Shown here: piece after piece, positions 1 through 64,000 of the stretch
Layout: the number at the start of each line of letters is the position of its first letter
Numbering within the stretch: position 1 is the first letter of the stretch
DNA from: Mycobacterium sp. ITM-2016-00316
GTDB taxonomy: Bacteria > Actinomycetota > Actinomycetes > Mycobacteriales > Mycobacteriaceae
NCBI RefSeq assembly: GCF_002968335.2
Contig: NZ_CP134398.1
Span: forward strand, 124,001-188,000
DNA length: 64,000 bases
Reading direction: 5' to 3'
Program-made: the position numbers and the translations under genes
Notes under the pieces: generated by a model
Database searches by the model: none
The model's input: the letters and a program-made list of their open reading frames with translations, nothing else
Told to the model about the DNA's origin: nothing

Positions 1-393
1 CGCGGTGCGCAAGACCTGCTGCCCACCTCGAAGCTGCTGGACTACTACAGCCCGCAGCTGTTCTGCACCATCCGCAACTACCACGATGCGGCGCCCAAAC
101 TGGCCGGGGCGCTGGGCGGTAACGGCTATTCCCTGGTGACGCGTTCCTCGGTGCTCGGTGCCGGAAACCCGTACGTGTTCCCGGACAATCTGCCCCGCGT
201 CAACGCCAAGGGTGGCCCCGGCGGGCGGCCCGGCTGCTGGCAGCCGATCACCCGCGACCTGTGGCCGATGCCGTATCTGGTGATGGACACCGGCGCGAGC
301 CTCGCCCCGTACAACCACTTCGAACTCGGCCAGCCGATCATGACTGAGTACGTCTGGGGACGCCAAGTGGGGGAGAACACGATCAACCCATGA
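1..393 (+). CDS. mce1A: Mce family protein Mce1A, C-terminal end (partial)
   Basis: The open frame runs in from the left edge and ends at TGA 391-393, giving the last 130 residues of an MceA protein. The pattern of paired cysteines, Gly/Pro-rich stretches and a tail with PYNHFELGQP and TEYVWGRQVGENTINP is typical of MceA C-termini. Identification as the Mce1 copy comes from the downstream genes, whose order and sizes match the M. tuberculosis mce1 operon (mce1B-F then four Mce-associated genes). MceA is one of six MCE/MlaD subunits that form the periplasmic lipid channel of the Mce1 fatty-acid importer. The start, YrbE permeases and regulator lie outside the window. Confidence 0.85.
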   Translation, partial: RGAQDLLPTSKLLDYYSPQLFCTIRNYHDAAPKLAGALGGNGYSLVTRSSVLGAGNPYVFPDNLPRVNAKGGPGGRPGCWQPITRDLWPMPYLVMDTGASLAPYNHFELGQPIMTEYVWGRQVGENTINP

Positions 394-454
394 GAGACGC
401 TTGCGGAACGAATAGACAACTGGCATGCGGGACCCGAGCCTGCGAGGGAGCCGC

Positions 455-1486
455 ATGAGTATCAAGGGAACTCTTTTCAAACTCGGTGCAATATCGGCGG
501 TGCTGCTCACCTTCACCGCGATCATCTTCGTGGTGTTCGCGCAGCTCCGATTCGACCGCACCACCGGCTATTCGGCGATTTTCGAGAACGCCAGCGGCCT
601 GCGTGCCGGACAGTTCGTGCGCGCCTACGGCGTCGAGGTCGGCAAGGTCGAGGACGTCGTCCTCATCGACGGCGGCAACCAGGTCCGGGTCGACTTCGCG
701 GTGGAACGCAATCTCCAGCTGTTCCAGGAGACCACCGCCGCGATCCGCTACCTCGATCTGATCGGTAACCGCTACGTGGAACTGCGCCGCGGCGACAGCG
801 ACGCGGTGCTCCCCGGCGGCAGCACCATTCCGGTGGAACGCACCGAACCCGCGCTCGACCTCGACGCGCTGGTCGGCGGATTCCGCCCGCTGTTCAAATC
901 CCTTGACGCGGACAAGGTCAACAACATCGCGACCTCGATCATCACGATCTTCCAAGGCCAGGGCGGGACGATCAACAACATCCTGGACCAGACCGCCGAG
1001 CTCACGTCCGCGCTGGCCGATCGCGACCAGGCGATCGGCGAGGTCATCACCAACCTCAATACGGTCCTGGACACCACCGTCAAGCACCAGAAGCAGTTCG
1101 ATGACACGTTGAAGAACTTCGAGACGCTGATCACCGGGCTGAAGGACCGCGCCGACCCGATCGGAGCCTCGGTCGCCGACATCAGCAACGCCGCCGGGTC
1201 GCTGTCGGATCTGCTGGCCGACAACCGGCCGCTGCTGCGGGACACGTTCGGTTACCTGGAGACCATCCAGCAGCCGCTGATCGATCAGCTCGATCAGGTC
1301 AACGACATCGTCGCGAAGATCCCGGCATCGTTGCGGGTCATCGGACGCGCCGGTGGCATCTACGGTGACTTCTTCAACTTCTACGCCTGCGATCTCTCGC
1401 TGCGGCTCAACGGCCTTCAGCCGGGAGGCCCGACCCGCGTCGTGAAGGTGACCACCCAGCCGACGGGGAGGTGCACACCGCAATGA
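455..1486 (+). CDS. mce1B: Mce1B, MCE/MlaD subunit of the Mce1 lipid importer
   Basis: Protein of 343 residues with one N-terminal membrane segment (about residues 8-30), an MCE/MlaD domain (about 35-115) and a long helical region (about 150-290) of the kind that builds the Mce substrate tunnel. The ATG at 455 is chosen over the in-frame ATG at 425 because GAGGGAG lies 4 bases upstream and the resulting N-terminus (MSIKGTLFKLG) starts right before the membrane segment, close to the usual MceB length. It lies 61 bases after mce1A and its TGA overlaps the ATG of mce1C, so it is translationally coupled to it. Role in fatty-acid import is known for the Mce1 family and inferred here. Confidence 0.9.
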   Translation: MSIKGTLFKLGAISAVLLTFTAIIFVVFAQLRFDRTTGYSAIFENASGLRAGQFVRAYGVEVGKVEDVVLIDGGNQVRVDFAVERNLQLFQETTAAIRYLDLIGNRYVELRRGDSDAVLPGGSTIPVERTEPALDLDALVGGFRPLFKSLDADKVNNIATSIITIFQGQGGTINNILDQTAELTSALADRDQAIGEVITNLNTVLDTTVKHQKQFDDTLKNFETLITGLKDRADPIGASVADISNAAGSLSDLLADNRPLLRDTFGYLETIQQPLIDQLDQVNDIVAKIPASLRVIGRAGGIYGDFFNFYACDLSLRLNGLQPGGPTRVVKVTTQPTGRCTPQ

Positions 1487-3069
1487 GGACGATCCAGGGT
1501 TCGGACCGCATCCGTAAGGGTGTGATGGGCGTGCTGACGGTGGCACTGGTCATCGGTGTCGGTTCCAGCATCACCAGCGTGCCGATGTTGTTCGCGGTGC
1601 CGACCTACTACGCACAGTTCAATGACACCGGAGGTCTGAGCGTCGCCGACAAGGTGCGCATCGCCGGCGTCGACGTCGGCACCGTGCAGAGCATGGAGAT
1701 CAAGGGCGACAAGGTCGAGATCGGCTACACCCTCGGCGGTCGCCAGATCGGCACCGAGAGCCGTGCCGCGATCCGCACCGATACCGTGCTGGGCCGCAAG
1801 AACATCGAGGTCGAGCCGCGCGGTGACACGGTGCTGAAACCGCGTGGCTTCCTGCCGGTGGAACAGACCCAGACGCCGTACCAGATCTACGACGCGTTCC
1901 TGGACGTCACCGAGGCGGCGTCCGGTTGGGACACCCAGGCCATCAAGCAGTCGCTGAATGTGTTGTCCGAGACCGTCGATCAGACCTACCCGCACCTGCA
2001 AGGCGCGTTGGAGGGTGTGCAGCGGTTCTCCGACACACTCGGTCAGCGCGACGAGGATCTCAAGCAGCTGCTGGCCAACGCCAACAAGATCGCCACCGTG
2101 CTCGGTGACCGCAGCGGCCAGGTGAACGCGCTGCTGGTCAACGCGCAGACCCTGCTCGCCGCGGTGAACGAGCGCAGTCAGGCCGTCAACCTGCTGCTGG
2201 AACGCATTTCCGGGGTGTCCGAGCAGGTCTCCGGGTTGATCAACGACAATCCGAACCTCAACAAGGTGCTCACGCAGCTCAATACCGTCAGTGACACCCT
2301 GGTGGAGCGCAAGCAGGACCTCGCCGACACCCTGAGCATCGCAGGCAAATTCATCACCTCGCTGGCCGAGGCATTGGCCTCGGGCCCGTATTTCAAGGTG
2401 ATGCTGGTCAATCTGCTGCCGCCCACATTGCTGCAGCCCTTCGTCGACGCCGCGTTCAAGAAGCGCGGCATCAACCCGGAGGAGTTCTGGCGCAACGCCG
2501 GTCTGCCCGCCTTCCAGTTCCCGGATCCCAACGGCACCCGGTTCGAGAATGGCGCGCCGCCGCCGGCACCGCGGGTGCTGGAAGGTACCCCGGAATTCCC
2601 GGGCCCGGCCGTGCCCAAGGGGTCGCCGTGTTCCTACACGCCGCCGGCCGACGGCCTGCCGCGTCCCGGAAACCCGCTGCCCTGTGCGGATCTCACCGTC
2701 GGCCCGTTCGGCGACAACCCGTACGGCCCGAACTACCAGGGCCCCGTCGGAGTGCAGACCTCCGATCCGAATGCGCACGGTCTCGGTCCGACACCGGGTA
2801 TCCCGAGCGCAGGCATCCCCGGCCAGTTGCCGCCGAATGTCCCCGGCACCCCGGTGCCGCAGGTGCCCGGTCCGCCGGGGGCGCGCACGGTGCCGGTCGG
2901 TCCGCCCGGGGTTCCGGCCCCGCCGGGACCCATTCCGAGTCGCGCGCCGCTGCCGCCGCCGCTGCCGGGACCGCCGCCACCGGCCGGGCCGGGCCAGCAG
3001 CTCTCGCCGGTGGGCACCGAGCCGCTTCCCGGCAACCCGCCGTTCCTTCCGCCCGGATCTCAGGGATAG
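1483..3069 (+). CDS. mce1C: Mce1C, MCE/MlaD subunit with proline-rich tail
   Basis: Protein of 528 residues: an N-terminal membrane segment, the MCE domain (about 40-120), a helical section, and from about residue 354 to the end a very Pro/Gly-rich low-complexity tail, which is usual for MceC and MceD. ATG 1483 forms an ATGA overlap with the mce1B stop. GTG 1471 is a possible earlier start, but GGGGAG sits directly against it, which leaves no proper spacing. It is part of the Mce1 lipid import complex in the cell envelope. Confidence 0.9.
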   Translation: MRTIQGSDRIRKGVMGVLTVALVIGVGSSITSVPMLFAVPTYYAQFNDTGGLSVADKVRIAGVDVGTVQSMEIKGDKVEIGYTLGGRQIGTESRAAIRTDTVLGRKNIEVEPRGDTVLKPRGFLPVEQTQTPYQIYDAFLDVTEAASGWDTQAIKQSLNVLSETVDQTYPHLQGALEGVQRFSDTLGQRDEDLKQLLANANKIATVLGDRSGQVNALLVNAQTLLAAVNERSQAVNLLLERISGVSEQVSGLINDNPNLNKVLTQLNTVSDTLVERKQDLADTLSIAGKFITSLAEALASGPYFKVMLVNLLPPTLLQPFVDAAFKKRGINPEEFWRNAGLPAFQFPDPNGTRFENGAPPPAPRVLEGTPEFPGPAVPKGSPCSYTPPADGLPRPGNPLPCADLTVGPFGDNPYGPNYQGPVGVQTSDPNAHGLGPTPGIPSAGIPGQLPPNVPGTPVPQVPGPPGARTVPVGPPGVPAPPGPIPSRAPLPPPLPGPPPPAGPGQQLSPVGTEPLPGNPPFLPPGSQG

Positions 3070-3079
3070 GGCCGAGTAG

Positions 3080-4723
3080 ATGTCGACAATCTTCAACATC
3101 CGCAACATCCAGTTGCCGCGCTTCTCGAAGGCGGCCGTCATCATGGGCGCCATCGTGCTCGCCGTCGCCGTCGGCGCCGCCGCCGTGGGCTGGACCGTCT
3201 ACAAGAAGCTGACCACCACCACGATCACCGCCTATTTCCCGCAGGCACTGGCGCTGTACCCCGGCGACAAGGTGCTCATCATGGGCGTCAAGGTCGGCTC
3301 GATCGATTCGATCGAACCCGAGGGCGACCGGATGAAGGTCGTCCTGCACGTGGACAGCAAGTACAAGGTGCCCGAGAACGCCAGCGCCTCCATCCTCAAC
3401 CCGTCGCTGGTGGCGTCCCGGGTCATCCAGCTGTCCCCGCCCTACACCGGCGGGCCGGCGATGCAGGACGGCGCGGTCATCGACGAGGACCGCACCCAGG
3501 TCCCGATCGAGTACGACGAGGTGCGCGATCAGGTGACCCGGCTGCTGGCCGATCTCGGGCCGACACCGGAGCAGCCGAAGGGCCCGTTCGGCGACATCGT
3601 CGAATCGTTCGCCGACGGCTTCGAGGGCAAGGGCGAACAGTTCAACAAGACCCTCAAGGGTCTGTCGGACGCAGTGAGCGCGCTCAACGAGGGCCGCGGT
3701 GACTTCGTCGGGATCGTCAAGAGCCTGGCCGTCTTCGTCAACGCGCTGCACAAGAGTGACCAGCAGTTCGTGGCGCTGAACAACGATCTGGCGCAGTTCA
3801 CCAACTCGTTCACCAACACCGACCGTGAGGTCGCCACCGCGCTGGACGATCTGAACTCGGTGCTGGCCACCACCCGCAAGTTCCTCGACGAGAACGGCAC
3901 ACCGCTCACCAACGACGTCAACAACCTGGCGGAGGTGACGAACGCGATCTTGCAGCCCGAACCCCGGGACGGGCTGGAGACCGGTCTGCACGCCTACCCG
4001 AACCTGGTCGCCAACGTCGTCAACGTGGTGGCGCCCAACCAGGGCGGCATCGTCGGCCTGCCCGTGCTGCCCGGCGTCACCAACTTCTCCAACCCGCTCA
4101 ACTTTATCTGCAGCTCGATCCAGGCCGGCAGCCGGCTCGGCTACCAGGAGTCCGCGGAGCTGTGCGCGCAGTACCTGGCGCCGGTGATGGATGCGATGAA
4201 GTTCAACTACATCCCGTTCGGAGCGAACCTGGCCGCCGGTGCGATGACGCTGCCCAAGCAGATCGCGTACTCCGAGCCGCGGCTGCGTCCGCCCCCGGGC
4301 TACAAGGACACCACCGTGCCGGGCATCTTCTCCCGCGACACCCTGTTCTCGCACGGCAACCACGAGCCGGGCTGGATCGTCGCGCCGGGTATGCAGGGTG
4401 TCGAGGTGCAGCCGTTCACCGCGAACATGCTGACCCCGGATTCGTTGGCCGCGTTGCTCGGTGGGCCCGATATCGTGCCGCCGCCGGCACCGCCGGCCTT
4501 CGGTGTGCCGCCGGGCGGCAACCTGCCCGGCCCGCCGAACGCGTACAGCGAGAACACCCCGCTGCCGCCGCCGTGGTACCCGCAGCCCGGGCCGCCGCCC
4601 ATCCCGGCGCCCGGTGTGATCCCCGGTGATCCGCCGCCGGCCGCGGCGGTGGCCGTGCCCGCAGCACCCGCTGCGCCGGCTCCGCCAGGGCCTCCGCTGC
4701 CCGCAGAGGCAGGTGGCGCGTGA
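3080..4723 (+). CDS. mce1D: Mce1D, MCE/MlaD subunit with proline-rich tail
   Basis: Protein of 547 residues with a membrane segment at about residues 18-38, an MCE domain (about 45-125), a helical region, and a Pro/Ala/Gly-rich tail from about residue 460 to the end. The start is ATG 3080, 10 bases after the mce1C stop. The last codon region overlaps the GTG/ATG start of mce1E. Length and tail fit the MceD subfamily. Same operon and complex as its neighbours. Confidence 0.9.
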   Translation: MSTIFNIRNIQLPRFSKAAVIMGAIVLAVAVGAAAVGWTVYKKLTTTTITAYFPQALALYPGDKVLIMGVKVGSIDSIEPEGDRMKVVLHVDSKYKVPENASASILNPSLVASRVIQLSPPYTGGPAMQDGAVIDEDRTQVPIEYDEVRDQVTRLLADLGPTPEQPKGPFGDIVESFADGFEGKGEQFNKTLKGLSDAVSALNEGRGDFVGIVKSLAVFVNALHKSDQQFVALNNDLAQFTNSFTNTDREVATALDDLNSVLATTRKFLDENGTPLTNDVNNLAEVTNAILQPEPRDGLETGLHAYPNLVANVVNVVAPNQGGIVGLPVLPGVTNFSNPLNFICSSIQAGSRLGYQESAELCAQYLAPVMDAMKFNYIPFGANLAAGAMTLPKQIAYSEPRLRPPPGYKDTTVPGIFSRDTLFSHGNHEPGWIVAPGMQGVEVQPFTANMLTPDSLAALLGGPDIVPPPAPPAFGVPPGGNLPGPPNAYSENTPLPPPWYPQPGPPPIPAPGVIPGDPPPAAAVAVPAAPAAPAPPGPPLPAEAGGA

Positions 4724-5877
4724 TGAGCCGTAGCTGGAAGAAACTGGGTACCCGCACGGTTGCGCTGGCCGCGGCCGGACTGATGCTCAGCGGCTGTGGG
4801 CAGTGGCGCGGTATCGCCAACGTGCCGTTGCCCGGCGGTCCGGGCACCCAGTCCGGGCACTCGACGATCTACATCCAGATGCCGGAGACGTTGGCGCTCA
4901 ACGCCAACAGCCGGGTCCGGGTGGCCGATGTGTTCGTCGGCCGGGTGCGCAAGATCGAGCTGAAGAACTGGGTGCCGCTGCTGACGGTGGACCTGGAGCC
5001 CGGTGTCGAGCTGCCGCAGAACGCGGTGGCCCGCATCGGTCAGACCTCACTGCTGGGTTCCCAGCACGTCGAACTCGACCAGCCCGAGGATGAGGCCCCG
5101 TCGCCGGAGCCGCTGCGCAACGGGGACACCATCCCGCTGGAGCGTTCGTCGGCGTTCCCGACCATCGAGCGGACGCTTGCCAGCGTCTCGGGCATCCTCA
5201 CCGGCGGTGGTATCCCGAACATCGAGGTCATCCAGAACGAGGTCAACGCGATCCTGACGGGGCGCTCCGGCGAGATCCGGGAGTTCCTCAACCGGCTCGA
5301 CACCTTCACCTTCGAGCTGAACGAGCAGCGCCAGGACATCACCCGGGCCATCGATTCGACCGACCGGCTGCTGTCCATCGTGGCCGACCGCAACGAGACG
5401 CTGGACCGGGTGCTCACCGAGTTCCCGCCGCTGATCCAGCATTTCGCGGAGACCCGGGATCTGTTCGCCGATGCGGTGACCGCGCTGGGCCGGCTCAGTG
5501 CGACCGCGGATGAGACGTTGAGCAACACCAACGCCAACCTGAACACCAACCTGAAGAACCTGCAGCGCCCGCTGCGGGAGCTGGCGAAGGCCTCGCCGTA
5601 CCTGGTGGGTGCGCTGAAGCTGCTGCTGACGGTGCCGTTCAACATCGAGAACATCCCGAAGGCGATCCGCGGTGACTACATCAACGTGTCGGTCACCATC
5701 GACCTCACCCTGAGTGCCATCGACAACGGCTTCCTGTCGGGCACCGGTATCTCGGGCATGCTGCGGGCACTGGAACAGGCCTGGGGCCGCGATCCGGCGA
5801 CGATGATCCCGGACGTGCGGTTCACGCCGAACCCGAACAACGCGCCCGGTGGTCCGCTGATCGAAAGGTCGGAGTAA
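4720..5877 (+). CDS. mce1E: Mce1E lipoprotein subunit (LprK-type)
   Basis: Protein of 385 residues whose N-terminus is a lipoprotein signal: positively charged start, hydrophobic core and lipobox LSGC with the lipidated cysteine at residue 26 (counting from GTG 4720). MCE domain follows at about 45-125 and then the long helical channel region. MceE is the lipoprotein member of Mce complexes, called LprK in the mce1 operon of M. tuberculosis. GTG 4720 gives a GTGA overlap with the mce1D stop; ATG 4723, one codon later, is equally possible. Confidence 0.88.
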   Translation: MMSRSWKKLGTRTVALAAAGLMLSGCGQWRGIANVPLPGGPGTQSGHSTIYIQMPETLALNANSRVRVADVFVGRVRKIELKNWVPLLTVDLEPGVELPQNAVARIGQTSLLGSQHVELDQPEDEAPSPEPLRNGDTIPLERSSAFPTIERTLASVSGILTGGGIPNIEVIQNEVNAILTGRSGEIREFLNRLDTFTFELNEQRQDITRAIDSTDRLLSIVADRNETLDRVLTEFPPLIQHFAETRDLFADAVTALGRLSATADETLSNTNANLNTNLKNLQRPLRELAKASPYLVGALKLLLTVPFNIENIPKAIRGDYINVSVTIDLTLSAIDNGFLSGTGISGMLRALEQAWGRDPATMIPDVRFTPNPNNAPGGPLIERSE

Positions 5878-5880
5878 CCC

Positions 5881-7434
5881 ATGCTGCTGACCCGAATGAT
5901 CAAGACCCAGTTGCTCATCTTCGTCGCGCTGACGGTGGTGGCACTGGTGGTGCTCTCGCTGGGCTACCTGCGGTTGCCGGCCTACGCCGGCATCGGGATG
6001 TACCGCCTGTATGCGAACCTGCCCAACTCGGCCGGTCTGTACGAGACGGCCAACGTCACCTTCCGCGGCACCACCGTCGGCAAGGTCATCACGGTGGAGC
6101 CCACCGAACAGGGTGCCCGGGTGACGATGAACATCGAGGACAGCACCAAGGTGCCCGTCGACACCGTCGCCAATGTGCACTCGGTCTCGGCGGTCGGTGA
6201 ACAGTTCCTCGATCTGGTCTCCACCGAGAACACCGGGCAGTACTTCAACGACGGCGACACCATCACCAAGGGCCGGGTGCCCGCGGAGGTCGGTCCGGCG
6301 CTCGACTCGGCCCAGCGGGGCTTGGCGGCGCTGCCGGCGGAGAAGATCAGCGTCCTGCTCGACGAGACGGCACAGGCGGTCGGCGGTCTCGGGCCGTCAC
6401 TGCAACGCCTTGTCGACGGCACCCAGGCGCTGGCCGGTGACTTCCGGGAGAATCTGTCATCGGTCACCGACATCGTCGAGAACTCCGGCCCGATCATCGA
6501 CTCTCAGGTGAACTCGCAGGACGCCATCTCCCGGTGGGCCGCCAACCTGAACACCATCACCGCGCAGACCGCGGAGAAGGACGCCGCGCTGCGCAGTGGG
6601 CTGCAGCAGGCGGCGCCCACGGCAGATCAGCTCAACGCGGTGTTCGGGGATGTGCGGGAGTCGTTGCCGCAGACGCTGGCGAACCTTGAGGTCGTCATCG
6701 ACATGCTCAAGCGGTACAACAAGAACGTCGAGCAGGTGCTCGTCGTGCTTCCGCAGGGCGCGGCGATCGCGCAGACCGCGACCATCTTCGCTCCCGAGGG
6801 TCTGCTGCACTTCGGCCTGGGTATCAACATCCCGCCGCCCTGCCTGACCGGGTTCCTGCCCGCCTCGCAGTGGCGGTCGCCGGCGGACACCAAGACCGAA
6901 CCGTTGCCGTCGGGTCTGTACTGCAAGATCCCCAAGGATGCGCCCAACGCGGTCCGCGGTGCGCGTAACTACCCGTGCGCCGATGTGCCGGGTAAGCGGG
7001 CCGCCACCCCGCGGGAGTGCCGCAGTGAGGAGCCGTACGTGCCGCTGGGCACCAACCCCTGGTACGGCGACCCGAACCAGATCGTCGACTGCCCCGCCGC
7101 GGGCGCGCGCTGCACCCAGCCGGTCAACCCCGGTCAGGTGATCCCGGCGCCGTCGATCAACAACGGGATGAACCCGCTGCCCGCCAGCCAGCTGCCACCG
7201 CCGGAGTCGACGCTGCCGACCAGCGACCCGTTGACCCCGCCTGGCCAGGGCACGGTCACCTGCAGTGGACAGCAACCCAACCCGTGCATCTACACTCCGG
7301 CAGCAGGTCCATCGGCGGTGTACAGCCCGTCCAGCGGTGAGGTGGTCGGACCCGATGGGGTCAAGTACTCCGTCACCAACTCGAGTAACTCAGGAGATAG
7401 CGGATGGAAGGAGATGCTGGCACCAGCCGGCTGA
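5881..7434 (+). CDS. mce1F: Mce1F, MCE/MlaD subunit
   Basis: Protein of 517 residues, last of the six MCE subunits: N-terminal membrane segment (about 8-28), MCE domain (about 38-118), helical region to about residue 310, then a segment with several cysteines (residues about 320-420) and a Pro/Ser-rich tail. ATG 5881 is 3 bases after the mce1E stop with GGAG upstream. Its 3' end overlaps the next gene by 31 bases. It completes the hexameric MCE set of the Mce1 importer. Confidence 0.9.
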   Translation: MLLTRMIKTQLLIFVALTVVALVVLSLGYLRLPAYAGIGMYRLYANLPNSAGLYETANVTFRGTTVGKVITVEPTEQGARVTMNIEDSTKVPVDTVANVHSVSAVGEQFLDLVSTENTGQYFNDGDTITKGRVPAEVGPALDSAQRGLAALPAEKISVLLDETAQAVGGLGPSLQRLVDGTQALAGDFRENLSSVTDIVENSGPIIDSQVNSQDAISRWAANLNTITAQTAEKDAALRSGLQQAAPTADQLNAVFGDVRESLPQTLANLEVVIDMLKRYNKNVEQVLVVLPQGAAIAQTATIFAPEGLLHFGLGINIPPPCLTGFLPASQWRSPADTKTEPLPSGLYCKIPKDAPNAVRGARNYPCADVPGKRAATPRECRSEEPYVPLGTNPWYGDPNQIVDCPAAGARCTQPVNPGQVIPAPSINNGMNPLPASQLPPPESTLPTSDPLTPPGQGTVTCSGQQPNPCIYTPAAGPSAVYSPSSGEVVGPDGVKYSVTNSSNSGDSGWKEMLAPAG

Positions 7435-8042
7435 ACCCCACCGACAACGAGAACGACGCCGCTGCCGATGAGGCGGCGGAGGTATCGACAGCGGACTCCC
7501 CCGAGGATCTCGCAGAACGGGAATCCACCGAGGAACCGAATCACGGGCGATTCGGCCAGGGCTGGCTCGTCAGCATCTGCCTGGTGCTCTTCCTGGCGGC
7601 CGCGGCGCTGTCCGCGGGCGGCTATCTGCTGCTGCGGTCCAATGCGCAGAGCGAGCAGATCGCCCGCGATGACGCGGTCGCGCTGCAGGCGGCCAAGGAC
7701 TGTGTGACGGCCACCCAGGCGCCCGACACCGCCTCCATGGGCGCCGCGCAGGCCAGGATCGTCGATTGTGCGACGGGTGATTTCGGCGCCCAGGCGGTGT
7801 TCTACAGCTCGATGATGTTGGAGGCCTATCAAGCCGCCAACGTCCAGGTCGAGGTCGCCGACCTGCGTGCCGCCGTGGAACGCCACCACGACGACGGCTC
7901 CGTCGACGTGCTGGTGGCGGTCCGCACCAAGGTGACCAATTCCGAGACCGCCGATCAGGAACAGGGCTACCGGCTGCGGGTCACCATGCAACGCGCCGAC
8001 GGTACCTACAAGATCGCCAACCTCGTCCAGGTCACCACGTGA
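7404..8042 (+). CDS. Mce-associated membrane protein (Rv0175-like)
   Basis: Protein of 212 residues: acidic disordered N-terminus (about 1-50), one membrane segment (about 52-75), then an extracytoplasmic domain with the arrangement seen in Mce-associated proteins. Position directly after mce1F and length agree with Rv0175 (213 residues) of M. tuberculosis. The start ATG 7404 has GGAGATAG upstream and lies inside mce1F. Such proteins are thought to stabilise or assemble Mce complexes; the exact role of this one is unknown. Confidence 0.82.
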   Translation: MEGDAGTSRLNPTDNENDAAADEAAEVSTADSPEDLAERESTEEPNHGRFGQGWLVSICLVLFLAAAALSAGGYLLLRSNAQSEQIARDDAVALQAAKDCVTATQAPDTASMGAAQARIVDCATGDFGAQAVFYSSMMLEAYQAANVQVEVADLRAAVERHHDDGSVDVLVAVRTKVTNSETADQEQGYRLRVTMQRADGTYKIANLVQVTT

Positions 8043-9007
8043 CGGCCGTGCTCGACGAGATCGACGACACCGAAATGGCCGGGCTCGCGGAACCCGCATC
8101 CTGGGGTGCCCGGGCCGCGGCGCTGGGTATCGACGTGCTGTTCGGTGTGGCGCTGATCGTGACATTGGCCCTGTTGGCCTGGACCGCGCCGCTGATGGAC
8201 TGGCTGTGGTGGGTGTACGTCGCGGTGGCGGTGCTGGCGGGCCTGGCGATGATGGTCAACCGCTGGGTGCTTCCGACGCGCACGGGCTGGACCGTGGGCC
8301 GCGCCGTCACCGGAATCCGGGTGGTGGGCCGCGACGGCGCCCCGGCGGGCACCGGCCGGCTGCTGGCCCGCGATCTCGCTCATCTGCTGGACACCGCCGC
8401 CGTGTTCCTGGGCTGGTTGTGGCCGCTGTGGGACCGGCGGCACCGGACCTTCGCAGACCTGTTGCTGCGCACCGAGGTTCACCGGGTGGGTGAACCCGAA
8501 CGGAACCTGCGCCGGCCGGTGGCGATCGGGCTGGTGGCGACGACGCTGCTGTGCGCCGTCGCGACCGCCGCCGGCTATCTGATGGTGTACCGCCAGGACC
8601 GCGCACTGGACACCGCGCGCGCCGAGATCGCCGCGCAGGGCGCCCGCATCGTCGAGCAGATCCTGAGCTACGCCCCGGGTACCGCCAAGGACGATTTCGC
8701 CCGCGCGCAGTCGCTGGCCAGTGACATCTACCGGCCGCAGCTGATCGAGCAGCAGGAGGCGCTGCAGAAGGCTCCGCTGGTGTCCAACGAATACTGGACG
8801 GTCAATGGTGTGGTGCTGGAACAGCCCGCGTTGACCACGAACACCGCATCGATGTTGTTGGCGATGCAGGGACAGCGTGGCAGCGACCCGAATGCCATGC
8901 GGTTCATCACCGCCACGGTGCGGGCGGACTTCGTGAAGACCGGCGATCAATGGCAGGTGCAGAATCTGTCCGTGCTGACCAAGCCGCGCACCGGGGGCGG
9001 CCAATGA
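8039..9007 (+). CDS. Mce-associated membrane protein with RDD domain (Rv0176-like)
   Basis: Protein of 322 residues with two parts. Residues about 20-155 form an RDD-type membrane domain with three hydrophobic segments and conserved Arg/Asp positions (GRAVTGIRVVGRDG, DRRHRTFADLL). Residues about 170-322 hold a further membrane segment and an Mce-associated extracytoplasmic domain. The same fusion and the same length occur in Rv0176 of the M. tuberculosis mce1 operon. GTG 8039 overlaps the previous stop (GTGA). Probably an accessory subunit of Mce1. Confidence 0.85.
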   Translation: MTAVLDEIDDTEMAGLAEPASWGARAAALGIDVLFGVALIVTLALLAWTAPLMDWLWWVYVAVAVLAGLAMMVNRWVLPTRTGWTVGRAVTGIRVVGRDGAPAGTGRLLARDLAHLLDTAAVFLGWLWPLWDRRHRTFADLLLRTEVHRVGEPERNLRRPVAIGLVATTLLCAVATAAGYLMVYRQDRALDTARAEIAAQGARIVEQILSYAPGTAKDDFARAQSLASDIYRPQLIEQQEALQKAPLVSNEYWTVNGVVLEQPALTTNTASMLLAMQGQRGSDPNAMRFITATVRADFVKTGDQWQVQNLSVLTKPRTGGGQ

Positions 9008-9555
9008 GCCCGCGCCGCGTCGTCGAGGCCGATGCACCGGAGTACTTCTACGCACCGGTCGATCCGCCGACCCGGTGGGGTTTGCCGTTGGTCGCCGGGA
9101 TCTCCGCGCTGTTGATCGCGGTGACGCTGGGGTTGGCGACGTTCATGACGGTCTCCCACGAGTCGGACCGCCGGACCCAGATCCGCGACGCAGACGCGCT
9201 CGGCTATGTGCGCGCCTTCATGACGGCCTACACCACGCTGGATCCGTTCAACGCCAACGATTACGCCGACCGGATACGCGCGCAGGGCACCGGGGAGTTC
9301 GTCAAGACGTTCACCGAGAAACAGAACGAGATCGTGCTGCAGGTGGCCCGCAACGAACCCACCAACGGCGAGGTGCTGGAAGCCGGTGTGCAACGGTGGA
9401 ACGACGACGGCAGCGCCGATGTACTTGTCGCGACCAAGATGACCACCACCACCCCGGACGGCAAGCAGACCATCGAGACCGGAAGTCGTTGGGTGGCAAC
9501 GGCGATCAAGGAGGGACAGCAGTGGAAGATCAGCCGGCTGATTCAGGTGATCTGA
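9004..9555 (+). CDS. Mce-associated membrane protein (Rv0177-like)
   Basis: Protein of 183 residues with one membrane segment at about 25-48 followed by an extracytoplasmic domain with the alternating strand pattern of Mce-associated proteins. ATG 9004 makes an ATGA overlap with the previous gene; frames upstream stay open but have no comparable signal. Length agrees with Rv0177 (184 residues). Third of four accessory genes of the mce1 operon. Confidence 0.83.
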   Translation: MSPRRVVEADAPEYFYAPVDPPTRWGLPLVAGISALLIAVTLGLATFMTVSHESDRRTQIRDADALGYVRAFMTAYTTLDPFNANDYADRIRAQGTGEFVKTFTEKQNEIVLQVARNEPTNGEVLEAGVQRWNDDGSADVLVATKMTTTTPDGKQTIETGSRWVATAIKEGQQWKISRLIQVI

Positions 9556-10199
9556 CCACCGAGGCGGACGCCGAGACCGAGGCCGAGACCGAGAAGGAGG
9601 CCGAGGCTGAGGCTGAGGCCGAGAAGGAGGCCGAGGCGGCGTCCGACGAGGCGGCGTCCGAACCCGTCTTGGTGCCGCACCGCCCGCCGGGCCGCGGCGT
9701 TCGGGTGGCTGCCGTCGCCGGCGCCGCCGTGTTCGTCGCCGCGGCCGCGTTCGCCGGGGCCAATGCGGCGCCGTACCTGACCGACCGGGCACTGGTCCAG
9801 GTGAAGCTGGATATCGCCGGCACCGCCGCCGATGCCATCACCACGTTGTGGACCTACACACCCGAGGACATGGAGACCCTGCCCGATCGGGCCGCCAAGT
9901 TCCTCGGCGGCGATTTCCAGGCCGAGTACCGCAAGTACATCGACGCGATCGCCGCGCCCAACAAGCAGGCCCAGGTGTCCAACAACACCCAGGTACTCGG
10001 CGCCGCGGTCGAATCGCTGGACACCGACAGCGCGTCGGCGATCGTCTACACCAACTCGGTGGCAACCAGTCCGGTGACCAAGAACATCCCGTCGCTGCGG
10101 TACCTGTCCTACCGCCTGACCATGGAGAAACGCGGCACAGACTGGCTCATCACTCAGATGAACGCCATCACTTCGCTGGACCTGACGCCCAGACTGTAG
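9522..10199 (+). CDS. Mce-associated membrane protein with Glu/Ala-rich N-terminus (Rv0178-like)
   Basis: Protein of 225 residues. A strongly acidic Glu/Ala-rich N-terminus (about residues 12-48) precedes one membrane segment (about 62-85) and an extracytoplasmic domain. GTG 9522 is chosen because GAGGGA lies 6 bases upstream and no better start exists in this frame; it overlaps the previous gene by 34 bases, like the mce1F/accessory junction. Last gene of the mce1 operon and counterpart of Rv0178. The acidic segment is low complexity and likely cytoplasmic. Confidence 0.78.
   Translation: MEDQPADSGDLTTEADAETEAETEKEAEAEAEAEKEAEAASDEAASEPVLVPHRPPGRGVRVAAVAGAAVFVAAAAFAGANAAPYLTDRALVQVKLDIAGTAADAITTLWTYTPEDMETLPDRAAKFLGGDFQAEYRKYIDAIAAPNKQAQVSNNTQVLGAAVESLDTDSASAIVYTNSVATSPVTKNIPSLRYLSYRLTMEKRGTDWLITQMNAITSLDLTPRL
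9559..9660 (+). repeat. GAG/GCC-rich low-complexity tract in Mce-associated gene
   Basis: Imperfect tandem repeats of GAGGCCGAGA/GAGGCTGAG type code for the Glu/Ala/Lys-rich cytoplasmic leader of the preceding membrane protein. Such tracts can change length by slippage. Confidence 0.7.
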
Positions 10200-10219
10200 C
10201 GGCTCTCGGGCGCACGTTC

Positions 10220-10900
10220 ATGAAATCGCCTGTCTCGCATCGGCTGACCGTCACGGCGCTGCTGTTGCTCACGTTTGCCACCGGCCTGGTCGATGCGGTG
10301 AGCGTGCTGGTCCTCGGTCATGTGTTCGTGGCCAATATGACCGGCAACGTGATCTTCCTGGGATTCTGGTTCGTGCCCCATTCGGGCGTGGACCTGTGGG
10401 CCGCGGTGGTGGCTTTCCTCAGCTTCGTCACCGGTGCGGTGCTCGGCGGGCGGTTGGTCCGGCACCTCGGCTCCTCGAGGCGCCGCTGGCTGACGGTCGC
10501 GCTGTCGGTGGAGGTCGCGCTGCTGATCGTGCTTGCGGTGCTGGCCGGCAGCGGTGTGCTGCGCTACCACGATGACACCAAACTCATCCTGATTGCCGGG
10601 CTCGCAGTGGCGTTCGGCATCCAGAACGCTTCCGCCCGGCAGTTCGGCATCCAGGAACTCAGCACGACGGTGCTGACCCAGACCATCGTCGGCATCGGGT
10701 TCGACAGCAGGCTGGCCGGCGGCACCGGGCAACGCGAGAAGCTGCGCTACACCGTGGTGCTGACGATGTGCGCGGGAGCAGTGCTCGGCGCGACGATGAC
10801 TTTGCACGTGGTGGCCCCGGTGATCGGTCTGGCCGCCGCGGTCGTCACGACGGCGGCTCTGATCTTCGCGTTCGGTCCGCCGGCGACCGATGATGGATAG
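10220..10900 (+). CDS. YoaK/DUF1275 family membrane protein
   Basis: Protein of 226 residues with about six hydrophobic segments. Typical DUF1275 features are the GLVDAVSVLVLGHVFVANMTGN segment near residues 21-42 (acidic residue and MTGN motif in the first helices) and the conserved IQNASARQFGI block near the fourth helix. Function of the family is unknown. ATG 10220 follows the last Mce-associated gene by 20 bases on the same strand, so co-transcription with the mce1 operon is possible, although M. tuberculosis has other genes here. Confidence 0.85.
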   Translation: MKSPVSHRLTVTALLLLTFATGLVDAVSVLVLGHVFVANMTGNVIFLGFWFVPHSGVDLWAAVVAFLSFVTGAVLGGRLVRHLGSSRRRWLTVALSVEVALLIVLAVLAGSGVLRYHDDTKLILIAGLAVAFGIQNASARQFGIQELSTTVLTQTIVGIGFDSRLAGGTGQREKLRYTVVLTMCAGAVLGATMTLHVVAPVIGLAAAVVTTAALIFAFGPPATDDG

Positions 10901-10903
10901 TCT
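10898..10903 (+). promoter_or_regulatory. -10 hexamer TAGTCT, likely leaderless start for the SDR gene
   Basis: TAGTCT fits the mycobacterial TANNNT -10 pattern and ends 6 bases before ATG 10910, which would place the transcript start at the start codon. It overlaps the stop codon of the DUF1275 gene. Confidence 0.5.
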
Positions 10904-10909
10904 GACCGC

Positions 10910-11740
10910 ATGCCTTCAGTCCTGGTTACCGGCGCGGGCCGGGGTATCGGCCGCACCATCGCCGAACAGCTGGCCGCCCACGGTTGGGATGTCATCGCGG
11001 GCGTACGCAGCGAGGCCGATGGCGCGGCTCTGACAGCCGTTGACCCCCAGCATATTTCGGCGATCGTTCTCGATGTTACCGATGACGGCCAGATCGCCGC
11101 ACTCGACAGCGCGCTCCCCGCGCAACTGGACGCGGTGGTGAACAACGCGGGCGTCGTGATGGCCGGACCGATGGAAACCCTGAGCAGCGAACAGTGGCGC
11201 AGGCAGCTGGATGTGAATGTCGTCGGTCAGCTCGCGGTGACCCGGGCCGTGTTGCCGCGACTGCGCGCCTGCCACGGCAGGGTGCTGTTCATCTCGAGCG
11301 TGAACGGCCGGCTGTCCACTCCGTTGATCGGGGCATACGCGGCATCGAAGTTCGCGTTGGAGGCCGCCGCCGATGCCCTCCGAATGGAGCTGAGCCCGTG
11401 GCGGATTCCGGTGGTTCTGATCGAACCCGCACAGACCGACACCGATATGTGGCGGACCGCGGGGACAATGGTCGATGACGTCGAGGCCGCGTTGACACCC
11501 ACCGAGCGTGAACTGTACCGGCGGCATATCGCAGGAATGCGCAAGTCGGTGCCGATTTCGCAAAGGATGGCTGTGGCACCGGAAAAGGTATCCGACGTGG
11601 TGCGGGCGGCGCTGAGCGCCAAGCGGCCCCGTGCCCGCTACATTGTCGGCGCCGGCCCTCGCCTCCAGCTGGCGCTGATGACGAATTTGCCAGCGCGCGT
11701 TCGGGACCGGGTGTTGCGGATGGTCATGCGCCAGCCCTGA
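10910..11740 (+). CDS. Short-chain dehydrogenase/reductase (classical SDR)
   Basis: Protein of 276 residues with a Rossmann fold: cofactor motif TGAGRGIG (residues 7-14), NNAG (near 79-82) and the active-site YAASK preceded by the catalytic serine in ISSVNG. Residues after 190 form the variable substrate region, so the substrate is not predictable. Arg just after the glycine motif region suggests NADP(H) but this is weak. ATG 10910 has no Shine-Dalgarno sequence and is preceded by TAGTCT, so it is probably leaderless. Confidence 0.85.
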   Translation: MPSVLVTGAGRGIGRTIAEQLAAHGWDVIAGVRSEADGAALTAVDPQHISAIVLDVTDDGQIAALDSALPAQLDAVVNNAGVVMAGPMETLSSEQWRRQLDVNVVGQLAVTRAVLPRLRACHGRVLFISSVNGRLSTPLIGAYAASKFALEAAADALRMELSPWRIPVVLIEPAQTDTDMWRTAGTMVDDVEAALTPTERELYRRHIAGMRKSVPISQRMAVAPEKVSDVVRAALSAKRPRARYIVGAGPRLQLALMTNLPARVRDRVLRMVMRQP

Positions 11741-11843
11741 TCGCCGGCGTCGATCATTCCCGACCAAACGCCCCAGCCCGGCAATCTTGAATGTTAAGTT
11801 TTCGCTGAGAACTGCATGGGGCAGCGGGGGAGGTGCGGGGTTG

Positions 11844-14270
11844 ATGGCTGGAAAACACCGGAATGTGGCTGAGCGGACCAGGCGGGTCGCGGTGGTCACG
11901 GCGGCTGCTGCGACGGCGACGGCACTGACGGTTGGTGCGGCCGCACCGACGCCGCCGCCACGCCCGGAGGAGCATTACCTCCGGGTGGTGGAGCAGCAGG
12001 TGGACCTGAGCGCGGCGGTCAGCCCGTTCGGTCCGCCCGGCAGCCTCTCCGACGTCACCGGTGGCTCGGGGCAGGCCGCCTACAACACCTTCCAGGAGTT
12101 CATCGCCGCCTACGAGCGCGCGCTGGCCGGTGTCAACCTGGCCGGTGGTTTCGGTCTGAACGTCGAGTCTCTGCTGGGCCAGATCCCCACGGCGTTCCTT
12201 GACGACATCCTGGGGGCGATCCCGATCGATCTGGGCTCGGTGCTGACGCCGATCCTGGGCGGTCTCGTCACCCCGTTGCTGATCAACATCCTTGACCTGC
12301 TGAACATCACGGACGCGCAGGGCAACATCACCTTGTCGGCAGTGCTGGGCCTGGTCGGGCTGGACCTGTCGGACCCGCTGAACCTGGCGGGGCTGAACAT
12401 TCCCGGGGTCAACATCATCACCCCGGGTGAGCCATTCCTCCTGCTGAAGATGCTGTCCGGGCTCGACCTCGGCTGGACCCCCGGCACCGCCAACGCCGTG
12501 GCCGACGCCATCAATCAGACGCCGTACCTGGAGGTCGGGGTCGAGAACCTGCTGGACGCGGTGCTCGACCTCGCGGGTGACGCCGTCGGGAACATCCCGC
12601 TGCTCGGTCCGCTGATCTCCGCGGTGTTACAGGGCGTCGAAGACATCAATCTGCCGGACCTCAACGTCATCGATGTCCGGATCCCGATCGTCATCGGCTA
12701 CGGATTCGGCGCGATGGCGGCCGGTTCGGCGTATGAGCAGGCGCTCGCCGACCTGGGCAACCAGCCGCGGCTCGGAGCCAATGGCGGTGGCCCGCTGGGC
12801 AGCCTCACCCTGCTGCCGATGATCTTGGCCAACAACGTCGGTCGCGCCAACGGCGGCATGCTCGCCCGGTTCTACCCGCTGTTCGAACTGCTCGGCATCG
12901 ACCTGATCACCCCCGATGTCCAGGCCAGCAACGCCGGGACCGGGATCCCGATACTGGGCACCGGAATCGAGCTCGGTGCGGCGAACCTCGTCCCGATCAA
13001 GGTCGATGCCACGGTCCAGTACCAGCCCTACTCGGACTTCGCGGCGTGGCCGAATCCGTTCACACTGTTCAACAACCTGCTGGCCGGCACCATCGGAGCG
13101 TCCTACATACTGCGCGGTGTCGAGTTGGACAGCGCGCTGGACCAGATCCTCGACGAGGTCGGCGAGACCGTCAGCGATGCACTGGATCTCGGCAATCCGT
13201 TGAACATCAACATCTACCTGACACTGGCGACCAGCACGCTGCCGTTGCTGGAGCCGCTCTACCTGGCCGGCGATCTGCTGAACATGGTGAGCTTCGGGAC
13301 GTTGGGCACTTTGCCGATCCGGTTGGCCAACGCGCTCGCCCCGGCCATGACAAGTCTGGTCAACTTGGGCTATACCGACGTGGTGCGCAACCCGGACGGG
13401 ACCTACACCCGCACGCTGGACGACCCGGACACCGCGACACCGTTCATGTCCTTCCCGGATGTGAACTGGGGCCGGGCCATCAACGATGTGCTGACCTCAC
13501 TGGCGAACGGATTCCACAAGGAGTTCATCAGCGGCAACCCGACCGCGGCGCCGCCCAACGTGCTGGAGAACCTGGGCAAGCTGATCCAGACCCTCACCAA
13601 GGGGCTGAATCTGGGCGGCCTCACCGCTGGGCTGCAGGACGGCCTCGACAACCTGGTCGCCGGTCTCACCGGACAGGCGAGTCGCCAATCCCCGAATGCG
13701 GCGCGCACCCTGGCCGCCGCGGCAGGCGATCTTCCAGACCCCGATGCCAAGCTCGTCACCCTCTCGGTGGATCCCGACGGAGAGGTCCCGACCGGTAAGC
13801 ACGCCGCCAATCCGAGCGCCGCGATTCCAGAGGACTCCGGCTTGCCGCCCAAGCACGCCGCCCCCGACGATGCGGAGGCCGAGGATCCTCCTGTCGAGGC
13901 CGAAACTCCCTCGGAGGCAGAGGCTCCCGCCGAGACGCCGGCCGAACCCGAACCCGAGGCCGAGCTCGAACCCGAAGCCGAGGCCGTTCCCGACACCGAG
14001 GCCAACCCCGACGCTGAGGCCGAGGCTCCGGTGGTGAAGAAGCCGACGGTCAAGAAGAACCCGTTGGAGAACCTGGTGCGTGACATCACCAATGCGTTCA
14101 CCCCCAAGAAGAAGAAGCCGGCGACCACGTCGACCGCGGGGGATACCGACGCGGACGCGAAGACGTCCGAGGCGCCGGAGACCAAGACGTCCGAAACCAA
14201 GAAGTCCGAGACCAAGAAGTCCGAGACCAAGAAGTCGGACACCAAGAAGGCGGATAAGGAAGCCGCCTAG
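11844..14270 (+). CDS. Exported PE-PPE-like protein lacking the nucleophile serine, charged repetitive tail
   Basis: Protein of 808 residues. Residues 1-40 form a signal peptide (RTRR then an Ala-rich core). About residues 50-560 match the PE-PPE serine-hydrolase domain: NVGRANGGMLARFYPL, VDATVQYQPYSDFA, LPLLEPLYLAGDLL and VNLGYTDV are counterparts of conserved PE-PPE blocks. The usual nucleophile elbow GYSQS is GYGFG, with Gly287 at the serine position, so hydrolase activity is doubtful. No PE or PPE N-terminal domain is present. The end (about 640-808) is first acidic, then Lys-rich with ETKKS repeats. ATG 11844 is preferred (GGGGGAGG upstream, signal peptide follows); the frame is open further upstream. 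A paralogue lies at 26598. Confidence 0.72.
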   Translation: MAGKHRNVAERTRRVAVVTAAAATATALTVGAAAPTPPPRPEEHYLRVVEQQVDLSAAVSPFGPPGSLSDVTGGSGQAAYNTFQEFIAAYERALAGVNLAGGFGLNVESLLGQIPTAFLDDILGAIPIDLGSVLTPILGGLVTPLLINILDLLNITDAQGNITLSAVLGLVGLDLSDPLNLAGLNIPGVNIITPGEPFLLLKMLSGLDLGWTPGTANAVADAINQTPYLEVGVENLLDAVLDLAGDAVGNIPLLGPLISAVLQGVEDINLPDLNVIDVRIPIVIGYGFGAMAAGSAYEQALADLGNQPRLGANGGGPLGSLTLLPMILANNVGRANGGMLARFYPLFELLGIDLITPDVQASNAGTGIPILGTGIELGAANLVPIKVDATVQYQPYSDFAAWPNPFTLFNNLLAGTIGASYILRGVELDSALDQILDEVGETVSDALDLGNPLNINIYLTLATSTLPLLEPLYLAGDLLNMVSFGTLGTLPIRLANALAPAMTSLVNLGYTDVVRNPDGTYTRTLDDPDTATPFMSFPDVNWGRAINDVLTSLANGFHKEFISGNPTAAPPNVLENLGKLIQTLTKGLNLGGLTAGLQDGLDNLVAGLTGQASRQSPNAARTLAAAAGDLPDPDAKLVTLSVDPDGEVPTGKHAANPSAAIPEDSGLPPKHAAPDDAEAEDPPVEAETPSEAEAPAETPAEPEPEAELEPEAEAVPDTEANPDAEAEAPVVKKPTVKKNPLENLVRDITNAFTPKKKKPATTSTAGDTDADAKTSEAPETKTSETKKSETKKSETKKSDTKKADKEAA
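14178..14252 (+). repeat. Five tandem 15-bp units coding ETKKS
   Basis: Five consecutive copies of a 15-base unit (GAGACCAAGAAGTCC type, with one to three changes per copy) code for the repeated pentapeptide at the C-terminus of the PE-PPE-like protein. The copies are in frame, so copy-number change would lengthen or shorten the tail without a frameshift. Confidence 0.85.
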
Positions 14271-14378
14271 TTGTACCTAGTCGCCTGTCACGTAGGGCAT
14301 TCTCGGCGTCGTGGGGCCGTGTTCTGCGGAACGTGCAGTAGCGCAGCGTCTTACGCTCAGCCGTAGTGCCTCGCGACC

Positions 14379-14407
14379 GGTCCGGCGGCGCGATCTCCCG
14401 CCGGACC
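14379..14407. terminator. Hairpin between convergent genes
   Basis: A perfect 10-bp stem (GGTCCGGCGG pairing with CCGCCGGACC) around a 9-base loop lies between the stop of the PE-PPE-like gene and the stop of the convergent DUF222-HNH gene. There is no T run, as is common for mycobacterial intrinsic terminators. Confidence 0.5.
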
Positions 14408-14460
14408 CGCCGCGTGGACGGTGTTCTCTGTGTAGTTGTCAAGGTGCCGTGCGGGTTTGG

Positions 14461-15771
14461 TTATGCGGCGGTGGGTAGGTCGGTCATGGTGCGTCGTGCG
14501 TGTGAGCGTAGGTGTTCCGGTTTCGGTTGGCCGGGGCGGTGGGGTGGGATGAACCAGGGGTGGCGGTCGGGGCCGAGGTAGACCTGCCAGCCGCCGTGGT
14601 GGATCGCGGTGTGGTGCAGTCGGCACAGCAGCACGCCGTTGTCGATGCTGGTGTGGCCTCCGCTGCTCCAGGGTTGGATGTGGTGGGCGTCGCACCAGGA
14701 CACGGGTCGTCCGCAGCCCGGGTGCGCGCATCCACGGTCGCGGACCGCCAACCCTTTGCGGATGGCGGGTGTGAACAATCGTTCGGCGCGCCCGACGTCC
14801 AGTGGGGCGCCCGCACCGTCGACCGTCACCGAGGTCAGGGTGCTGTCGCACATGATGAGGTCCGCGGTGCGGGTACTGACGGGACCGCCGAACCCGAGAA
14901 TGTCCACGCCTGGTGCTGCGGCGGGGCGGGTGAGGGTGACGTGCGGGAGCACGCCCCCGCTCATCGGGCGCAGGGAACTCGACAGGTAGGTGCGCATGAT
15001 CTGCCCGAACGCGTCGGCGCGGCGCCGCCCGGTCGGGCGTGGGTCCGGGGACCCGTCCGGCAGCGGTATCGGCCGGCACAACGGATCCAGTGCGGTGAGC
15101 AGTTCCTCTGCCGTGAGCGCGTCGAGATCCAAGCTGGCCGCGACCCGCCCGTCGTCGGTCTGCGTCAGGGTCATGTCGTTGAGGTCGGTGTTTTCGGCGA
15201 CCGGCACCGCCCCGTCGTCGAGCGGAGTGGCGGCGGTTCTTGCGATGGCGATCTCGCGGGCCTTCTTATCGACACCCGACGGGGTGGTCTCGATCATCAG
15301 CGTCGTCACGACCGCGGCCCGGTCCTCATCAGACAACGCGACCCTGCCGGACACATGCGCGAGGCCCTTGCCGACCGCGTCGGCGAACTCGATACCGACC
15401 CCACCGAGCCGCTGCAACTGCGTCAACGCCGGCAAGGTGTGCGCCGCCCGGCCCACCCGCGCCGCCCGGTACGCCGCACCCGGCGCCACACCCAGACTGG
15501 TCAGCAGATCGACCCCCGTGCGCAGGTGTCTACGCGCCGGGATCCCGGCCCGCTCCGCGGCCGCAACCGCCTGAGCGATCACATGATCGAACAGATTGCG
15601 CAAGGTCACCGCCGCCGCCAACACCGCCAACAACGGCTGCTCATCGATCACCCTTCGCGGACAGTCCAGCAGCTGAAACAGCGTGCGATCAGCGTCATCC
15701 TCGGCTGCAGGTACCGGGGTGAGGTCATCAATCAACGCATCAATGAACATGTCGAGATCAGTGGCGTCCAT
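14461..15771 (-). CDS. DUF222 / HNH endonuclease family protein (13E12-repeat type)
   Basis: Protein of 436 residues with an N-terminal DUF222 domain (about 10-330) and a C-terminal HNH nuclease motif: CAHPGCGRPVSWCDAHH, then WSSGGHTSIDNGVLLCRLHH. These belong to the mycobacterial 13E12-repeat family, many of which are induced by DNA damage. ATG 15771 is used; GTG 15810 is an alternative without a clear ribosome binding site. A perfect SOS box lies 144 bases upstream, so LexA control is likely. The role is unknown; nuclease activity is inferred from the intact HNH residues. A second, broken copy lies at 48808. Confidence 0.85.
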   Translation of the reverse strand: MDATDLDMFIDALIDDLTPVPAAEDDADRTLFQLLDCPRRVIDEQPLLAVLAAAVTLRNLFDHVIAQAVAAAERAGIPARRHLRTGVDLLTSLGVAPGAAYRAARVGRAAHTLPALTQLQRLGGVGIEFADAVGKGLAHVSGRVALSDEDRAAVVTTLMIETTPSGVDKKAREIAIARTAATPLDDGAVPVAENTDLNDMTLTQTDDGRVAASLDLDALTAEELLTALDPLCRPIPLPDGSPDPRPTGRRRADAFGQIMRTYLSSSLRPMSGGVLPHVTLTRPAAAPGVDILGFGGPVSTRTADLIMCDSTLTSVTVDGAGAPLDVGRAERLFTPAIRKGLAVRDRGCAHPGCGRPVSWCDAHHIQPWSSGGHTSIDNGVLLCRLHHTAIHHGGWQVYLGPDRHPWFIPPHRPGQPKPEHLRSHARRTMTDLPTAA

Positions 15772-16089
15772 GTGGATACCGACTTTCACAGAAGGTGCCC
15801 CAACGGGCACGATCAGTCACAACGGTCCGCACAGCCCGAAAGGGGCCATCGAACCTCGCGGCGACCGGAGTCGCGGTCTGTGCTCACCGGGTGGTGATGG
15901 GAGCAACGTCGCATTCGAACTTGTGTTCGATGCTACGCCGAATCAAGGCCCCGCGCAAGGGAAATTTTGGGGACACGGGCGACAGTTCGTGCGGTCTTGG
16001 TGACGGTCTCGACATTCTCGGTCTTGTCGAATCGGGCCGGAACCGTTCCTGCACCACACTATTCGTGCCGAGTAGGCCGGTTCGAGTGT
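15772..16089. other. 318-bp intergenic region upstream of the DUF222-HNH gene
   Basis: No gene is seen here. It carries the SOS box at 15915-15930 and, on the minus strand, TAGCAT next to it as a possible -10 element. The part next to the NAGPA-domain gene (16000-16089) shows nothing recognisable. Confidence 0.6.
15915..15930. promoter_or_regulatory. LexA SOS box, perfect match
   Basis: TCGAACTTGTGTTCGA is an exact match to the mycobacterial LexA operator TCGAAC-N4-GTTCGA. It lies upstream of the minus-strand DUF222-HNH gene. On that strand TAGCAT (TANNNT) directly precedes the box, so bound LexA would cover the transcription start. No plus-strand gene begins within 1.4 kb, so the HNH gene is the only plausible target. 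Confidence 0.85.
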
Positions 16090-17172
16090 CTAGTTGAAGG
16101 CCAACCAGCTGGGTAGCGCGCGTTCCCGCGAATCGCAGAGCACCTGCAACGTGTCGCACGACCCCTTGGGTACGCCCGCACCCGCCCACATGCCGCCGGT
16201 GTCGCGACGCAGCACGATTGCCGAGGATCCGCCGCCGTCGAGCAGCAGAGCGGTGTCACTTCCCAAGCCGCGGAACAGGTCCTGTATCTGATCGGGTGTG
16301 TAGCTGCCGCCCTGGAACACGTACATCTCGTCGCGGTCGCGGGCATAGGCCAATGCGGTGCGCGCCGCTGAAGGGCCCGGATCGTTCATCTGTCCGGTGT
16401 CGCCCGGGGCGAGCAACCCGAGACCGCTGACCGCGACGAAACGGGTGCCCTTGTTCATCAGATCGGAGATCACCGGGCCGGCCGCATCGAAGTCGTCGCC
16501 TGAGCGCGGCGTCACCACGAACGGTGCCCCCGCGACCGGCAGAATCATGGTGGACAGCGGGGTCCAGACCTCGTCACCCCCGGACAGACCCTGTTTACCG
16601 GCGTAGGCCACGGTTCCGGTGAGCGGCACGTTCACTCGGCCCAGCCCGCGGGTGTTGTCGACGTAGGGGCCCAGCGGTGAGCTGCAGCCGGTCGTCTTCC
16701 AGGATCCGCGCTGCTGGCCGCGGATGTCGAAGAAGTTGGCATTGATGGCAATGGTGGGCTGCCCCAACGCCTGCCACGCGGCGATCGGGGTGTAGATCTC
16801 CGAGGCCTGCACCAGTCCGTCCCCGGTGCGGGCGCCCGGGGTGCGTTCGCACCGGGACTGATAGCCGTTGTGGGTGTCCACCAGCAGCCTCGGTGCCAGC
16901 CGCTGCGAGGCGGATTTGATGATCATCAGGTGGCCACCGCCGCCGCCCTCGTACCAGTTGCCTGCCGCGTTGAGCATCGGTGTCGGATTGCCGCCGCCGA
17001 AGTTGTACACCAGGTAGGAGCCGCGGGTGTTGGCGATGGCGGTCGCCAGCAATGTCCGGCCGTCGGCGGCAGCCGCGATCGGTGCGCCCGTGGTCGTCGA
17101 CAGCGCCGCGGTGACCGTCAGCGTCGCGATACCGGCGGCGAGGCGCCGGAGACGGGCGACAACGGTCGGCAC
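16090..17172 (-). CDS. Exported NAGPA/DUF2233 phosphodiester glycosidase family protein
   Basis: Protein of 360 residues with a signal peptide (RLRR then a hydrophobic core to about residue 35, Ala-rich cleavage region). The mature part has hallmarks of the phosphodiester glycosidase (NAGPA) fold: INANFFD near the middle and LLLDGGGSSAIVL near residue 325. Enzymes of this fold cleave sugar-phosphodiester bonds, for example in cell-wall glycans, but the substrate here is unknown. GTG 17172 is chosen because GAAGGGA lies 7 bases upstream and the signal peptide begins right after it. Four cysteines in the mature part may form disulfides. Confidence 0.8.
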   Translation of the reverse strand: MPTVVARLRRLAAGIATLTVTAALSTTTGAPIAAAADGRTLLATAIANTRGSYLVYNFGGGNPTPMLNAAGNWYEGGGGGHLMIIKSASQRLAPRLLVDTHNGYQSRCERTPGARTGDGLVQASEIYTPIAAWQALGQPTIAINANFFDIRGQQRGSWKTTGCSSPLGPYVDNTRGLGRVNVPLTGTVAYAGKQGLSGGDEVWTPLSTMILPVAGAPFVVTPRSGDDFDAAGPVISDLMNKGTRFVAVSGLGLLAPGDTGQMNDPGPSAARTALAYARDRDEMYVFQGGSYTPDQIQDLFRGLGSDTALLLDGGGSSAIVLRRDTGGMWAGAGVPKGSCDTLQVLCDSRERALPSWLAFN

Positions 17173-17253
17173 GGCGATCCCTTCAGAAAACAGAGCCTGC
17201 AGTGGTGTGGACAGCGAACACAATCAATCACACCAGCAACACTGTCAACTTGC

Positions 17254-17270
17254 GTCACAACATCGTCACA
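17254..17270. promoter_or_regulatory. Direct repeat GTCACA-N5-GTCACA (MtrA-box-like)
   Basis: Two exact GTCACA copies with an 11-base period lie between the divergent NAGPA-domain gene and glsB. The spacing, one helical turn, and the GTCACA core resemble sites reported for the response regulator MtrA. Assignment is tentative. Confidence 0.35.
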
Positions 17271-17288
17271 GTTGAGCATCGGGTTATC

Positions 17289-17315
17289 GGCTTGAAGCCC
17301 AGCGGAATCGGGTAA
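17289..17315 (+). promoter_or_regulatory. Possible SigF-type promoter of glsB-like gene
   Basis: GGCTT, 16 bases, then GGGTAA resembles the SigF pattern (GG-T-rich -35, GGGTA -10) with one mismatch in the -35 part. It is 47 bases before ATG 17362. Weak evidence, but stress control would suit the gene family. Confidence 0.3.
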
Positions 17316-17361
17316 TACAGCCGAGTCCAGGCAAAACCACTGGCCAATCTGAGGAGCAGCA

Positions 17362-17640
17362 ATGATCGGAACCATCATCAGCGCACTATTCGTCGGTCTG
17401 ATCGTCGGCGTGTTGGCGCGGTTGATCATGCCCGGCAAACAAAGCATTGGCGTGATCATGACAATCCTGCTGGGTGCCGTCGGCTCGGTGGTGGGTAGTT
17501 GGCTGACATTCCAACTCGGCTACGCGAACGAAAACGGAGGCTGGGCCGTCATCCCGTTCCTGGCCGGTGTCGTGGTGGCCGTCGTGCTGATCGCGATCTA
17601 TGTCGGGGTCACCGGCCGTAAAGGCACGACGGTCCGCTAG
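17362..17640 (+). CDS. GlsB/YeaQ/YmgE family small membrane protein
   Basis: Protein of 92 residues with three hydrophobic segments (about 2-20, 28-48, 62-84) and the family features GLIVGVLARLIMPGKQ followed by a Gly-rich second helix (LLGAVGSVVGSWL). Often called transglycosylase-associated, the family is a small stress-related inner-membrane protein of unknown function. ATG 17362 has GAGGAG at a proper distance. Convergent with the next gene. Confidence 0.88.
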   Translation: MIGTIISALFVGLIVGVLARLIMPGKQSIGVIMTILLGAVGSVVGSWLTFQLGYANENGGWAVIPFLAGVVVAVVLIAIYVGVTGRKGTTVR

Positions 17641-17654
17641 CGCCCTGCGCGGGG

Positions 17655-18956
17655 CTATCCCGGCGGCGCAAGCCGGTACACCGCATCGGCGTAGTCGTCG
17701 GTGACGTACACCGCGCCGTCGGGACCGGTCACGGCGGCAACCGGTCTGCCCCAACGACTTCCGTCGGGCGCCTGAAATCCGCCGACCAGGGTCTGCTGAT
17801 CGCCGAGAACGCCGTCACGCCACTCGAAGAACGACACCTCGGGCTCCTGCGGGTTCTGTCGATTCCATGATCCGTGCACGCCGATCAGTGCGCCGCTGGC
17901 GTAGGGCGCAGGAAGGCGGCCGTCGGTGAAGCTCATCCCCAGCGGCGCCGAGTGGGCGCCCAGGCTCTGCTCCACTCGGGGCAGCGCAGCGCAGTCCATG
18001 GCCTCGCCGTCGGCATTGGTCTGGACGTCGCGGATCAGCTCGAGATCGGCCGAGCCGCCGTCGGGGTTGCAATAGGGCCAGCCGAGTTCGCGTCCGGGCG
18101 TCAGCCGGGCGACCGATTCGGGCGGATGGTCGTCGACGTAGCCGGGATCGACCGCACCCGTCCTCGGGTCCGCCACATTGTCGCGATTGTTCACTGCCGT
18201 CCACACTGCACCGTCGGGTGCGATGGCCAGGCCCGTGCCGTTGCGGACCCCGGTCGCGAACGGCTCCATCGCACCGCCGTCGGCGGGGACACGCATGATG
18301 GTCGCGCGCGGCGGGGTCGCCGTGCGGTCTTCCTCGGAGATGTTGCCGGTGGACCCGATGGAGAAGTACACGTCGCCGTCGGCGCCGACGGCGACGCTCT
18401 TCAGGGCGTGCGAGTAGGCGCCCCGCAGCTCGGGGCTGCGGGCATCGGGCAGGCCGTCGGCCACGGTGCGGCGGTCGGTGGCGGCGCCATCACGGTAGGC
18501 GTAAACGTCGACCCGGTCGCTCTCGGCGATGTAGAGGGAATCGCCGGCGAAGGTGAGCCCATGCGGCTGGTTGAGACCGTCCAGGAGAACCTCGGTCTGC
18601 CCCGCGCGCATCGAGAGCACCTGTCCCGCACTGGGAACCGAGACCAGCATCGCTCCATCGGGTGCCCACGCGGCCAGCCGCGGCTTGGATGTTCTGGCCC
18701 ATACCTCCAACGACCATCCCGCCGGGACCAGCGCGCGGCGGGGCTCGTCGAACGGGGCCTCGCCCATACCGTCGGGCACGGCCACCGTCACTTCGGTCAG
18801 GCCCGCTGCGGTCGGTGCGCTTGACGTGCCCGGCGGTGCGCTGCTCGGGCTGCCGGCGGAGGGCGGCCCGCCCGGCGTGCTGGTCGAGCAGGCGACCAGC
18901 ATCGCTGCGCCGGCCAGGCCGCCGACGATTCTTCGGCTATCGGCCCAGACCGGCAT
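17655..18956 (-). CDS. Lipoprotein of the PQQ-dependent sugar (sorbosone/glucose) dehydrogenase family
   Basis: Protein of 433 residues. A lipobox LVAC places the lipidated cysteine at residue 23, followed by a Pro/Ser/Gly linker (24-52). The rest is a six-bladed propeller of the soluble sugar dehydrogenase family, with motifs such as LNQPHGLTF, VAVGADGDVYFSIGSTGN, GVRNGTGLAIAP and GVHGSWNRQ. The family oxidises sugars with PQQ, but many mycobacterial members are uncharacterised. ATG 18956 lies inside the end of the pirin gene (20-base overlap), so the two are co-transcribed. Confidence 0.82.
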   Translation of the reverse strand: MPVWADSRRIVGGLAGAAMLVACSTSTPGGPPSAGSPSSAPPGTSSAPTAAGLTEVTVAVPDGMGEAPFDEPRRALVPAGWSLEVWARTSKPRLAAWAPDGAMLVSVPSAGQVLSMRAGQTEVLLDGLNQPHGLTFAGDSLYIAESDRVDVYAYRDGAATDRRTVADGLPDARSPELRGAYSHALKSVAVGADGDVYFSIGSTGNISEEDRTATPPRATIMRVPADGGAMEPFATGVRNGTGLAIAPDGAVWTAVNNRDNVADPRTGAVDPGYVDDHPPESVARLTPGRELGWPYCNPDGGSADLELIRDVQTNADGEAMDCAALPRVEQSLGAHSAPLGMSFTDGRLPAPYASGALIGVHGSWNRQNPQEPEVSFFEWRDGVLGDQQTLVGGFQAPDGSRWGRPVAAVTGPDGAVYVTDDYADAVYRLAPPG

Positions 18957-19698
18957 GCATCTCCCAGAGCAGGATCTCGGATGGCTCGGTGGCGGTGACC
19001 CGCTGTCCGCCGGTGGCCGTCAGGCGCGCGGCATCGCCCTCGAGCAGTTCGCCGGCGCCTTCCAGGCTCACCGCCCCGCGCGGTACGAACAGATGCAAGT
19101 AGGGCGCCTGGGGCAGGTGCACCGATTCACCGGCCTGCAGCCGCGCACCATGAAGGGCGGCGTACTTGTTGCCGATGGTGATCGCCGACTGGTCGCGGTG
19201 CTCGGGCATCCCGGAGGCGATCGTGACCAGTCGGCCGCTCAGCAATTCGTCATCGATCTCCAGCTGCTGGTAACCGGGGTCGCGGCCGGACTCGTCCGGG
19301 ACGACCCACATCTGCACGAAATGCACGGGCTCACTGTGTGTCTCGCGTCCGGTCAGGGTCCAGGAATCGTTCTTCTCCGAGTGCAGGATGCCGCGCCCGG
19401 CCGACATGCGTTGGGCCAGGCCCGGATAGATGACACCGTTGTTGCCGGTGGAGTCCTGATGGACCAGTGAGCCCTGCATCACCCAGGTCAGGATCTCCAT
19501 ATCGCGGTGCGGGTGAGTATCGAAACCGGTACCCGGGGCCACTCGATCGTCGTTGTTGACCAGCAGCAGCCCGTGGTGGGTGTTGTCCGGCTCGTAGTGG
19601 CCGCCGAACGAGAACGAGTGCTTGGAATCGAGCCAGGAAATCCTGGTCGCCGCGCGATCCGCCGCGGGCCGGATGTCCACGGATGCGGTTCGGGTCAT
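18937..19698 (-). CDS. Pirin family protein (Rv0181c-like)
   Basis: Protein of 253 residues with two cupin domains. Metal ligands of pirins are visible in the N-terminal cupin: His62 and His64 (GFDTHPHRDMEI), His106 and Glu108 (GILHSEKN). Pirins are iron proteins acting as quercetinase-type oxygenases or redox-dependent regulators. ATG 19698 is chosen for its AGAGGAG ribosome binding site; the frame continues upstream to 19779 through the divergent MarR gene start. First gene of a two-gene unit with the sugar dehydrogenase lipoprotein. Confidence 0.88.
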   Translation of the reverse strand: MTRTASVDIRPAADRAATRISWLDSKHSFSFGGHYEPDNTHHGLLLVNNDDRVAPGTGFDTHPHRDMEILTWVMQGSLVHQDSTGNNGVIYPGLAQRMSAGRGILHSEKNDSWTLTGRETHSEPVHFVQMWVVPDESGRDPGYQQLEIDDELLSGRLVTIASGMPEHRDQSAITIGNKYAALHGARLQAGESVHLPQAPYLHLFVPRGAVSLEGAGELLEGDAARLTATGGQRVTATEPSEILLWEMHAGLGR

Positions 19699-19768
19699 CG
19701 ATGCTCCTCTGAGATCAGTGCCCAGCCTAGGCGCGGGGCGATGGACAGCACAACTTAAATGATGTGTC

Positions 19769-20218
19769 ATGTATTCCATGTGGCTGGATGCGCGCGAGCA
19801 GGCGCTGTGGCGGAGATACCTGGCGATGACCGGACGGCTTCAGGCCGCGATGAACCGTCAGTTGCAGCAGGAATGCGGATTGTCGCTGGCCGACTATGAC
19901 GTGCTGGTCGCGCTCGACGAGTCGCCGGGATGCCGGATGACCGATCTGGGGGAGCACCTGGGCTGGGAGCAAAGTCGCGTGTCACACCAACTGCGGCGGA
20001 TGCGGGACCGCGGCCTGGTGGACAGCCACCACCCCGATGACGATCGGCGCGCGGCGATCGTCGAACTGACGGCGCAGGGTCGCACCGCGCTGGTCACCGC
20101 CGCGCCGGCGCACGCCGAACTGGTGCGCGCGGTGGTCTTCGAGGGGATGACGCCCGCTCAATTGCGCGCGGTCGACCAATGGGTGACCGGGGTGCTGGGC
20201 CGGCTTCCGACGCGGTAG
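19769..20218 (+). CDS. MarR family transcriptional regulator
   Basis: Protein of 149 residues with the winged-helix layout of MarR proteins: helix-turn-helix around CRMTDLGEHLGWEQSRVSHQ (about 52-71) and wing with DDRRAAIVELT (about 89-99). It is divergent from the pirin/sugar dehydrogenase unit with only 70 bases between the start codons, so control of that unit and of itself is likely. The ligand is unknown; phenolic compounds are common for this family. Confidence 0.88.
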   Translation: MYSMWLDAREQALWRRYLAMTGRLQAAMNRQLQQECGLSLADYDVLVALDESPGCRMTDLGEHLGWEQSRVSHQLRRMRDRGLVDSHHPDDDRRAAIVELTAQGRTALVTAAPAHAELVRAVVFEGMTPAQLRAVDQWVTGVLGRLPTR

Positions 20219-20222
20219 CGGG

Positions 20223-20885
20223 TCAGCCGGCCGGGTCCCAGCCGTGCATCGCGGCATGCATCTGATCCCCGTCGAGCGCAGCGGTGCCGAGCGGCTTCTG
20301 ATCCGGGTGATACCGCATGCCCTCCAGCAGGAGTGCCACGTAGCGGCGCCACAGATCGGGGTCGACGTGGCCCGCCCACTCACTGACGGTGCCCGCCAGC
20401 AGGCCGATGATCGGGGTATCGGTGTGCTCGATATCGGCGCGCAGGTGGCCGTCGTGGCGTGCCCTCTCGACCAAGGTGGTTATCAGTGGCACCAGTTCCT
20501 CGCGGGCACAATCGACACGATCCCCGCCGTAGGCCTTGCTGTAGATCATCTCGCGCAGCCCCCGATCGGTGGCGGCGAGCTCGCACTGGCGCTCGATGAA
20601 CCACACCAGTCCGTCCCACGAATTCGGCTGCTGTAGCGCGGTTTCGGCCAGGCAGACGACCTCGGCGATGCCTTCCTCGAAGATGGCCTCGACGAGTTCC
20701 TCCTTGGTCGCGAAGCGCCGATACACGGTCCCGACGCCGACGCCGGCGTGGTGAGCGACATCGTTGAGGGTGGCCTCCATGCCCTTGATGGCGAACAGCT
20801 CGCGCGCTGCGGTGAGCACGCGCTGTCGGTTGCGCTCGGCATCCTTGCGCAGGCCGCGACATGGTTTGTCAATCACGAAGTCCAC
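20223..20885 (-). CDS. TetR family transcriptional regulator
   Basis: Protein of 220 residues. The N-terminal helix-turn-helix is at about residues 20-60 (NRQRVLTAARELFAIKG, VGVGTVYRRFATKEELVEA); the C-terminal ligand domain is typical in size. It is divergent from the mmpS-mmpL operon (193 bases between start codons), so it probably represses that operon. The start is GTG 20885 with AGGGA upstream; GTG 20876 is an alternative. Its stop is 4 bases from the stop of the convergent MarR gene. Confidence 0.87.
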   Translation of the reverse strand: MDFVIDKPCRGLRKDAERNRQRVLTAARELFAIKGMEATLNDVAHHAGVGVGTVYRRFATKEELVEAIFEEGIAEVVCLAETALQQPNSWDGLVWFIERQCELAATDRGLREMIYSKAYGGDRVDCAREELVPLITTLVERARHDGHLRADIEHTDTPIIGLLAGTVSEWAGHVDPDLWRRYVALLLEGMRYHPDQKPLGTAALDGDQMHAAMHGWDPAG

Positions 20886-20921
20886 TTTAGTGATGTCCCT
20901 TACCTAAACGCTATAACCGGA

Positions 20922-20950
20922 TTGACTCTATCCACTTGTGGGTTTAGATT
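20922..20950 (+). promoter_or_regulatory. SigA-type promoter of the mmpS-mmpL operon
   Basis: TTGACT (20922-20927), 17 bases, TAGATT (20945-20950): near-consensus -35 and -10 elements. The transcript would start near 20957 and carry a leader of about 120 bases before mmpS, which contains the small ORF at 21010. Confidence 0.7.
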
Positions 20951-21009
20951 CCAAGATCAGATCGCATGCCGCCGGTGGCTCGCGGCGTCCCTCATTGAAA
21001 GGCAGCATC

Positions 21010-21081
21010 ATGCCTGCAGTTTTCGTGCGCGCTCTGACGGCCGCGAAACCGTTGTTCGACAACGGAGTTCGTGCGCGATGA
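21010..21081 (+). CDS. 23-codon leader ORF overlapping the mmpS start
   Basis: ATG 21010 has GAAAGG 7 bases upstream and opens a 23-codon frame (starting MPAVFVRALT, ending DNGVRAR) whose TGA (21079-21081) overlaps the mmpS ATG (21078) as ATGA. It lies inside the predicted leader of the operon, downstream of a near-consensus promoter. The overlap suggests that ribosomes finishing this peptide start mmpS. The inverted repeat 21049-21065 within it covers the mmpS ribosome binding site. No product similarity is recognised. Confidence 0.6.
   Translation: MPAVFVRALTAAKPLFDNGVRAR
21049..21065 (+). promoter_or_regulatory. Hairpin masking the mmpS ribosome binding site
   Basis: CCGTTGT-TCG-ACAACGG is a perfect 7-bp inverted repeat with a 3-base loop. 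Its 3' arm contains the first two Gs of the GGAG (21064-21067) that precedes ATG 21078. In RNA it would hide the site until a ribosome translating the leader ORF opens it. Confidence 0.5.
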
Positions 21082-21500
21082 CCGTCATCAAACGGGTCTG
21101 GTTGCCCGTGCTGGTGGTGTTTGCGATCGCGATCGGCCTGGTGGCCGTCTCGAATCTGCGCTCGGTGTTCGGATCGGACGGTGCCATCGTCACTCCGATC
21201 GACGCCGACACCGCCGAGAACTTCAATCCCAAGGTCGTCACCTACGAGATCTTCGGAACTGGCTCCTACGCCAGCATCAACTACGCCGACCTGGACGGAA
21301 AACCGCAGCGCACGGGCGAGGTCAGCCTGCCCTGGACGCTGACCCTGGAGACCACGCTGCCGTCCGTCATGCCGAACATCATGGCCCAGGGCGACGGTTC
21401 CTCCATCACCTGCCGCGTCACCGTCGATGACGAGGTCAAAGACGAAAGGACGGCTGACGGTATGAACGCCGCCACCTACTGCCTGGTGAAGGCCGCATGA
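21078..21500 (+). CDS. MmpS family membrane protein
   Basis: Protein of 140 residues: N-terminal membrane helix (about 5-27) followed by a periplasmic beta-sandwich with the MmpS pattern [21 protein letters not shown] and two conserved cysteines near the C-terminus ([16 protein letters not shown]). MmpS proteins act with the adjacent MmpL transporter in export of siderophores, lipids or drugs. ATG 21078 overlaps the leader ORF stop, and its own stop overlaps the mmpL start (ATGA). Confidence 0.9.
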
Positions 21501-24382
21501 CCACCTTCGTGGACGATTCGCCCACCGACGCCATGCCGCCGGCGCGACACGCGGCCCGTCCGAAGTTACCCCGCTTCATCAGAGCCTTCGCCGTGCCGAT
21601 CGTGCTGGCGTGGGTGGTCATCGTGGCGCTGCTCAACACGGTCGTCCCGCAACTCGAAGAGGTCGGCAAGCTGCGCGCCGTCTCGATGAGTCCCAACGAT
21701 GCACCCGCGCTGATCGCCACCAAGCACGTCGGGCAGAAGTTCGAGGAGTACGACACCTCCAGCTCGGTGATGATCGTGCTGGAGGGCGATCAGCCGCTGG
21801 GTTCGGACGCGCACGAGTTCTACGACGAAGTGGTGCGAAAACTCAACGCGGACCACACCCATGTGCAGCATGTGCAGGACTTCTGGGGTGACACGCTGAC
21901 CGCTGCCGGTGCGCAGAGCATCGACGGCAAGGCCGCCTATGTGCAGGTGTACATCGCCGGTGACCAGGGTGAGGCGCTGGCCAACGAGTCGGTACAGGCC
22001 GTGCGCGACACCGTCGAAGGCACCCAGGCCCCGCCGGGTGTCAAGGCCTACGTCACCGGGCCCGCGGCGCTGACCACCGACCAGAACATCGTCGGTGACG
22101 CCAGCATGAAAACCATTGAGGGCGTGACGATCATCATCATCATCGTGATGCTGCTGATCATCTACCGATCAGTCGTCACGATGATCGTCACCATGGCGAT
22201 GGTGTTCGTCGGGCTGTTGTCGGCCCGCGGCATCGTGTCCTTCCTCGGCTACTACCAGGTGTTCGGACTGACCACCTTTGCCACGAGCATGGTGGTGACG
22301 CTGGCGATCGCCGCCGCCACCGACTATGCGATCTTCCTGATCGGGCGATATCAAGAGGCCCGACGATCGGGAATGGACCGGGAATCGGCCTACTACGACA
22401 TGTTCCACGGCACCGCGCACGTGGTGCTCGCATCCGGCTTGACGATCGCCGGTGCCACCGCGTGCCTGCACTTCACCCGGTTGCCGTACTTCCAGAGCAT
22501 GGGCTTCCCGCTGGCGATCGGTATGACGATCGTGGTCGCAGCCGCGCTCACGCTGGGTCCCGCACTGATCTCGATCGTGACCCGATTCGGAAAGGTGTTG
22601 GAGCCCAAGGGTAATGGACGTGCCCGGGGCTGGCGCCGGCTCGGCGCCGCGACGGTCCGCTGGCCGGGTGCGATCCTGGTCATGGCGATCGTGCTGTGCA
22701 TGGTGGGTCTGCTGGCCTTGCCCGGCTACCACACCATCTACAACGACCGCATCTATCTGCCCAGCGATGTCCCCGCCAACGTGGGCTACGCCGCATCGGA
22801 TCGGCATTTCTCCGACGCCAAGATGAATCCCGATCTGGTGATGGTCGAGTCCGATCACGATATGCGCAATCCCGCCGACTTCCTGGTGATCGAGAAGATC
22901 GCCAAAGCGCTGGTGCGGGTGCACGGGATCGCCTCGGTCACCACCATCACCCGCCCGGACGGTAAACCGATCAAGCATGCCTCGTTGGCGTACACGGTGA
23001 GCCAGAGCGGCAACGGCCAGGTCATGAACAACGATTTCCAACAGACGGTGCTGGACAACACCCTCAAACAAGCCGACGACCTGCAGGCGAGCATCGACGC
23101 GATGGAGACGATGCAGCGCGTCACGCTGGAACTGGCCGATGTCACCCGTCGGATGTCGGACAAGATGAACGACACCTCGGACAATCTCAACGATGTGCGC
23201 GACCATCTGGCCGATTTCGATGATCAGTTCCGACCGCTACGGAACTACTTCTATTGGGAGCCACACTGTTTCAACATCCCGCTGTGCTGGTCGATGCGGT
23301 CGGTGTTCGACAGCCTCGACGGCATCAGCACGATGTCGGACGATTTCACCGAACTGGTCCCCGATATCGAGCGGATGGCCGAACTGACACCGCAGATGGC
23401 GGCCGTGATGCCGGCGCAGATCCAGACGCTGAAGAACCAGAAGCAGACATTGCTGAACCAGTACCAGGCGCAGAAGATGCAGCAGGATCAGAACATCGCG
23501 ATGCAGGAGGACGCCACCGCGATGGGCGAGGCGTACGACACCGCCCGCAATGACGACACGTTCTATCTGCCACCGGAGGCGTTCCAGACCGCCGACTTCC
23601 AGCGCGGTATGAAGCTCATGATGTCGCCGGACGGAAAAGCGGTCCGGTTCACCGTGTTCCATCAGGGCGATCCACTGACCGAGGACGGCACCGAGCGCAT
23701 CGATCCGTTGCGCATCGCCGCCGCCGACGCCATCAAGGGCACCCCGCTGGAGGGCTCGACCGTCTACGTGGGCGGTAGTGCCGCGATGTACAAGGACATG
23801 CAGCAGGGCGCGGACTACGACCTGCTGATCGCCGCCGTCGCATCGCTGATCCTGATCTTCCTGATCATGGTGATCCTGACCCGCGCCGTCGCCGCGGCCG
23901 CCGTCATCGTCGGCACGGTGGTGCTGAGTCTGGGCACCTCCTTCGGACTGTCGGTGCTCCTGTGGCAGCACATCGTCGGTATCCCGTTGGGCTGGATGGT
24001 GCTGCCCATGACGGTCATCGTGCTGCTCGCGGTGGGTGCTGACTACAACCTGTTGCTGGTGTCGCGCATGAAGGAGGAGATAGGGGCCGGCATCAACACC
24101 GGGATCATCCGCTCCATGGCCGGTACCGGATCTGTGGTCACCGCAGCGGGATTCGTGTTCGCCTTCACCATGATCGGCATGCTCGTCAGCGACATGATCG
24201 TGATCGGGCAGGTGGGCTCGACCATCGGTCTGGGCCTGCTGTTCGACACCTTGGTGGTGCGGTCGCTGATGACGCCGTCGATCGCCGCGCTGATGGGCCG
24301 GTGGTTCTGGTGGCCGCTGCACGTACGTCCCCGGCCGAAACCTCAGGCCTGGCCCAAGGTCACCCAGGAGGTGAACGCGTGA
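21497..24382 (+). CDS. MmpL family RND transporter (MmpL4/5-like)
   Basis: Protein of 961 residues with 12 membrane segments in two halves. Conserved proton-relay residues are in TM4 ([14 protein letters not shown]) and TM10 ([14 protein letters not shown]). A long coiled-coil insertion (about residues 520-670, many Gln/Asp/Met heptads) in the second periplasmic loop is typical of MmpL4/MmpL5-type transporters that pair with MmpS. The transported compound cannot be told from sequence; siderophore, drug or lipid export are known for relatives. Second gene of a four-gene overlapping operon controlled probably by the divergent TetR. Confidence 0.9.
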
Positions 24383-24732
24383 GGCGGCGGATGATCGCCG
24401 GGCTGGTGTCGGCGTTGATCGCGCTGCCGATCGGTGTGGCGCCCGCGGCGTCGGCGGACCGGGATACCGACTTCGCCACCGAACTGCACGGTTTCGGGAT
24501 CTACGGCCAGCGCGACTACAACGCGTGGCTGGCGAAGATCACCTGCAAACGCCTGACCACCGGGGTGGACGCCGACGCCGCCGAATCGGCGGTCTTCCTG
24601 TCCGGCAACCTCGCGCGGACGGCCAGCACCGAACAGGTGTGGCAGTTCCTGGGCAGTGGGCTGCGGCTGTACTGCCCCGAACATCTCGGGAAACTCACCG
24701 CGATGTCCAACGATCCTTCGGAGGCGCCATGA
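24379..24732 (+). CDS. Small exported DUF732 family protein
   Basis: Protein of 117 residues with a signal peptide (RRRM then hydrophobic core, cleavage near ASA-D at about 26) and the DUF732 pattern: [11 protein letters not shown], conserved cysteine in KITCKRL and the closing [12 protein letters not shown]732 proteins are small secreted mycobacterial proteins of unknown role. GTG 24379 has AGGAGG 8 bases upstream and overlaps the mmpL stop, so it is translated with the transporter and may act with it in the periplasm. Confidence 0.82.
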
Positions 24733-25205
24733 CCCTGCACAGCCTTCGGTGGACGATGCGGGCGCTCCTGCTGATCGTCACGGCATCGGCCGCGGCGGCA
24801 CTGCTCGCGTCGCCACGGGCATTCGCCGATGCCACCGACGAATATCCGATCCCCAGCAAGCAGATCGAAACAACATGCGACGCCGAGCAGTACCTGGCGG
24901 CGGCTCGCGACACCAGTCCGGTCTACTTCGAGCGGTACATGCTGGACAAGAGCAACCGGCCGCTGGACGTTCAGCAGATGGCGGAAGACCGCATCCACTG
25001 GTTCTACTCGCTGGATGCCGCCGGGCGGCGCCAGTACTCCGAGGACACCGCCACCAACATCTACTACGAGCAGGTCGCCACCCGCTGGGGCAATTGGGCG
25101 AAGGTCTTCTTCAACAACAAGGGCGTGGTGGCCAAGGCGGCCGCGGTCTGCATGAACTATCCGCGTGGTGACCTGTCGGTGTGGGACTGGCCGGTGGCCC
25201 GCTGA
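24729..25205 (+). CDS. Small exported protein (DUF5078-like) linked to MmpL
   Basis: Protein of 158 residues: signal peptide with cleavage near residues 33-35 (AFADA), then a compact domain with the motifs DEYPIPSKQIETTC, DTSPVYFERYML, WFYSLDAAGRRQYSE and WGNWAKVFFNNKG, and two cysteines. I recall this as the DUF5078 family, found next to MmpL genes, but the family name is from memory. ATG 24729 overlaps the previous stop (ATGA). Last gene of the mmpS-mmpL unit; function unknown. Confidence 0.75.
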   Translation: MTLHSLRWTMRALLLIVTASAAAALLASPRAFADATDEYPIPSKQIETTCDAEQYLAAARDTSPVYFERYMLDKSNRPLDVQQMAEDRIHWFYSLDAAGRRQYSEDTATNIYYEQVATRWGNWAKVFFNNKGVVAKAAAVCMNYPRGDLSVWDWPVAR

Positions 25206-25214
25206 CAGACCGCC

Positions 25215-25220
25215 TACCAT
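25215..25220 (+). promoter_or_regulatory. -10 hexamer TACCAT, likely leaderless start
   Basis: TACCAT fits TANNNT and lies 8 bases before ATG 25229 of the small membrane protein. Confidence 0.4.
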
Positions 25221-25228
25221 TGCGACGC

Positions 25229-25471
25229 ATGGGAGAGCCGTACCCGGACGAGTACGACTACGACGACTTCGCCGATGACGACGAGATACCGCCGCGTCCC
25301 AGCAACCGCGGTGCCGTCGGTGTCTTCCTGCTCGGGTGGCTCTTCCTGCCGACGGCCGGCATCCTGCTCAGCGAGTTGCAGAGCCCCTGGTTCGAGGTCG
25401 GCGCGGTCGTGACGCTGGCGTTCATCGCCGTGTTCGTGGTGGCGGTGGTGCGTGTGGTGAGGAACTTCTGA
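25229..25471 (+). CDS. Small membrane protein with acidic N-terminus
   Basis: Protein of 80 residues, not recognised. An acidic Asp/Glu/Tyr-rich N-terminus (residues 1-26) is followed by two hydrophobic segments (about 28-46 and 53-75). ATG 25229 lies 8 bases after TACCAT and has no Shine-Dalgarno sequence, which suggests a leaderless mRNA. Located 23 bases after the MmpL-linked unit, but with its own probable promoter. Confidence 0.6.
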   Translation: MGEPYPDEYDYDDFADDDEIPPRPSNRGAVGVFLLGWLFLPTAGILLSELQSPWFEVGAVVTLAFIAVFVVAVVRVVRNF

Positions 25472-25512
25472 ACGCTCAACCGACCGGTGGGCCGGGGCCG
25501 GTCAGCAGGCCT

Positions 25513-25518
25513 TAGTCT
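25513..25518 (+). promoter_or_regulatory. -10 hexamer TAGTCT, likely leaderless start
   Basis: TAGTCT ends 6 bases before GTG 25525; no Shine-Dalgarno sequence is present. Same hexamer and spacing as at 10898. Confidence 0.5.
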
Positions 25519-25524
25519 GTCGAC

Positions 25525-26301
25525 GTGGATATCAATGGAGCTAGCGCAATCGTCACCGGTGGCGCGTCCGGCATCGGCGCGGCCTCGGCCCGTCAGCTGG
25601 CCGCCAAGGGCGCCAGGGTCGTCGTCGCCGACCTCAACGCCGAACGCGGGCAGGAACTCGCGCACGAGATCGGCGGTGTGTTCGTCACCGTCGATGTCAC
25701 CAACACCGACCAGATCCTGGACGCGGTCAACACCGCCGTCGACCTCGGCCCGCTGCGTGCCCTGGTCAACTCGGCCGGCATCGGCTGGGCGCAGCGGACC
25801 ATCGGTAAGGACGGTCAATTCGACTCGGCGCACAACCTGGACGCCTACAAGAAGGTGCTGGCCATCAACCTGGTCGGCACCTTCGACTGCATCCGGCTGG
25901 CCGCCACCGCGATGAGCCGCAACGAGTTCACCGAGACCGGTGAGCGTGGGGCGATCGTCAACCTGACCAGCGTCGCGGCCTTCGACGGTCAGATCGGGCA
26001 GGCGGCCTACTCGTCCTCCAAGGGCGGCGTCGTGGGCCTCACCCTGCCGGTCGCGCGTGATCTGTCCGCATCGGGCATCCGCGTCAACACCGTCGCCCCC
26101 GGCCTCATCGACACCCCGATCTACGGGGAGGGTGAGGCCTCTGAGGCGTTCAAGGCGAAGCTGGGTGAGTCGGTGCTCTTCCCGCATCGTCTCGGCAAGC
26201 CCGAGGAGCTGGCCTCGATGGTCATCGAACTGCTCACCAACTCGTACATGAACGCCGAGGTTGTCCGCGTCGACGGCGGCATCCGGATGCCCCCGAAGTA
26301 G
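25525..26301 (+). CDS. Short-chain dehydrogenase (3-hydroxyacyl-CoA dehydrogenase / HSD10-like)
   Basis: Protein of 258 residues with TGGASGIG (about 11-18), VVADLN placing an Asp that favours NAD, NSAG (about 82-85), catalytic Ser in VNLTSVAA and YSSSK. The insert after NSAG and the end [21 protein letters not shown] resemble type II 3-hydroxyacyl-CoA dehydrogenases used in branched-chain acyl or sterol side-chain breakdown. The substrate is inferred only from this resemblance. Start GTG 25525 is probably leaderless. A strong terminator follows. Confidence 0.82.
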
Positions 26302-26316
26302 GTTCCGCACTCACGC

Positions 26317-26350
26317 AGCCCCCTCGCCCGCCCGGGCGAGGGGGCTTTTT
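26317..26350 (+). terminator. Intrinsic terminator after the SDR gene
   Basis: A perfect 14-bp stem (AGCCCCCTCGCCCG with its complement) around two bases, followed by TTTTT. The clearest rho-independent terminator in the window. Confidence 0.92.
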
Positions 26351-26410
26351 ACTGTGCCAACGCCCGGCCATCGTGGCGAAACTGCCGGAATGCGCAGTTC
26401 GTTGCGAAGA

Positions 26411-26431
26411 AATTTGCCACATATGCAAATT
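26411..26431. promoter_or_regulatory. AT-rich dyad AATTTGC-N7-GCAAATT
   Basis: A perfect 7-bp inverted repeat with 7-base spacer in an otherwise GC-rich intergenic region, about 170 bases before the second PE-PPE-like gene. The spacing suits a dimeric regulator; no family consensus is recognised. The rest of 26351-26597 shows no clear promoter. Confidence 0.4.
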
Positions 26432-26597
26432 CCGTGGCGATGCACGGCCGGCGGTGGTCGCCGGTGGTGCACGGTCGCCGAACCGCCGCTTTCCGAAAGA
26501 TCTTGCTATTAACCGCTAAAACGTGTCTACGCCTGGCAAGTCGCGCGTACAGTCTCCGCTACTGTCAGTTCTTCGCACGGTGAGGCCGGGGATCAAT

Positions 26598-29309
26598 GTG
26601 AGCAAGAAGCATCGTAAAAATAGTAGCCGAACGGTACGTACAGCGTTGCTGGGTGTCACCACGGCAACGGCGATGGCCGCCACGATCGCGGTTTCGGCGC
26701 CGGTGCCGACACCGCCGGCGCTGCTCGCCCAGGAACAACACAGCGTCAGCCTGACCGCGGCCAGCAGGCCCTACCAGCAGGCCCAGAACGTCATCAACAC
26801 GCTGCTGCCGGCGCTGGTCGATACCTTCGGCGCTCAGCCGAGAGTCACCCTCGACACGCTGCTGGCTCACGTTCCGCAGAGCATGTTGACCGATCTGCTG
26901 AATGCCAACGGCAACACCATCAATGTGGCGTCGCTGCTGGCCACGCTCGGCCTCAACGACGCGGGTTCGGATCTGAACACCGCGGTCACCGCGGCGATCA
27001 GTTCGGCGCTGACCGACTTTCTGACCTCGGCGACCACCGGCGAGAACGCCACTGCGTTGGAGGCGGAGTTGCGAGCGGCCATCGCCGCGGCGGTGGCGGA
27101 GCGGCTCAACGGGGTGAGCGTCACCGTCAACGTCCCGATCCTCGGCAACCGGACGATCACGTTGTCCTCGGTGATCGGCAGTTCCGGCATCAGCGGCATC
27201 GCCAACAGCGTTGCCGGGACGGTGGCGGGCGGCATCATGGACAACCTCAGTGACATCTTGCCCACCGCCGACGAACTGACCGCCGAGGTCACTGCGGTCC
27301 TTCCGGACCTGCTGACAACACTGTTCAACTCCGCGGACCTGACCGACTCCGAGGGCAACTTCCAGCTGGGCAACCTGTTGGATCTGGTGGGCCTCAACCT
27401 CAAGAGTCTTGCCGACAGCGGAGCCCTGTCGATCACCACCGCTGGCCCGCTGTTCACCCTCGCCCGACTGCTCGGCGGTGTCGACCTCGGCTGGACGCCC
27501 GGCACGCAGTCGGCGATCGCCGATTCGGTCAATGGCACCGGATACCTCGACCTCGGAACGACGACGCTGAAGACCAACCTGTCCGCCGCTTTGGCCGACG
27601 CGCTGGCCGACGGGTCGCTGGCCGCCGATCTGGGCACTGTGCTGACACCCACCCTGAACAATGTCGTCAACCAGATCGTGGACAACGCGACGGCGACCTT
27701 GGAGGAGGATCTGCGGGCCAGCCTCAACAGCGCGGTCGGCGGTTTGAATTACACGGTCCGCGTCTTCGGGCAGAACATCACGATCCCGATCGGCAGCGCC
27801 CTGCAGAGCGCGATCTCCCCGTTGATCGGAAACCTCGCAGACAGCCTGAACGACGGAATCTCCGGCAACGTCGCCGATCTCGTCGACGGCGTCGTGGAAA
27901 CCGGCACGGGCAGCATCGGCGATGCGCTCAACGAGGCCGTCACCGGAGCCATCGATGCCATCCCCGACCAGGAGATCGCCTCGGTCCGCATCCCGATCGT
28001 GATCGGTAGCGGGATGGGTGCGTTCTCGGCCGGTGCCGCCTACCGGGACGTGCTGGCGCAACTGTCATCTCAGCCCGGCGGGGTGGACTACGCCGGCGAC
28101 AATCCACTGCTGGGCAGCCTGACGATCCTGCCGGCGATCCTGCTGAACAATGCGGGCCGCGCCAACGGCGGCATCATGGCCAGATTTGCCGATCTGTTCG
28201 CGATGTTCGGAATCGACGCCGTGACACCGGATGTCGCGATCACCAGCAGTGGTGGCACACCGATCGGTGACACCGGCCTCGCTCTGGGTGGGGCGAACCT
28301 GGTGCCGGTCAAGATCGACGCCACCGTCGAGTATCAGTTGATGTCGGATTTCGCGGCATGGGCCAACCCGGTCACGCTGCTGAACAACGTGGTCGCAGGG
28401 CTGCTGCCGACCTACATGCTGCGCGGCGTGGATGTCACCGGTGCGGCCGGACAGCTGACCGCGGAGCTGGAGGAACTGGTCGGCAGCCTGGCCGACCAGA
28501 ACGCCGCAGACACCAACATCTATCTGACGGTGCGAGCCAACAGTCTTCCGATGCTGGAACCGCTCTACCTGATCGGTGACGTCATGCGGTTGGCGGGCCT
28601 GGCGCCGGTGGCGAACCTGGTGAACGGATTGGCCAATGCCCTGTCGCCGGCGTTGCGGAGTCTGACCAACCTGGGCTACTCGGATGCGTTCTGGAACCCC
28701 GAGACCGGAGCCTATGAGCGCACGCTCGACTCTGCGGCGACCCGGGTGCAGTTCGGCACGCTGCCGAACGTGAACTGGGGCGAGGTGTTGCCGAATGTGC
28801 TCCGGCAGCTCGGCAGCGGATTCCGGACCGCGATGACGACCAACAACAACACCGGTCCGAATGCGCTCTCGTCGGTGGGTGATCTGCTCAACGGCAATAT
28901 CGGCGATGTGTTGTCCGGGTTGACCGGTGCGGCCGATGATGCGCTGGCCGACGTCGCGATCACCGCGGACGAATCGGGTGGTGCGGCGGCCGACGAAGGG
29001 GCGGCGAACCGTTCGGTATCTGCCGATGCCGCGCCGGCAACCACTCCGCCGGCCGGGGAGCCGGTCGAGCAGCCCGCGGAACCGGTCGCCGAAGAACCGG
29101 TCGAGGTGGTCGAGCCGGAGGTCAAGCGGTTGCCGAAGACGCCCAAGCGGGTAAGGGAAGCGGCCAGGACCGCCGCCGAACTCACGGCGGCCAAGGGGCC
29201 CGCCGCCGACAAGGCGCCAAAGAAGTCGGACAACGACCAGGGCGACAGCGGCGGCCCGGATGCCACGTCCGAACCGAGCGACAGCGCCGGCGGGCAGAAC
29301 GCCGCCTGA
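26598..29309 (+). CDS. Exported PE-PPE-like protein lacking the nucleophile serine (paralogue of 11844)
   Basis: Protein of 903 residues. Signal peptide at residues 1-45 (KKHRK, RTVR, Ala/Thr core). The PE-PPE-like region (about 290-740) shares blocks with the 11844 protein: DLGWTPGT, RIPIVIGSGMGA, NAGRANGGIMARFADLF, VDATVEYQLMSDFA, LPMLEPLYLIGD. The nucleophile position is Gly472 (GSGMG where active members have GYSQS). An extra hydrophobic, Ala/Leu-rich segment (about 60-290) is absent from the shorter paralogue. The tail (about 800-903) is charged and rich in Pro, Glu, Lys. GTG 26598 is preferred because the signal peptide starts there; upstream the frame is open to 26523. Confidence 0.7.
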   Translation: MSKKHRKNSSRTVRTALLGVTTATAMAATIAVSAPVPTPPALLAQEQHSVSLTAASRPYQQAQNVINTLLPALVDTFGAQPRVTLDTLLAHVPQSMLTDLLNANGNTINVASLLATLGLNDAGSDLNTAVTAAISSALTDFLTSATTGENATALEAELRAAIAAAVAERLNGVSVTVNVPILGNRTITLSSVIGSSGISGIANSVAGTVAGGIMDNLSDILPTADELTAEVTAVLPDLLTTLFNSADLTDSEGNFQLGNLLDLVGLNLKSLADSGALSITTAGPLFTLARLLGGVDLGWTPGTQSAIADSVNGTGYLDLGTTTLKTNLSAALADALADGSLAADLGTVLTPTLNNVVNQIVDNATATLEEDLRASLNSAVGGLNYTVRVFGQNITIPIGSALQSAISPLIGNLADSLNDGISGNVADLVDGVVETGTGSIGDALNEAVTGAIDAIPDQEIASVRIPIVIGSGMGAFSAGAAYRDVLAQLSSQPGGVDYAGDNPLLGSLTILPAILLNNAGRANGGIMARFADLFAMFGIDAVTPDVAITSSGGTPIGDTGLALGGANLVPVKIDATVEYQLMSDFAAWANPVTLLNNVVAGLLPTYMLRGVDVTGAAGQLTAELEELVGSLADQNAADTNIYLTVRANSLPMLEPLYLIGDVMRLAGLAPVANLVNGLANALSPALRSLTNLGYSDAFWNPETGAYERTLDSAATRVQFGTLPNVNWGEVLPNVLRQLGSGFRTAMTTNNNTGPNALSSVGDLLNGNIGDVLSGLTGAADDALADVAITADESGGAAADEGAANRSVSADAAPATTPPAGEPVEQPAEPVAEEPVEVVEPEVKRLPKTPKRVREAARTAAELTAAKGPAADKAPKKSDNDQGDSGGPDATSEPSDSAGGQNAA

Positions 29310-29321
29310 GTGTCCGAAATA

Positions 29322-29359
29322 CAGAACCGCCCAACTCCGAACGGAGTTGGGCGGTTCTG
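29322..29359. terminator. Bidirectional terminator between convergent genes
   Basis: A perfect 18-bp stem starting CAGAACCGCCCAACTCCG with a two-base loop separates the PE-PPE-like gene from the convergent alcohol dehydrogenase gene. Confidence 0.88.
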
Positions 29360-29373
29360 CCGTCTGCGTGGTG

Positions 29374-30498
29374 TTACCAGTCGGCCTCGTCGAAGCGGAC
29401 GACGCCACGGATGTTGTTGCCGTCCAGCATGTCCTGGTAGCCCTGGTTGATGTCTTCCAGGCGGTAGGTGCGGGTGATCATGTCATCGATGTTCAGCAGC
29501 CCGGACTTGTAGAGCGCGGTCAGTCGCGGCGTCTCCACATGGGAGCTACCCCCACCGAAGATGTTGCCTTTCAACGTCTTCTGCAACATGGTGAACAGGA
29601 ACAGGTTTAGCTTGACGTCGGCGTCCATCATCGAACCCATCCCGGTCACCACGCAGGTGCCGGTCTTGGCGGTGAGGATCATCGCCTCTTCGATGTACTC
29701 GCCCTTCATGGTGCCGACGGCGATGATGACCTTGTCGGCCATCAGCCCGTGGGTGACGTCGATGACCGGCGCTATCGCCTCGGCCATGGTCGGGTACACG
29801 TGCGTGGCGCCGAACTTGATGGCCTGCTCACGCTTCCATTCGTTCGTGTCGATCGCGATGACCTGCTTGGCCCCCGAGATCACCGCACCCTGCAACGCGC
29901 TCATGCCGATACCGCCGACGCCGACGATGATGACGGTCTCGCCGGGTTTGACGTCGGCGACGTTGGTCGCCGATCCGAAGCCGGTGGGTACCGCGCAGCC
30001 CATGATGGCCGCGGTCTCGAAGGGGATGTCATCGTCGATCTTGACCACGGAATCCTTGTGCACCGTCATGTACGGGGCGAAGGTGCCGAGCAGGTTCATC
30101 GGCGACACCTCGTGCGATCCGGCATGGATGCGACTGGTGCCGTCGGCGATGGCCTTGCCGCCGAGCAGCACGGCGCCGCGGTCACACAGCGAGCGAAACC
30201 CCTTCAGGCATGGCGGGCAGGTACCGCAGGCCGGGATGAACGCCAGGATGACGTGATCACCCTCGGCGATACCGGTGACGTTCTTGCCGACCTTGGTGAC
30301 TACACCGGCGCCCTCGTGGCCGCCGAGGGCGGGCAGTCCGATCGGGGTCGCGCCGGTGGTGATGTGGTAGTCGGAGTGGCACATGCCGGCGGCGTGCATC
30401 TGGATCTGCACCTCGTCGGCCACCGGGTCGCCCAGATCGATCTCGTCAACCTTGAACGGCGAATTGAGCTCCCAGAGCAGGGCACCTTTGGTCTTCAT
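29374..30498 (-). CDS. NDMA-dependent (nicotinoprotein) zinc alcohol dehydrogenase
   Basis: Protein of 374 residues of the medium-chain zinc dehydrogenase family. Catalytic zinc ligands Cys40 and His61-Glu62 and the structural zinc set Cys91, Cys94, Cys97 and Cys105 are all present; the Rossmann motif is VGVGGIG. Overall sequence matches the actinobacterial NDMA-dependent alcohol dehydrogenases, which keep NAD tightly bound and pass electrons to another carrier. Start ATG 30498 lies 8 bases after a minus-strand TATTAT, and a KstR-type palindrome overlaps this -10, suggesting control by sterol intermediates. Confidence 0.88.
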   Translation of the reverse strand: MKTKGALLWELNSPFKVDEIDLGDPVADEVQIQMHAAGMCHSDYHITTGATPIGLPALGGHEGAGVVTKVGKNVTGIAEGDHVILAFIPACGTCPPCLKGFRSLCDRGAVLLGGKAIADGTSRIHAGSHEVSPMNLLGTFAPYMTVHKDSVVKIDDDIPFETAAIMGCAVPTGFGSATNVADVKPGETVIIVGVGGIGMSALQGAVISGAKQVIAIDTNEWKREQAIKFGATHVYPTMAEAIAPVIDVTHGLMADKVIIAVGTMKGEYIEEAMILTAKTGTCVVTGMGSMMDADVKLNLFLFTMLQKTLKGNIFGGGSSHVETPRLTALYKSGLLNIDDMITRTYRLEDINQGYQDMLDGNNIRGVVRFDEADW

Positions 30499-30506
30499 GG
30501 AAGCCG

Positions 30507-30512
30507 ATAATA
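30507..30512 (-). promoter_or_regulatory. -10 hexamer TATTAT of the alcohol dehydrogenase gene
   Basis: On the minus strand TATTAT lies 8 bases before ATG 30498, so the mRNA would have little or no leader. It overlaps the KstR-type box by two bases. Confidence 0.45.
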
Positions 30513-30524
30513 GAACACGTTCCA
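30511..30524. promoter_or_regulatory. KstR-type operator TAGAACACGTTCCA
   Basis: Matches all eight fixed bases of the KstR motif TNNAACNNGTTNNA and differs from a perfect palindrome at one arm end only. It begins 13 bases upstream of the alcohol dehydrogenase start codon and overlaps its -10. Confidence 0.55.
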
Positions 30525-30660
30525 GATCGGCGCCTTTCCCGACTGTGAACTGCAGGTTTGCCGGCTTTCTCTCGTCATTCCCGTCCGCCCTGCGATGAAC
30601 CCGGCCGCTCAGGCCGGTCTACCCGTAGGAGTACCGACAACCGGAAGAAAGTGCATACCG

Positions 30661-31161
30661 ATGACTCAGATCAGTGCCCGCATAGTCCCCAACCTGTGGT
30701 TCGACCGGCAAGCCCTCGAGGCCGCCGAGCATTACATTGCCGCCTTCGGCGGCAACGGCAGGATCATCGGCACGACGCCCGCACACCCGGGCGCCCCCTC
30801 TCCGCAGGATGTGCCGATGGTCGTCGAGTTCGAACTCGACGGTCAACCGTTTGTCGGGATCAACGGCGGTCCGGAGTTCACCTTCAGCGAGGCCGTTTCA
30901 CTGGAAGTGCGGGTGAAGGATCAAATGGAACTGGACCGGATCTGGGCCGCCCTGGTCGACGGTGGTGAGGAACAGCCCTGCGGATGGCTGAAGGACAAGT
31001 ACGGCTTGTCCTGGCAGATCACCCCGACGGCGTACTACGACCTGATGACGCGCGGGGACGCGCAGGCCAAAGAGCGGCTGATGAACGCGGTGATGGCCAC
31101 GTTCGGCAAGTTCGATGTGGCGGCACTTGAGGCGGCTCACCGGTCAGAGGGTGGGCGGTAG
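30661..31161 (+). CDS. VOC family protein (PhnB-like)
   Basis: Protein of 166 residues of the PhnB/3-demethylubiquinone methyltransferase-like branch of the vicinal oxygen chelate fold: ARIVPNLWFDRQALEAAEHY at the start, FELDGQPFVGINGGPEF in the middle and CGWLKDKYGLSWQITP near the end. Members are of unknown enzymatic role. ATG 30661 has GGAAGAAA upstream; an open frame extends to 30595. Convergent with sigG, overlapping its end by 18 bases. Confidence 0.83.
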   Translation: MTQISARIVPNLWFDRQALEAAEHYIAAFGGNGRIIGTTPAHPGAPSPQDVPMVVEFELDGQPFVGINGGPEFTFSEAVSLEVRVKDQMELDRIWAALVDGGEEQPCGWLKDKYGLSWQITPTAYYDLMTRGDAQAKERLMNAVMATFGKFDVAALEAAHRSEGGR

Positions 31162-32136
31162 ACCGAACTTCTCGAACAGCCTGGTGTCCAGGAACGCCAC
31201 CACATGGGTGATCCCGGCGCCGGTGACGTCCAGGACGTGCAGCTGAAACGCCTCGTGCACACCGGTCTCCGGGTTGCGCAGGTACATTCCCGCGGCGGCC
31301 TGGCCGTTGGCGGTGGTCGACACCAGTCGCATGTCGCCCGGGCGTTCGGCCGGGCACTTGTCGCGGGACAGGGCTCCGATGGCTGTGGGCCCCACGTACC
31401 AGCTGTCGAACGGGGGCATCTCCCAGATGGCGTCGTCGGTGAACAGCTTCTCCAGCTTGTCGATGTCGTAGGCCTCGAAGGCCGAGATGTAGCGCGTCAA
31501 CAGCTCCTTCGCCTCGGGGGAGTCCGGAGGGGTCAGCGGCTGATCCTCGCTGGGGCCGATGGCATCGAGTTGGGCGCGGGCCCGCTGCAACAGGCTGTTG
31601 ACCGCGGCCGTCGACGAGCCGACCGCGTCGGCCACCTCGGCGGCTCGCCACTGCAGCACATCGCGCAATACGAGCACCGCGCGCTGTCGCGGCGAGAGAT
31701 GTTGCAGGGCAGCCACGAAGGCCAGTCGCACCGATTCGCGAGTGCCGACCACTGCCTGCGGATCGGCCGGATCATCGGCATCGGGCAGCGGTTCCAGCCA
31801 CGGAACCTCATGCCGCTCATGGATGTCCGCGTGCGGATCGGAACTCGGCGTACCCAGGCCCGAGGGCAGCGGACGGCGTTGTTTACCCTCCAGCGCGGTC
31901 AGTGAGGTATTGGTGGCTATGCGGTACAGCCAGGTGCGCACCGAGGATTTGCCTTCGAATCGGTCATAGGACTTCCAGGCGCGCAGGAATGTCTCCTGGA
32001 CCAGATCCTCGGCGTCGTGCACCGACCCGGTCATCCGGTAGCAGTGCGCCAGCAGCTCGCGCCGATAGCGCTGCGCGTCGGCGAGGAACGCATCTCTGGA
32101 GTCGAATTTGTCATCTACTGCTGTGAGGACGCTCAC
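31144..32136 (-). CDS. sigG: ECF sigma factor SigG (with SnoaL-like C-terminal domain)
   Basis: Protein of 330 residues: sigma region 2 (about 15-85, YRRELLAHCYRMTGSVHDAEDLVQETFLRAW), region 4 (about 140-200, LSPRQRAVLVLRDVLQW, SSTAAVNSLLQRAR) and a SnoaL-like NTF2-fold domain (about 215-330), which in this sigma group replaces a separate anti-sigma factor. Sequence and the divergent lipase gene agree with SigG (Rv0182c). GTG 32136 is chosen since minus-strand TAAGCT lies 7 bases upstream, giving a leaderless mRNA; GTG 32166 is possible. Confidence 0.88.
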   Translation of the reverse strand: MSVLTAVDDKFDSRDAFLADAQRYRRELLAHCYRMTGSVHDAEDLVQETFLRAWKSYDRFEGKSSVRTWLYRIATNTSLTALEGKQRRPLPSGLGTPSSDPHADIHERHEVPWLEPLPDADDPADPQAVVGTRESVRLAFVAALQHLSPRQRAVLVLRDVLQWRAAEVADAVGSSTAAVNSLLQRARAQLDAIGPSEDQPLTPPDSPEAKELLTRYISAFEAYDIDKLEKLFTDDAIWEMPPFDSWYVGPTAIGALSRDKCPAERPGDMRLVSTTANGQAAAGMYLRNPETGVHEAFQLHVLDVTGAGITHVVAFLDTRLFEKFGLPPTL

Positions 32137-32143
32137 GATGGCG

Positions 32144-32149
32144 AGCTTA
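32144..32149 (-). promoter_or_regulatory. -10 hexamer TAAGCT of sigG
   Basis: On the minus strand TAAGCT (TANNNT) ends 7 bases before GTG 32136, consistent with leaderless transcription. Confidence 0.45.
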
Positions 32150-32190
32150 CCGACCCCCACCGACAAGCGGGATGCATCGCCGGTTGCAGA

Positions 32191-34121
<1,931 letters not shown>

Positions 34122-34132
34122 AGCGCGCCGTC

Positions 34133-34399
34133 TCAGAGCTGATCGATCTTGATGAGACCGTCCTGTAGTGCACGCGCAACGAGTGCCGCCTTGGTGGGCG
34201 CCGGTCTGCCGGCCGCGGCGTACTTCGCACGGACGCGCTGCACCACCGTGCGAACCGTTGCCGCCGAGATGTGCAGGCGAAGCGCCACCGAATCCTTGTT
34301 GTCGTCGAGGATCCAGGCGATCAGCACCTGTCGCTCACGCAGCGTGAGGTCCGGGCGGCGCCGCGGTGAATCGGGGGGAACATGCTCTGGTGAGCTCAT
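34133..34399 (-). CDS. Stand-alone LuxR-type helix-turn-helix protein
   Basis: Protein of 88 residues that is essentially one LuxR/GerE DNA-binding domain: LTLRERQVLIAWILDDNKDSV, SAATVRTVVQRVRAKY and a last helix KAALVARALQDGL. There is no receiver or sensor domain. It lies 38 bases after the last glycosyltransferase gene of the minus-strand island and likely belongs to the same transcript, so it is a candidate regulator of that cluster. Confidence 0.78.
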   Translation of the reverse strand: MSSPEHVPPDSPRRRPDLTLRERQVLIAWILDDNKDSVALRLHISAATVRTVVQRVRAKYAAAGRPAPTKAALVARALQDGLIKIDQL

Positions 34400-34437
34400 G
34401 TCAGCCGACTCCCCTGCGCCCAGCTGTCGGTTGGCCC

Positions 34438-36039
34438 CTACGCTGTCTCGGCTCTGGCTTCCTCACGTTGACCCCCATCCCGTGCCGAAACAGTAACGGC
34501 ACTACGTGTTTGGTGACCGGTTCCAACCCCCCGCAGGCCGCCTACCGCTTCGTCGAGCGTGTGCAGGTCGTGACCGTGTTCCGTTTTGTCCCAGAAGTGA
34601 CGCATCCGGGGATTCGCAAGTTCGTAACACGCTTTGGCCAGCGACATCACCGTCAGCATGGGCCAGATGCCGGTCAGCACGACCAGCATGTACTTCACAG
34701 TACAGAAACCTTCATTTTTCGTCGCAGCAGCCACGTGTTGTAGGAAAAGCGCGAAATTGCCGAAAACCAGCAACAACACACCGAGGTAGAGCAAGGGTCC
34801 GGGGAACAGCTCTTCGATCACCGGAGAGCGGGTCGAGAAGTAGGCGATCGTGAGCGTCCAGGACAGTGCGCTCAGCAGAATCGACAGCGGGGTTCCGATC
34901 AGGAACAGGACGTAGACGAACCAGCGCAGGGGGCCCATCCGGAGCATGGTCTGGATGGGGTTTCGGGTGAAGATGAGTCCGGTCTGGATGTATCCCTTGA
35001 GCCAGCGCGACTTCTGGCCGATGAGTGCGCTCACCCGGGTGGTCGCAACCTCATTGGTGACACTGTCGAGCATCGCGATCTTGTAGCCGTGCAGTGCGAG
35101 TGCGCCGGCGAGATCGGCATCCTCGGTGACATTGAACATGTCCCAGATGCCGGCCCACTGCACCCCCGGCGGCTGTTGTCGGGGATCGATGCTGACGCGG
35201 GTGAGCAACTCCAGCCTGAAATGGTTCGACGTGCCGCCCAGCGGCGGAATCAGACCCAGCTTGGCCATACCCGGCAGCACCCAACAGAAGTGCACCAGAT
35301 ACTCCACCCACATCAGGCGCGACACCCAGCTGCTGGTCACGTTGGAGAACTCAAGTTGAGCCTGTAGGCACACCACTTGGGAATCAAGCGTGTCGTAGGC
35401 CCGAAACATGCCGACGGCCTTGAGCAGCTGGTCCGGCTCGGGGCGATCCTCGGCGTCGTAGATGACGCACAGTCGGCCCGCCCGCTCCTTTCTGGAAAGC
35501 GTGCGCGCATCCTCAATCGCCTTGTGCGCGCCGAAGTTCAGCGCGCGTTGCTTGCCGTAGGGCTTGACGTCCGGGATCTCGACGACCTCGAAGAAGTCTG
35601 GCAGTTCCAGTGCGTCGGCGGCGGCGCGGGTGCCGGGATCCCGATCGCGGGACTCCACGAGAAGCTTGACCTTGAGCCGGTGCTTCGGATACCGCAGCGC
35701 CGACATACCGCGCACCATCGGCTCGACCATGTTCGCTTCCCGGAACATCGGGATGAGGACGAGATAGTGCGGCAGATCGGCGTCGTCGACTTCCGGCACG
35801 TGGTAATCGGGGTATTGGTACCGCGTCGAGGCGTACCAGAGTCCCATCTTCAGCAGGATCACGAAGACCGCGAAGAAGATCAGCACCGTCGCCACGATGA
35901 CCTTGGCGAGGGTGAGCGGATTGAATACGAGCGCCGCCGCCGTGAGCGCCAGCAGGGCCAGTATGCAGGCCAACTGACCGGTGCTGATGACCGTCGCCGC
36001 GGTGTGCCGAATCGGGTTGGAGTTCTTCATCTTGAGCAT
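34438..36039 (-). CDS. Processive-type membrane glycosyltransferase, GT2 (cellulose synthase-like)
   Basis: Protein of 533 residues: two N-terminal membrane helices (about 15-65), a cytoplasmic GT2 domain (about 90-350) and several C-terminal helices (about 360-490). Motifs of membrane polysaccharide synthases are all present: DAED near residue 195, TEDADL near 310 and QKSRW at 342-346 (QxxRW). It should therefore polymerise or transfer sugar from a nucleotide sugar at the membrane. ATG 36039 starts 3 bases after the stop of the upstream GT gene. The C-terminal 40 residues are charged. The sugar is unknown. Confidence 0.82.
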   Translation of the reverse strand: MLKMKNSNPIRHTAATVISTGQLACILALLALTAAALVFNPLTLAKVIVATVLIFFAVFVILLKMGLWYASTRYQYPDYHVPEVDDADLPHYLVLIPMFREANMVEPMVRGMSALRYPKHRLKVKLLVESRDRDPGTRAAADALELPDFFEVVEIPDVKPYGKQRALNFGAHKAIEDARTLSRKERAGRLCVIYDAEDRPEPDQLLKAVGMFRAYDTLDSQVVCLQAQLEFSNVTSSWVSRLMWVEYLVHFCWVLPGMAKLGLIPPLGGTSNHFRLELLTRVSIDPRQQPPGVQWAGIWDMFNVTEDADLAGALALHGYKIAMLDSVTNEVATTRVSALIGQKSRWLKGYIQTGLIFTRNPIQTMLRMGPLRWFVYVLFLIGTPLSILLSALSWTLTIAYFSTRSPVIEELFPGPLLYLGVLLLVFGNFALFLQHVAAATKNEGFCTVKYMLVVLTGIWPMLTVMSLAKACYELANPRMRHFWDKTEHGHDLHTLDEAVGGLRGVGTGHQTRSAVTVSARDGGQREEARAETA

Positions 36040-36042
36040 CGG

Positions 36043-37605
36043 TCAGATTCCGTCCTTGTAGACGACGTACAGGTCATTGCTGAACACCTCGTGGTAACCG
36101 TCCAGCTTCGGAGTCCCCGACAGCTCGCGGTAGGTCTCGTCGGCGCCGTTGCCCCCGCGCATGACGATCCACCGGATCCGCTGGCCGGGTGGGTTGCTCA
36201 GTGCGGGATCCCACTTTTGATAGCTGCCCTCATAGACGTTGTTGGACAGCCCGATTCGGGCGTGGAACAGTATTGATTCATTGCCGAACGACTCGATGAG
36301 GATCACTCCACCGTCATAGTGCTCACGAAGGTAATCGCTGGTGGATACCGCGGTCTCGGGGAAACCGGTGCTGCCTTCCAGCGCGGTCACCACGTGGGTC
36401 GGTCCGCCGGGCAGCAGTGGTAGCAGTGTGCAGGCGATCGCCGCGCAGAGTCCGGCGATCGCGGGACGCCCGGGCAGCAGGCTGACCAGATAGGCCAGCA
36501 GAATCGCGGCAGGCACCACCATCAGCAGGCCAAAACGCACGTTGTACAGATCCTGGGTGAGCTGCTGGACGTGGAGCGGCCGCTGCCCGACGGTCAACGC
36601 GAAGACGAAGAACGGCGCGATGGTCAGCAAGCCCAGCACCGGCAGCACCTGCAGCGACCGGCGTCGCACGACCAGCACGACCACGCCGACGATCGCGGCC
36701 AAAACGACGGCGATGCCGAGGTTCTCCACCACTGCGTACCAATAGGTTTGGGCGGCCACCACCGGGCGACCCACCGCGACCTCACCCTCGCCGACCCACA
36801 GCGACGGCTTGGCATACTTACCGCTCTGAAAGTTGAGCGGATTACCGAATATCAGCAGATTCCAGCCCATCCAGAGCGCAATGGCCGCTCCGGCCAGAAA
36901 AGCGAAACCCAGCGTGATGCCGACGACTGCCTGCCGTCCGTACTGGCGCCACGCCACGAACGCCACGATGGCGCCGATGACGATGGTGAGCGGCCACGCC
37001 TCGTAGCGCGTCAGGCATGCCACGAAAGCCGCTATGGCCGTGGCGAACAGATACGGGTACTTGCGGGCGTGATCCTCGGCTTGGATCCACCGCAGCAGAT
37101 AGTAGGTGGCGGCAGCTATGGCGGCGAAGAGCAGCAGCTCGGTCATCGGCGTCGACTGCATGTAGAGCACATTGGGATTCAGCGCGAACACGGCAAGTCC
37201 GGCGAACGCCGGAATTTTGCCTTGTGTCAAAGCGAAACCGGTCTTGTATACATAGACGCATGCGATGACATAGCTGACCATGCTGACCGCCGCGCCCGCG
37301 AAACCGCTGTAGTAGAACGGCGTGATCCAAATCAGCGGTAGTGCGAGGATATGTGGGAGCGGCAACCACACCCCGCCCAGCTGCGCGAAACCCGCGGTCG
37401 GACTGTTCAACGTGCGGGCCGCGATCTGCAGGTGCGAGATCGAGTCCTTATAGCCCAGCGCCATACCCTTGCTGAAGAAGTAGGCGTAGGCGCCCAACGA
37501 CATGAGTGCCGCGCCGAGCGCCACCCACCGAACAGTGCGGTCTCGGGGGGCGGTCGGACTGTCGGCCCGGACTGCGGGTGCCTCGGTGCGGTCGGTGATG
37601 GTCAC
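36043..37605 (-). CDS. Polytopic GT-C-type glycosyltransferase
   Basis: Protein of 520 residues with about 10-12 membrane helices and a soluble C-terminal domain (about 405-520). An acidic residue, Asp54 (GYKDSISH), sits in the first extracytoplasmic loop, as expected for GT-C enzymes that use polyprenyl-phosphate sugars on the outer face of the membrane. The C-terminal part carries VYEGSYQKWDPAL and a final VVYKDG strand, resembling other actinobacterial membrane GTs. GTG 37605 overlaps the stop of the GtrA-GT2 gene (GTGA). Natural partner for the sugar-phosphate polyprenol made by that gene (inference). Confidence 0.75.
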   Translation of the reverse strand: MTITDRTEAPAVRADSPTAPRDRTVRWVALGAALMSLGAYAYFFSKGMALGYKDSISHLQIAARTLNSPTAGFAQLGGVWLPLPHILALPLIWITPFYYSGFAGAAVSMVSYVIACVYVYKTGFALTQGKIPAFAGLAVFALNPNVLYMQSTPMTELLLFAAIAAATYYLLRWIQAEDHARKYPYLFATAIAAFVACLTRYEAWPLTIVIGAIVAFVAWRQYGRQAVVGITLGFAFLAGAAIALWMGWNLLIFGNPLNFQSGKYAKPSLWVGEGEVAVGRPVVAAQTYWYAVVENLGIAVVLAAIVGVVVLVVRRRSLQVLPVLGLLTIAPFFVFALTVGQRPLHVQQLTQDLYNVRFGLLMVVPAAILLAYLVSLLPGRPAIAGLCAAIACTLLPLLPGGPTHVVTALEGSTGFPETAVSTSDYLREHYDGGVILIESFGNESILFHARIGLSNNVYEGSYQKWDPALSNPPGQRIRWIVMRGGNGADETYRELSGTPKLDGYHEVFSNDLYVVYKDGI

Positions 37606-38864
37606 GTCGCCTCCGAACCGATCAGCGGGAGAGCGGGTGCCGGTGCGATGGCCTCCGGAACGGCGACACGGTGGGTGGCCAGGTCACGCCGGACGGTGTA
37701 CAGGTCCATGAACGATCGGACGACGACCTTCGGTTGTAGCCCCGACTGGATGCCGCCGGCCCGCGGATAGTGCGGGACCGGTACCTCGACGAACCGGTGC
37801 CCCTGCTGGTGCAGGCGTGCCAACAGTTCGGGCGAGATCGCGGCGAAGTCGCTCTGCAGCTGGTCGGCGACGGCGGCGACGGCGGTCCGGTGCATCAGCT
37901 TGAATCCGCAATCCACATCGGCGGCAGTGAATTTGAGCGCCATCCGGCTCACCCCGTGCCAGCCGCGCCCGGCTAGGCGCCGGGCGAGGTTGTCGGCTCG
38001 TTTCACCCGGATTCCCAGAGCGACATCGACCTGATGTGAGAACGCGGCGACCATCAGCAGCGCCAGATCCCCTGGATTGAACTGGCCGTCGGAGTCGCAG
38101 TAGGCCACCCAGTCGTGGCCGGTGGCCAGTGCCGCGGTGAAACCCGACCTCAAGGCCCTGCCATAGCCGTGGTTGGTCTGGTGCGTCACGACCACCACGG
38201 GGTAGCTGCGCTGGATTTCCGCGAGCACCGAGGCGGTGTCATCGGAGGACCCGTCGTCGACGATGATCACCGACCGCTCGGTGATCGCGGCCCGGTCGAA
38301 GAAGTCGTAGGCCATGGCCACGACCTGCGGAAGATTGGAGGCCTCGTTGAAAGCGGGCATGAACAGCGCGACACTTGGCGAGGCGCCGGGATTGGCAAGC
38401 GGCAAAATGTGCATATCGGTTCTCTCCGGGATTCGAGTTGACTTCCTTTGTTGTTCCTTCTTGAAGACGAACAGGTGGTTCATCAAGAAAGTCCACATGG
38501 CGCTGGCGGCATTGGCGCACAGCATCGCCAGCCAGATCTGCAGGCCGGCCTCGGCCAGCAACCAGAACACGCTGGCATTCACCGCGACCACCGACAGCAG
38601 TGCGCTGGCGTTGAACTTCAGCCACTGCAGTGCGAGGCGTTCGGATTGGCGGCGATCCGCCCAGGTGAACGCCTGGCTGAGTGCGAAATTCAGCTGTGCC
38701 GAGATGATGAAGGCCAGCACGTCGGCGATGTAGAGGTGCAGGATGTTGTCCAGCAGAAGCAGCAGGATCAGCTGCACAAGGAAGCAACTGACCCCGACGA
38801 TGGCGAACCGCATGATTCTGGACGGCAGGGCAAGACCGTCTGACGTCTTGTCTTTCATGGTCAT
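37602..38864 (-). CDS. GtrA - GT2 (polyprenyl-phosphate sugar synthase) fusion
   Basis: Protein of 420 residues with two domains that are usually separate genes. Residues about 14-140 form a four-helix GtrA domain, linked to moving polyprenyl-phosphate sugars across the membrane. Residues about 165-400 are a DPM1-like GT2 domain (LFMPAFNEASNLP, DDGSSDDT, CDSDGQFN), which makes polyprenyl-phosphate hexose. ATG 38864 is chosen for GGGGGGA just upstream; GTG 38879 and ATG 38858 are alternatives. It lies 27 bases after the giant exported protein gene. Confidence 0.85.
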   Translation of the reverse strand: MTMKDKTSDGLALPSRIMRFAIVGVSCFLVQLILLLLLDNILHLYIADVLAFIISAQLNFALSQAFTWADRRQSERLALQWLKFNASALLSVVAVNASVFWLLAEAGLQIWLAMLCANAASAMWTFLMNHLFVFKKEQQRKSTRIPERTDMHILPLANPGASPSVALFMPAFNEASNLPQVVAMAYDFFDRAAITERSVIIVDDGSSDDTASVLAEIQRSYPVVVVTHQTNHGYGRALRSGFTAALATGHDWVAYCDSDGQFNPGDLALLMVAAFSHQVDVALGIRVKRADNLARRLAGRGWHGVSRMALKFTAADVDCGFKLMHRTAVAAVADQLQSDFAAISPELLARLHQQGHRFVEVPVPHYPRAGGIQSGLQPKVVVRSFMDLYTVRRDLATHRVAVPEAIAPAPALPLIGSEAT

Positions 38865-38891
38865 TCGATTTCCCCCCACGCTGTTCCGGAT

Positions 38892-41800
38892 TCAGACCAG
38901 GGCCGGGATGCCGGCGAGCGAGGTCACGGTGACGTTGTCGAACGTCGAGGTACTGAGTGCAGATCCGTTGTGTGAGGTCACGAAGAGGCCGACCTCACTG
39001 GTTGCTCCGAGCGCGACCGTCGTCGAACCGATCGAGGTCCAGTTGACGCCGTCGACGGACACCTGGCCGGTCACGACGTTGCCGGACCGGGTCAGCTTCA
39101 GCCAGGCATCGGGCACTGCGTAGGCCGCGGTACCGGTGTCCCCGGTGAAGTTGTGCTGGAACGTGATTCCGTGCTCGGGGGTCACCGCCAGGAGTGCGTA
39201 GTCGCTCCCCTGTGCCGTCGAGTGCTTGACCATCACGCCGGACTTCGCCCAGCCGTTGGTCCCGATCTCCTGAGCGGTGACCCTGGCGATGATCTCGCCG
39301 TCACCGGTCAGGGTCTGGTGCACGAAATGGAACTGGTCGGCGGTGCCCCAGATGTCATCGCCGGCACCGTTGAGGGTGAACGTTCCCCCGGCGTAGCTCG
39401 AGGACCCGGCTAGTTTGGGGGCGCCGATGTCACCGGCTGTCCAGGGCGCCGGCAGGCCCGCCGGTGCATTGACTGACTTGGTGAGGCTCACGTTGTCGAA
39501 AGTCGCAGTGCTCAGCTGGGAACCGTCATGGGCGGAGACGAACAATCCGACCAGCGCGGCACCGTCGAGATCGACCGTCGTGGAGCCAATCTCGGTCCAG
39601 ACGACACCGTCGACAGAGGTGTATCCGGTGAGCGTGTCCCCGAGTCGCTGCAGCTTGAGCCAGTTGGCGCCCGATGCCGTGGCCGGCTCGGCGATACTGG
39701 TGTCGAAATCGGCCTGCAGGTTGATGCCGTTTGCGGGAGTCACCGCCAGCAGCGCGTACGCCGAGCCCGCCGTTGCCGACTGCTTGATGATCAACCCCGC
39801 CTTCGCCCAGCCGTCGGAGGTGCCGGTGAACGACGTCACCCGCGCGATGATCTCGCCGTCGCCGGGCAGCGTCTGGTAGCTGAAGTGGAACTGGTCGGCG
39901 GTGCCCCAGATGTCGTCGCCGCCGCCCGTGAGGGTGTGGGTACTCCCCACGATCGTGGTGCTGCCCGCACGTACCGGTCCGCCGACGTCCTGGCTCGTCC
40001 ACTGCTTGTCCGACAGCACGCTGACCTGGTCGAAGGTGGTGGTGTTCAACGTGTCGAAGCTGTGCGACACCACCGCCAGACCCGCCGTGACTGAACTGTT
40101 CATGACCAGTGTCGTCTCTCCGACCTTGGTCCAGACGATGCCGTCGGCCGAGGTGTACCCCCTGAAGACGTCACCGACCCGCTCGAGTTTCAGCCAGGCG
40201 TTCGGGAACGTGTACGGCGCCGAGCCCGCGTCGCCCGCGAAGTTGCACTGAAAGCTGATCCCGTTCTCCGGGGTGACTGCCAGCAGCACGTACTTCGCCC
40301 CGGCTGCGGCGGACTCCTTGATCATGATGCCCGACTTCGCCCAGTCGTCGGTGTCGGTCTGCGAGGTCACCCGCGCGATAACCGTGCCGTCTCCGCTGAG
40401 TGTCTGATGGACATAGTGGAACTCGTCGGTGGGACCCCAGATGTCACCGCCTGCAGCGCGAATCGTGAAGACACCGTTGACGTAGGACGAATAACCCGCG
40501 ACTGATGGATGGCCGATGTCGACGCCCTGCCACGGTGCAGGCGCGGTGGTGAACGTGTCGTAGTTGATCGTGTACGTGGCGGCAGCGCCGGGGGTGACGA
40601 TGGTGTGGCTCTGTCCCAAACCGTCGGACCAGCCGTTGAAGACGAACTGCCCGCCCGGCACGTACTGGGGCGAGACCGCCGCGATGACCCGCTCGACTCC
40701 GACGACGGCCTGCTCGGTGTGTGAACCCTTGTAAGGGATTCCATCGATGGTGAACACCGCATCGGGATCGTTGGCCCTGATGGTCAACGCCACCAGGTTG
40801 GGCGTGATCTCGACCGAGCGTGAGGTCGACAGGCCGGTGCTGTCGGTGACCGTCAAGGTCAGGACGTAGGACGTGGTGTCGATGTTGTCGGCGCCGCGCG
40901 GGATGGTGATGCTGCCGGTCTTGCCCACGAGGTCGTCACGGAAGGGGTGCACATGGTCGGCGTGCTTGAAGACCACCGACCACGAGTAGGCACTGTCCGG
41001 CAACGTCCCGTCCTCGGCGTCGGTACCGATGCCGCTGAAGGTGATCACATCGCCCGCGTCGTACTTGGTGACGCTTGTGGGGGTGAGGATCTGGGCTGTC
41101 GGCGTAGTGCTTCCGACAACGATGCGCTGGGTGACCTGGCCGGTCTTGGCGCCGTCGCTGACTGTCAGCGTGACGGTATAGGCGCCGACGACGTTGTATG
41201 CCTTGGACGGGTTGGCGACCACGGCGGTGGTGCCGTCGCCGAAGTCCCAGGAGTAGGTCAGGGTGGTTCCGGGGTCGGGATCATTGGAGCGAGCCGAGGA
41301 GAAGTCGATGGCCAGCGGTGCAGGGCCGTTGGTCGGGGTGGCGTCGATGACGGCGACCGGTGCCCGGTTGCCGCCGGAGGGTGCGATGACGGACAGCTCG
41401 CCGGGGTAGATGTTCAACTGGTAGATGTTGCCGTCGGGACCCTGCGCCAGCTTCACGGCCGTACCGGCCTGATCATCGAACATTCGCTCACTGATGAAGC
41501 TGGTGTAGGTCGAGTCGAAGGTGAGTTCCTTGATCCAGCCCAATGTGTAGTCGGCGATGAAGACCTTGTTCTGGTACTCCGCACCGAAGGTGCTACCGGT
41601 GTAGGTCATGACGGCGGTGATCGAGCCGGCCTTGGCGGGCGCGGGAGTGTGTGCGTAGGTGTAGATGGGGTTCGCGAATGAGCAACCATCACATTGGCCT
41701 TCGGCGAGCGGCCAACCGTAGTTCGCCCCGCCGGTGATGACATTGAGTTCTTCCCACTGGTCGCCGCCGACATCGCCGGCGAGCATTTTGCCGTTCGGCG

Positions 41801-43415
41801 TGAACGTGAACCGGAAAGGGTTGCGCAGCCCGTAGGCCCAGATCTGCGGAATGGCACCCGGTGTGTTGACGAAGGGGTTATCTGCCGGTGCCGAGCCGTC
41901 GGGGTTCAGCCGGAGGATCTTGCCGTGGACATTGGACAGGTTCTGCGAGTTCGGATTGTTGGTGTTCATGCCCATCGCCCAGTACAGCTTGCCGTCCGGT
42001 CCGAACTGGACCTCGCCGCCGTGGTGGTAGACGTTGCCGGGCTGGTCGGATTCGATGAGCACCATCTCCGATGCGGGGTCGGCGTAGTGACCGACCACCG
42101 TGATGCGGGACAGTCGATCCCGGTTCTGTGCCGTGGTGTAGGAGACGTACAGATAGCCGTTGGTGGCGAAGTTGGGATCGACCGCGATGCCGAGCAGCCC
42201 GCGCTCCTCATCGGTGTCGGTCGGCAGCACCGCCAGGGTGATCAAGGGTTCGCCGTGCACGTGGCCGTCATGATAAAGCTTGATGGCGCCGCCCTTTTCG
42301 GCGATGAGGATGTCGCCGTTGGGCAGGAACCGGAAGTCGGTCGGCTGATCGAGTCCGGAGACCAGAGTGGTGCGCTCGAACTCGTCAGGCAGTCCGGTGC
42401 CATCTCCGGGATCGGCGCCGGGGTGGCCGGCGTTCGGGTTCTCGCCCGCAGGTGCGGCTGCCGGCACGGCGGCAAGTGGCGCCTCGATGCCGAGCATGTC
42501 GCTGAGGTTGCGGCGAACCCAGCCCAGCACCGCCCACAACAGGGGCGAGTTAGGAGGCATCGAGGTGTGGTTGGGTCCGATGAGCGGGGTCAGGATTGCG
42601 TCGAAAACGTTGAACGCCATCACTGCCACCGCACGGGGGACCGCCATGATCCTGGCGATCGGACTCGGCGTGGCCACCGACGGGGCCGTCGGTTCAGTCG
42701 TTGGGACCACAGGCGCAAGGGCCGACGAGCGCGGAGCTGTCGAGAGTGCGGCCTCGGCAGTGCTCGACGACAGTGACGCGGATCGCTGTGCCGTGCGGTT
42801 GCTGCTTACCGGCTCAACCGGATCGGGGTCGGATTCCGGTGGCTTGGTCGAATCATCGGCGCTGGTGGGGTGTTCGAGCTCGTCTTCGAGTTCACCGCCG
42901 TCCAGCGGCGCTTTGTCGCCGGAGACGTCATCAAGGTCTGTCACATCTGAGTCCGCCCCGCTGATCTCGGCGGAAACGAGGTCGGTATCGGTATCGGCGC
43001 CCGGGCCGGCAGACGGTACGGATCCGTCCGAGTCGGTGCCGCCCGATTCTGCTGTTGTGCTCGAAGGATGCTCCGCCTGGTTGGACGTCGAATCCTGGCT
43101 CGACGCGGGCGATGACTGCGATGAGTCCGAGGACGGCCCGGAGTCATCGGCGAGGGCCAGTACCGGATTTGTCGCGATCGCCCCGCCGATACCCAGCGCG
43201 ACAGCCAACGCACCCACCCGGCCGATGGACCGGGGGAATCCGAAAGCCACCGGGTGAAGCATTGGTGACGCCTTTGCCACTTTTGCCTTGCCGGCATGCC
43301 GGCTCCCGCCGGGGGCAATCACTCGGCGTTTGCCCATCGGGTCACCGACTGTGGCGCCCGCGTGGGTGCTTGGCGGTGTGGACCGCGTCGAACGCCGGCT
43401 CGATGTGTTCGCCAT
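38892..43415 (-). CDS. Giant exported multidomain protein: sugar dehydrogenase-like propeller, PKD, three C-terminal repeats
   Basis: Protein of 1507 residues. A basic N-terminus leads to a signal segment (about 66-89). Then follow a Ser/Asp/Glu/Pro-rich stretch (90-330), a sorbosone/glucose dehydrogenase-type propeller (about 345-675; LDQPTDFRFLPNG, GEVQFGPDGKLYWAMG, YGLRNPFRF, GGANYGWP), a PKD domain (about 681-770; YSWDFGDGT), a second Ig-like region (772-955) and three copies of a DUF1349-like carbohydrate-binding-type domain (about 958-1135, 1138-1310, 1321-1503). ATG 43415 has AGAGAG upstream. There is no C-terminal membrane anchor. First gene of the glycosyltransferase island. Function unknown; surface sugar binding is inferred. 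Confidence 0.78.
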   Translation of the reverse strand: MANTSSRRSTRSTPPSTHAGATVGDPMGKRRVIAPGGSRHAGKAKVAKASPMLHPVAFGFPRSIGRVGALAVALGIGGAIATNPVLALADDSGPSSDSSQSSPASSQDSTSNQAEHPSSTTAESGGTDSDGSVPSAGPGADTDTDLVSAEISGADSDVTDLDDVSGDKAPLDGGELEDELEHPTSADDSTKPPESDPDPVEPVSSNRTAQRSASLSSSTAEAALSTAPRSSALAPVVPTTEPTAPSVATPSPIARIMAVPRAVAVMAFNVFDAILTPLIGPNHTSMPPNSPLLWAVLGWVRRNLSDMLGIEAPLAAVPAAAPAGENPNAGHPGADPGDGTGLPDEFERTTLVSGLDQPTDFRFLPNGDILIAEKGGAIKLYHDGHVHGEPLITLAVLPTDTDEERGLLGIAVDPNFATNGYLYVSYTTAQNRDRLSRITVVGHYADPASEMVLIESDQPGNVYHHGGEVQFGPDGKLYWAMGMNTNNPNSQNLSNVHGKILRLNPDGSAPADNPFVNTPGAIPQIWAYGLRNPFRFTFTPNGKMLAGDVGGDQWEELNVITGGANYGWPLAEGQCDGCSFANPIYTYAHTPAPAKAGSITAVMTYTGSTFGAEYQNKVFIADYTLGWIKELTFDSTYTSFISERMFDDQAGTAVKLAQGPDGNIYQLNIYPGELSVIAPSGGNRAPVAVIDATPTNGPAPLAIDFSSARSNDPDPGTTLTYSWDFGDGTTAVVANPSKAYNVVGAYTVTLTVSDGAKTGQVTQRIVVGSTTPTAQILTPTSVTKYDAGDVITFSGIGTDAEDGTLPDSAYSWSVVFKHADHVHPFRDDLVGKTGSITIPRGADNIDTTSYVLTLTVTDSTGLSTSRSVEITPNLVALTIRANDPDAVFTIDGIPYKGSHTEQAVVGVERVIAAVSPQYVPGGQFVFNGWSDGLGQSHTIVTPGAAATYTINYDTFTTAPAPWQGVDIGHPSVAGYSSYVNGVFTIRAAGGDIWGPTDEFHYVHQTLSGDGTVIARVTSQTDTDDWAKSGIMIKESAAAGAKYVLLAVTPENGISFQCNFAGDAGSAPYTFPNAWLKLERVGDVFRGYTSADGIVWTKVGETTLVMNSSVTAGLAVVSHSFDTLNTTTFDQVSVLSDKQWTSQDVGGPVRAGSTTIVGSTHTLTGGGDDIWGTADQFHFSYQTLPGDGEIIARVTSFTGTSDGWAKAGLIIKQSATAGSAYALLAVTPANGINLQADFDTSIAEPATASGANWLKLQRLGDTLTGYTSVDGVVWTEIGSTTVDLDGAALVGLFVSAHDGSQLSTATFDNVSLTKSVNAPAGLPAPWTAGDIGAPKLAGSSSYAGGTFTLNGAGDDIWGTADQFHFVHQTLTGDGEIIARVTAQEIGTNGWAKSGVMVKHSTAQGSDYALLAVTPEHGITFQHNFTGDTGTAAYAVPDAWLKLTRSGNVVTGQVSVDGVNWTSIGSTTVALGATSEVGLFVTSHNGSALSTSTFDNVTVTSLAGIPALV
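38905..40545 (-). repeat. Three tandem ~540-bp coding repeats
   Basis: Three successive in-frame units, beginning near 40540, 40000 and 39450 on the minus strand, code for homologous domains sharing DDIWGTADQFHF, GEIIARVT, YALLAVTP and GLFVxSH-type blocks. The last two are most alike at the protein level, which suggests recent duplication. Confidence 0.8.
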
Positions 43416-43988
43416 ATCTGCATCTCTCTTCGCAGTTCTCGACGATCCGCGGTTAGGTCACCTGATTGAAAAAACTATGACACGGAAGATTCAGCAAAGC
43501 TTGATGAAGAGCCCTCGCGGCGAGCAGAAGCTTGCATGTGAGAACACTGCAGATGCCGTTGGCAATCGCCACCCAAAATTTTGATCTTGAGAGAAGCGCT
43601 GTTTAACAGTGCATATGTCACACGAATGGATTAGAACTTCCGCTAACGCGCTAGGTGTGGGAAGAAGTGCCAAGTTGGTGTCTGGATGTTGGAGCCGGTT
43701 GCGGCAAGCCGAGGCTCCCGCAAACAGCAAATCTCACCGGTTTTTGACGCGGGGGGCAGTTTGAAGGACTTTCGAAGCGCGTCATAAACTGACACTACTT
43801 AACTGAATGGCGGTTTCGATGACGTTGTAGGCCGCCGCTTGGCCTTTGGCTACTGCGGGACCAGTCGTCGGTATTGTTCCGGAGTCGTCCGATGCTGGGT
43901 CGGTCGAAGGAGCTTGAACGTAGTTGCTGCGGCGGCGGGCGCACGGCGCGATCCGAGAGGTGTCGGGGTGCTCCCTTACTCTTGCGTC
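43416..43988. other. 573-bp intergenic region, AT-richer than its surroundings
   Basis: No gene is supported here. Short AT-rich stretches (for example around 43571-43625) stand out from the GC-rich genome. A perfect palindrome CTGTTTAACAG lies at 43599-43609. The region must hold the promoter of the minus-strand island; no clear -35/-10 pair was identified for it. The right end carries TACTCT for the Rv0184-like gene. It also marks the boundary between island and conserved backbone. Confidence 0.5.
43977..43982 (+). promoter_or_regulatory. -10 hexamer TACTCT of the Rv0184-like gene
   Basis: TACTCT ends 6 bases before GTG 43989; no Shine-Dalgarno sequence is present, indicating a leaderless mRNA. 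Confidence 0.5.
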
Positions 43989-44738
43989 GTGGGTGAGGAC
44001 AAGATGCTGGCCCGGATCGCGGCCCTGCTGCGCCAGGCCGAGGGCACCGACAACGTCCATGAGGCCGAGGCGTTCATGACCGCGGCGCAACGGCTGGCCA
44101 CCGCGACATCGATCGACCTGGCAGTGGCCCGCGCGCATTCGGCGCAACGCACCGCGGCGCAGGCGCCGGTGCAGCGCACCATCACCATCGGTGAACCCGG
44201 CACCCGCGGGCTGCGCACCTACGTGCAACTGTTCGTGGTGATCGCGATGGCCAATGATGTGAAATGCGATGTGGCGTCCAATTCGACGTATGTGTACGCC
44301 TATGGCTTCGGCGAGGACATCGACGCCAGCCACGCGCTGTATGCCGGGCTGCTGGTGCAGATGGTGCGGGCATCCGACACCTATATCGCCACCGGGGCGC
44401 ATCGCCCGACCCCGACGATCACCGCCCGGCTCAACTTTCACCTGGCCTTCGGTGCACGGGTGGGCCAGCGGCTGTCCGAGGCACGTGACGAGGCCCGACG
44501 AGCGGCCACCGAGGACACCACGCGCGCGCCGGGAACCGCGCTTGCGTTGCGTAACAAGGATCTCGAACTCACATCGTTCTACCGTCAGTCGTCCGCGGCG
44601 CGGGGAACCTGGCGGGCCGCCAGCGCATCGGCCGGATACTCGTCGGCGGCGCGGCGCGCCGGGGACCGGGCCGGCCGGCGCGCCCGGCTGGGTCCGAGCC
44701 AGGAGATCTCCGGGGCGCGGGCACCGCTGGAGGGCTAG
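43989..44738 (+). CDS. DUF2786 family protein (Rv0184-like)
   Basis: Protein of 249 residues, the same length as Rv0184. The N-terminal DUF2786 segment (residues 1-40: MLARIAALLRQAEGT, EAEAFMTAAQRLA) is typical. The C-terminal third is Arg/Ala-rich. Function unknown; some DUF2786 proteins come with zinc or phage functions. GTG 43989 is chosen because of the TACTCT element; the frame is open to 43839. First of three overlapping genes. Confidence 0.82.
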   Translation: MGEDKMLARIAALLRQAEGTDNVHEAEAFMTAAQRLATATSIDLAVARAHSAQRTAAQAPVQRTITIGEPGTRGLRTYVQLFVVIAMANDVKCDVASNSTYVYAYGFGEDIDASHALYAGLLVQMVRASDTYIATGAHRPTPTITARLNFHLAFGARVGQRLSEARDEARRAATEDTTRAPGTALALRNKDLELTSFYRQSSAARGTWRAASASAGYSSAARRAGDRAGRRARLGPSQEISGARAPLEG

Positions 44739-45217
44739 TGCGCGACAGTCAGCGCGTGAAAGTTTATGCCGCAGAGGAGTTCGTGCGCACCCTGTTCGAC
44801 CGCGTCGCCCAGCACGGGAACGGTTCGATCGATTTTTTCGGGACCGCGCTGACGCTGCCGCCGGAGGCGCGGTTCGCCTCCGTCGAATCGGTGCGCCGCT
44901 ACGTCGACGATGTGCTGGCGATGCCCGCGGTGCGTGAACGCTGGCCCGGTGCGGGGCAGCTGGCAGTGCGGGCCCGCCGTGGGCAGACCGCCGCGCACTA
45001 TGAATCCGGCACGATCGCGGTGCCAGCTGGGGACAGCACCTGGGCGCTTCGGGAGATGGTGGTGCTGCACGAGATTGCCCACCATCTGGCCGGGCCGGGT
45101 GCCCCGCACGGCAGGGAGTTCGTGGGCGCGATGACCGAACTGGCAGGCTGGGTGATGGGACCCGAGGTCCAGCACGTGCTACGGGTGATCTATTCGAAAG
45201 AGGGGGTGTCCGGATGA
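44738..45217 (+). CDS. TIGR04338-type metallohydrolase (Rv0185-like)
   Basis: Protein of 159 residues with a zinc-metallopeptidase motif HEIAHH (His111-Glu112, His115) followed by GPGAPHGREF, where the next His could be the third ligand. This small family is found in Actinobacteria next to DUF2786 genes. The substrate is unknown. GTG 44738 overlaps the previous stop by one base and the gene overlaps the methyltransferase start by 4 bases. Confidence 0.82.
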   Translation: MRDSQRVKVYAAEEFVRTLFDRVAQHGNGSIDFFGTALTLPPEARFASVESVRRYVDDVLAMPAVRERWPGAGQLAVRARRGQTAAHYESGTIAVPAGDSTWALREMVVLHEIAHHLAGPGAPHGREFVGAMTELAGWVMGPEVQHVLRVIYSKEGVSG

Positions 45218-45861
45218 CCGAGCCTGCCGCGGTGGACGAGTTGTTCGACGAGCTGCTGCACACCGAGGACGACGCACTGCGTGCGGCGCGGCTCTCGACC
45301 GGGCCGGCGGGGATGCCCGCCATCGAGGTATCCGCGCAGCACGGTCACCTGCTGACGCTGTACACCAAACTGACGAAGGCTCGCCGGGTGCTCGAAATTG
45401 GCACGCTCGCAGGGTATTCCACGATCTGCCTGGCGCGTGGGGTGGGTCCGCAGGGGCAGGTGGTCACCCTCGAGTACGAGCCCCGGCATGCCGAGGTGGC
45501 CGCGGCCAACCTGAACAGGGCCGGGGTGGCAGACCGCGTCGAGGTGATCGTCGGGTCCGCGCTGGAGACCCTGCCCACCCTGACCGGTCCGTTCGACCTG
45601 TTTTTCATCGATGCCGACAAGGAGAACAACCCGGCCTATGTGGAGGCGGCCATCGGGCTGGCCGCTCCGGGTGCACTCATCGTGGTCGACAACATCGCCC
45701 GCGGTGGTCGGGTGCTCGACCCAGCGCCCGAGGATGCGCAGGCCATCGCGGTGCGCGACACGCTGGCGATGATGGGGGAGCATCCGCGCTTGGACGCGGC
45801 GGCCATCCAGACCGTCGGTGCCAAGGGCTGGGACGGGTTCGCGGTCGCCATCGTCACCTGA
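45214..45861 (+). CDS. O-methyltransferase (Rv0187-like)
   Basis: Protein of 215 residues of the class I, cation-dependent (catechol/caffeoyl-CoA type) O-methyltransferase family. The SAM site is LEIGTLAGYSTICLAR (about 61-76), followed by LEYEPRHAEVA; FFIDADKENN and VVDNIARGG supply the metal-binding acidic residues. ATG 45214 overlaps the previous stop (ATGA). Convergent with the IclR gene, overlapping it by 8 bases. Confidence 0.88.
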   Translation: MTEPAAVDELFDELLHTEDDALRAARLSTGPAGMPAIEVSAQHGHLLTLYTKLTKARRVLEIGTLAGYSTICLARGVGPQGQVVTLEYEPRHAEVAAANLNRAGVADRVEVIVGSALETLPTLTGPFDLFFIDADKENNPAYVEAAIGLAAPGALIVVDNIARGGRVLDPAPEDAQAIAVRDTLAMMGEHPRLDAAAIQTVGAKGWDGFAVAIVT

Positions 45862-46585
45862 ACGATTCGGGATTCCACTCGGTTGCCGTCTGCGCGGCCC
45901 GCAGCGCATCGACGATGACGGACTCGCGGTGGACGAACCGCTCGGTGGGCGTGGGCACCGAGATCGCCACGATATGCCCACTCGGCAATCTCCGGGCGAT
46001 ACCGGCGGCGGAGATCCCGCCGGTGTGCTCATCGCGGTCGTAGGCGATGCCGGACTCGCGGATGTCACGGATTTCGGGTAATAGCGAAACGGGGATCTGG
46101 TCGTCGTCGAGCAGTGCCAGGGCGGCCTTGCCGTTGGCCGTGTCGTTGAGCGGGAAGCGTTCGCCGATCGCCGACACCGCACGTAACCGTTGCGTGGATT
46201 CGATCTGATCGATGAACCACATCTGCCGTCCACGGAGCACCGAGAGGTCCACGGTCTCGCCGGTAGCTGCCGCGACCCGCTCGACGACCGGGCGCAGAGC
46301 CGCCGCCAGATTCGCGCCGTCGGCGCTGGTCAGCCCGATGAGCCGGTCGCCGAGACGGTAGTGGCCGCCCTCGTCGACAGTGGCGAACCCGACATCGACG
46401 AGGGCGACCAGCAGCCTGCGCGCGGTGGACTTGGCCAGGCCGAGGTTGGCTGCGATATCGACCGGCCGCAGCACGCCCGGCGCAGTGGCGATCTCGTCCA
46501 GCGCAGCGGCGGCACGGCGTAGCGCCTGCAGCCCGTCATCGCGTCCGTCAATTTTGGTGTGGGGATGCTCTTCCGCCGGGGCCAT
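45854..46585 (-). CDS. IclR family transcriptional regulator
   Basis: Protein of 243 residues with an N-terminal winged helix (about 25-80: RPVDIAANLGLAKSTARRLL) and a C-terminal GAF-like effector domain (about 85-235). It is divergent from the flavoenzyme/PhlG-like pair, with 70 bases between start codons, so it probably controls that pair in response to an aromatic compound. ATG 46585 is preceded on the minus strand by TATAGT 6 bases away (leaderless); an open frame extends upstream to 46681. Confidence 0.86.
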   Translation of the reverse strand: MAPAEEHPHTKIDGRDDGLQALRRAAAALDEIATAPGVLRPVDIAANLGLAKSTARRLLVALVDVGFATVDEGGHYRLGDRLIGLTSADGANLAAALRPVVERVAAATGETVDLSVLRGRQMWFIDQIESTQRLRAVSAIGERFPLNDTANGKAALALLDDDQIPVSLLPEIRDIRESGIAYDRDEHTGGISAAGIARRLPSGHIVAISVPTPTERFVHRESVIVDALRAAQTATEWNPESFR

Positions 46586-46591
46586 GGTGTC

Positions 46592-46597
46592 ACTATA
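46592..46597 (-). promoter_or_regulatory. -10 hexamer TATAGT of the iclR-type gene
   Basis: On the minus strand TATAGT ends 6 bases before ATG 46585. Confidence 0.5.
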
Positions 46598-46655
46598 TTG
46601 ATCCGCTATACGAATCACCAAGATTCGCATGACGGATCTCTTCGGGGGTGGAGTA

Positions 46656-47984
46656 ATGACCGGTCGATACATTTTCCGCAACGATGACGGCTATGAGCGG
46701 GCCCGCGCACAGACGGTGTGGAACGCGCGCACTCCGCAGCGCTACCCAGAGGTCGTCGTGCAGGCCGCGGACGCCGACGACGTGGTCGAAGCCATTCGTT
46801 ATGCCACGGAACGCGGGCTGACCATCGGGGTTCGATCGGGTGGGCACAGCTGGGCCGGCAGCCACGTCCGCGACGGGGGGATGCTGCTGGACGTCAAGGG
46901 GCTGGACCATTGCGCCATCGACACCGACACCCGCACCGCGGTGGTCGGTCCGGGGATGGGGGGCAGCGTGCTGGCCGAACTGCTGGCCGAGCGGGATCTG
47001 TTCTTCCCGGCCGGGCACTGCAAGGGCGTGTGTATCGGCGGGTACCTGTTGCAGGGAGGGTACGGCTGGAACAGCAGGGTGCTCGGTCCGGCCTGCGAGA
47101 GCGTGCTAGGCCTTGATGTGGTCACGGCCGACGGCGAGCAGCTGTACATCGACGCGGAACACCATGCCGAACTCTACTGGGCGGCAAGGGGTTCCGGTCC
47201 CGGGTTCTTCGCGGTGGTGACCGCATTCCACCTCAAGCTCTACGCCCTCCCCGCAGTCTGCGGTAGCAGTCTGTATGTCTACCCGCTCGACGCGGCGGAG
47301 GACATCTATCCCTGGGCGCGTTCGATCAGCAGCGAGGTCGATCGTCGGGTCGAACTGCAAATCGTGGCTTCCCGGTCCGTGCCGGGTGTGGGCCTGGATA
47401 CCCCTGGGATCGTCATGGCCTCACCAGTTTTCGCCGATACCGAGCAGGAGGCGATCGATGCGCTGTCGCTGCTGGAGACCTGCCCAGCGCGGAGCAGGGC
47501 GATCGCCGCGGTGCCCTATGCGCCGACGGACCTGCAGACCTGGTACGCGGGTGTCATGACGAACTACCCCACGGGATACCGCTACAGCGTCGACAACATG
47601 TGGACCTCGGCGCCGGCCGAAGACCTGATGACCGGTATCCGGCGCATCCTGGCAACGATGCCACCGCATCCGGCGCACTTTCTCTGGATGAACTGGGGGC
47701 CGTCGCCAGAGCGGCAAGATATGGCCTACAGCTTGGAAGACGAGATCTACCTCGCGCTCTACGGGGTATGGGAGGACCCGGCCGACGACGAGAAGTACGG
47801 GGATTGGGCGCGTTCCAACATGGTGGCGATGCAGCATCTGCAGACCGGCATCCAGCTGGCCGACGAAAACCTGGGGCAGCGGCCGGCCGCGTTCGCCACC
47901 GCCGGGGCGATGAGCACATTGGATCGGGTCCGTGCACAGTACGACCCGAACGGCCGTTTCCACAGTTGGATGGGCCGCGTCTGA
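46656..47984 (+). CDS. Berberine-bridge-enzyme-like FAD oxidoreductase
   Basis: Protein of 442 residues of the PCMH-type flavoenzymes. The FAD domain shows RSGGHSWAG with His64, and PAGHCKG with Cys122 aligned to the second covalent attachment site of berberine-bridge enzymes, so bicovalent FAD is possible. The BBE C-terminal segment (YDPNGRFHSWMGRV) is present. These enzymes oxidise alcohols, sugars or aromatic polyketides. ATG 46656 is chosen for GGGGGTGGAG upstream; ATG 46629 is an alternative. Coupled to the next gene (TGATG) and divergent from IclR. Confidence 0.86.
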   Translation: MTGRYIFRNDDGYERARAQTVWNARTPQRYPEVVVQAADADDVVEAIRYATERGLTIGVRSGGHSWAGSHVRDGGMLLDVKGLDHCAIDTDTRTAVVGPGMGGSVLAELLAERDLFFPAGHCKGVCIGGYLLQGGYGWNSRVLGPACESVLGLDVVTADGEQLYIDAEHHAELYWAARGSGPGFFAVVTAFHLKLYALPAVCGSSLYVYPLDAAEDIYPWARSISSEVDRRVELQIVASRSVPGVGLDTPGIVMASPVFADTEQEAIDALSLLETCPARSRAIAAVPYAPTDLQTWYAGVMTNYPTGYRYSVDNMWTSAPAEDLMTGIRRILATMPPHPAHFLWMNWGPSPERQDMAYSLEDEIYLALYGVWEDPADDEKYGDWARSNMVAMQHLQTGIQLADENLGQRPAAFATAGAMSTLDRVRAQYDPNGRFHSWMGRV

Positions 47985-48769
47985 TGTCGTATCTGGGCTA
48001 TCGCGGTGGTGATGCGGACACCCCGTTCGGCGATTTCTTCAACCCGCAGATGGCGCCGCTGCCTCGCCACGTCGTCGTGGCTCTGGAACACGGGCGTCAG
48101 GCCGAACCAACACTTCCTGCATTCGATGATGTTGCCGCACTGATGGATCCAGGACACCAGCAGACCGAGAACGGCTACGGCACGCTGGCCGATGGCGGTA
48201 TACAGGTCTCGGTACGCACCGAAATGGCGGATGTGACTCCGCAGATGTGGTCGTGGTGGTTCGGCTGGCACGGATCGGATTCGCGACGCTATAAGCTCTG
48301 GCACCCGCGGGCACATGTGTCAGCGAGATGGCTCGATGGTGATACCGATGTACGCTACGTGGGCCGAACCTCGCTGGTGCGTGAGTATCTCGGCTCCTCA
48401 TACGCCAAGGCGGCGATTCAGTTCGTGGAGCCATCGGTGCTTGGCCTGGTGGTGCCCGACAAAGAATTAGCCGTCTGTGCGCGGCTTGGATCCGTCGACA
48501 TCCCCGTCGACGTGGGCTGGCTGATTCACCACGTGAGACCTACTGGCGACGGCGCGGAGATGCGGTCCCGGTTCTGGATGGGCGGCAGGCACGTGGCGGT
48601 GCGGAACGGCCCCGGTGTCGCCGATCGAATGGTCCGGCCGATCGCCGCCCGTCAGCTTCCCGATCCGCGTGATCTACTGGTGCACTGCGCGCAGGAGATG
48701 AACCATCTGGCCGGGTTCCTGCCGGAGTTGTACGCCCGAATGACGCCGATCGAACCACCGCCGAACTGA
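47984..48769 (+). CDS. PhlG/phloretin-hydrolase-like C-C hydrolase (DAPG hydrolase family)
   Basis: Protein of 261 residues. It carries the block WSWWFGWHGSDSRRYKLWHP with following HVSARW, characteristic of the PhlG family of zinc enzymes that cut an acyl group from phloroglucinol compounds; the late CAQEMNHLAG could supply further ligands. ATG 47984 overlaps the flavoenzyme stop. With that enzyme and the IclR gene it suggests a small pathway acting on an acylphloroglucinol or related polyphenol. Family assignment is from recalled motifs. Confidence 0.75.
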   Translation: MSYLGYRGGDADTPFGDFFNPQMAPLPRHVVVALEHGRQAEPTLPAFDDVAALMDPGHQQTENGYGTLADGGIQVSVRTEMADVTPQMWSWWFGWHGSDSRRYKLWHPRAHVSARWLDGDTDVRYVGRTSLVREYLGSSYAKAAIQFVEPSVLGLVVPDKELAVCARLGSVDIPVDVGWLIHHVRPTGDGAEMRSRFWMGGRHVAVRNGPGVADRMVRPIAARQLPDPRDLLVHCAQEMNHLAGFLPELYARMTPIEPPPN

Positions 48770-48777
48770 TCGGCTAC

Positions 48778-48800
48778 TTGTCGGACCCCTCTTCTAGAAT
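48778..48800 (+). promoter_or_regulatory. RecA-independent DNA-damage promoter (RecA-NDp / PafBC type)
   Basis: TTGTCGGAC (48778-48786), 8 bases, TAGAAT (48795-48800) fits the mycobacterial RecA-independent damage promoter tTGTCRgtg-N8-TAnnnT, with mismatches only in the last two weak bases of the first block. TAGAAT ends 7 bases before ATG 48808, so the mRNA would be leaderless. Confidence 0.6.
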
Positions 48801-48807
48801 CAATGGT

Positions 48808-50122
48808 ATGCCGCCGCCGACAACACCTTTCGCCGCACACGCACCTCGGGTGTCGCGGTTGGAGGTGTTGTTCGAGGAGATGGCGGAGTTGACCGGGCAG
48901 CGTAATGCGATCGATGGCCGGTTGGTGGAGATCGTCGCCGAGATCGATGGCAGAGGCACAGATGACGGGAACTCGTTGTGGGGTGCGACCGGCTGCCGTT
49001 CGATCGAGGCGCTGGTGGCCTGGAAGGCCGGTATCTCTCCTCGCAACGCCGACACTATGGTCGCCGTCGCGCATCGCATCGACGAACTTGCGCGCTGCAC
49101 CCAAGGCTTGCGGGACGGGCGGGTGTCACTCGATCAGATCGGGGTGATCGCCGAACAGGGTGGCCAGGGCTGCGATGAGCATTACGCGGAGTTGGTGACG
49201 GTCGCCAGCGTGAGCCAGTTGCGCACCGCGGTCAAGCAGGAACCACGCCCCCGAGCCTGATCCCAAGCCCGAACCGACACGCAGGATCACCAAGATCGAG
49301 GGTGAGGACTCCACGACGTGGCGGATCACCCTGCCCAAGGTGGAGGCCGCGAAGTTCGAGGCCGGCCTGCAATCCCACCGCGACAAGCTGGTCGCGGACT
49401 GGAAACGCGACCACGATGCGACCGACAGCATTGATCCCGAGGACGGTAGCGCCCGGGTCTGGGACCAGGAGTCCACGGTTTCTGAGCAGGCGCCGCCGTT
49501 CCCGGACGGGGTGGATGCGTTCATGAGCCTGATCGAGGCCGGTTGGGACGCCGACGTGGCGCGGCGCCCGCACGGGCAGCACACCACCGTGGTCATGCAC
49601 CTCGATATCGAGAAACGGGTCGCGGCCCTGCATCTGGGGCCGGCGCTGTCCGACGACGACCGCCGCTACCTGCTCTGCGATGCGACGTGTGAGGTGTGGT
49701 TCGAACGTCACGGCCGCCCCATCGGGGTCGGGCGGGCCACCCGCACCATCGGCCGCCGGTTGCGCCGGGCCCTGGAGCATCGCGACAAGACCTGCGTGGT
49801 GCCCGGCTGCGGAGCCACCCGGGGCTTGCATGCCCATCATCTGGTGCACTGGGAGAACGGCGGGCCGACCGAACTGTGGAATCTGGTGCTCGTCTGCCCG
49901 TTCCACCACCGCCTGCACCACAAGGGTGTCATCACCCTGACCGGGCCCGCCGAACAACTGAAAGTCACCGACGAAGACGGCGAAATACTCACCGACGCGT
50001 CGCTGGCGCGGCCACCCACCACGCCACCACCCGATGTCGAGCCCTGCCCCGGGCCACAAGGCGAACGCGCCCAATGGTGGTGGTACACGCCCTTCGCGTC
50101 ACCACCGACATCGGCGAATTAG
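48808..50122 (+). pseudogene. DUF222 / HNH endonuclease gene split by a single-base frameshift
   Basis: From ATG 48808 the DUF222 part reads in one frame to a TGA at 49258-49260. From about 49253 the continuation (EPDPKPEPTRRITK and onwards, including HNH motif CVVPGCGATRGLHAHH and HHRLHHKG) reads in the +1 frame to 50122. The shift sits in the C5 run 49248-49252; deleting one C restores a 437-residue protein, near the length of the intact copy at 14461-15771. Either a real inactivating insertion, a sequencing error or, less likely, frameshift translation. The downstream half alone has no good start. Confidence 0.8.
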
Positions 50123-50166
50123 GCGGTTGCCGTTCGACGGACAGTTGCTGCGGGTATGTCTGTCTC

Positions 50167-50532
50167 ATGTGGAAGGCGAGCCGGGACGTAGAGGCGCCCG
50201 CAGACAGGGTGTGGCGGATCCTCACCGACCTCGAGGCCTGGCCGCGCTGGGGACTGACGGTTGCCAGGGCCGAACTCGACGGCACGGCGTTCCTGCTGGG
50301 AGCGACCGGCCGGGTGTGGACGCCGGTCGGCGTCCCGCTGCCCTTCGTGATCTCCGAGCTCGATCCCGACCGGACGTGGGGATGGGATGTGGCCGGGGTG
50401 CCCGCCACCCGGCACGGCGTGCAGCCGACCGACGGCGGCTGCCGGGTCTGGATGAGTGCCCCGTTCTGGGCACCGAGCTATCTGCCGGTGCTCGAGCTTG
50501 CCGTGCGCCGGATCGAGAAGATGGCTCAGTAG
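50167..50532 (+). CDS. SRPBCC (START-like) family protein
   Basis: Protein of 121 residues with the opening [27 protein letters not shown], the hallmark of polyketide-cyclase/SRPBCC proteins that bind hydrophobic ligands in a deep cavity. It is somewhat shorter than the usual 140-150 residues. ATG 50167 has TATGTC a few bases upstream but no Shine-Dalgarno sequence. Same strand as the broken HNH gene, convergent with ilvD. Confidence 0.78.
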
Positions 50533-50571
50533 ATCAGCGCACCCGCTGCCGTCCGGGAACAGCGGAGAATC

Positions 50572-52296
50572 TCAGCTGCACACCGCGCCGACGGCCGCCG
50601 ATCCGACCAGCTTGGTGTACTTGGCGAGCACACCGGTCTTGTATACCGGGGGCAGCGGCTCGAAACCGGCCTTGCGTGACTCGAACTCGGCCTCGTCGAC
50701 GAGTAGGTCCAGCGTGCCGTTGGCGACATCGAGACGGATCCGGTCACCGTCGCGCACGAAGGCGATCGGGCCGGCGTCCACCGCTTCGGGCGCGATGTGG
50801 CCGACGCACAGGCCGGTGGTGCCCCCGGAGAACCGACCGTCGGTCATCAACAGCACATCCTTGCCGAGTCCGGCGCCCTTGATGGCGCCGGTGATGGCCA
50901 GCATCTCGCGCATCCCCGGACCGCCCTTGGGGCCCTCGTACCGGATGACGACGACATCGCCGTGCGTGATGGTGCCGTCCTCCAGCGCATCCAGTGCCGC
51001 CCGCTCGCGCTCGAAAACCCTTGCGGTGCCCTCGAACACATCCGAGTCGAAACCCGCCGACTTGACCACGGCGCCCTCCGGCGCCAGCGAGCCGTGCAGG
51101 ATGGTGATACCGCCGGTGGGGTGGATCGGGTTGTCCATGGCGCGGAGCACCTTGCCGTCGGGGTCCGGCGGTTCGATGTGGGCCAGGTTCTCGGCCATCG
51201 TCTTTCCGGTGACGGTCAGGCAATCGCCGTGCAGCAGGCCGGCATCCAGCAGCGCACGCATCACGACCGGCACACCGCCGATCTCATCGACGTGCTTCAT
51301 CACGTAGGCGCCGAAGGGTTTCACGTCGGCGAGGTGCGGGACCTTCTGCCCTACGCGGGTGAAGTCCGCCAACGTCAGTTCGACGCCCGCCTCCCACGCG
51401 ATGGCCAGCAGGTGCAGCACCGCGTTGGTGGAACCACCGAACGCCATCACCACGGCGATGGCGTTCTCGAATGCTTCCTTGGTGAGAATGTCGCGGGTGG
51501 TGATCCCGCGGCGCAGCAACTCCACGACGGCCTCGCCGGAGCGGCGGGCGTACTCGTCGCGGCGCTTGTCGATGGCGACCGGAGATGCGCTGCCCGGCAA
51601 CGACATCCCCAGTGCTTCGGCGGCCGAGGCCATGGTGTTGGCGGTGTACATACCGCCGCAGGCGCCCTCACCCGGACAGATGGCGCGCTCGATGATGTCG
51701 ACGTCCTCGCGGGACATCAACCCGCGCGCACACGCGCCGACCGCCTCGAAGGCGTCGATGATGGTGACTTCCTTCTCGCTGCCGTCGGTCATTTTCGCGA
51801 CGCCCGGCATGATCGATCCGTTGTAGAGGAAGACGCTGGCCAGGTTCAACCGCGCCGCCGCCATCAGCATGCCGGGGATCGACTTGTCACAACCGGCCAG
51901 CAGCACCGAGCCGTCGAGGCGCTCGGCCTGCATGACGGTCTCGACGCTGTCGGCGATCACCTCGCGGGACACCAGCGAGAAGTGCATACCCTCGTGGCCC
52001 ATCGAGATGCCGTCGGACACCGAGATCGTGCCGAATTCCAGCGGATAGCCGCCGCCGGTGTGCACGCCGGCCTTGACCGCCTGCGCCAGCCGCTGCAGGG
52101 ACATGTTGCAGGGGGTGATCTCGTTCCACGACGACCCGACGCCGATCTGCGGCTTGGCCCAGTCGTCATCGCCCATGCCGACGGCGCGCAGCATGCCGCG
52201 GGCCGCGGTCTTCTCCAGGCCGTCGGTGACATCGCGACTGCGCGGCTTGATGTCGATATCGGCCGTGGTGGGGAGAGAATCTGAGGCTGAGGGCAT
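50572..52296 (-). CDS. ilvD: Dihydroxy-acid dehydratase
   Basis: Protein of 574 residues, full length for IlvD, catalysing the third step in valine, leucine and isoleucine synthesis. Cysteines of the iron-sulfur site are seen in [10 protein letters not shown] and [10 protein letters not shown]; other family blocks are [17 protein letters not shown] and [21 protein letters not shown]. It is divergent from the copper-responsive operon, the arrangement found in M. tuberculosis (Rv0189c/Rv0190). ATG 52296 is the chosen start. Confidence 0.95.
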
Positions 52297-52345
52297 GAAA
52301 ATAAGTATGCATTCGGCGTCGTTGCCCGCCCAAACTTATCTTCGA

Positions 52346-52360
52346 TACCCCACTGGGGTA
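52346..52360. promoter_or_regulatory. RicR copper operator TACCCCACTGGGGTA
   Basis: A perfect palindrome (TACCCC-ACT-GGGGTA) matching the RicR binding pattern. It lies 4 bases before TAGCCT (-10) of the DUF305-ricR operon, where bound RicR would block polymerase; Cu(I) releases it. It is also 50 bases upstream of ilvD on the other strand. Confidence 0.8.
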
Positions 52361-52364
52361 CCGG

Positions 52365-52370
52365 TAGCCT
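52365..52370 (+). promoter_or_regulatory. -10 hexamer TAGCCT of the DUF305-ricR operon
   Basis: TAGCCT ends 6 bases before ATG 52377, indicating a leaderless mRNA directly downstream of the RicR operator. Confidence 0.55.
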
Positions 52371-52376
52371 GGGCGC

Positions 52377-52964
52377 ATGAGCCGAACGGGACTACTGGCA
52401 GCACTGGCACTCGCTGCGCTGCTCTCGGGCTGCGGTGGCCAGGAATCCCCATCGGCGGGGTCGCCCGCCGCGACGTCGTCGGAGACCGCGGCCCTGACCC
52501 CCGGGGTCAACGCCACCGACCGGGCGTTCGCCTACGGGATGCTGGCGCAGCGCCCGCAGGTGGACCAGTTGGTCGCGCTGGCGCGCACCAACTCCGGCAA
52601 CCCGTCGATGGTTGCCATGGCCGACACGTTGGCCGTCAGCGAGCAGCAGCAGAGCGAGACCATCAACGCGCTGCTGGTGCAGTGGACGGACGGCGAAGAG
52701 GGCGGTCAGGGCCCACCGCCCGCCGGGCCGACGCTGTTCGACCGGGGCGCCGTCGAGCGACTCGGGTCGCTGCAGGGCACGGAATTCGACAAACTATGGC
52801 TTCAGGTCATGCTCAACCACCACCAGGCGGTGATGACCATGGCTTCCTCCGAGATCAGGGAGGGTGAGGACATCAACGCCAAGACGCTGGCGCAGGCGAT
52901 CATCACCACCCGCCAGGAAGAGATCGTGCACATGCAGCAGCTGATGGGAGGCATTCCGCGATGA
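52377..52964 (+). CDS. DUF305 family lipoprotein, copper-linked
   Basis: Protein of 195 residues with lipobox LLSGC (lipidated cysteine near residue 19) and a DUF305 four-helix domain: DRAFAYGMLAQRPQVDQ, QVMLNHHQAVMTMA, EEIVHMQQLM. DUF305 proteins are ferritin-like in fold and several occur with copper genes; the His/Met-rich motifs could bind Cu on the outer side of the membrane. It is the first gene of the RicR-controlled operon and overlaps ricR by ATGA. Copper binding is inferred from context. Confidence 0.85.
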   Translation: MSRTGLLAALALAALLSGCGGQESPSAGSPAATSSETAALTPGVNATDRAFAYGMLAQRPQVDQLVALARTNSGNPSMVAMADTLAVSEQQQSETINALLVQWTDGEEGGQGPPPAGPTLFDRGAVERLGSLQGTEFDKLWLQVMLNHHQAVMTMASSEIREGEDINAKTLAQAIITTRQEEIVHMQQLMGGIPR

Positions 52965-53257
52965 GTGAGGCACCGGAGCACGGCTACTCGCCGCAGAAGG
53001 AGAACTACGCCAAACGGCTGCGGCGCATCGAGGGCCAAGTCCGCGGGATCGCCAAGATGATCGACGACGACAAATACTGCATCGACATCCTGACCCAGAT
53101 CAGCGCGGTCAACAGCGCACTGCAGTCGGTCGCCCTGGGACTGCTCGACGAGCACCTGGGCCACTGCGTCACCCAGGCCGTCGCCGAGGGCGGCACGCAG
53201 GCCGACGCCAAGCTCGCCGAGGCGTCGGCCGCCATCGCCCGGCTGGTGCGGTCCTAG
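52961..53257 (+). CDS. ricR: Copper-sensing repressor RicR (CsoR family)
   Basis: Protein of 98 residues, all-helical CsoR fold. The Cu(I) ligands are Cys40, His65 and Cys69, with the exact Cys-25-His-4-Cys spacing of copper-sensing CsoR proteins. The N-terminal RLRRIEGQVRGIAKMI helix is the family signature. Location next to ilvD matches RicR (Rv0190), regulator of mycobacterial copper resistance genes. It is cotranscribed with the DUF305 lipoprotein from a promoter holding a RicR operator, so it is autoregulated. Confidence 0.9.
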   Translation: MSEAPEHGYSPQKENYAKRLRRIEGQVRGIAKMIDDDKYCIDILTQISAVNSALQSVALGLLDEHLGHCVTQAVAEGGTQADAKLAEASAAIARLVRS

Positions 53258-53429
53258 CCGACGCTGAGAGAGATCACAGTTGTAACGAACCACGGCCTGA
53301 CGGCGATGAAAATCCCAGGTCAGTGGTGCAGGTCGGACGGCGACGAGGGGTCCGTCCGGCCTCGCCGGGGGTTGGCTCGCTCCCCTGTTATGACACACTG
53401 GTCTGCAGATATGCCTGTGGAGGTGACAT

Positions 53430-54395
53430 ATGACGCAGCGGATGAGAACCACACTCGCCAGCGCGTTCCTGGCGGCCGGTTTGGTCGTCGGACTCGGTTT
53501 CGGCAGCCCGGCTGCCATGGCGGAACCCCCGGCGCCACCGCCGGCGCCGGCGTTCCCCAACCCGTTCGCACCGCCGCCGGCGGCCGAGCCCGACCCGTTC
53601 GCACCGGTCGGGGGCCCGGGTGCGGTGCCCCTGGCGATCCCGGAAGGCACCCCGGCCGGGCAGAACCCGAACCCCTTCATCGGGATGCCGCCGTTCGTCC
53701 CGCCGTCCTTCAATCCGGTGAACGGGTCGATCGCGGGCGCGGCGAAGCCGATCTACATCAACTTCCAGCGGCCCATCGCCAACCGGCAGATGGCCCAGGA
53801 CGCGGTGCACATCACGTCGAACCCGCCGGTGCCCGGGCGGTTCTACTGGGTCACCGACACCCAGCTGCGCTGGCGGCCCCAAGACTTCTGGCCGAAGGGC
53901 GCCGTGGTCAGCATCGACGCCGCGGGCACCAAGTCGACGTTCACCGTGCCGGAGCAGCTGGTCGCGACCATCGACGACAGCACCAAGACCATGACCGTGG
54001 TGCGCAACGGCGAGGTCGAGAAGGAATTCCCGGTGTCCATGGGCAAGGCCGGCAATGACACCAAGAACGGCACCTATTACGTGCTGGAGAAATTCGCCGA
54101 CATGGTGATGGACTCCTCGACCTACGGAGTGCCGGTGGATTCCGCCGATGGCTACCGGACCAAGGTCAAGGACGCCGTGCGCATCGACAACAGCGGCATC
54201 TTCGTGCACGGCGCGCCGTGGTCGGTTGCCTCGCAGGGCGAAGAGAATGTCAGCCACGGCTGCATCAATCTCAGCCCCGCCGATGCCAAGTGGTTCTTCG
54301 ACAACTTCGGCAGCGGTGACGCGGTCGTCATCAAGAACACCGACGGCGGGCTCTACGACCAGCCCGACGGTGCGTCCGATTGGCAGATGTTCTAG
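53430..54395 (+). CDS. L,D-transpeptidase (YkuD family, Rv0192-like)
   Basis: Protein of 321 residues: signal peptide (residues 1-30, cleavage near AMA-E), a Pro/Ala-rich linker (31-85), an Ig-like domain (about 90-170) and the YkuD catalytic domain (about 175-310) with SHGCINLS, catalytic Cys278. Such enzymes form 3-3 cross-links in mycobacterial peptidoglycan. Position between ricR and zmp1 fits Rv0192 (LdtMt4 group). ATG 53430 has GGAGGTGA at ideal distance. Followed by a strong hairpin terminator. Confidence 0.9.
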
Positions 54396-54413
54396 CCGGA
54401 CCTCTCATCACGC

Positions 54414-54450
54414 AGAAATCCCCCGAAGCCTCGCGGTTCGGGGGATTTCT
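54414..54450. terminator. Terminator hairpin between L,D-transpeptidase and zmp1
   Basis: A perfect 14-bp stem (AGAAATCCCCCGAA and complement) with a 9-base loop between two convergent genes; the arms end in TTTCT, giving terminator character on both strands. Confidence 0.85.
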
Positions 54451-54461
54451 CGTTCGGTGCC

Positions 54462-56453
54462 TCAGCTCCAGATACGAACCCGGCGCTCCGGCTCCAGGTA
54501 GAGGGCATCGTCGGTGCCGACCTCGAACGCATCGTAGAACGCGTCGATATTGCGGATGACGCCATTGCAGCGGAACTCCGGCGGTGAGTGCGGGTCGGTG
54601 GCCAGCCGCCGGATCGCTTCGGCATCACGGGATTTCGTGCGCCACACCTGCGCCCAGCCGAACAGCACCCGCTGCACCCCGGTGAGCCCGTCGATCACCG
54701 GGGGTTCCTCACCGGCCAGGGAGAGCTCGTAGGCCAGCAGTGCGATGGACAGTCCGCCCAGATCGCCGATGTTCTCCCCGACGGTGAATGCGCCGTTGAC
54801 GTGATGCGAAGAGTCCAGACTGCGCGGGCTGAAGGTCTCGTACTGATCGATCAACGCTGTTGTGCGCTGCCCGAATTCGGTGCGGTCGGCGTCGGTCCAC
54901 CAGTCCACCAGATTGCCGTCACCGTCATACTTGGCGCCCTGATCATCGAAGCCGTGCCCGATCTCGTGCCCGATCACCGCACCGATCCCGCCGTAGTTGG
55001 CGGCATCGTCGGCTCCCGCATCGAAGAACGGCGGCTGCAGAATCGCTGCCGGGAAGACGATCTCATTCATTCCGGGGTTGTAGTAGGCGTTGACGGTCTG
55101 CGGTGTCATGAACCATTCGTCATGGTCGACCGGGCCGCCGAGCTTGGCCAGATCGCGGTCGTACTCGAGGGCGTACCCGCGCTGGTAGTTGCCGTACAGA
55201 TCGGTGCGGTCGACGACGAGCGCCGAATAGTCGCGCCAGCGTGCGGGATAGCCGATCTTCGGGGTGAACTTGTCGAGCTTGGCCAGCGCGCGTTCCCGGG
55301 TCTCGGGGGTCATCCAGGCCAGGTTGGTGATGCTCACCCGGTAGGCCTCACGCAGATTGGCCACCAGCTCGTCCATCCGGGTCTTGGCCTCGGGCGGGAA
55401 GTGGCGCTCCACGTAGAGCTTTCCGACGGCGTCACCCATCAGGCTCTCGACCAGGCCCACACCGCGCTTCCAGCGATCGCGGATCGCCTCGGTGCCGCTG
55501 AGCGTCTTCCCGTAGAACGCGAAGTTCTCGGCCACCAGTTCGTCGGTGAGCAGTGATGCCCGCGAGCTGACCACCCGCCAGCTCAGCCAGTGCTTCCAGT
55601 CCTCCAGCGCCTCGCCGGACCACAGCGCCGCGAACGCGGTCAGATAGTCGGGCTGGCGCACCACCACTTCCTCAGGCGCCGCGCCGAGCGCACCCACCCA
55701 GCCGGACCAGTCGAATCCGGGTGCCTCGCCTGCCAATTCGGTGAAGACGCGCAAGTTGTAGGTGAGGTCGGCGTCCCGGCGCTTCACCACATCCCAGTGT
55801 GCGGCCGCCAGCTTGGTCTCCAGCGCGACGATCCGGTCGGCGGTGGCGGCATGATCGCCCTCGCCGTGCACCAGCGTGAACATCCGCGCGATGTGCGCGG
55901 GGTAGGCCGCCAGGATCTCGGCGTGCGAGGCGTCGCGGTAGTACGACTCGTCGGGCAGCCCGAGCCCGGACTGCGACATGTGCAGCAGGTAGCGGGTGGA
56001 GTTCTTGGAGTCGGTGTCGACGTACACGCCGGTGCCGCCGCCGATCCCGGTGCGCTGCAGCCGGCCCAACACGAGGGCAAGCGCCTCCCGGTCGGGGGCG
56101 TCCGCGATGGTCGCCAGCTCGGCCAGCAGCGGGGCGACGCCCACCTTGGCGACGGTGTCGGTGTCCATGAAGCTGGCGTACAGGTCACCGATGCGCGCCG
56201 CATCAATTGATCCCGAGTTGCGCGCCGCATCGGGCCCGTCGGCCGCAGAGGCCGAGGTGATGATGTCGCGGACCTGCTCCTCGGCGCGATCGGCCAGGGT
56301 GCGGAAGGCACCGTCGGTGGCCCGGTCGGCGGGAATGTCGTATTCATCGAGCCAGCGGCCGTTGACATGGCCGAACAGGTCATCCTGGGGACGCACCTCG
56401 GAGTCGACGAAACGCAGATCGATACCGGAACGAATATCACTATCCAGAGTCAC
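54462..56453 (-). CDS. zmp1: M13 zinc metalloprotease Zmp1
   Basis: Protein of 663 residues of the neprilysin (M13) family. The zinc motif is GHEIGHGF with His496-Glu497 and His500; ENIGDLGG supplies the third ligand, and the NAYYNPGMNEIVFPA substrate block is present. Length equals that of M. tuberculosis Zmp1 (Rv0198c), a protease affecting host inflammasome responses. GTG 56453 is chosen since it aligns with the Zmp1 N-terminus; GTG 56459 is possible. No signal peptide is seen. Confidence 0.92.
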   Translation of the reverse strand: MTLDSDIRSGIDLRFVDSEVRPQDDLFGHVNGRWLDEYDIPADRATDGAFRTLADRAEEQVRDIITSASAADGPDAARNSGSIDAARIGDLYASFMDTDTVAKVGVAPLLAELATIADAPDREALALVLGRLQRTGIGGGTGVYVDTDSKNSTRYLLHMSQSGLGLPDESYYRDASHAEILAAYPAHIARMFTLVHGEGDHAATADRIVALETKLAAAHWDVVKRRDADLTYNLRVFTELAGEAPGFDWSGWVGALGAAPEEVVVRQPDYLTAFAALWSGEALEDWKHWLSWRVVSSRASLLTDELVAENFAFYGKTLSGTEAIRDRWKRGVGLVESLMGDAVGKLYVERHFPPEAKTRMDELVANLREAYRVSITNLAWMTPETRERALAKLDKFTPKIGYPARWRDYSALVVDRTDLYGNYQRGYALEYDRDLAKLGGPVDHDEWFMTPQTVNAYYNPGMNEIVFPAAILQPPFFDAGADDAANYGGIGAVIGHEIGHGFDDQGAKYDGDGNLVDWWTDADRTEFGQRTTALIDQYETFSPRSLDSSHHVNGAFTVGENIGDLGGLSIALLAYELSLAGEEPPVIDGLTGVQRVLFGWAQVWRTKSRDAEAIRRLATDPHSPPEFRCNGVIRNIDAFYDAFEVGTDDALYLEPERRVRIWS

Positions 56454-56490
56454 TCTCACATCCTGCCAGAGCCGGCGATCCCGGCACCGG

Positions 56491-56496
56491 TAGCCT
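56491..56496 (+). promoter_or_regulatory. -10 hexamer TAGCCT of omamA
   Basis: TAGCCT ends 7 bases before ATG 56504; no Shine-Dalgarno sequence is present. Confidence 0.5.
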
Positions 56497-56503
56497 CACG
56501 GCC

Positions 56504-57073
56504 ATGCCTGATGAGCAAACCCGGGGGCTTTCCGCGTACGGCATCGCCGCCATCGTGTTCGGCGTGATCGGAGTGGCCGCCGCGGTCCTGGCAACGATGA
56601 TCTGGTCCGGACACCGCGGCGAGGTCGCCGAACGGGTACACCAGACCGAGGTGCTGCAGGCGGCCGCGGACTGGACAGGACTGCTGATCAACTTGAACAA
56701 GGATTCGGCCGCAGCGAACCTGCAGCAGCTGCGCGACGGCACCGTCGGCCAGCTCAACGTGGAGTTCGACAACACCATGGAGCCGTTCACCAGCCTGGTG
56801 ACCAAGCTGGATTCCAAGACCGTCGGCCAGGTCGAGTCGGTGTCCATCGAGACGCTGCACCACCAGAGCGGGGACGCACAGGGCCGGCCGCCGGAGGACT
56901 CCCAGCCCGAACTGGCGACGGTCGCCTCGCGCACCGACACCGTGCTGGTGGTGGCGACCTCGGTGAACCAGAACGCCGGCGCGGAACCGACAACCGTGCG
57001 CTGGCATCTGCGCCTGGATGTCGCCGACGTGGACGGCACGCTGCTGATCTCGCAGCTGGAGACGATCCGATGA
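56504..57073 (+). CDS. omamA: Orphaned Mce-associated membrane protein OmamA (Rv0199-like)
   Basis: Protein of 189 residues: one membrane segment (about 12-34) and an extracytoplasmic Mce-associated domain with a helical stretch (about 40-85) and C-terminal strands (VRWHLRLDVADVDG). Location upstream of the Rv0200-like gene and next to zmp1 supports OmamA, known to stabilise Mce transporters. It is shorter than Rv0199. It is outside any mce operon, but the mce1 operon lies 46 kb away in the same window. Its stop overlaps the next start (ATGA). Confidence 0.82.
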   Translation: MPDEQTRGLSAYGIAAIVFGVIGVAAAVLATMIWSGHRGEVAERVHQTEVLQAAADWTGLLINLNKDSAAANLQQLRDGTVGQLNVEFDNTMEPFTSLVTKLDSKTVGQVESVSIETLHHQSGDAQGRPPEDSQPELATVASRTDTVLVVATSVNQNAGAEPTTVRWHLRLDVADVDGTLLISQLETIR

Positions 57074-57759
57074 GGAACCGGCTGCGCGTACTCGCCGTCG
57101 ACATCGTGGCCCCGCTGGCCGCGATTGCGGCGCTGGTGTTCATCGGTGCGGCGCTGGACTGGCCGCGCTGGTGGGTGGCGGTGTGCACCGCGCTGGCGTT
57201 GTTGATCGTGCAGGGTGTGGTGGTCAACCTGGTGCTCTACCGCCGTGACGGGGTCACCGTCGGCACCGACGACGACGGGCCGGTGCTGCGCTTCGGCGTC
57301 GTCACCGCCGCCGCGGTGGCGCTGGCCGTCGGAGTGTTCGTCGGCTACACGCAGTGGACAGTCCCGGACCGCAATCTCAACCGCGACAGCGCCGAGGTCG
57401 TGGGCATCGCCAGCAGCGTCTCGGAGGCCTCGGCGACGTTCTCGCCGAGCAGTCCCAATGCGTCGATCGACCGGGCCACCGCCTTGATGTCACCGCGCCG
57501 GGCCGAGGCCTATCGCAGCGAATTCGCCGCGGTGGCAAAGGATCTGACCAGCCGCAACATCTCCGGTCAGGCGCAGACCGTGTCGGCCGGGGTGGAGGCC
57601 ATCGGGCCGGCGGTGGCCAGCGTCGCCGTCGTGATGCGGGGCACCCAGAACGCGCCGGGCAAGCCCGCCGATGTGGCGGTGCTCGCGCTGCGCGTGACGC
57701 TGGAAAAGGAAGGCGGCAGGTGGCTGGTGACCGACGTGACGCCGATCAACGCCCGCTGA
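57070..57759 (+). CDS. omamB: Orphaned Mce-associated membrane protein OmamB (Rv0200-like)
   Basis: Protein of 229 residues, equal in length to Rv0200. Three membrane segments (about 8-27, 32-54, 75-95) are followed by an Mce-associated extracytoplasmic domain ending KEGGRWLVTDVTPINA. OmamB is known to be needed for Mce1 fatty-acid import in M. tuberculosis. ATG 57070 overlaps omamA by four bases. Convergent with the Rv0201c-like gene. Confidence 0.84.
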   Translation: MRNRLRVLAVDIVAPLAAIAALVFIGAALDWPRWWVAVCTALALLIVQGVVVNLVLYRRDGVTVGTDDDGPVLRFGVVTAAAVALAVGVFVGYTQWTVPDRNLNRDSAEVVGIASSVSEASATFSPSSPNASIDRATALMSPRRAEAYRSEFAAVAKDLTSRNISGQAQTVSAGVEAIGPAVASVAVVMRGTQNAPGKPADVAVLALRVTLEKEGGRWLVTDVTPINAR

Positions 57760-57772
57760 CGGGCAGTGGAAC

Positions 57773-58300
57773 TCAGCCGGAGTTGGCGGCGCGCTGGGCG
57801 CGGATCCGGGCAAACCGGTCCGAAAGCCGGCGCATGCGGATCATCATCGAGGCCGACGGTGTGGTGGCCGCATCCATGAAGCCGGTGAATTCGTCGCTGG
57901 GAACCCCGATGCGGGAGGCGAACTCCGGGGCGCCGAGACCCGAGCGTTCCAGCAACTGGCGTACGTGGCGGGCCACCTCGTCACGTTCGTTTGCCTCAAG
58001 GTGCTCTCGGGCCTTCTCCAGGACCTCGGCCAACGCCGCCGACACGCCATAGGGCTGCTCGGTTTCCAGCACCTCTTCGACCTGACGGGCGGTCCTGCCG
58101 AAGGGATCGCGCTTGATGGCGGCGACGATGCGCTGCCACACGCCCAGATCATCGTTGTCGAGGGCGGCCCGGATCGCCGACGTCGGCCAGAATTCGACCG
58201 GCCGGTCGTCGGGACGGGCGAATTTCCCGTCGCTGCGCTCGCCCGGACCGAAGTTCGGATCGTCCTGTCGGCTCGGCGAGGGCTTCGCGGCCAAACTCAC
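57773..58300 (-). CDS. Rv0201c-like cytoplasmic protein
   Basis: Protein of 175 residues without signal or membrane segment. The C-terminal part (about 115-165) looks like an HTH/XRE-type helical bundle (LLERSGLGAPEFASRIGVPSDEF), but DNA binding is unproven. The N-terminus is charged and Pro-rich. GTG 58300 overlaps the mmpL11 stop, so it is coupled to that gene. Function unknown; position matches Rv0201c. Confidence 0.72.
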   Translation of the reverse strand: MSLAAKPSPSRQDDPNFGPGERSDGKFARPDDRPVEFWPTSAIRAALDNDDLGVWQRIVAAIKRDPFGRTARQVEEVLETEQPYGVSAALAEVLEKAREHLEANERDEVARHVRQLLERSGLGAPEFASRIGVPSDEFTGFMDAATTPSASMMIRMRRLSDRFARIRAQRAANSG

Positions 58301-61149
58301 TTAGCCTCCTCCAGCATCGCTACGGCCACCGACAGGCATCGCTGCCGGACAGTGGCCCAATCGGCATCGGTCGATTCCGGCGCATCCGGATCGTCCGATG
58401 GGCGTGGGTCTGCCAGGCGTCGAACCAGTTGCGTGGCCACCCATTGCGCCCGCGGGCGCTGTCCACAGTAATACCGGTCCATTCCGGTGAGGACGCGGGC
58501 CGCGGTGTGGGTTTCCATGGAATCCACCAGCCGGGCGAACTCGGTGTAGTCCTTGGTGCTGTTGCGGCACATCAGCAGGTAGCCCTTCAGCCGCAGCGTC
58601 TCGGCGCCGGTCGGGATGAGCAGCCGGTCACCGGTGGGCAGCTGGACATTGGTGGCCTCCATCGGGCCGCGCCGCTGGACCGGGAGGCGCTCGGAGTCCG
58701 AGGCGGTGGCCAGCGCGTCGAGTGCGACGTTGAGCCGTCCCCGCCACATCGTGATCGGGTGCAGGGGACGGGCCGCGGTGTTCGTCGGGATGCGCCCGCT
58801 GAACCGCCGCGCGCCGACGACATCGGGTGCCGGGCCGCAGCCGCTGAACGCCAGCGGATCGGGCACCACCACGGTGTGCGGGGCAAGGCTTTTCAGCTTG
58901 GCGGCGGACTTGACCACCATCCGCAGGTCCGCCCCGGGGGCGGCGGCGGCGGTTTCGGGGACCATCACCAGGTCGCTGATGTCGACCTTGGGTAGCGGCT
59001 TCTCGAAGTCGACCGACGGCAGGATCCGGTCCAGCCAGCGCGGCAGCCACCAATTCCACTGATCGAACATCGCCATCAACGCCGGCACCAGCACCAGCCG
59101 CACGATCGTGGCGTCCACCGCGATGGCCGTCGCGCAGGCCACCCCGATCTGGGCGACCAGGGGCATACCCGCGAACGCGAAACCGATGAACACCGCGATC
59201 ATGATCAGCGCCGCGCTGGTGATGGTGCGGGCGCTGGTCGACACTCCGTAGGTGACGGCGTCACGGGTGTTGTTGGTGATCAGGTACCGCTCCCGGATCC
59301 GGGTCAGCAGGAAGATCTCGTAGTCCATCGACAGACCGAAGGTGATGGCCAGGACCAACGGCGGGACGGTGCTGTCCAGCGACTCGAGCGGGGCGAAGCC
59401 GAGATCTTCCAGCCAGCCCCACTGGAACACCACCACCAAGCTGCCATAGGCGGCCCCCACGGACAGCACGGTCATCAGCACGCCCTTGAGGGCGAGGAAC
59501 ACCGACCGGATGGCGATCAGCAGCATCAGGAATGCGATCACCGACACGAAGACGAACACCAACGGCTGGACGGTCGAGACCTGATCGTCGAAGTCCTTGA
59601 TCAACGCCGTGGGGCCACCCACGTCGATGCGCAGGTTGCTGTCGACACCGGGTAGCTCGGCGCGCAACCAGTCGACGGCCTCGCGGGCCCGGAAGTCTTC
59701 GGGGTCCACCGAGAGCACCGCGGACAGCAACGCGCTGTCATTGTCCCTACCGAACGCCGGCGGGGACACCTCCGCGACATTGGGTCCCTGGGCCATCCGC
59801 TGCCCGATGGTGTCCAGGGTGCTCCGCGACGCCGGGCTGTCCGCGCCGCCGTCGGGGAAGGTCACCAATACCCGCACCGGACCGAGCGCGCCCGGTCCCA
59901 GCGCCTCGGACGCGGCGTTCACGCCGCCGCGGATCTCATGGCTGGGGTCGAACTGGCGCAGCATGCTGTTGCCGAGCGTCATCGCGAACGCCGGGGCGGC
60001 CATGATGAGCAGGACGGCGGCCGCCAGCGAAGCCGACAGCCAGGGCCGTCGCATCACGGCACCGATCCAGCGGGTCCAGAAGCGGGACTGGGTGACATCC
60101 GGGCGTCGCGACCAGTGCAGCAGCCGCGAGCGTTTGGCCGCGGAGCGTCCGAAGGTGGCCAGCACCGCCGGGGTCAGCGTGGTCGAGGTGAGGACCGCGA
60201 CGGCGACGGCGAGGATGGCACCGGTCGCCATGGACTGCAGCACCGGGGTGTTGATCAGGTAGATGCCGGTGACCGAGGCGATCACGGTGGCACCGGAGAG
60301 CACGACGGCCAGCCCGGAGGTCGCCATCGCCGCGTCGACGGCCTGCGCCGAATCCCGGCCGGCCCGGAGCTCCTCGCGATATCGCATCAGGATGAACAGG
60401 GAATAGTCGACCGCCAACGCGATCCCGAACATCGACACCGTCGATGTCGCGAACACGCTCATCGTGGTGACCGAGGACAACAGGAACACCACACCCATCG
60501 TCACCACCACGGTGCACATCCCGAGCAGCAACGGCATCGCCGCGGCGGCCAGGGAACCGAACACCGCGAGCAGGATGACTAGGACGATCGGGAGGTTCCA
60601 CTTCTCGGCCTGCGCGATGTCGTGTTTGGTCGCCTGCTGGGCGGCGGCCCCGAGCGCACCCTGTCCGATGACGTAGAGCCGGACCTTGCCGTTCTCGGAC
60701 TGTCCCGCGGCCTCACCCTCGATGCCGACCTTGTCGCGCAGCTGATTGGCGATGTCGACGGCACCGCTGTTGTTGAAGTCCATCTGCAGCTGGACCACGT
60801 AGGGCCGATCCGGTGCCGGGGGCGGCTGTCGCGGGTTCGGTACTTCGGTGATGCTGGGCACCTCGGTGGCGATGCGTTGCAGCTGTGCGACGGCGGCGTT
60901 CATGTCCTCGAACGACGCGTCCGCCCGCGGGACGGCCACCAGGGCCAGCGGTGAGGCGCCCTGGTCCGGGAACTGCTCCTCGATCTGGTGCTGTACGCGC
61001 AGCGACTGCGAGCCCGCGACTTCGAAGCCACCGCCAGTGAGCTGGTCGGACTGGTTCATCGCCAGGTACACGGAGGGCACCAGAAGCAGAACCCAGACCA
61101 CAAACACCGCCCAGCGATATCTGCGCAGGTTGCTGCTCAAGCGCATCAT
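58297..61149 (-). CDS. mmpL11: RND transporter MmpL11
   Basis: Protein of 950 residues closely matching MmpL11: start MMRLSSNLRRYRW, SQSLRVQHQIEEQFPDQG periplasmic block, TM4 AVDYSLFILMRYREE, TM10 FGLSMDYEIFLLTRIRE and the C-terminal cytoplasmic domain with PVETTN-like and SRNSS-like blocks (here MEATNVQLPTGD, LLMCRNSTKDY). MmpL11 exports mycolate-containing lipids and takes part in haem uptake with the Rv0203 protein, whose homologue is divergent here. ATG 61149 is chosen by homology; the frame is open to 61389 without support. Confidence 0.92.
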   Translation of the reverse strand: MMRLSSNLRRYRWAVFVVWVLLLVPSVYLAMNQSDQLTGGGFEVAGSQSLRVQHQIEEQFPDQGASPLALVAVPRADASFEDMNAAVAQLQRIATEVPSITEVPNPRQPPPAPDRPYVVQLQMDFNNSGAVDIANQLRDKVGIEGEAAGQSENGKVRLYVIGQGALGAAAQQATKHDIAQAEKWNLPIVLVILLAVFGSLAAAAMPLLLGMCTVVVTMGVVFLLSSVTTMSVFATSTVSMFGIALAVDYSLFILMRYREELRAGRDSAQAVDAAMATSGLAVVLSGATVIASVTGIYLINTPVLQSMATGAILAVAVAVLTSTTLTPAVLATFGRSAAKRSRLLHWSRRPDVTQSRFWTRWIGAVMRRPWLSASLAAAVLLIMAAPAFAMTLGNSMLRQFDPSHEIRGGVNAASEALGPGALGPVRVLVTFPDGGADSPASRSTLDTIGQRMAQGPNVAEVSPPAFGRDNDSALLSAVLSVDPEDFRAREAVDWLRAELPGVDSNLRIDVGGPTALIKDFDDQVSTVQPLVFVFVSVIAFLMLLIAIRSVFLALKGVLMTVLSVGAAYGSLVVVFQWGWLEDLGFAPLESLDSTVPPLVLAITFGLSMDYEIFLLTRIRERYLITNNTRDAVTYGVSTSARTITSAALIMIAVFIGFAFAGMPLVAQIGVACATAIAVDATIVRLVLVPALMAMFDQWNWWLPRWLDRILPSVDFEKPLPKVDISDLVMVPETAAAAPGADLRMVVKSAAKLKSLAPHTVVVPDPLAFSGCGPAPDVVGARRFSGRIPTNTAARPLHPITMWRGRLNVALDALATASDSERLPVQRRGPMEATNVQLPTGDRLLIPTGAETLRLKGYLLMCRNSTKDYTEFARLVDSMETHTAARVLTGMDRYYCGQRPRAQWVATQLVRRLADPRPSDDPDAPESTDADWATVRQRCLSVAVAMLEEAK

Positions 61150-61445
61150 GAACTGCTGGATGGCGCCCTCTGCCTTTCTCCCCGCTGGCTGGTAGCGAGA
61201 GCCTACCGCAGCAGTCTGTGAGGTGGCGGGGCGTCGATTCCACTGTGACCAGGCCGGAATGTTCGCGTTTGCCGGCGTCGGCACCGGACACACCCAGGGC
61301 GACCAGCAAGTTTGCTGTGCGGATTGGTCGCGGGGTGCCGCGGATGGCATGATGGCCCCTGATCGTTTCTGGGTCGGGGATTCGAGCACCGCCGATCGCG
61401 ACTGTTCGCGAGCGGTATCACGTGCATCACTCGAAGGAGTTACCC
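61150..61445. other. 296-bp divergent intergenic region mmpL11 / haem-binding protein
   Basis: No gene is supported. It must hold two divergent promoters. An inverted repeat TCGCGA-CTGT-TCGCGA lies at 61396-61411, 35 bases before the haem-binding protein start. AAGGAG (61434-61439) is the ribosome binding site of that gene. Confidence 0.5.
61396..61411. promoter_or_regulatory. Inverted repeat TCGCGA-CTGT-TCGCGA
   Basis: Two copies of the self-complementary hexamer with a 4-base spacer just upstream of the haem-binding protein gene. Possible operator; no known regulator is assigned. Confidence 0.3.
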
Positions 61446-61985
61446 ATGACTGTCACCACTGCGCCGCTGCGCCGCGGACTGTTCGCTGCGTTCGCTGGAT
61501 CCGCGATCGGAGGGGCCGCGCTGCTCGGCATGTCCGCGGTGGGCGCGCCCGCAGCCGGTGCCGCGCCGGATCCGTGCGCCGCCAGCCACATCGCCAAGAC
61601 CGTCGGCTCGGTCGCCACCTCGATGGGCACCTACCTGGAGGCACACCCGGCGGCCAACCAGTCACTCACCGCCATCGCGGCCCAACCGGCCGGCCCGCAG
61701 TCGCTGGTGGCGACGAAGAACTATCTGGATGCCAACCCCGAGACGGCCGCGGATCTGCAGCAGTTGCAGGCTCCGCTGGTGAAACTGTCGACCCAGTGCA
61801 AGCTACCGGTGACGTTGCCCCAGCTGCTCGGCCTGGTGCAGGCCGCTCAGGCGCCGGCCACGAACCTGCCGGGTGGTCTGGACGCGCTGGCCAATGTCGG
61901 TGCCCAGGGTGCCGCCGAGGTGGTGTCCTCGGGCACCGTGCCCGGCGTCGGTTCATTGACCGGTCCTGCCGCTGCCACACGCTGA
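61446..61985 (+). CDS. Exported haem-binding protein (Rv0203-like haemophore)
   Basis: Protein of 179 residues with a signal peptide (residues 1-39, APAAGAA) and a small helical domain with two cysteines (DPCAASHIAKTVGSVATSMG and STQCKLPVTL), as in the haemophore family around Rv0203 that passes haem to MmpL3/MmpL11. The C-terminal 50 residues (Ala/Gly/Val-rich) extend beyond the 136-residue Rv0203. ATG 61446 has AAGGAG 6 bases upstream. Divergent from mmpL11. Confidence 0.83.
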   Translation: MTVTTAPLRRGLFAAFAGSAIGGAALLGMSAVGAPAAGAAPDPCAASHIAKTVGSVATSMGTYLEAHPAANQSLTAIAAQPAGPQSLVATKNYLDANPETAADLQQLQAPLVKLSTQCKLPVTLPQLLGLVQAAQAPATNLPGGLDALANVGAQGAAEVVSSGTVPGVGSLTGPAAATR

Positions 61986-62012
61986 CACCGCTGATGCGGC
62001 CATAATCCAGGA

Positions 62013-62732
62013 GTGCGCACACACGAGCATTCGCCGTCGGAGAACACCGGCCGCACTGTCCTGATGGTCGACGACGATCCGGATGTGCGTACGTCGGTGG
62101 CCCGCGGGCTGCGCCATTCCGGGTTCGACGTCCGGGTCGCCTCCAACGGCAAGGAGGCCCTCCGGATGCTCTCCAACGAGGCGCACGACGCGCTGGTACT
62201 GGATGTGCAGATGCCCGAACTGGACGGTGTCGCCGTGGTGACGGCGCTGCGGGCGCTCGGCAACGACATCCCGATTTGCGTGCTGTCGGCGCGCGATACC
62301 GTCAACGACCGCATCGCCGGTCTGGAGGCGGGCGCCGACGACTATCTGACGAAACCGTTCGATCTGGGCGAGCTGGTGGCACGGCTGCATGCCCTGCTGC
62401 GGCGGGCCAGCCATTCCGAACAGGAATCGGACGTCATGATCGTGGGCCCGCTGACCATCGACACCGCGCGGCGCCTGGTCTACGTGGACGGTGAACGCGC
62501 CGATCTGACCAAGCGCGAATTCGATCTGCTGGCGGTGCTGGCCGAGAACGCCGGTGTGGTGCTCACCCGGCAGCGTCTGTTGGAGCTGGTGTGGGGTTAC
62601 GACTTCGACGTCGACACCAACGTCGCCGACGTCTTCATCTCCTATCTGCGGCGCAAGCTGGAACGTGAGGACCGCCCGCGGGTCATCCACACCGTGCGCG
62701 GCATCGGGTACGTGCTGCGGGAGGAGGCGTAA
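62013..62732 (+). CDS. prrA: PrrA-type response regulator (OmpR family)
   Basis: Protein of 239 residues: receiver domain (about 15-130) with acidic pocket MVDDDPD and phosphoacceptor Asp64 ([12 protein letters not shown]), conserved Lys in YLTKPFD, and a winged-helix DNA-binding domain (about 145-236; [30 protein letters not shown]). The sequence is very close to PrrA of M. tuberculosis; the site beside mmpL11 suggests the second PrrAB pair known from M. smegmatis. GTG 62013 is the likely start; upstream TAATCC and AGGA are ambiguous signals. Followed by its kinase. Confidence 0.82.
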
Positions 62733-62748
62733 TGAGAAGGGGCCGCCG

Positions 62749-64000
62749 ATGCGCTTATCTCTGCCCCTGATCGGCCGGTCGGCCTCCCTGCGAACCCGGG
62801 TCGCCGTCGCCTCCGCGATCGCGGCCTCCGCGGTGGTCGCCGCTTTCACGGTGCTGACCACCGTCGTGCTGGTCAACAACGATGCGGCACAACTCGATCG
62901 GCGCCTGGACTCGATCGTCGAGGCCAGCATGTTCCCCGAGCAGCTGTCCGATCCGCGCCGCGGGGTGCTCACCACCGGCCGGTCACGGTCCAGCGGCCAG
63001 GTGATGTTCCAGCGCGGATTCCAGCTACCTGCGTTGCCGCCGGGCACCGAGACCGTCGAGGTCAACGGCGTGGAGTACCGGGTCCGCACCATCCCGATGG
63101 ACCAGCAGGGTGGCGGTGTGCTGCTGTCGATCGGCATCCGCGCCGACAGTATCCTCTTGAGCCAGGCCAGAATTCCGATCTACATCGCCGTCGGTGTGCT
63201 GACCGTGCTGGTGGCGGCCGGATTCGGCTGGCTGCTGGCCGGGCCCGCCGTCCGGCCGCTGCGCAGGCTCACCGAACAGACCAAGCTGCTCGGCAACGGC
63301 GCCAAACCGGGTGCGCAGATGCCGGCCGTCACCGGCGCCCGGGAAGCCGAGGAATTGTCCGATGCGATGGCGGGCATGCTCAGCAGGCTGGTGGCCGCCC
63401 AGCAGGCGACGACCCGGTCTCTGCAGGCCGCACAGGATTTCGCGGCCAACGCCGCGCACGAACTGCGTACCCCGCTGACCGCGATGCGCGCGGACCTGGA
63501 CACCCTGCGCATCCACGATCTGCCGACCGAGGAGCGCGAGGAGGTGGTGGCCGACCTGCTGCGCGCACAGCGCAGAGTCGAAGCGATCATCACCGCGCTG
63601 GGTCAACTGGCGTCGGGTCAATTGGCGCAGGCCGAGGACCGCGAACTGATCGACATCACCGATCTGCTGGACCGGGTGGCGCGCGAGAACGCGCGCACCG
63701 ATGCGCCGGTGGAGATCACGGTGGAGGCCGGCGACGATCTCGGCATGGTGTGGGGATGGCCCGGTGGTCTGCGCCTGGCGGTCGACAATCTGGTGCGCAA
63801 CGCCGTCGCACACGGAGCGGCGCAGCGGATCGTGCTGTCCGGGATCCGCGGCGCGGACCGGCAGTTGCGCATCGTGGTCGACGATGACGGGCGCGGACTG
63901 CCCGCCGAGGAGCGCACGGCGGTGCTCGGCCGGTTCGCGCGGGGGAGCACCGCCGCGCCCGGCGGTTCGGGTCTGGGACTGGCGCTGGTCACCCAGCAGG
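62749..64000 (+). CDS. prrB: PrrB-type sensor histidine kinase (partial, cut by window end)
   Basis: The frame from ATG 62749 stays open to the window end (417 codons). Order: membrane helix (about 20-42), short extracytoplasmic sensor (43-140), second helix (about 144-165), HAMP (about 165-220), dimerisation domain with His237 in AANAAHELRTPLTAMR, and the ATPase domain with N box LVRNAVAHG, G1 VDDDGRGL and G2 GGSGLGLAL. AGAAGGGG lies upstream of the ATG, 16 bases after the response regulator stop. The sensor domain is small, as in PrrB. Confidence 0.82.
   Translation, partial: MRLSLPLIGRSASLRTRVAVASAIAASAVVAAFTVLTTVVLVNNDAAQLDRRLDSIVEASMFPEQLSDPRRGVLTTGRSRSSGQVMFQRGFQLPALPPGTETVEVNGVEYRVRTIPMDQQGGGVLLSIGIRADSILLSQARIPIYIAVGVLTVLVAAGFGWLLAGPAVRPLRRLTEQTKLLGNGAKPGAQMPAVTGAREAEELSDAMAGMLSRLVAAQQATTRSLQAAQDFAANAAHELRTPLTAMRADLDTLRIHDLPTEEREEVVADLLRAQRRVEAIITALGQLASGQLAQAEDRELIDITDLLDRVARENARTDAPVEITVEAGDDLGMVWGWPGGLRLAVDNLVRNAVAHGAAQRIVLSGIRGADRQLRIVVDDDGRGLPAEERTAVLGRFARGSTAAPGGSGLGLALVTQQ

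What the first reader, a model, noticed from the sequence alone, without database searches (positions are those of the whole stretch)
34133..43415. Self-contained glycan-assembly island with a giant exported protein
Five minus-strand genes with gaps of 38 bases or less: a 1507-residue exported protein, a GtrA-GT2 fusion (makes and flips polyprenyl-phosphate sugar), a GT-C enzyme (uses such sugar outside), a QxxRW-type GT2 synthase, and a lone LuxR-type regulator. It sits exactly between the Rv0183-like and Rv0184-like backbone genes, so it looks inserted. Hypothesis: the three enzymes build and attach a surface glycan, with the giant protein as glycosylated client or as glycan binder. All three enzyme classes being together with one exported protein and its regulator is an unusual, possibly undescribed system.
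Basis: partly seen in the sequence, partly recalled or inferred. Interest (0 to 1): 0.78.

Follow-up and report, generated by a model that had tools for sequence, protein, structure and literature searches.

The report
Glycan cassette shared with bacterial episymbionts

Summary
In detail: five co-directional minus-strand genes (34133-43415; junctions 12, -4, 3 and 38 bases) fill a ~9.8 kb insertion; 14 of 17 relatives show the flanking genes directly joined. The giant protein is a glucose/sorbosone-dehydrogenase-like propeller plus PKD plus three DUF1349 (CBM66/lectin-like) domains. And the cassette is not unique: GtrA, GtrB-type GT2, GT-C and QxxRW GT2 recur in the same order in Saccharibacteria, Sinomonas, Frankia, Glycomyces and Paractinoplanes; of 80 best GT-C loci 40 hold GtrB, GT-C and GT2 together, 22 of these with the giant's propeller, in different arrangements. 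The LuxR gene is not core (2 of 5 mycobacterial loci). It is rare (5 of 297 genomes of the genus; 8 of 392 of the Saccharibacteria class). Trees of GT-C, GT2 and propeller join mycobacteria to Saccharibacteria rather than to most other actinomycetes; the GtrB tree is unresolved. Base composition suggests traffic both ways. Best reading, inferred: the QxxRW GT2 makes and extrudes a polymer, GtrAB delivers polyprenyl-phosphate sugar, GT-C adds it outside, and the giant binds or processes the product. Protein glycosylation of the giant is unlikely to be the core job. New variant of a known kind.

The parts
38892..43415 (-). giant exported protein, 1507 aa: signal region, S/T/D/P-rich stalk, GSDH-like propeller, PKD, 3 DUF1349
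   Evidence: ORF; Pfam; hydropathy and relatives' N-termini
43152..43238 (-). hydrophobic signal region of the giant (residues ~60-88)
   Evidence: hydropathy peak 64-82; a second, equally weak peak lies at 256-274; no signal-peptide program was run
42426..43151 (-). low-complexity stalk (residues ~89-330), seen in mycobacterial versions, absent from the Saccharibacteria, Frankia and Paractinoplanes versions looked at
   Evidence: 14 N-termini compared
41415..42353 (-). GSDH-like beta-propeller domain (residues 355-667)
   Evidence: PF07995 E 3.1e-57; PDB relatives; H464, R531, N532, E555, D622 invariant in 158 rows
41121..41369 (-). PKD domain (residues 683-765)
   Evidence: PF18911 E 1.1e-17
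40008..40538 (-). DUF1349 unit 1 (residues 960-1136), lectin-like
   Evidence: PF07081, three stretches; model pLDDT 96.4; PDB matches 3mep, CBM66
39456..40007 (-). DUF1349 unit 2 (residues 1137-1320)
   Evidence: 46% identical to unit 1
38895..39449 (-). DUF1349 unit 3 (residues 1323-1507)
   Evidence: 56% identical to unit 1; PF07081 best stretch
37602..38879 (-). GtrA-like membrane domain (38463-38810) fused to GtrB/DPM1-like GT2 (37878-38363)
   Evidence: PF04138, PF00535; G-S of DDGS and D264 of the DxD invariant, D208 in 36 of 45 and D262 in 44 of 46 rows
36043..37605 (-). GT-C glycosyltransferase, 520 aa, one match in the genome
   Evidence: D54 in 70 of 70 and E156 in 71 of 71 rows; model matches ArnT, AftA, DPY19, OST; one genomic match at E <= 0.001
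34438..36039 (-). QxxRW-type membrane GT2, cellulose-synthase-like, 533 aa
   Evidence: PF13641; DAED, TED, QxxRW in all or nearly all of 66 rows; weak PDB match to BcsA
34133..34399 (-). 88-aa LuxR-type HTH protein, lineage-specific, not core
   Evidence: GerE 7.9e-6; clear match in JS60 only
34125..43957 (.). inserted segment, absent from the equivalent site in relatives
   Evidence: left border from relatives that keep the alpha/beta-hydrolase gene

Best explanation
A ~9.8 kb insertion carries four core genes that would together make, decorate and bind one cell-surface polysaccharide, and this cassette was likely exchanged between Saccharibacteria and their actinobacterial hosts. Proposed mechanism (inferred from families): the QxxRW GT2 polymerises a sugar from a nucleotide donor and extrudes the chain; the GtrB-type GT2 charges polyprenyl phosphate with a second sugar; the fused GtrA domain helps it cross the membrane; the GT-C enzyme transfers it outside onto the chain; the exported giant binds the product through three lectin-like domains while its propeller, probably not a standard PQQ enzyme, binds or modifies sugar ends. 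Shown by calls: domain content, conserved order, conserved catalytic motifs, insertion, patchy distribution, tree positions, base composition. Inferred: substrates, product, direction of each transfer, and any role in episymbiosis.
For: Domains and motifs. Same gene order in mycobacteria, Saccharibacteria, Sinomonas, Frankia and other actinomycetes; 40 of 80 loci hold GtrB, GT-C and GT2 in this order, 22 of them with the propeller. The propeller gene lies in three arrangements in 23 of 80 loci: upstream same strand 2, divergent 2, downstream 19. Trees: the five mycobacterial GT-C rows sit inside a 13-row set of Saccharibacteria/Patescibacteria plus Sinomonas and Catenulispora (98*), apart from 36 other actinomycetes (99*); GT2 joins mycobacteria with L005 and L010 at 100*. 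AU tests reject one actinomycete clade against six rows grouped as Saccharibacteria: GT2 p 4e-49, GT-C p 0.0017, GtrB p 0.035; they reject five of those rows as one clade: GT2 p 0.000125, GT-C p 0.040. GSDH tree: mycobacterial cassette rows follow branches holding the four Saccharibacteria-named rows. Composition: in the closed chromosome CP023991.1 the three enzyme regions have GC3 0.88-0.90 between rarA-like and metK genes at 0.59 and 0.51; in Sinomonas the trio has GC3 0.62-0.71 beside a GSDH gene at 0.83-0.87. TM7 are described as obligate episymbionts of Actinobacteria (PMC9040727, passages read).
Against: No product, substrate or phenotype is known. No giant was found (E <= 1e-60) in 32 of 49 GT-C-bearing genomes, among them those of L004-L007, L010 and L011, which carry the trio, so it is not obligatory. 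Sinomonas' GSDH belongs to another lineage than its trio, so the parts do not always travel together. The GtrB tree leaves mycobacteria, L005/L010 and the other actinomycetes in an unresolved fork. L006 is named only 'bacterium' and L010 only Patescibacteria. Some Saccharibacteria loci are MAG contigs. L007 points to transfer into Saccharibacteria, so no single direction explains all. The GT2's first acidic motif is unusual (E129, D134).
Confidence: 0.55

Rival explanations
1. Protein glycosylation island: GtrAB and GT-C glycosylate the giant's Ser/Thr-rich stalk, the giant being the client.
For: GT-C fold matches include protein glycosyltransferases (DPY19, OST, Pmt4); the mycobacterial giant has a stalk rich in S, A, P, D and T.
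Against: Giants of Saccharibacteria, Frankia and Paractinoplanes that I looked at start with a short signal directly before the propeller, without stalk; trio-bearing genomes with no giant detected exist; a QxxRW synthase is not needed for this (inference).
Confidence: 0.12
2. The trio decorates an existing envelope polymer (arabinogalactan or lipoglycan), as PpgS/Rv3632/Rv3779 add galactosamine in M. tuberculosis; the GT2 and the giant act separately.
For: PpgS is the best NCBIfam hit of the GtrB part, though far below its cut-off (56 of 370 bits); mycobacterial precedent (PMC9671496, passages read).
Against: The same trio with its own QxxRW GT2 occurs in Saccharibacteria and many non-mycobacterial actinomycetes; the GT2 is the most constant neighbour of GT-C (downstream in 53 of 80, upstream in 8, none within 2.5 kb in 19).
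Confidence: 0.2
3. The giant is a PQQ-dependent sugar dehydrogenase used for oxidation of environmental sugars, placed by chance next to a glycan locus.
For: PF07995 E 3.1e-57; the His at the catalytic position (role recalled) is conserved in 158 of 158 rows; several database names say PQQ-dependent.
Against: Where solved relatives 7cdy and 2g8s carry an R-x-R pair the giant has T652 and V654; no Arg at either position in 158 rows. No PqqE over cut-off in the genome (no control genome passed the cut-off either). Linkage to the trio in several arrangements.
Confidence: 0.1
4. Ordinary patchy actinomycete EPS locus; the Saccharibacteria link is due to MAG contamination or tree artefacts.
For: MAG bins can hold foreign contigs; trees are quick and some support is marginal; the GtrB tree is unresolved.
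Against: L007 is a closed Saccharibacteria chromosome and L005 a 674-kb contig; L005, L008, L010, L011 cassette genes have GC 0.47-0.53, unlike mycobacteria; three genes give the same grouping.
Confidence: 0.08

Closest known systems
Three-component extracytoplasmic glycosylation (Gtr: GtrA, GtrB, Gtr GT-C; polyprenyl-P-sugar synthase, flippase, GT-C) (PMC11127046, passages read)
   Same: GtrB-type synthase, GtrA-type membrane protein and a GT-C enzyme encoded together
   Different: GtrA and GtrB fused here; the module carries its own QxxRW GT2 and often an exported propeller-lectin protein; acceptor polymer unknown
PpgS/Rv3632/Rv3779 galactosamine decoration of mycobacterial arabinogalactan (PMC9671496, passages read)
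   Same: polyprenyl-P-sugar synthase, small membrane partner and an acceptor transferase (GT-C class recalled) in the same bacterial order
   Different: no synthase or exported giant described there; our GtrB part scores 56 bits against a PpgS cut-off of 370
CslA-GlxA cellulose synthase complex of Streptomyces (PMC11022532, abstract read)
   Same: a membrane polysaccharide synthase (CslA; QxxRW class recalled) paired with an extracellular sugar-oxidoreductase-like protein
   Different: GlxA is a radical copper oxidase; no GtrAB/GT-C in the described active core; here the partner is GSDH-PKD-DUF1349
gsf cluster of Actinoplanes missouriensis (PMC13390465, abstract and sections 9, 14, 15 and part 1 of 17 read)
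   Same: GtrA-dependent surface glycosylation cluster in an actinomycete, needed for normal sporangium size
   Different: different gene list (UDP-sugar dehydrogenase, stealth protein, acyltransferase, methyltransferase) and no propeller-lectin protein named; its authors call the GtrB-like transferase not GT-C, but AMIS_70420 (11 helices, no domain predicted) could be one, which I did not test
Soluble GSDH / aldose dehydrogenases (PDB 2ism, 3a9g, 3das, 7cdy, 2g8s)
   Same: GSDH-type propeller, conserved His, Arg-Asn pair
   Different: R-x-R pair of 7cdy and 2g8s replaced by T-x-V; fused to PKD and lectin-like domains

Membership tests
Three-component Gtr glycosylation system | GtrB-type polyprenyl-P-sugar synthase with DxD-type motifs | tested here: met
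   PF00535; DxD: D262 in 44 of 46, D264 in 46 of 46 rows
Three-component Gtr glycosylation system | GtrA/DPMS membrane domain | tested here: met
   PF04138 79.8 bits, cut-off 26.1
Three-component Gtr glycosylation system | GT-C fold transferase with an acidic residue in the first extracellular loop | tested here: met
   Model (pLDDT 78.6) matches DPY19, ALG12, OST, AftA, ArnT at TMq 0.46-0.59; D54 in 70 of 70 rows; loop placement inferred, model weak there
Three-component Gtr glycosylation system | transfer of a lipid-linked sugar to a surface glycan | not testable with these tools
   needs biochemistry
Processive QxxRW GT2 polysaccharide synthases | D, DxD-type, TED and QxxRW motifs with membrane helices | tested here: met
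   DAED, TED, QxxRW in all or nearly all of 66 rows; first motif deviates (E129, D134 invariant); 5 hydropathy peaks
Processive QxxRW GT2 polysaccharide synthases | curated cellulose synthase identity (CelA/BcsA) | tested here: not met
   TIGR03030 47.5 of 699.1 bits; PDB match to BcsA only E 0.0027
PQQ-dependent soluble glucose/aldose dehydrogenase | GSDH propeller with catalytic His (role recalled) | tested here: met
   PF07995; H464 in 158 of 158 rows
PQQ-dependent soluble glucose/aldose dehydrogenase | Arg pair that binds PQQ (role recalled; position from solved relatives) | tested here: not met
   T652/V654; no Arg at either in 158 rows
CslA-GlxA type complex | physical complex of GT2 and extracellular oxidase | not testable with these tools
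   needs pull-down
Mobile genetic element (phage, plasmid) | flanking repeats, or occurrence on phages or plasmids | tested here: not met
   no shared 9-mer between 34060-34250 and 43400-44050; no phage match; one 11.9-Mb record in the plasmid set

The most novel reading that the evidence does not exclude
The cassette is a piece of surface identity traded between Saccharibacteria and the actinobacteria they grow on: parasite and host lineages make the same decorated glycan and the same propeller-lectin protein that binds it, so the glycan-lectin pair acts as the adhesive or the recognition badge of the partnership (docking, or exclusion of rival episymbionts and phages). In mycobacteria the acquired propeller then multiplied into the widespread family of secreted GSDH-PKD proteins.
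Probability: 0.2. Interest if true: 0.87.

Novelty: new variant of a known kind. Interest (0 to 1): 0.62.

Why it matters
If right, it gives a defined four-gene unit for surface-polymer synthesis plus extracellular decoration in both Actinobacteria and the tiny Saccharibacteria, and a concrete molecular handle on how episymbiont and host surfaces are matched, an open question. It also makes the database label PQQ-dependent sugar dehydrogenase doubtful for a large family of secreted actinobacterial proteins, and suggests that mycobacterial envelope genes can trace to exchange with parasitic bacteria.

Tried and rejected
Regulator as part of the system: rejected, a clear match in JS60 only besides the window; one further weak hit (L054, E 0.010, 34%) lies away from the trio. 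Phage or plasmid origin: no phage match, one 11.9-Mb record in the plasmid collection; no 9-mer shared between the two end stretches compared. Same insertion site in other carriers: rejected; none of eight flanking genes was found in the fetched stretches of L002, L003, L004 or L145. Sequence search of the GT-C in the PDB: nothing useful. PqqE in the genome: two matches far below cut-off; no control genome passed the cut-off either, so sensitivity is untested. The gsf cluster of Actinoplanes missouriensis as the same system: its listed genes differ, though I did not compare sequences. My first count of GT2 neighbours (54 downstream) included L061, where the GT2 lies upstream; the recount is 53. 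Literature searches for the cassette or for its transfer between Saccharibacteria and mycobacteria listed no paper whose title or abstract start describes it; this library holds only open-licence PMC papers. One protein search was left unused.
Full report
WHAT IS THERE. Junctions are 12 bases, a 4-base overlap, 3 bases and 38 bases, so the giant, GtrA-GT2, GT-C and GT2 genes look like one transcription unit (inference). The giant (1507 aa) has weak hydrophobic peaks at residues 64-82 and 256-274 (the first is the likely signal), a low-complexity stalk, a GSDH propeller (PF07995, 3.1e-57), a PKD domain (1.1e-17) and three DUF1349 stretches. The second protein is GtrA_DPMS_TM fused to Glycos_transf_2. 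The third has no Pfam match, though many listed relatives carry PF13231. The fourth is a QxxRW GT2. The fifth is an 88-aa GerE protein.

THE INSERTION. I searched 30 relatives plus the own genome for the Rv0184-like protein; 20 of 31 matched: the own genome, 17 of 18 other genomes of the same genus, and 2 of the same order. Flanking genes and DNA comparison: in 14 of the 17 the next backbone gene lies 26-138 bases from the Rv0184-like gene. In 7 of these that gene is the alpha/beta-hydrolase gene, with homology ending at window 34063-34124; in the other 7 no such gene is seen and the Rv0183-like gene is the neighbour (ending at 33050-33063). In 2 more, 1.15-1.17 kb of other DNA lies between; 1 ends at a contig edge. 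On the right homology resumes at 43957-43995. None of these genomes has the GT-C at E <= 1e-40. Rv0183, Rv0184 and Rv0185 are names recalled, except that NCBIfam TIGR04338 (HEXXH_Rv0185) confirms the third. No 9-mer is shared between the two end stretches compared. Carriers JS60 (L002), OAS707 (L003), RYN_129 (L004) and G168 (L145) hold the cassette elsewhere: none of eight flanking genes was found in the stretches fetched.

DISTRIBUTION. GT-C at E <= 1e-40 occurs in 5 of 297 genomes of the genus, own genome included, and, by profile, in 8 of 392 genomes of the class of L008's genome (three of the eight are weaker, E 1e-87 to 1e-137). At E <= 1e-100 it occurs in 1 of 396 genomes of the order of Sinomonas, Sinomonas itself, and in 7 of 397 of the own order, own genome included. 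A scan of genome contigs found 427 relatives, of which the best 80 were kept. Among those 80 the GT2 lies downstream on the same strand within 2.5 kb in 53, only upstream in 8 and not within 2.5 kb in 19; a GtrB-type GT2 lies upstream in 40, and these 40 all have the GT2 downstream; a GSDH domain is in the locus in 23, 22 of them with the full trio. The 23 fall into 2 upstream on the same strand (mycobacteria), 2 divergent (a Saccharibacterium and a Chloroflexi bin) and 19 downstream (other actinomycetes). Contig ends cut some loci, and the set favours close relatives. By eye, 15 or more contig lengths coincide between the GT-C and giant protein lists. In a whole-genome search of 49 of the 80 loci's genomes, 17 hold GSDH-PKD at E <= 1e-60 and 32 do not; among the latter are L004, L005, L006, L007, L010 and L011, which hold the enzyme trio; several are incomplete bins. 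So the enzymes are the core and the giant a frequent partner. The LuxR gene is found in JS60 (84% over 74 aa) but not in L003, L004 or L145. GtrA and GtrB are fused in the window, L002, L004 and L011 and separate in the other 28 of 31 loci scored.

ENZYMES. The GT2 keeps DAED, TED and QxxRW in all or nearly all of 66 rows; the first acidic motif is unusual, with invariant E129 and D134. It scores far below the curated cellulose synthase model (47.5 of 699.1 bits) and matches BcsA weakly. The GT-C keeps D54 in 70 of 70 and E156 in 71 of 71 rows. Its AlphaFold model (mean pLDDT 78.6, under 50 at residues 51-54) has as its first 20 PDB matches GT-C enzymes or complexes that hold one: DPY19, ALG12, OST, AftA, ArnT (E 9e-6 to 4e-4; rmsd 7-16). 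Their use of polyprenyl- or dolichyl-linked donors is recalled. In the GtrB part the DxD and the G-S of DDGS are near invariant, D208 is Asn in 8 of 45 rows; its sugar cannot be told.

THE GIANT. Solved relatives of the propeller are soluble aldose/glucose dehydrogenases and hedgehog-interacting protein. In 158 rows (8 of them duplicate loci) H464, R531, N532, G550, E555 and D622 are invariant, but where 7cdy and 2g8s carry an R-x-R pair the family has mostly T652 and V654; none of 158 rows has Arg at either. That this pair binds PQQ is recalled. The name PQQ-dependent is therefore not supported, while a conserved site is. DUF1349 unit 1 was modelled at pLDDT 96.4; its best PDB matches are 3mep (ECA2234), 3o12, GH43 enzymes, CBM66 and L-type lectins, so glycan binding is likely. 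The stalk is seen in the window, in JS60's ORF and in P0125, P0133 and P0138; P0123 and P0137 are recorded with later starts that lack most of it; the Saccharibacteria, Frankia and Paractinoplanes versions I looked at start with a short signal directly before the propeller.

SACCHARIBACTERIA. Relatives of both GT-C and propeller named as Candidatus Saccharibacteria/Saccharimonadales appear in the protein lists; most rows there have no name. The six rows that I group as Saccharibacteria are L005, L007, L008 and L011 (so named), L010 (named Patescibacteria; its genome turned up in the class search) and L006 (named only bacterium, 0.6 Mb). GT-C tree, 71 rows: five mycobacterial rows (100*) next to L005 (95*), inside 13 rows (98*) of these plus Sinomonas and Catenulispora; 36 other actinomycetes separate (99*). 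A 135-row tree places a second mycobacterial lineage (M. phlei) with L005's branch (fork support 94). GT2 tree: mycobacteria with L005 and L010 at 100*. GtrB tree: mycobacteria, L005/L010 and 28 other actinomycetes leave one unresolved fork, which does not help. GSDH tree, 150 rows, midpoint root: mycobacterial rows (98*) follow branches that hold the four Saccharibacteria-named rows; 72 rows (99*), mostly mycobacterial where named and mostly without DUF1349 in the precomputed lists, arise among the mycobacterial cassette rows, by forks of only 88-93; their linkage to any trio was not tested. AU tests reject actinomycetes as one clade against the six rows (GT2 4e-49, GT-C 0.0017; GtrB 0.035) and reject five of the rows (without L007) as one clade (GT2 0.000125, GT-C 0.040). 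Limits: quick searches, long branches, groups named after seeing trees.

BASE COMPOSITION. In the closed chromosome CP023991.1 (L007) the three enzyme regions have GC3 0.88-0.90 between a rarA-like gene (0.59) and metK (0.51); a serine recombinase gene lies beyond metK. This points to entry from a high-GC donor. In Sinomonas (L009) the trio has GC3 0.62-0.71 and the neighbouring GSDH gene 0.83-0.87, which points to a lower-GC donor for the trio. L005, L006, L008, L010 and L011 have cassette GC within 0.06 of their flanks (0.47-0.54). In the window the island has GC 0.637 against 0.664 for the whole window. Together: exchange both ways, not one donor (inference). All known TM7 are described as obligate episymbionts of Actinobacteria (PMC9040727, passages), so cell contact offers a route.

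MECHANISM. The most economical model combines a synthase-made polymer with three-component decoration (PMC11127046, passages) and a surface partner, recalling CslA-GlxA, where a synthase works with a radical copper oxidase (PMC11022532, abstract). Protein glycosylation of the giant, decoration of arabinogalactan (PMC9671496, passages) and a purely nutritional dehydrogenase fit less well, for reasons given under rivals.

VERDICT. The cassette is a new variant of a known kind. Its sharing with Saccharibacteria is the part that a specialist would not expect; no listing in my searches showed a paper on it.

Noticed in passing
L007:9000-16157 (CP023991.1): High-GC trio inserted between rarA-like and metK genes in a closed Saccharibacteria chromosome, with a serine recombinase gene beyond metK.
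   Followed up: partly
L009:6333-14431 (Sinomonas): Two large ORFs follow the trio: a GSDH protein of another lineage and a second 1482-aa ORF with DUF1349-like repeats.
   Followed up: partly
G000:C1:4302355-4304088 (L142): The own genome holds a second GSDH-PKD gene (56% identical); it falls in a 72-row group that arises among the mycobacterial cassette propellers in the GSDH tree, with modest fork support.
   Followed up: partly
P0057 (M. phlei): A GT-C 49% identical to the window's that branches apart from the main mycobacterial group, with Saccharibacteria L005's branch: a possible second acquisition.
   Followed up: partly
window 32955-34121: Alpha/beta-hydrolase-like gene with a weak lipoprotein signal left of the island, seen at this place in some relatives and not in others, so the site is variable even without the cassette.
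   Followed up: no
L067:95-19503: A bin from an uncultured bacterium with three GT-C relatives and two GT2 genes in one 20-kb stretch.
   Followed up: no
L055-L081: Among the lower-ranked of the 80 loci (mostly Patescibacteria and Chloroflexi) the GT-C often has the GT2 upstream or further away and no giant in the locus, so the GT-C family is wider than the cassette.
   Followed up: no
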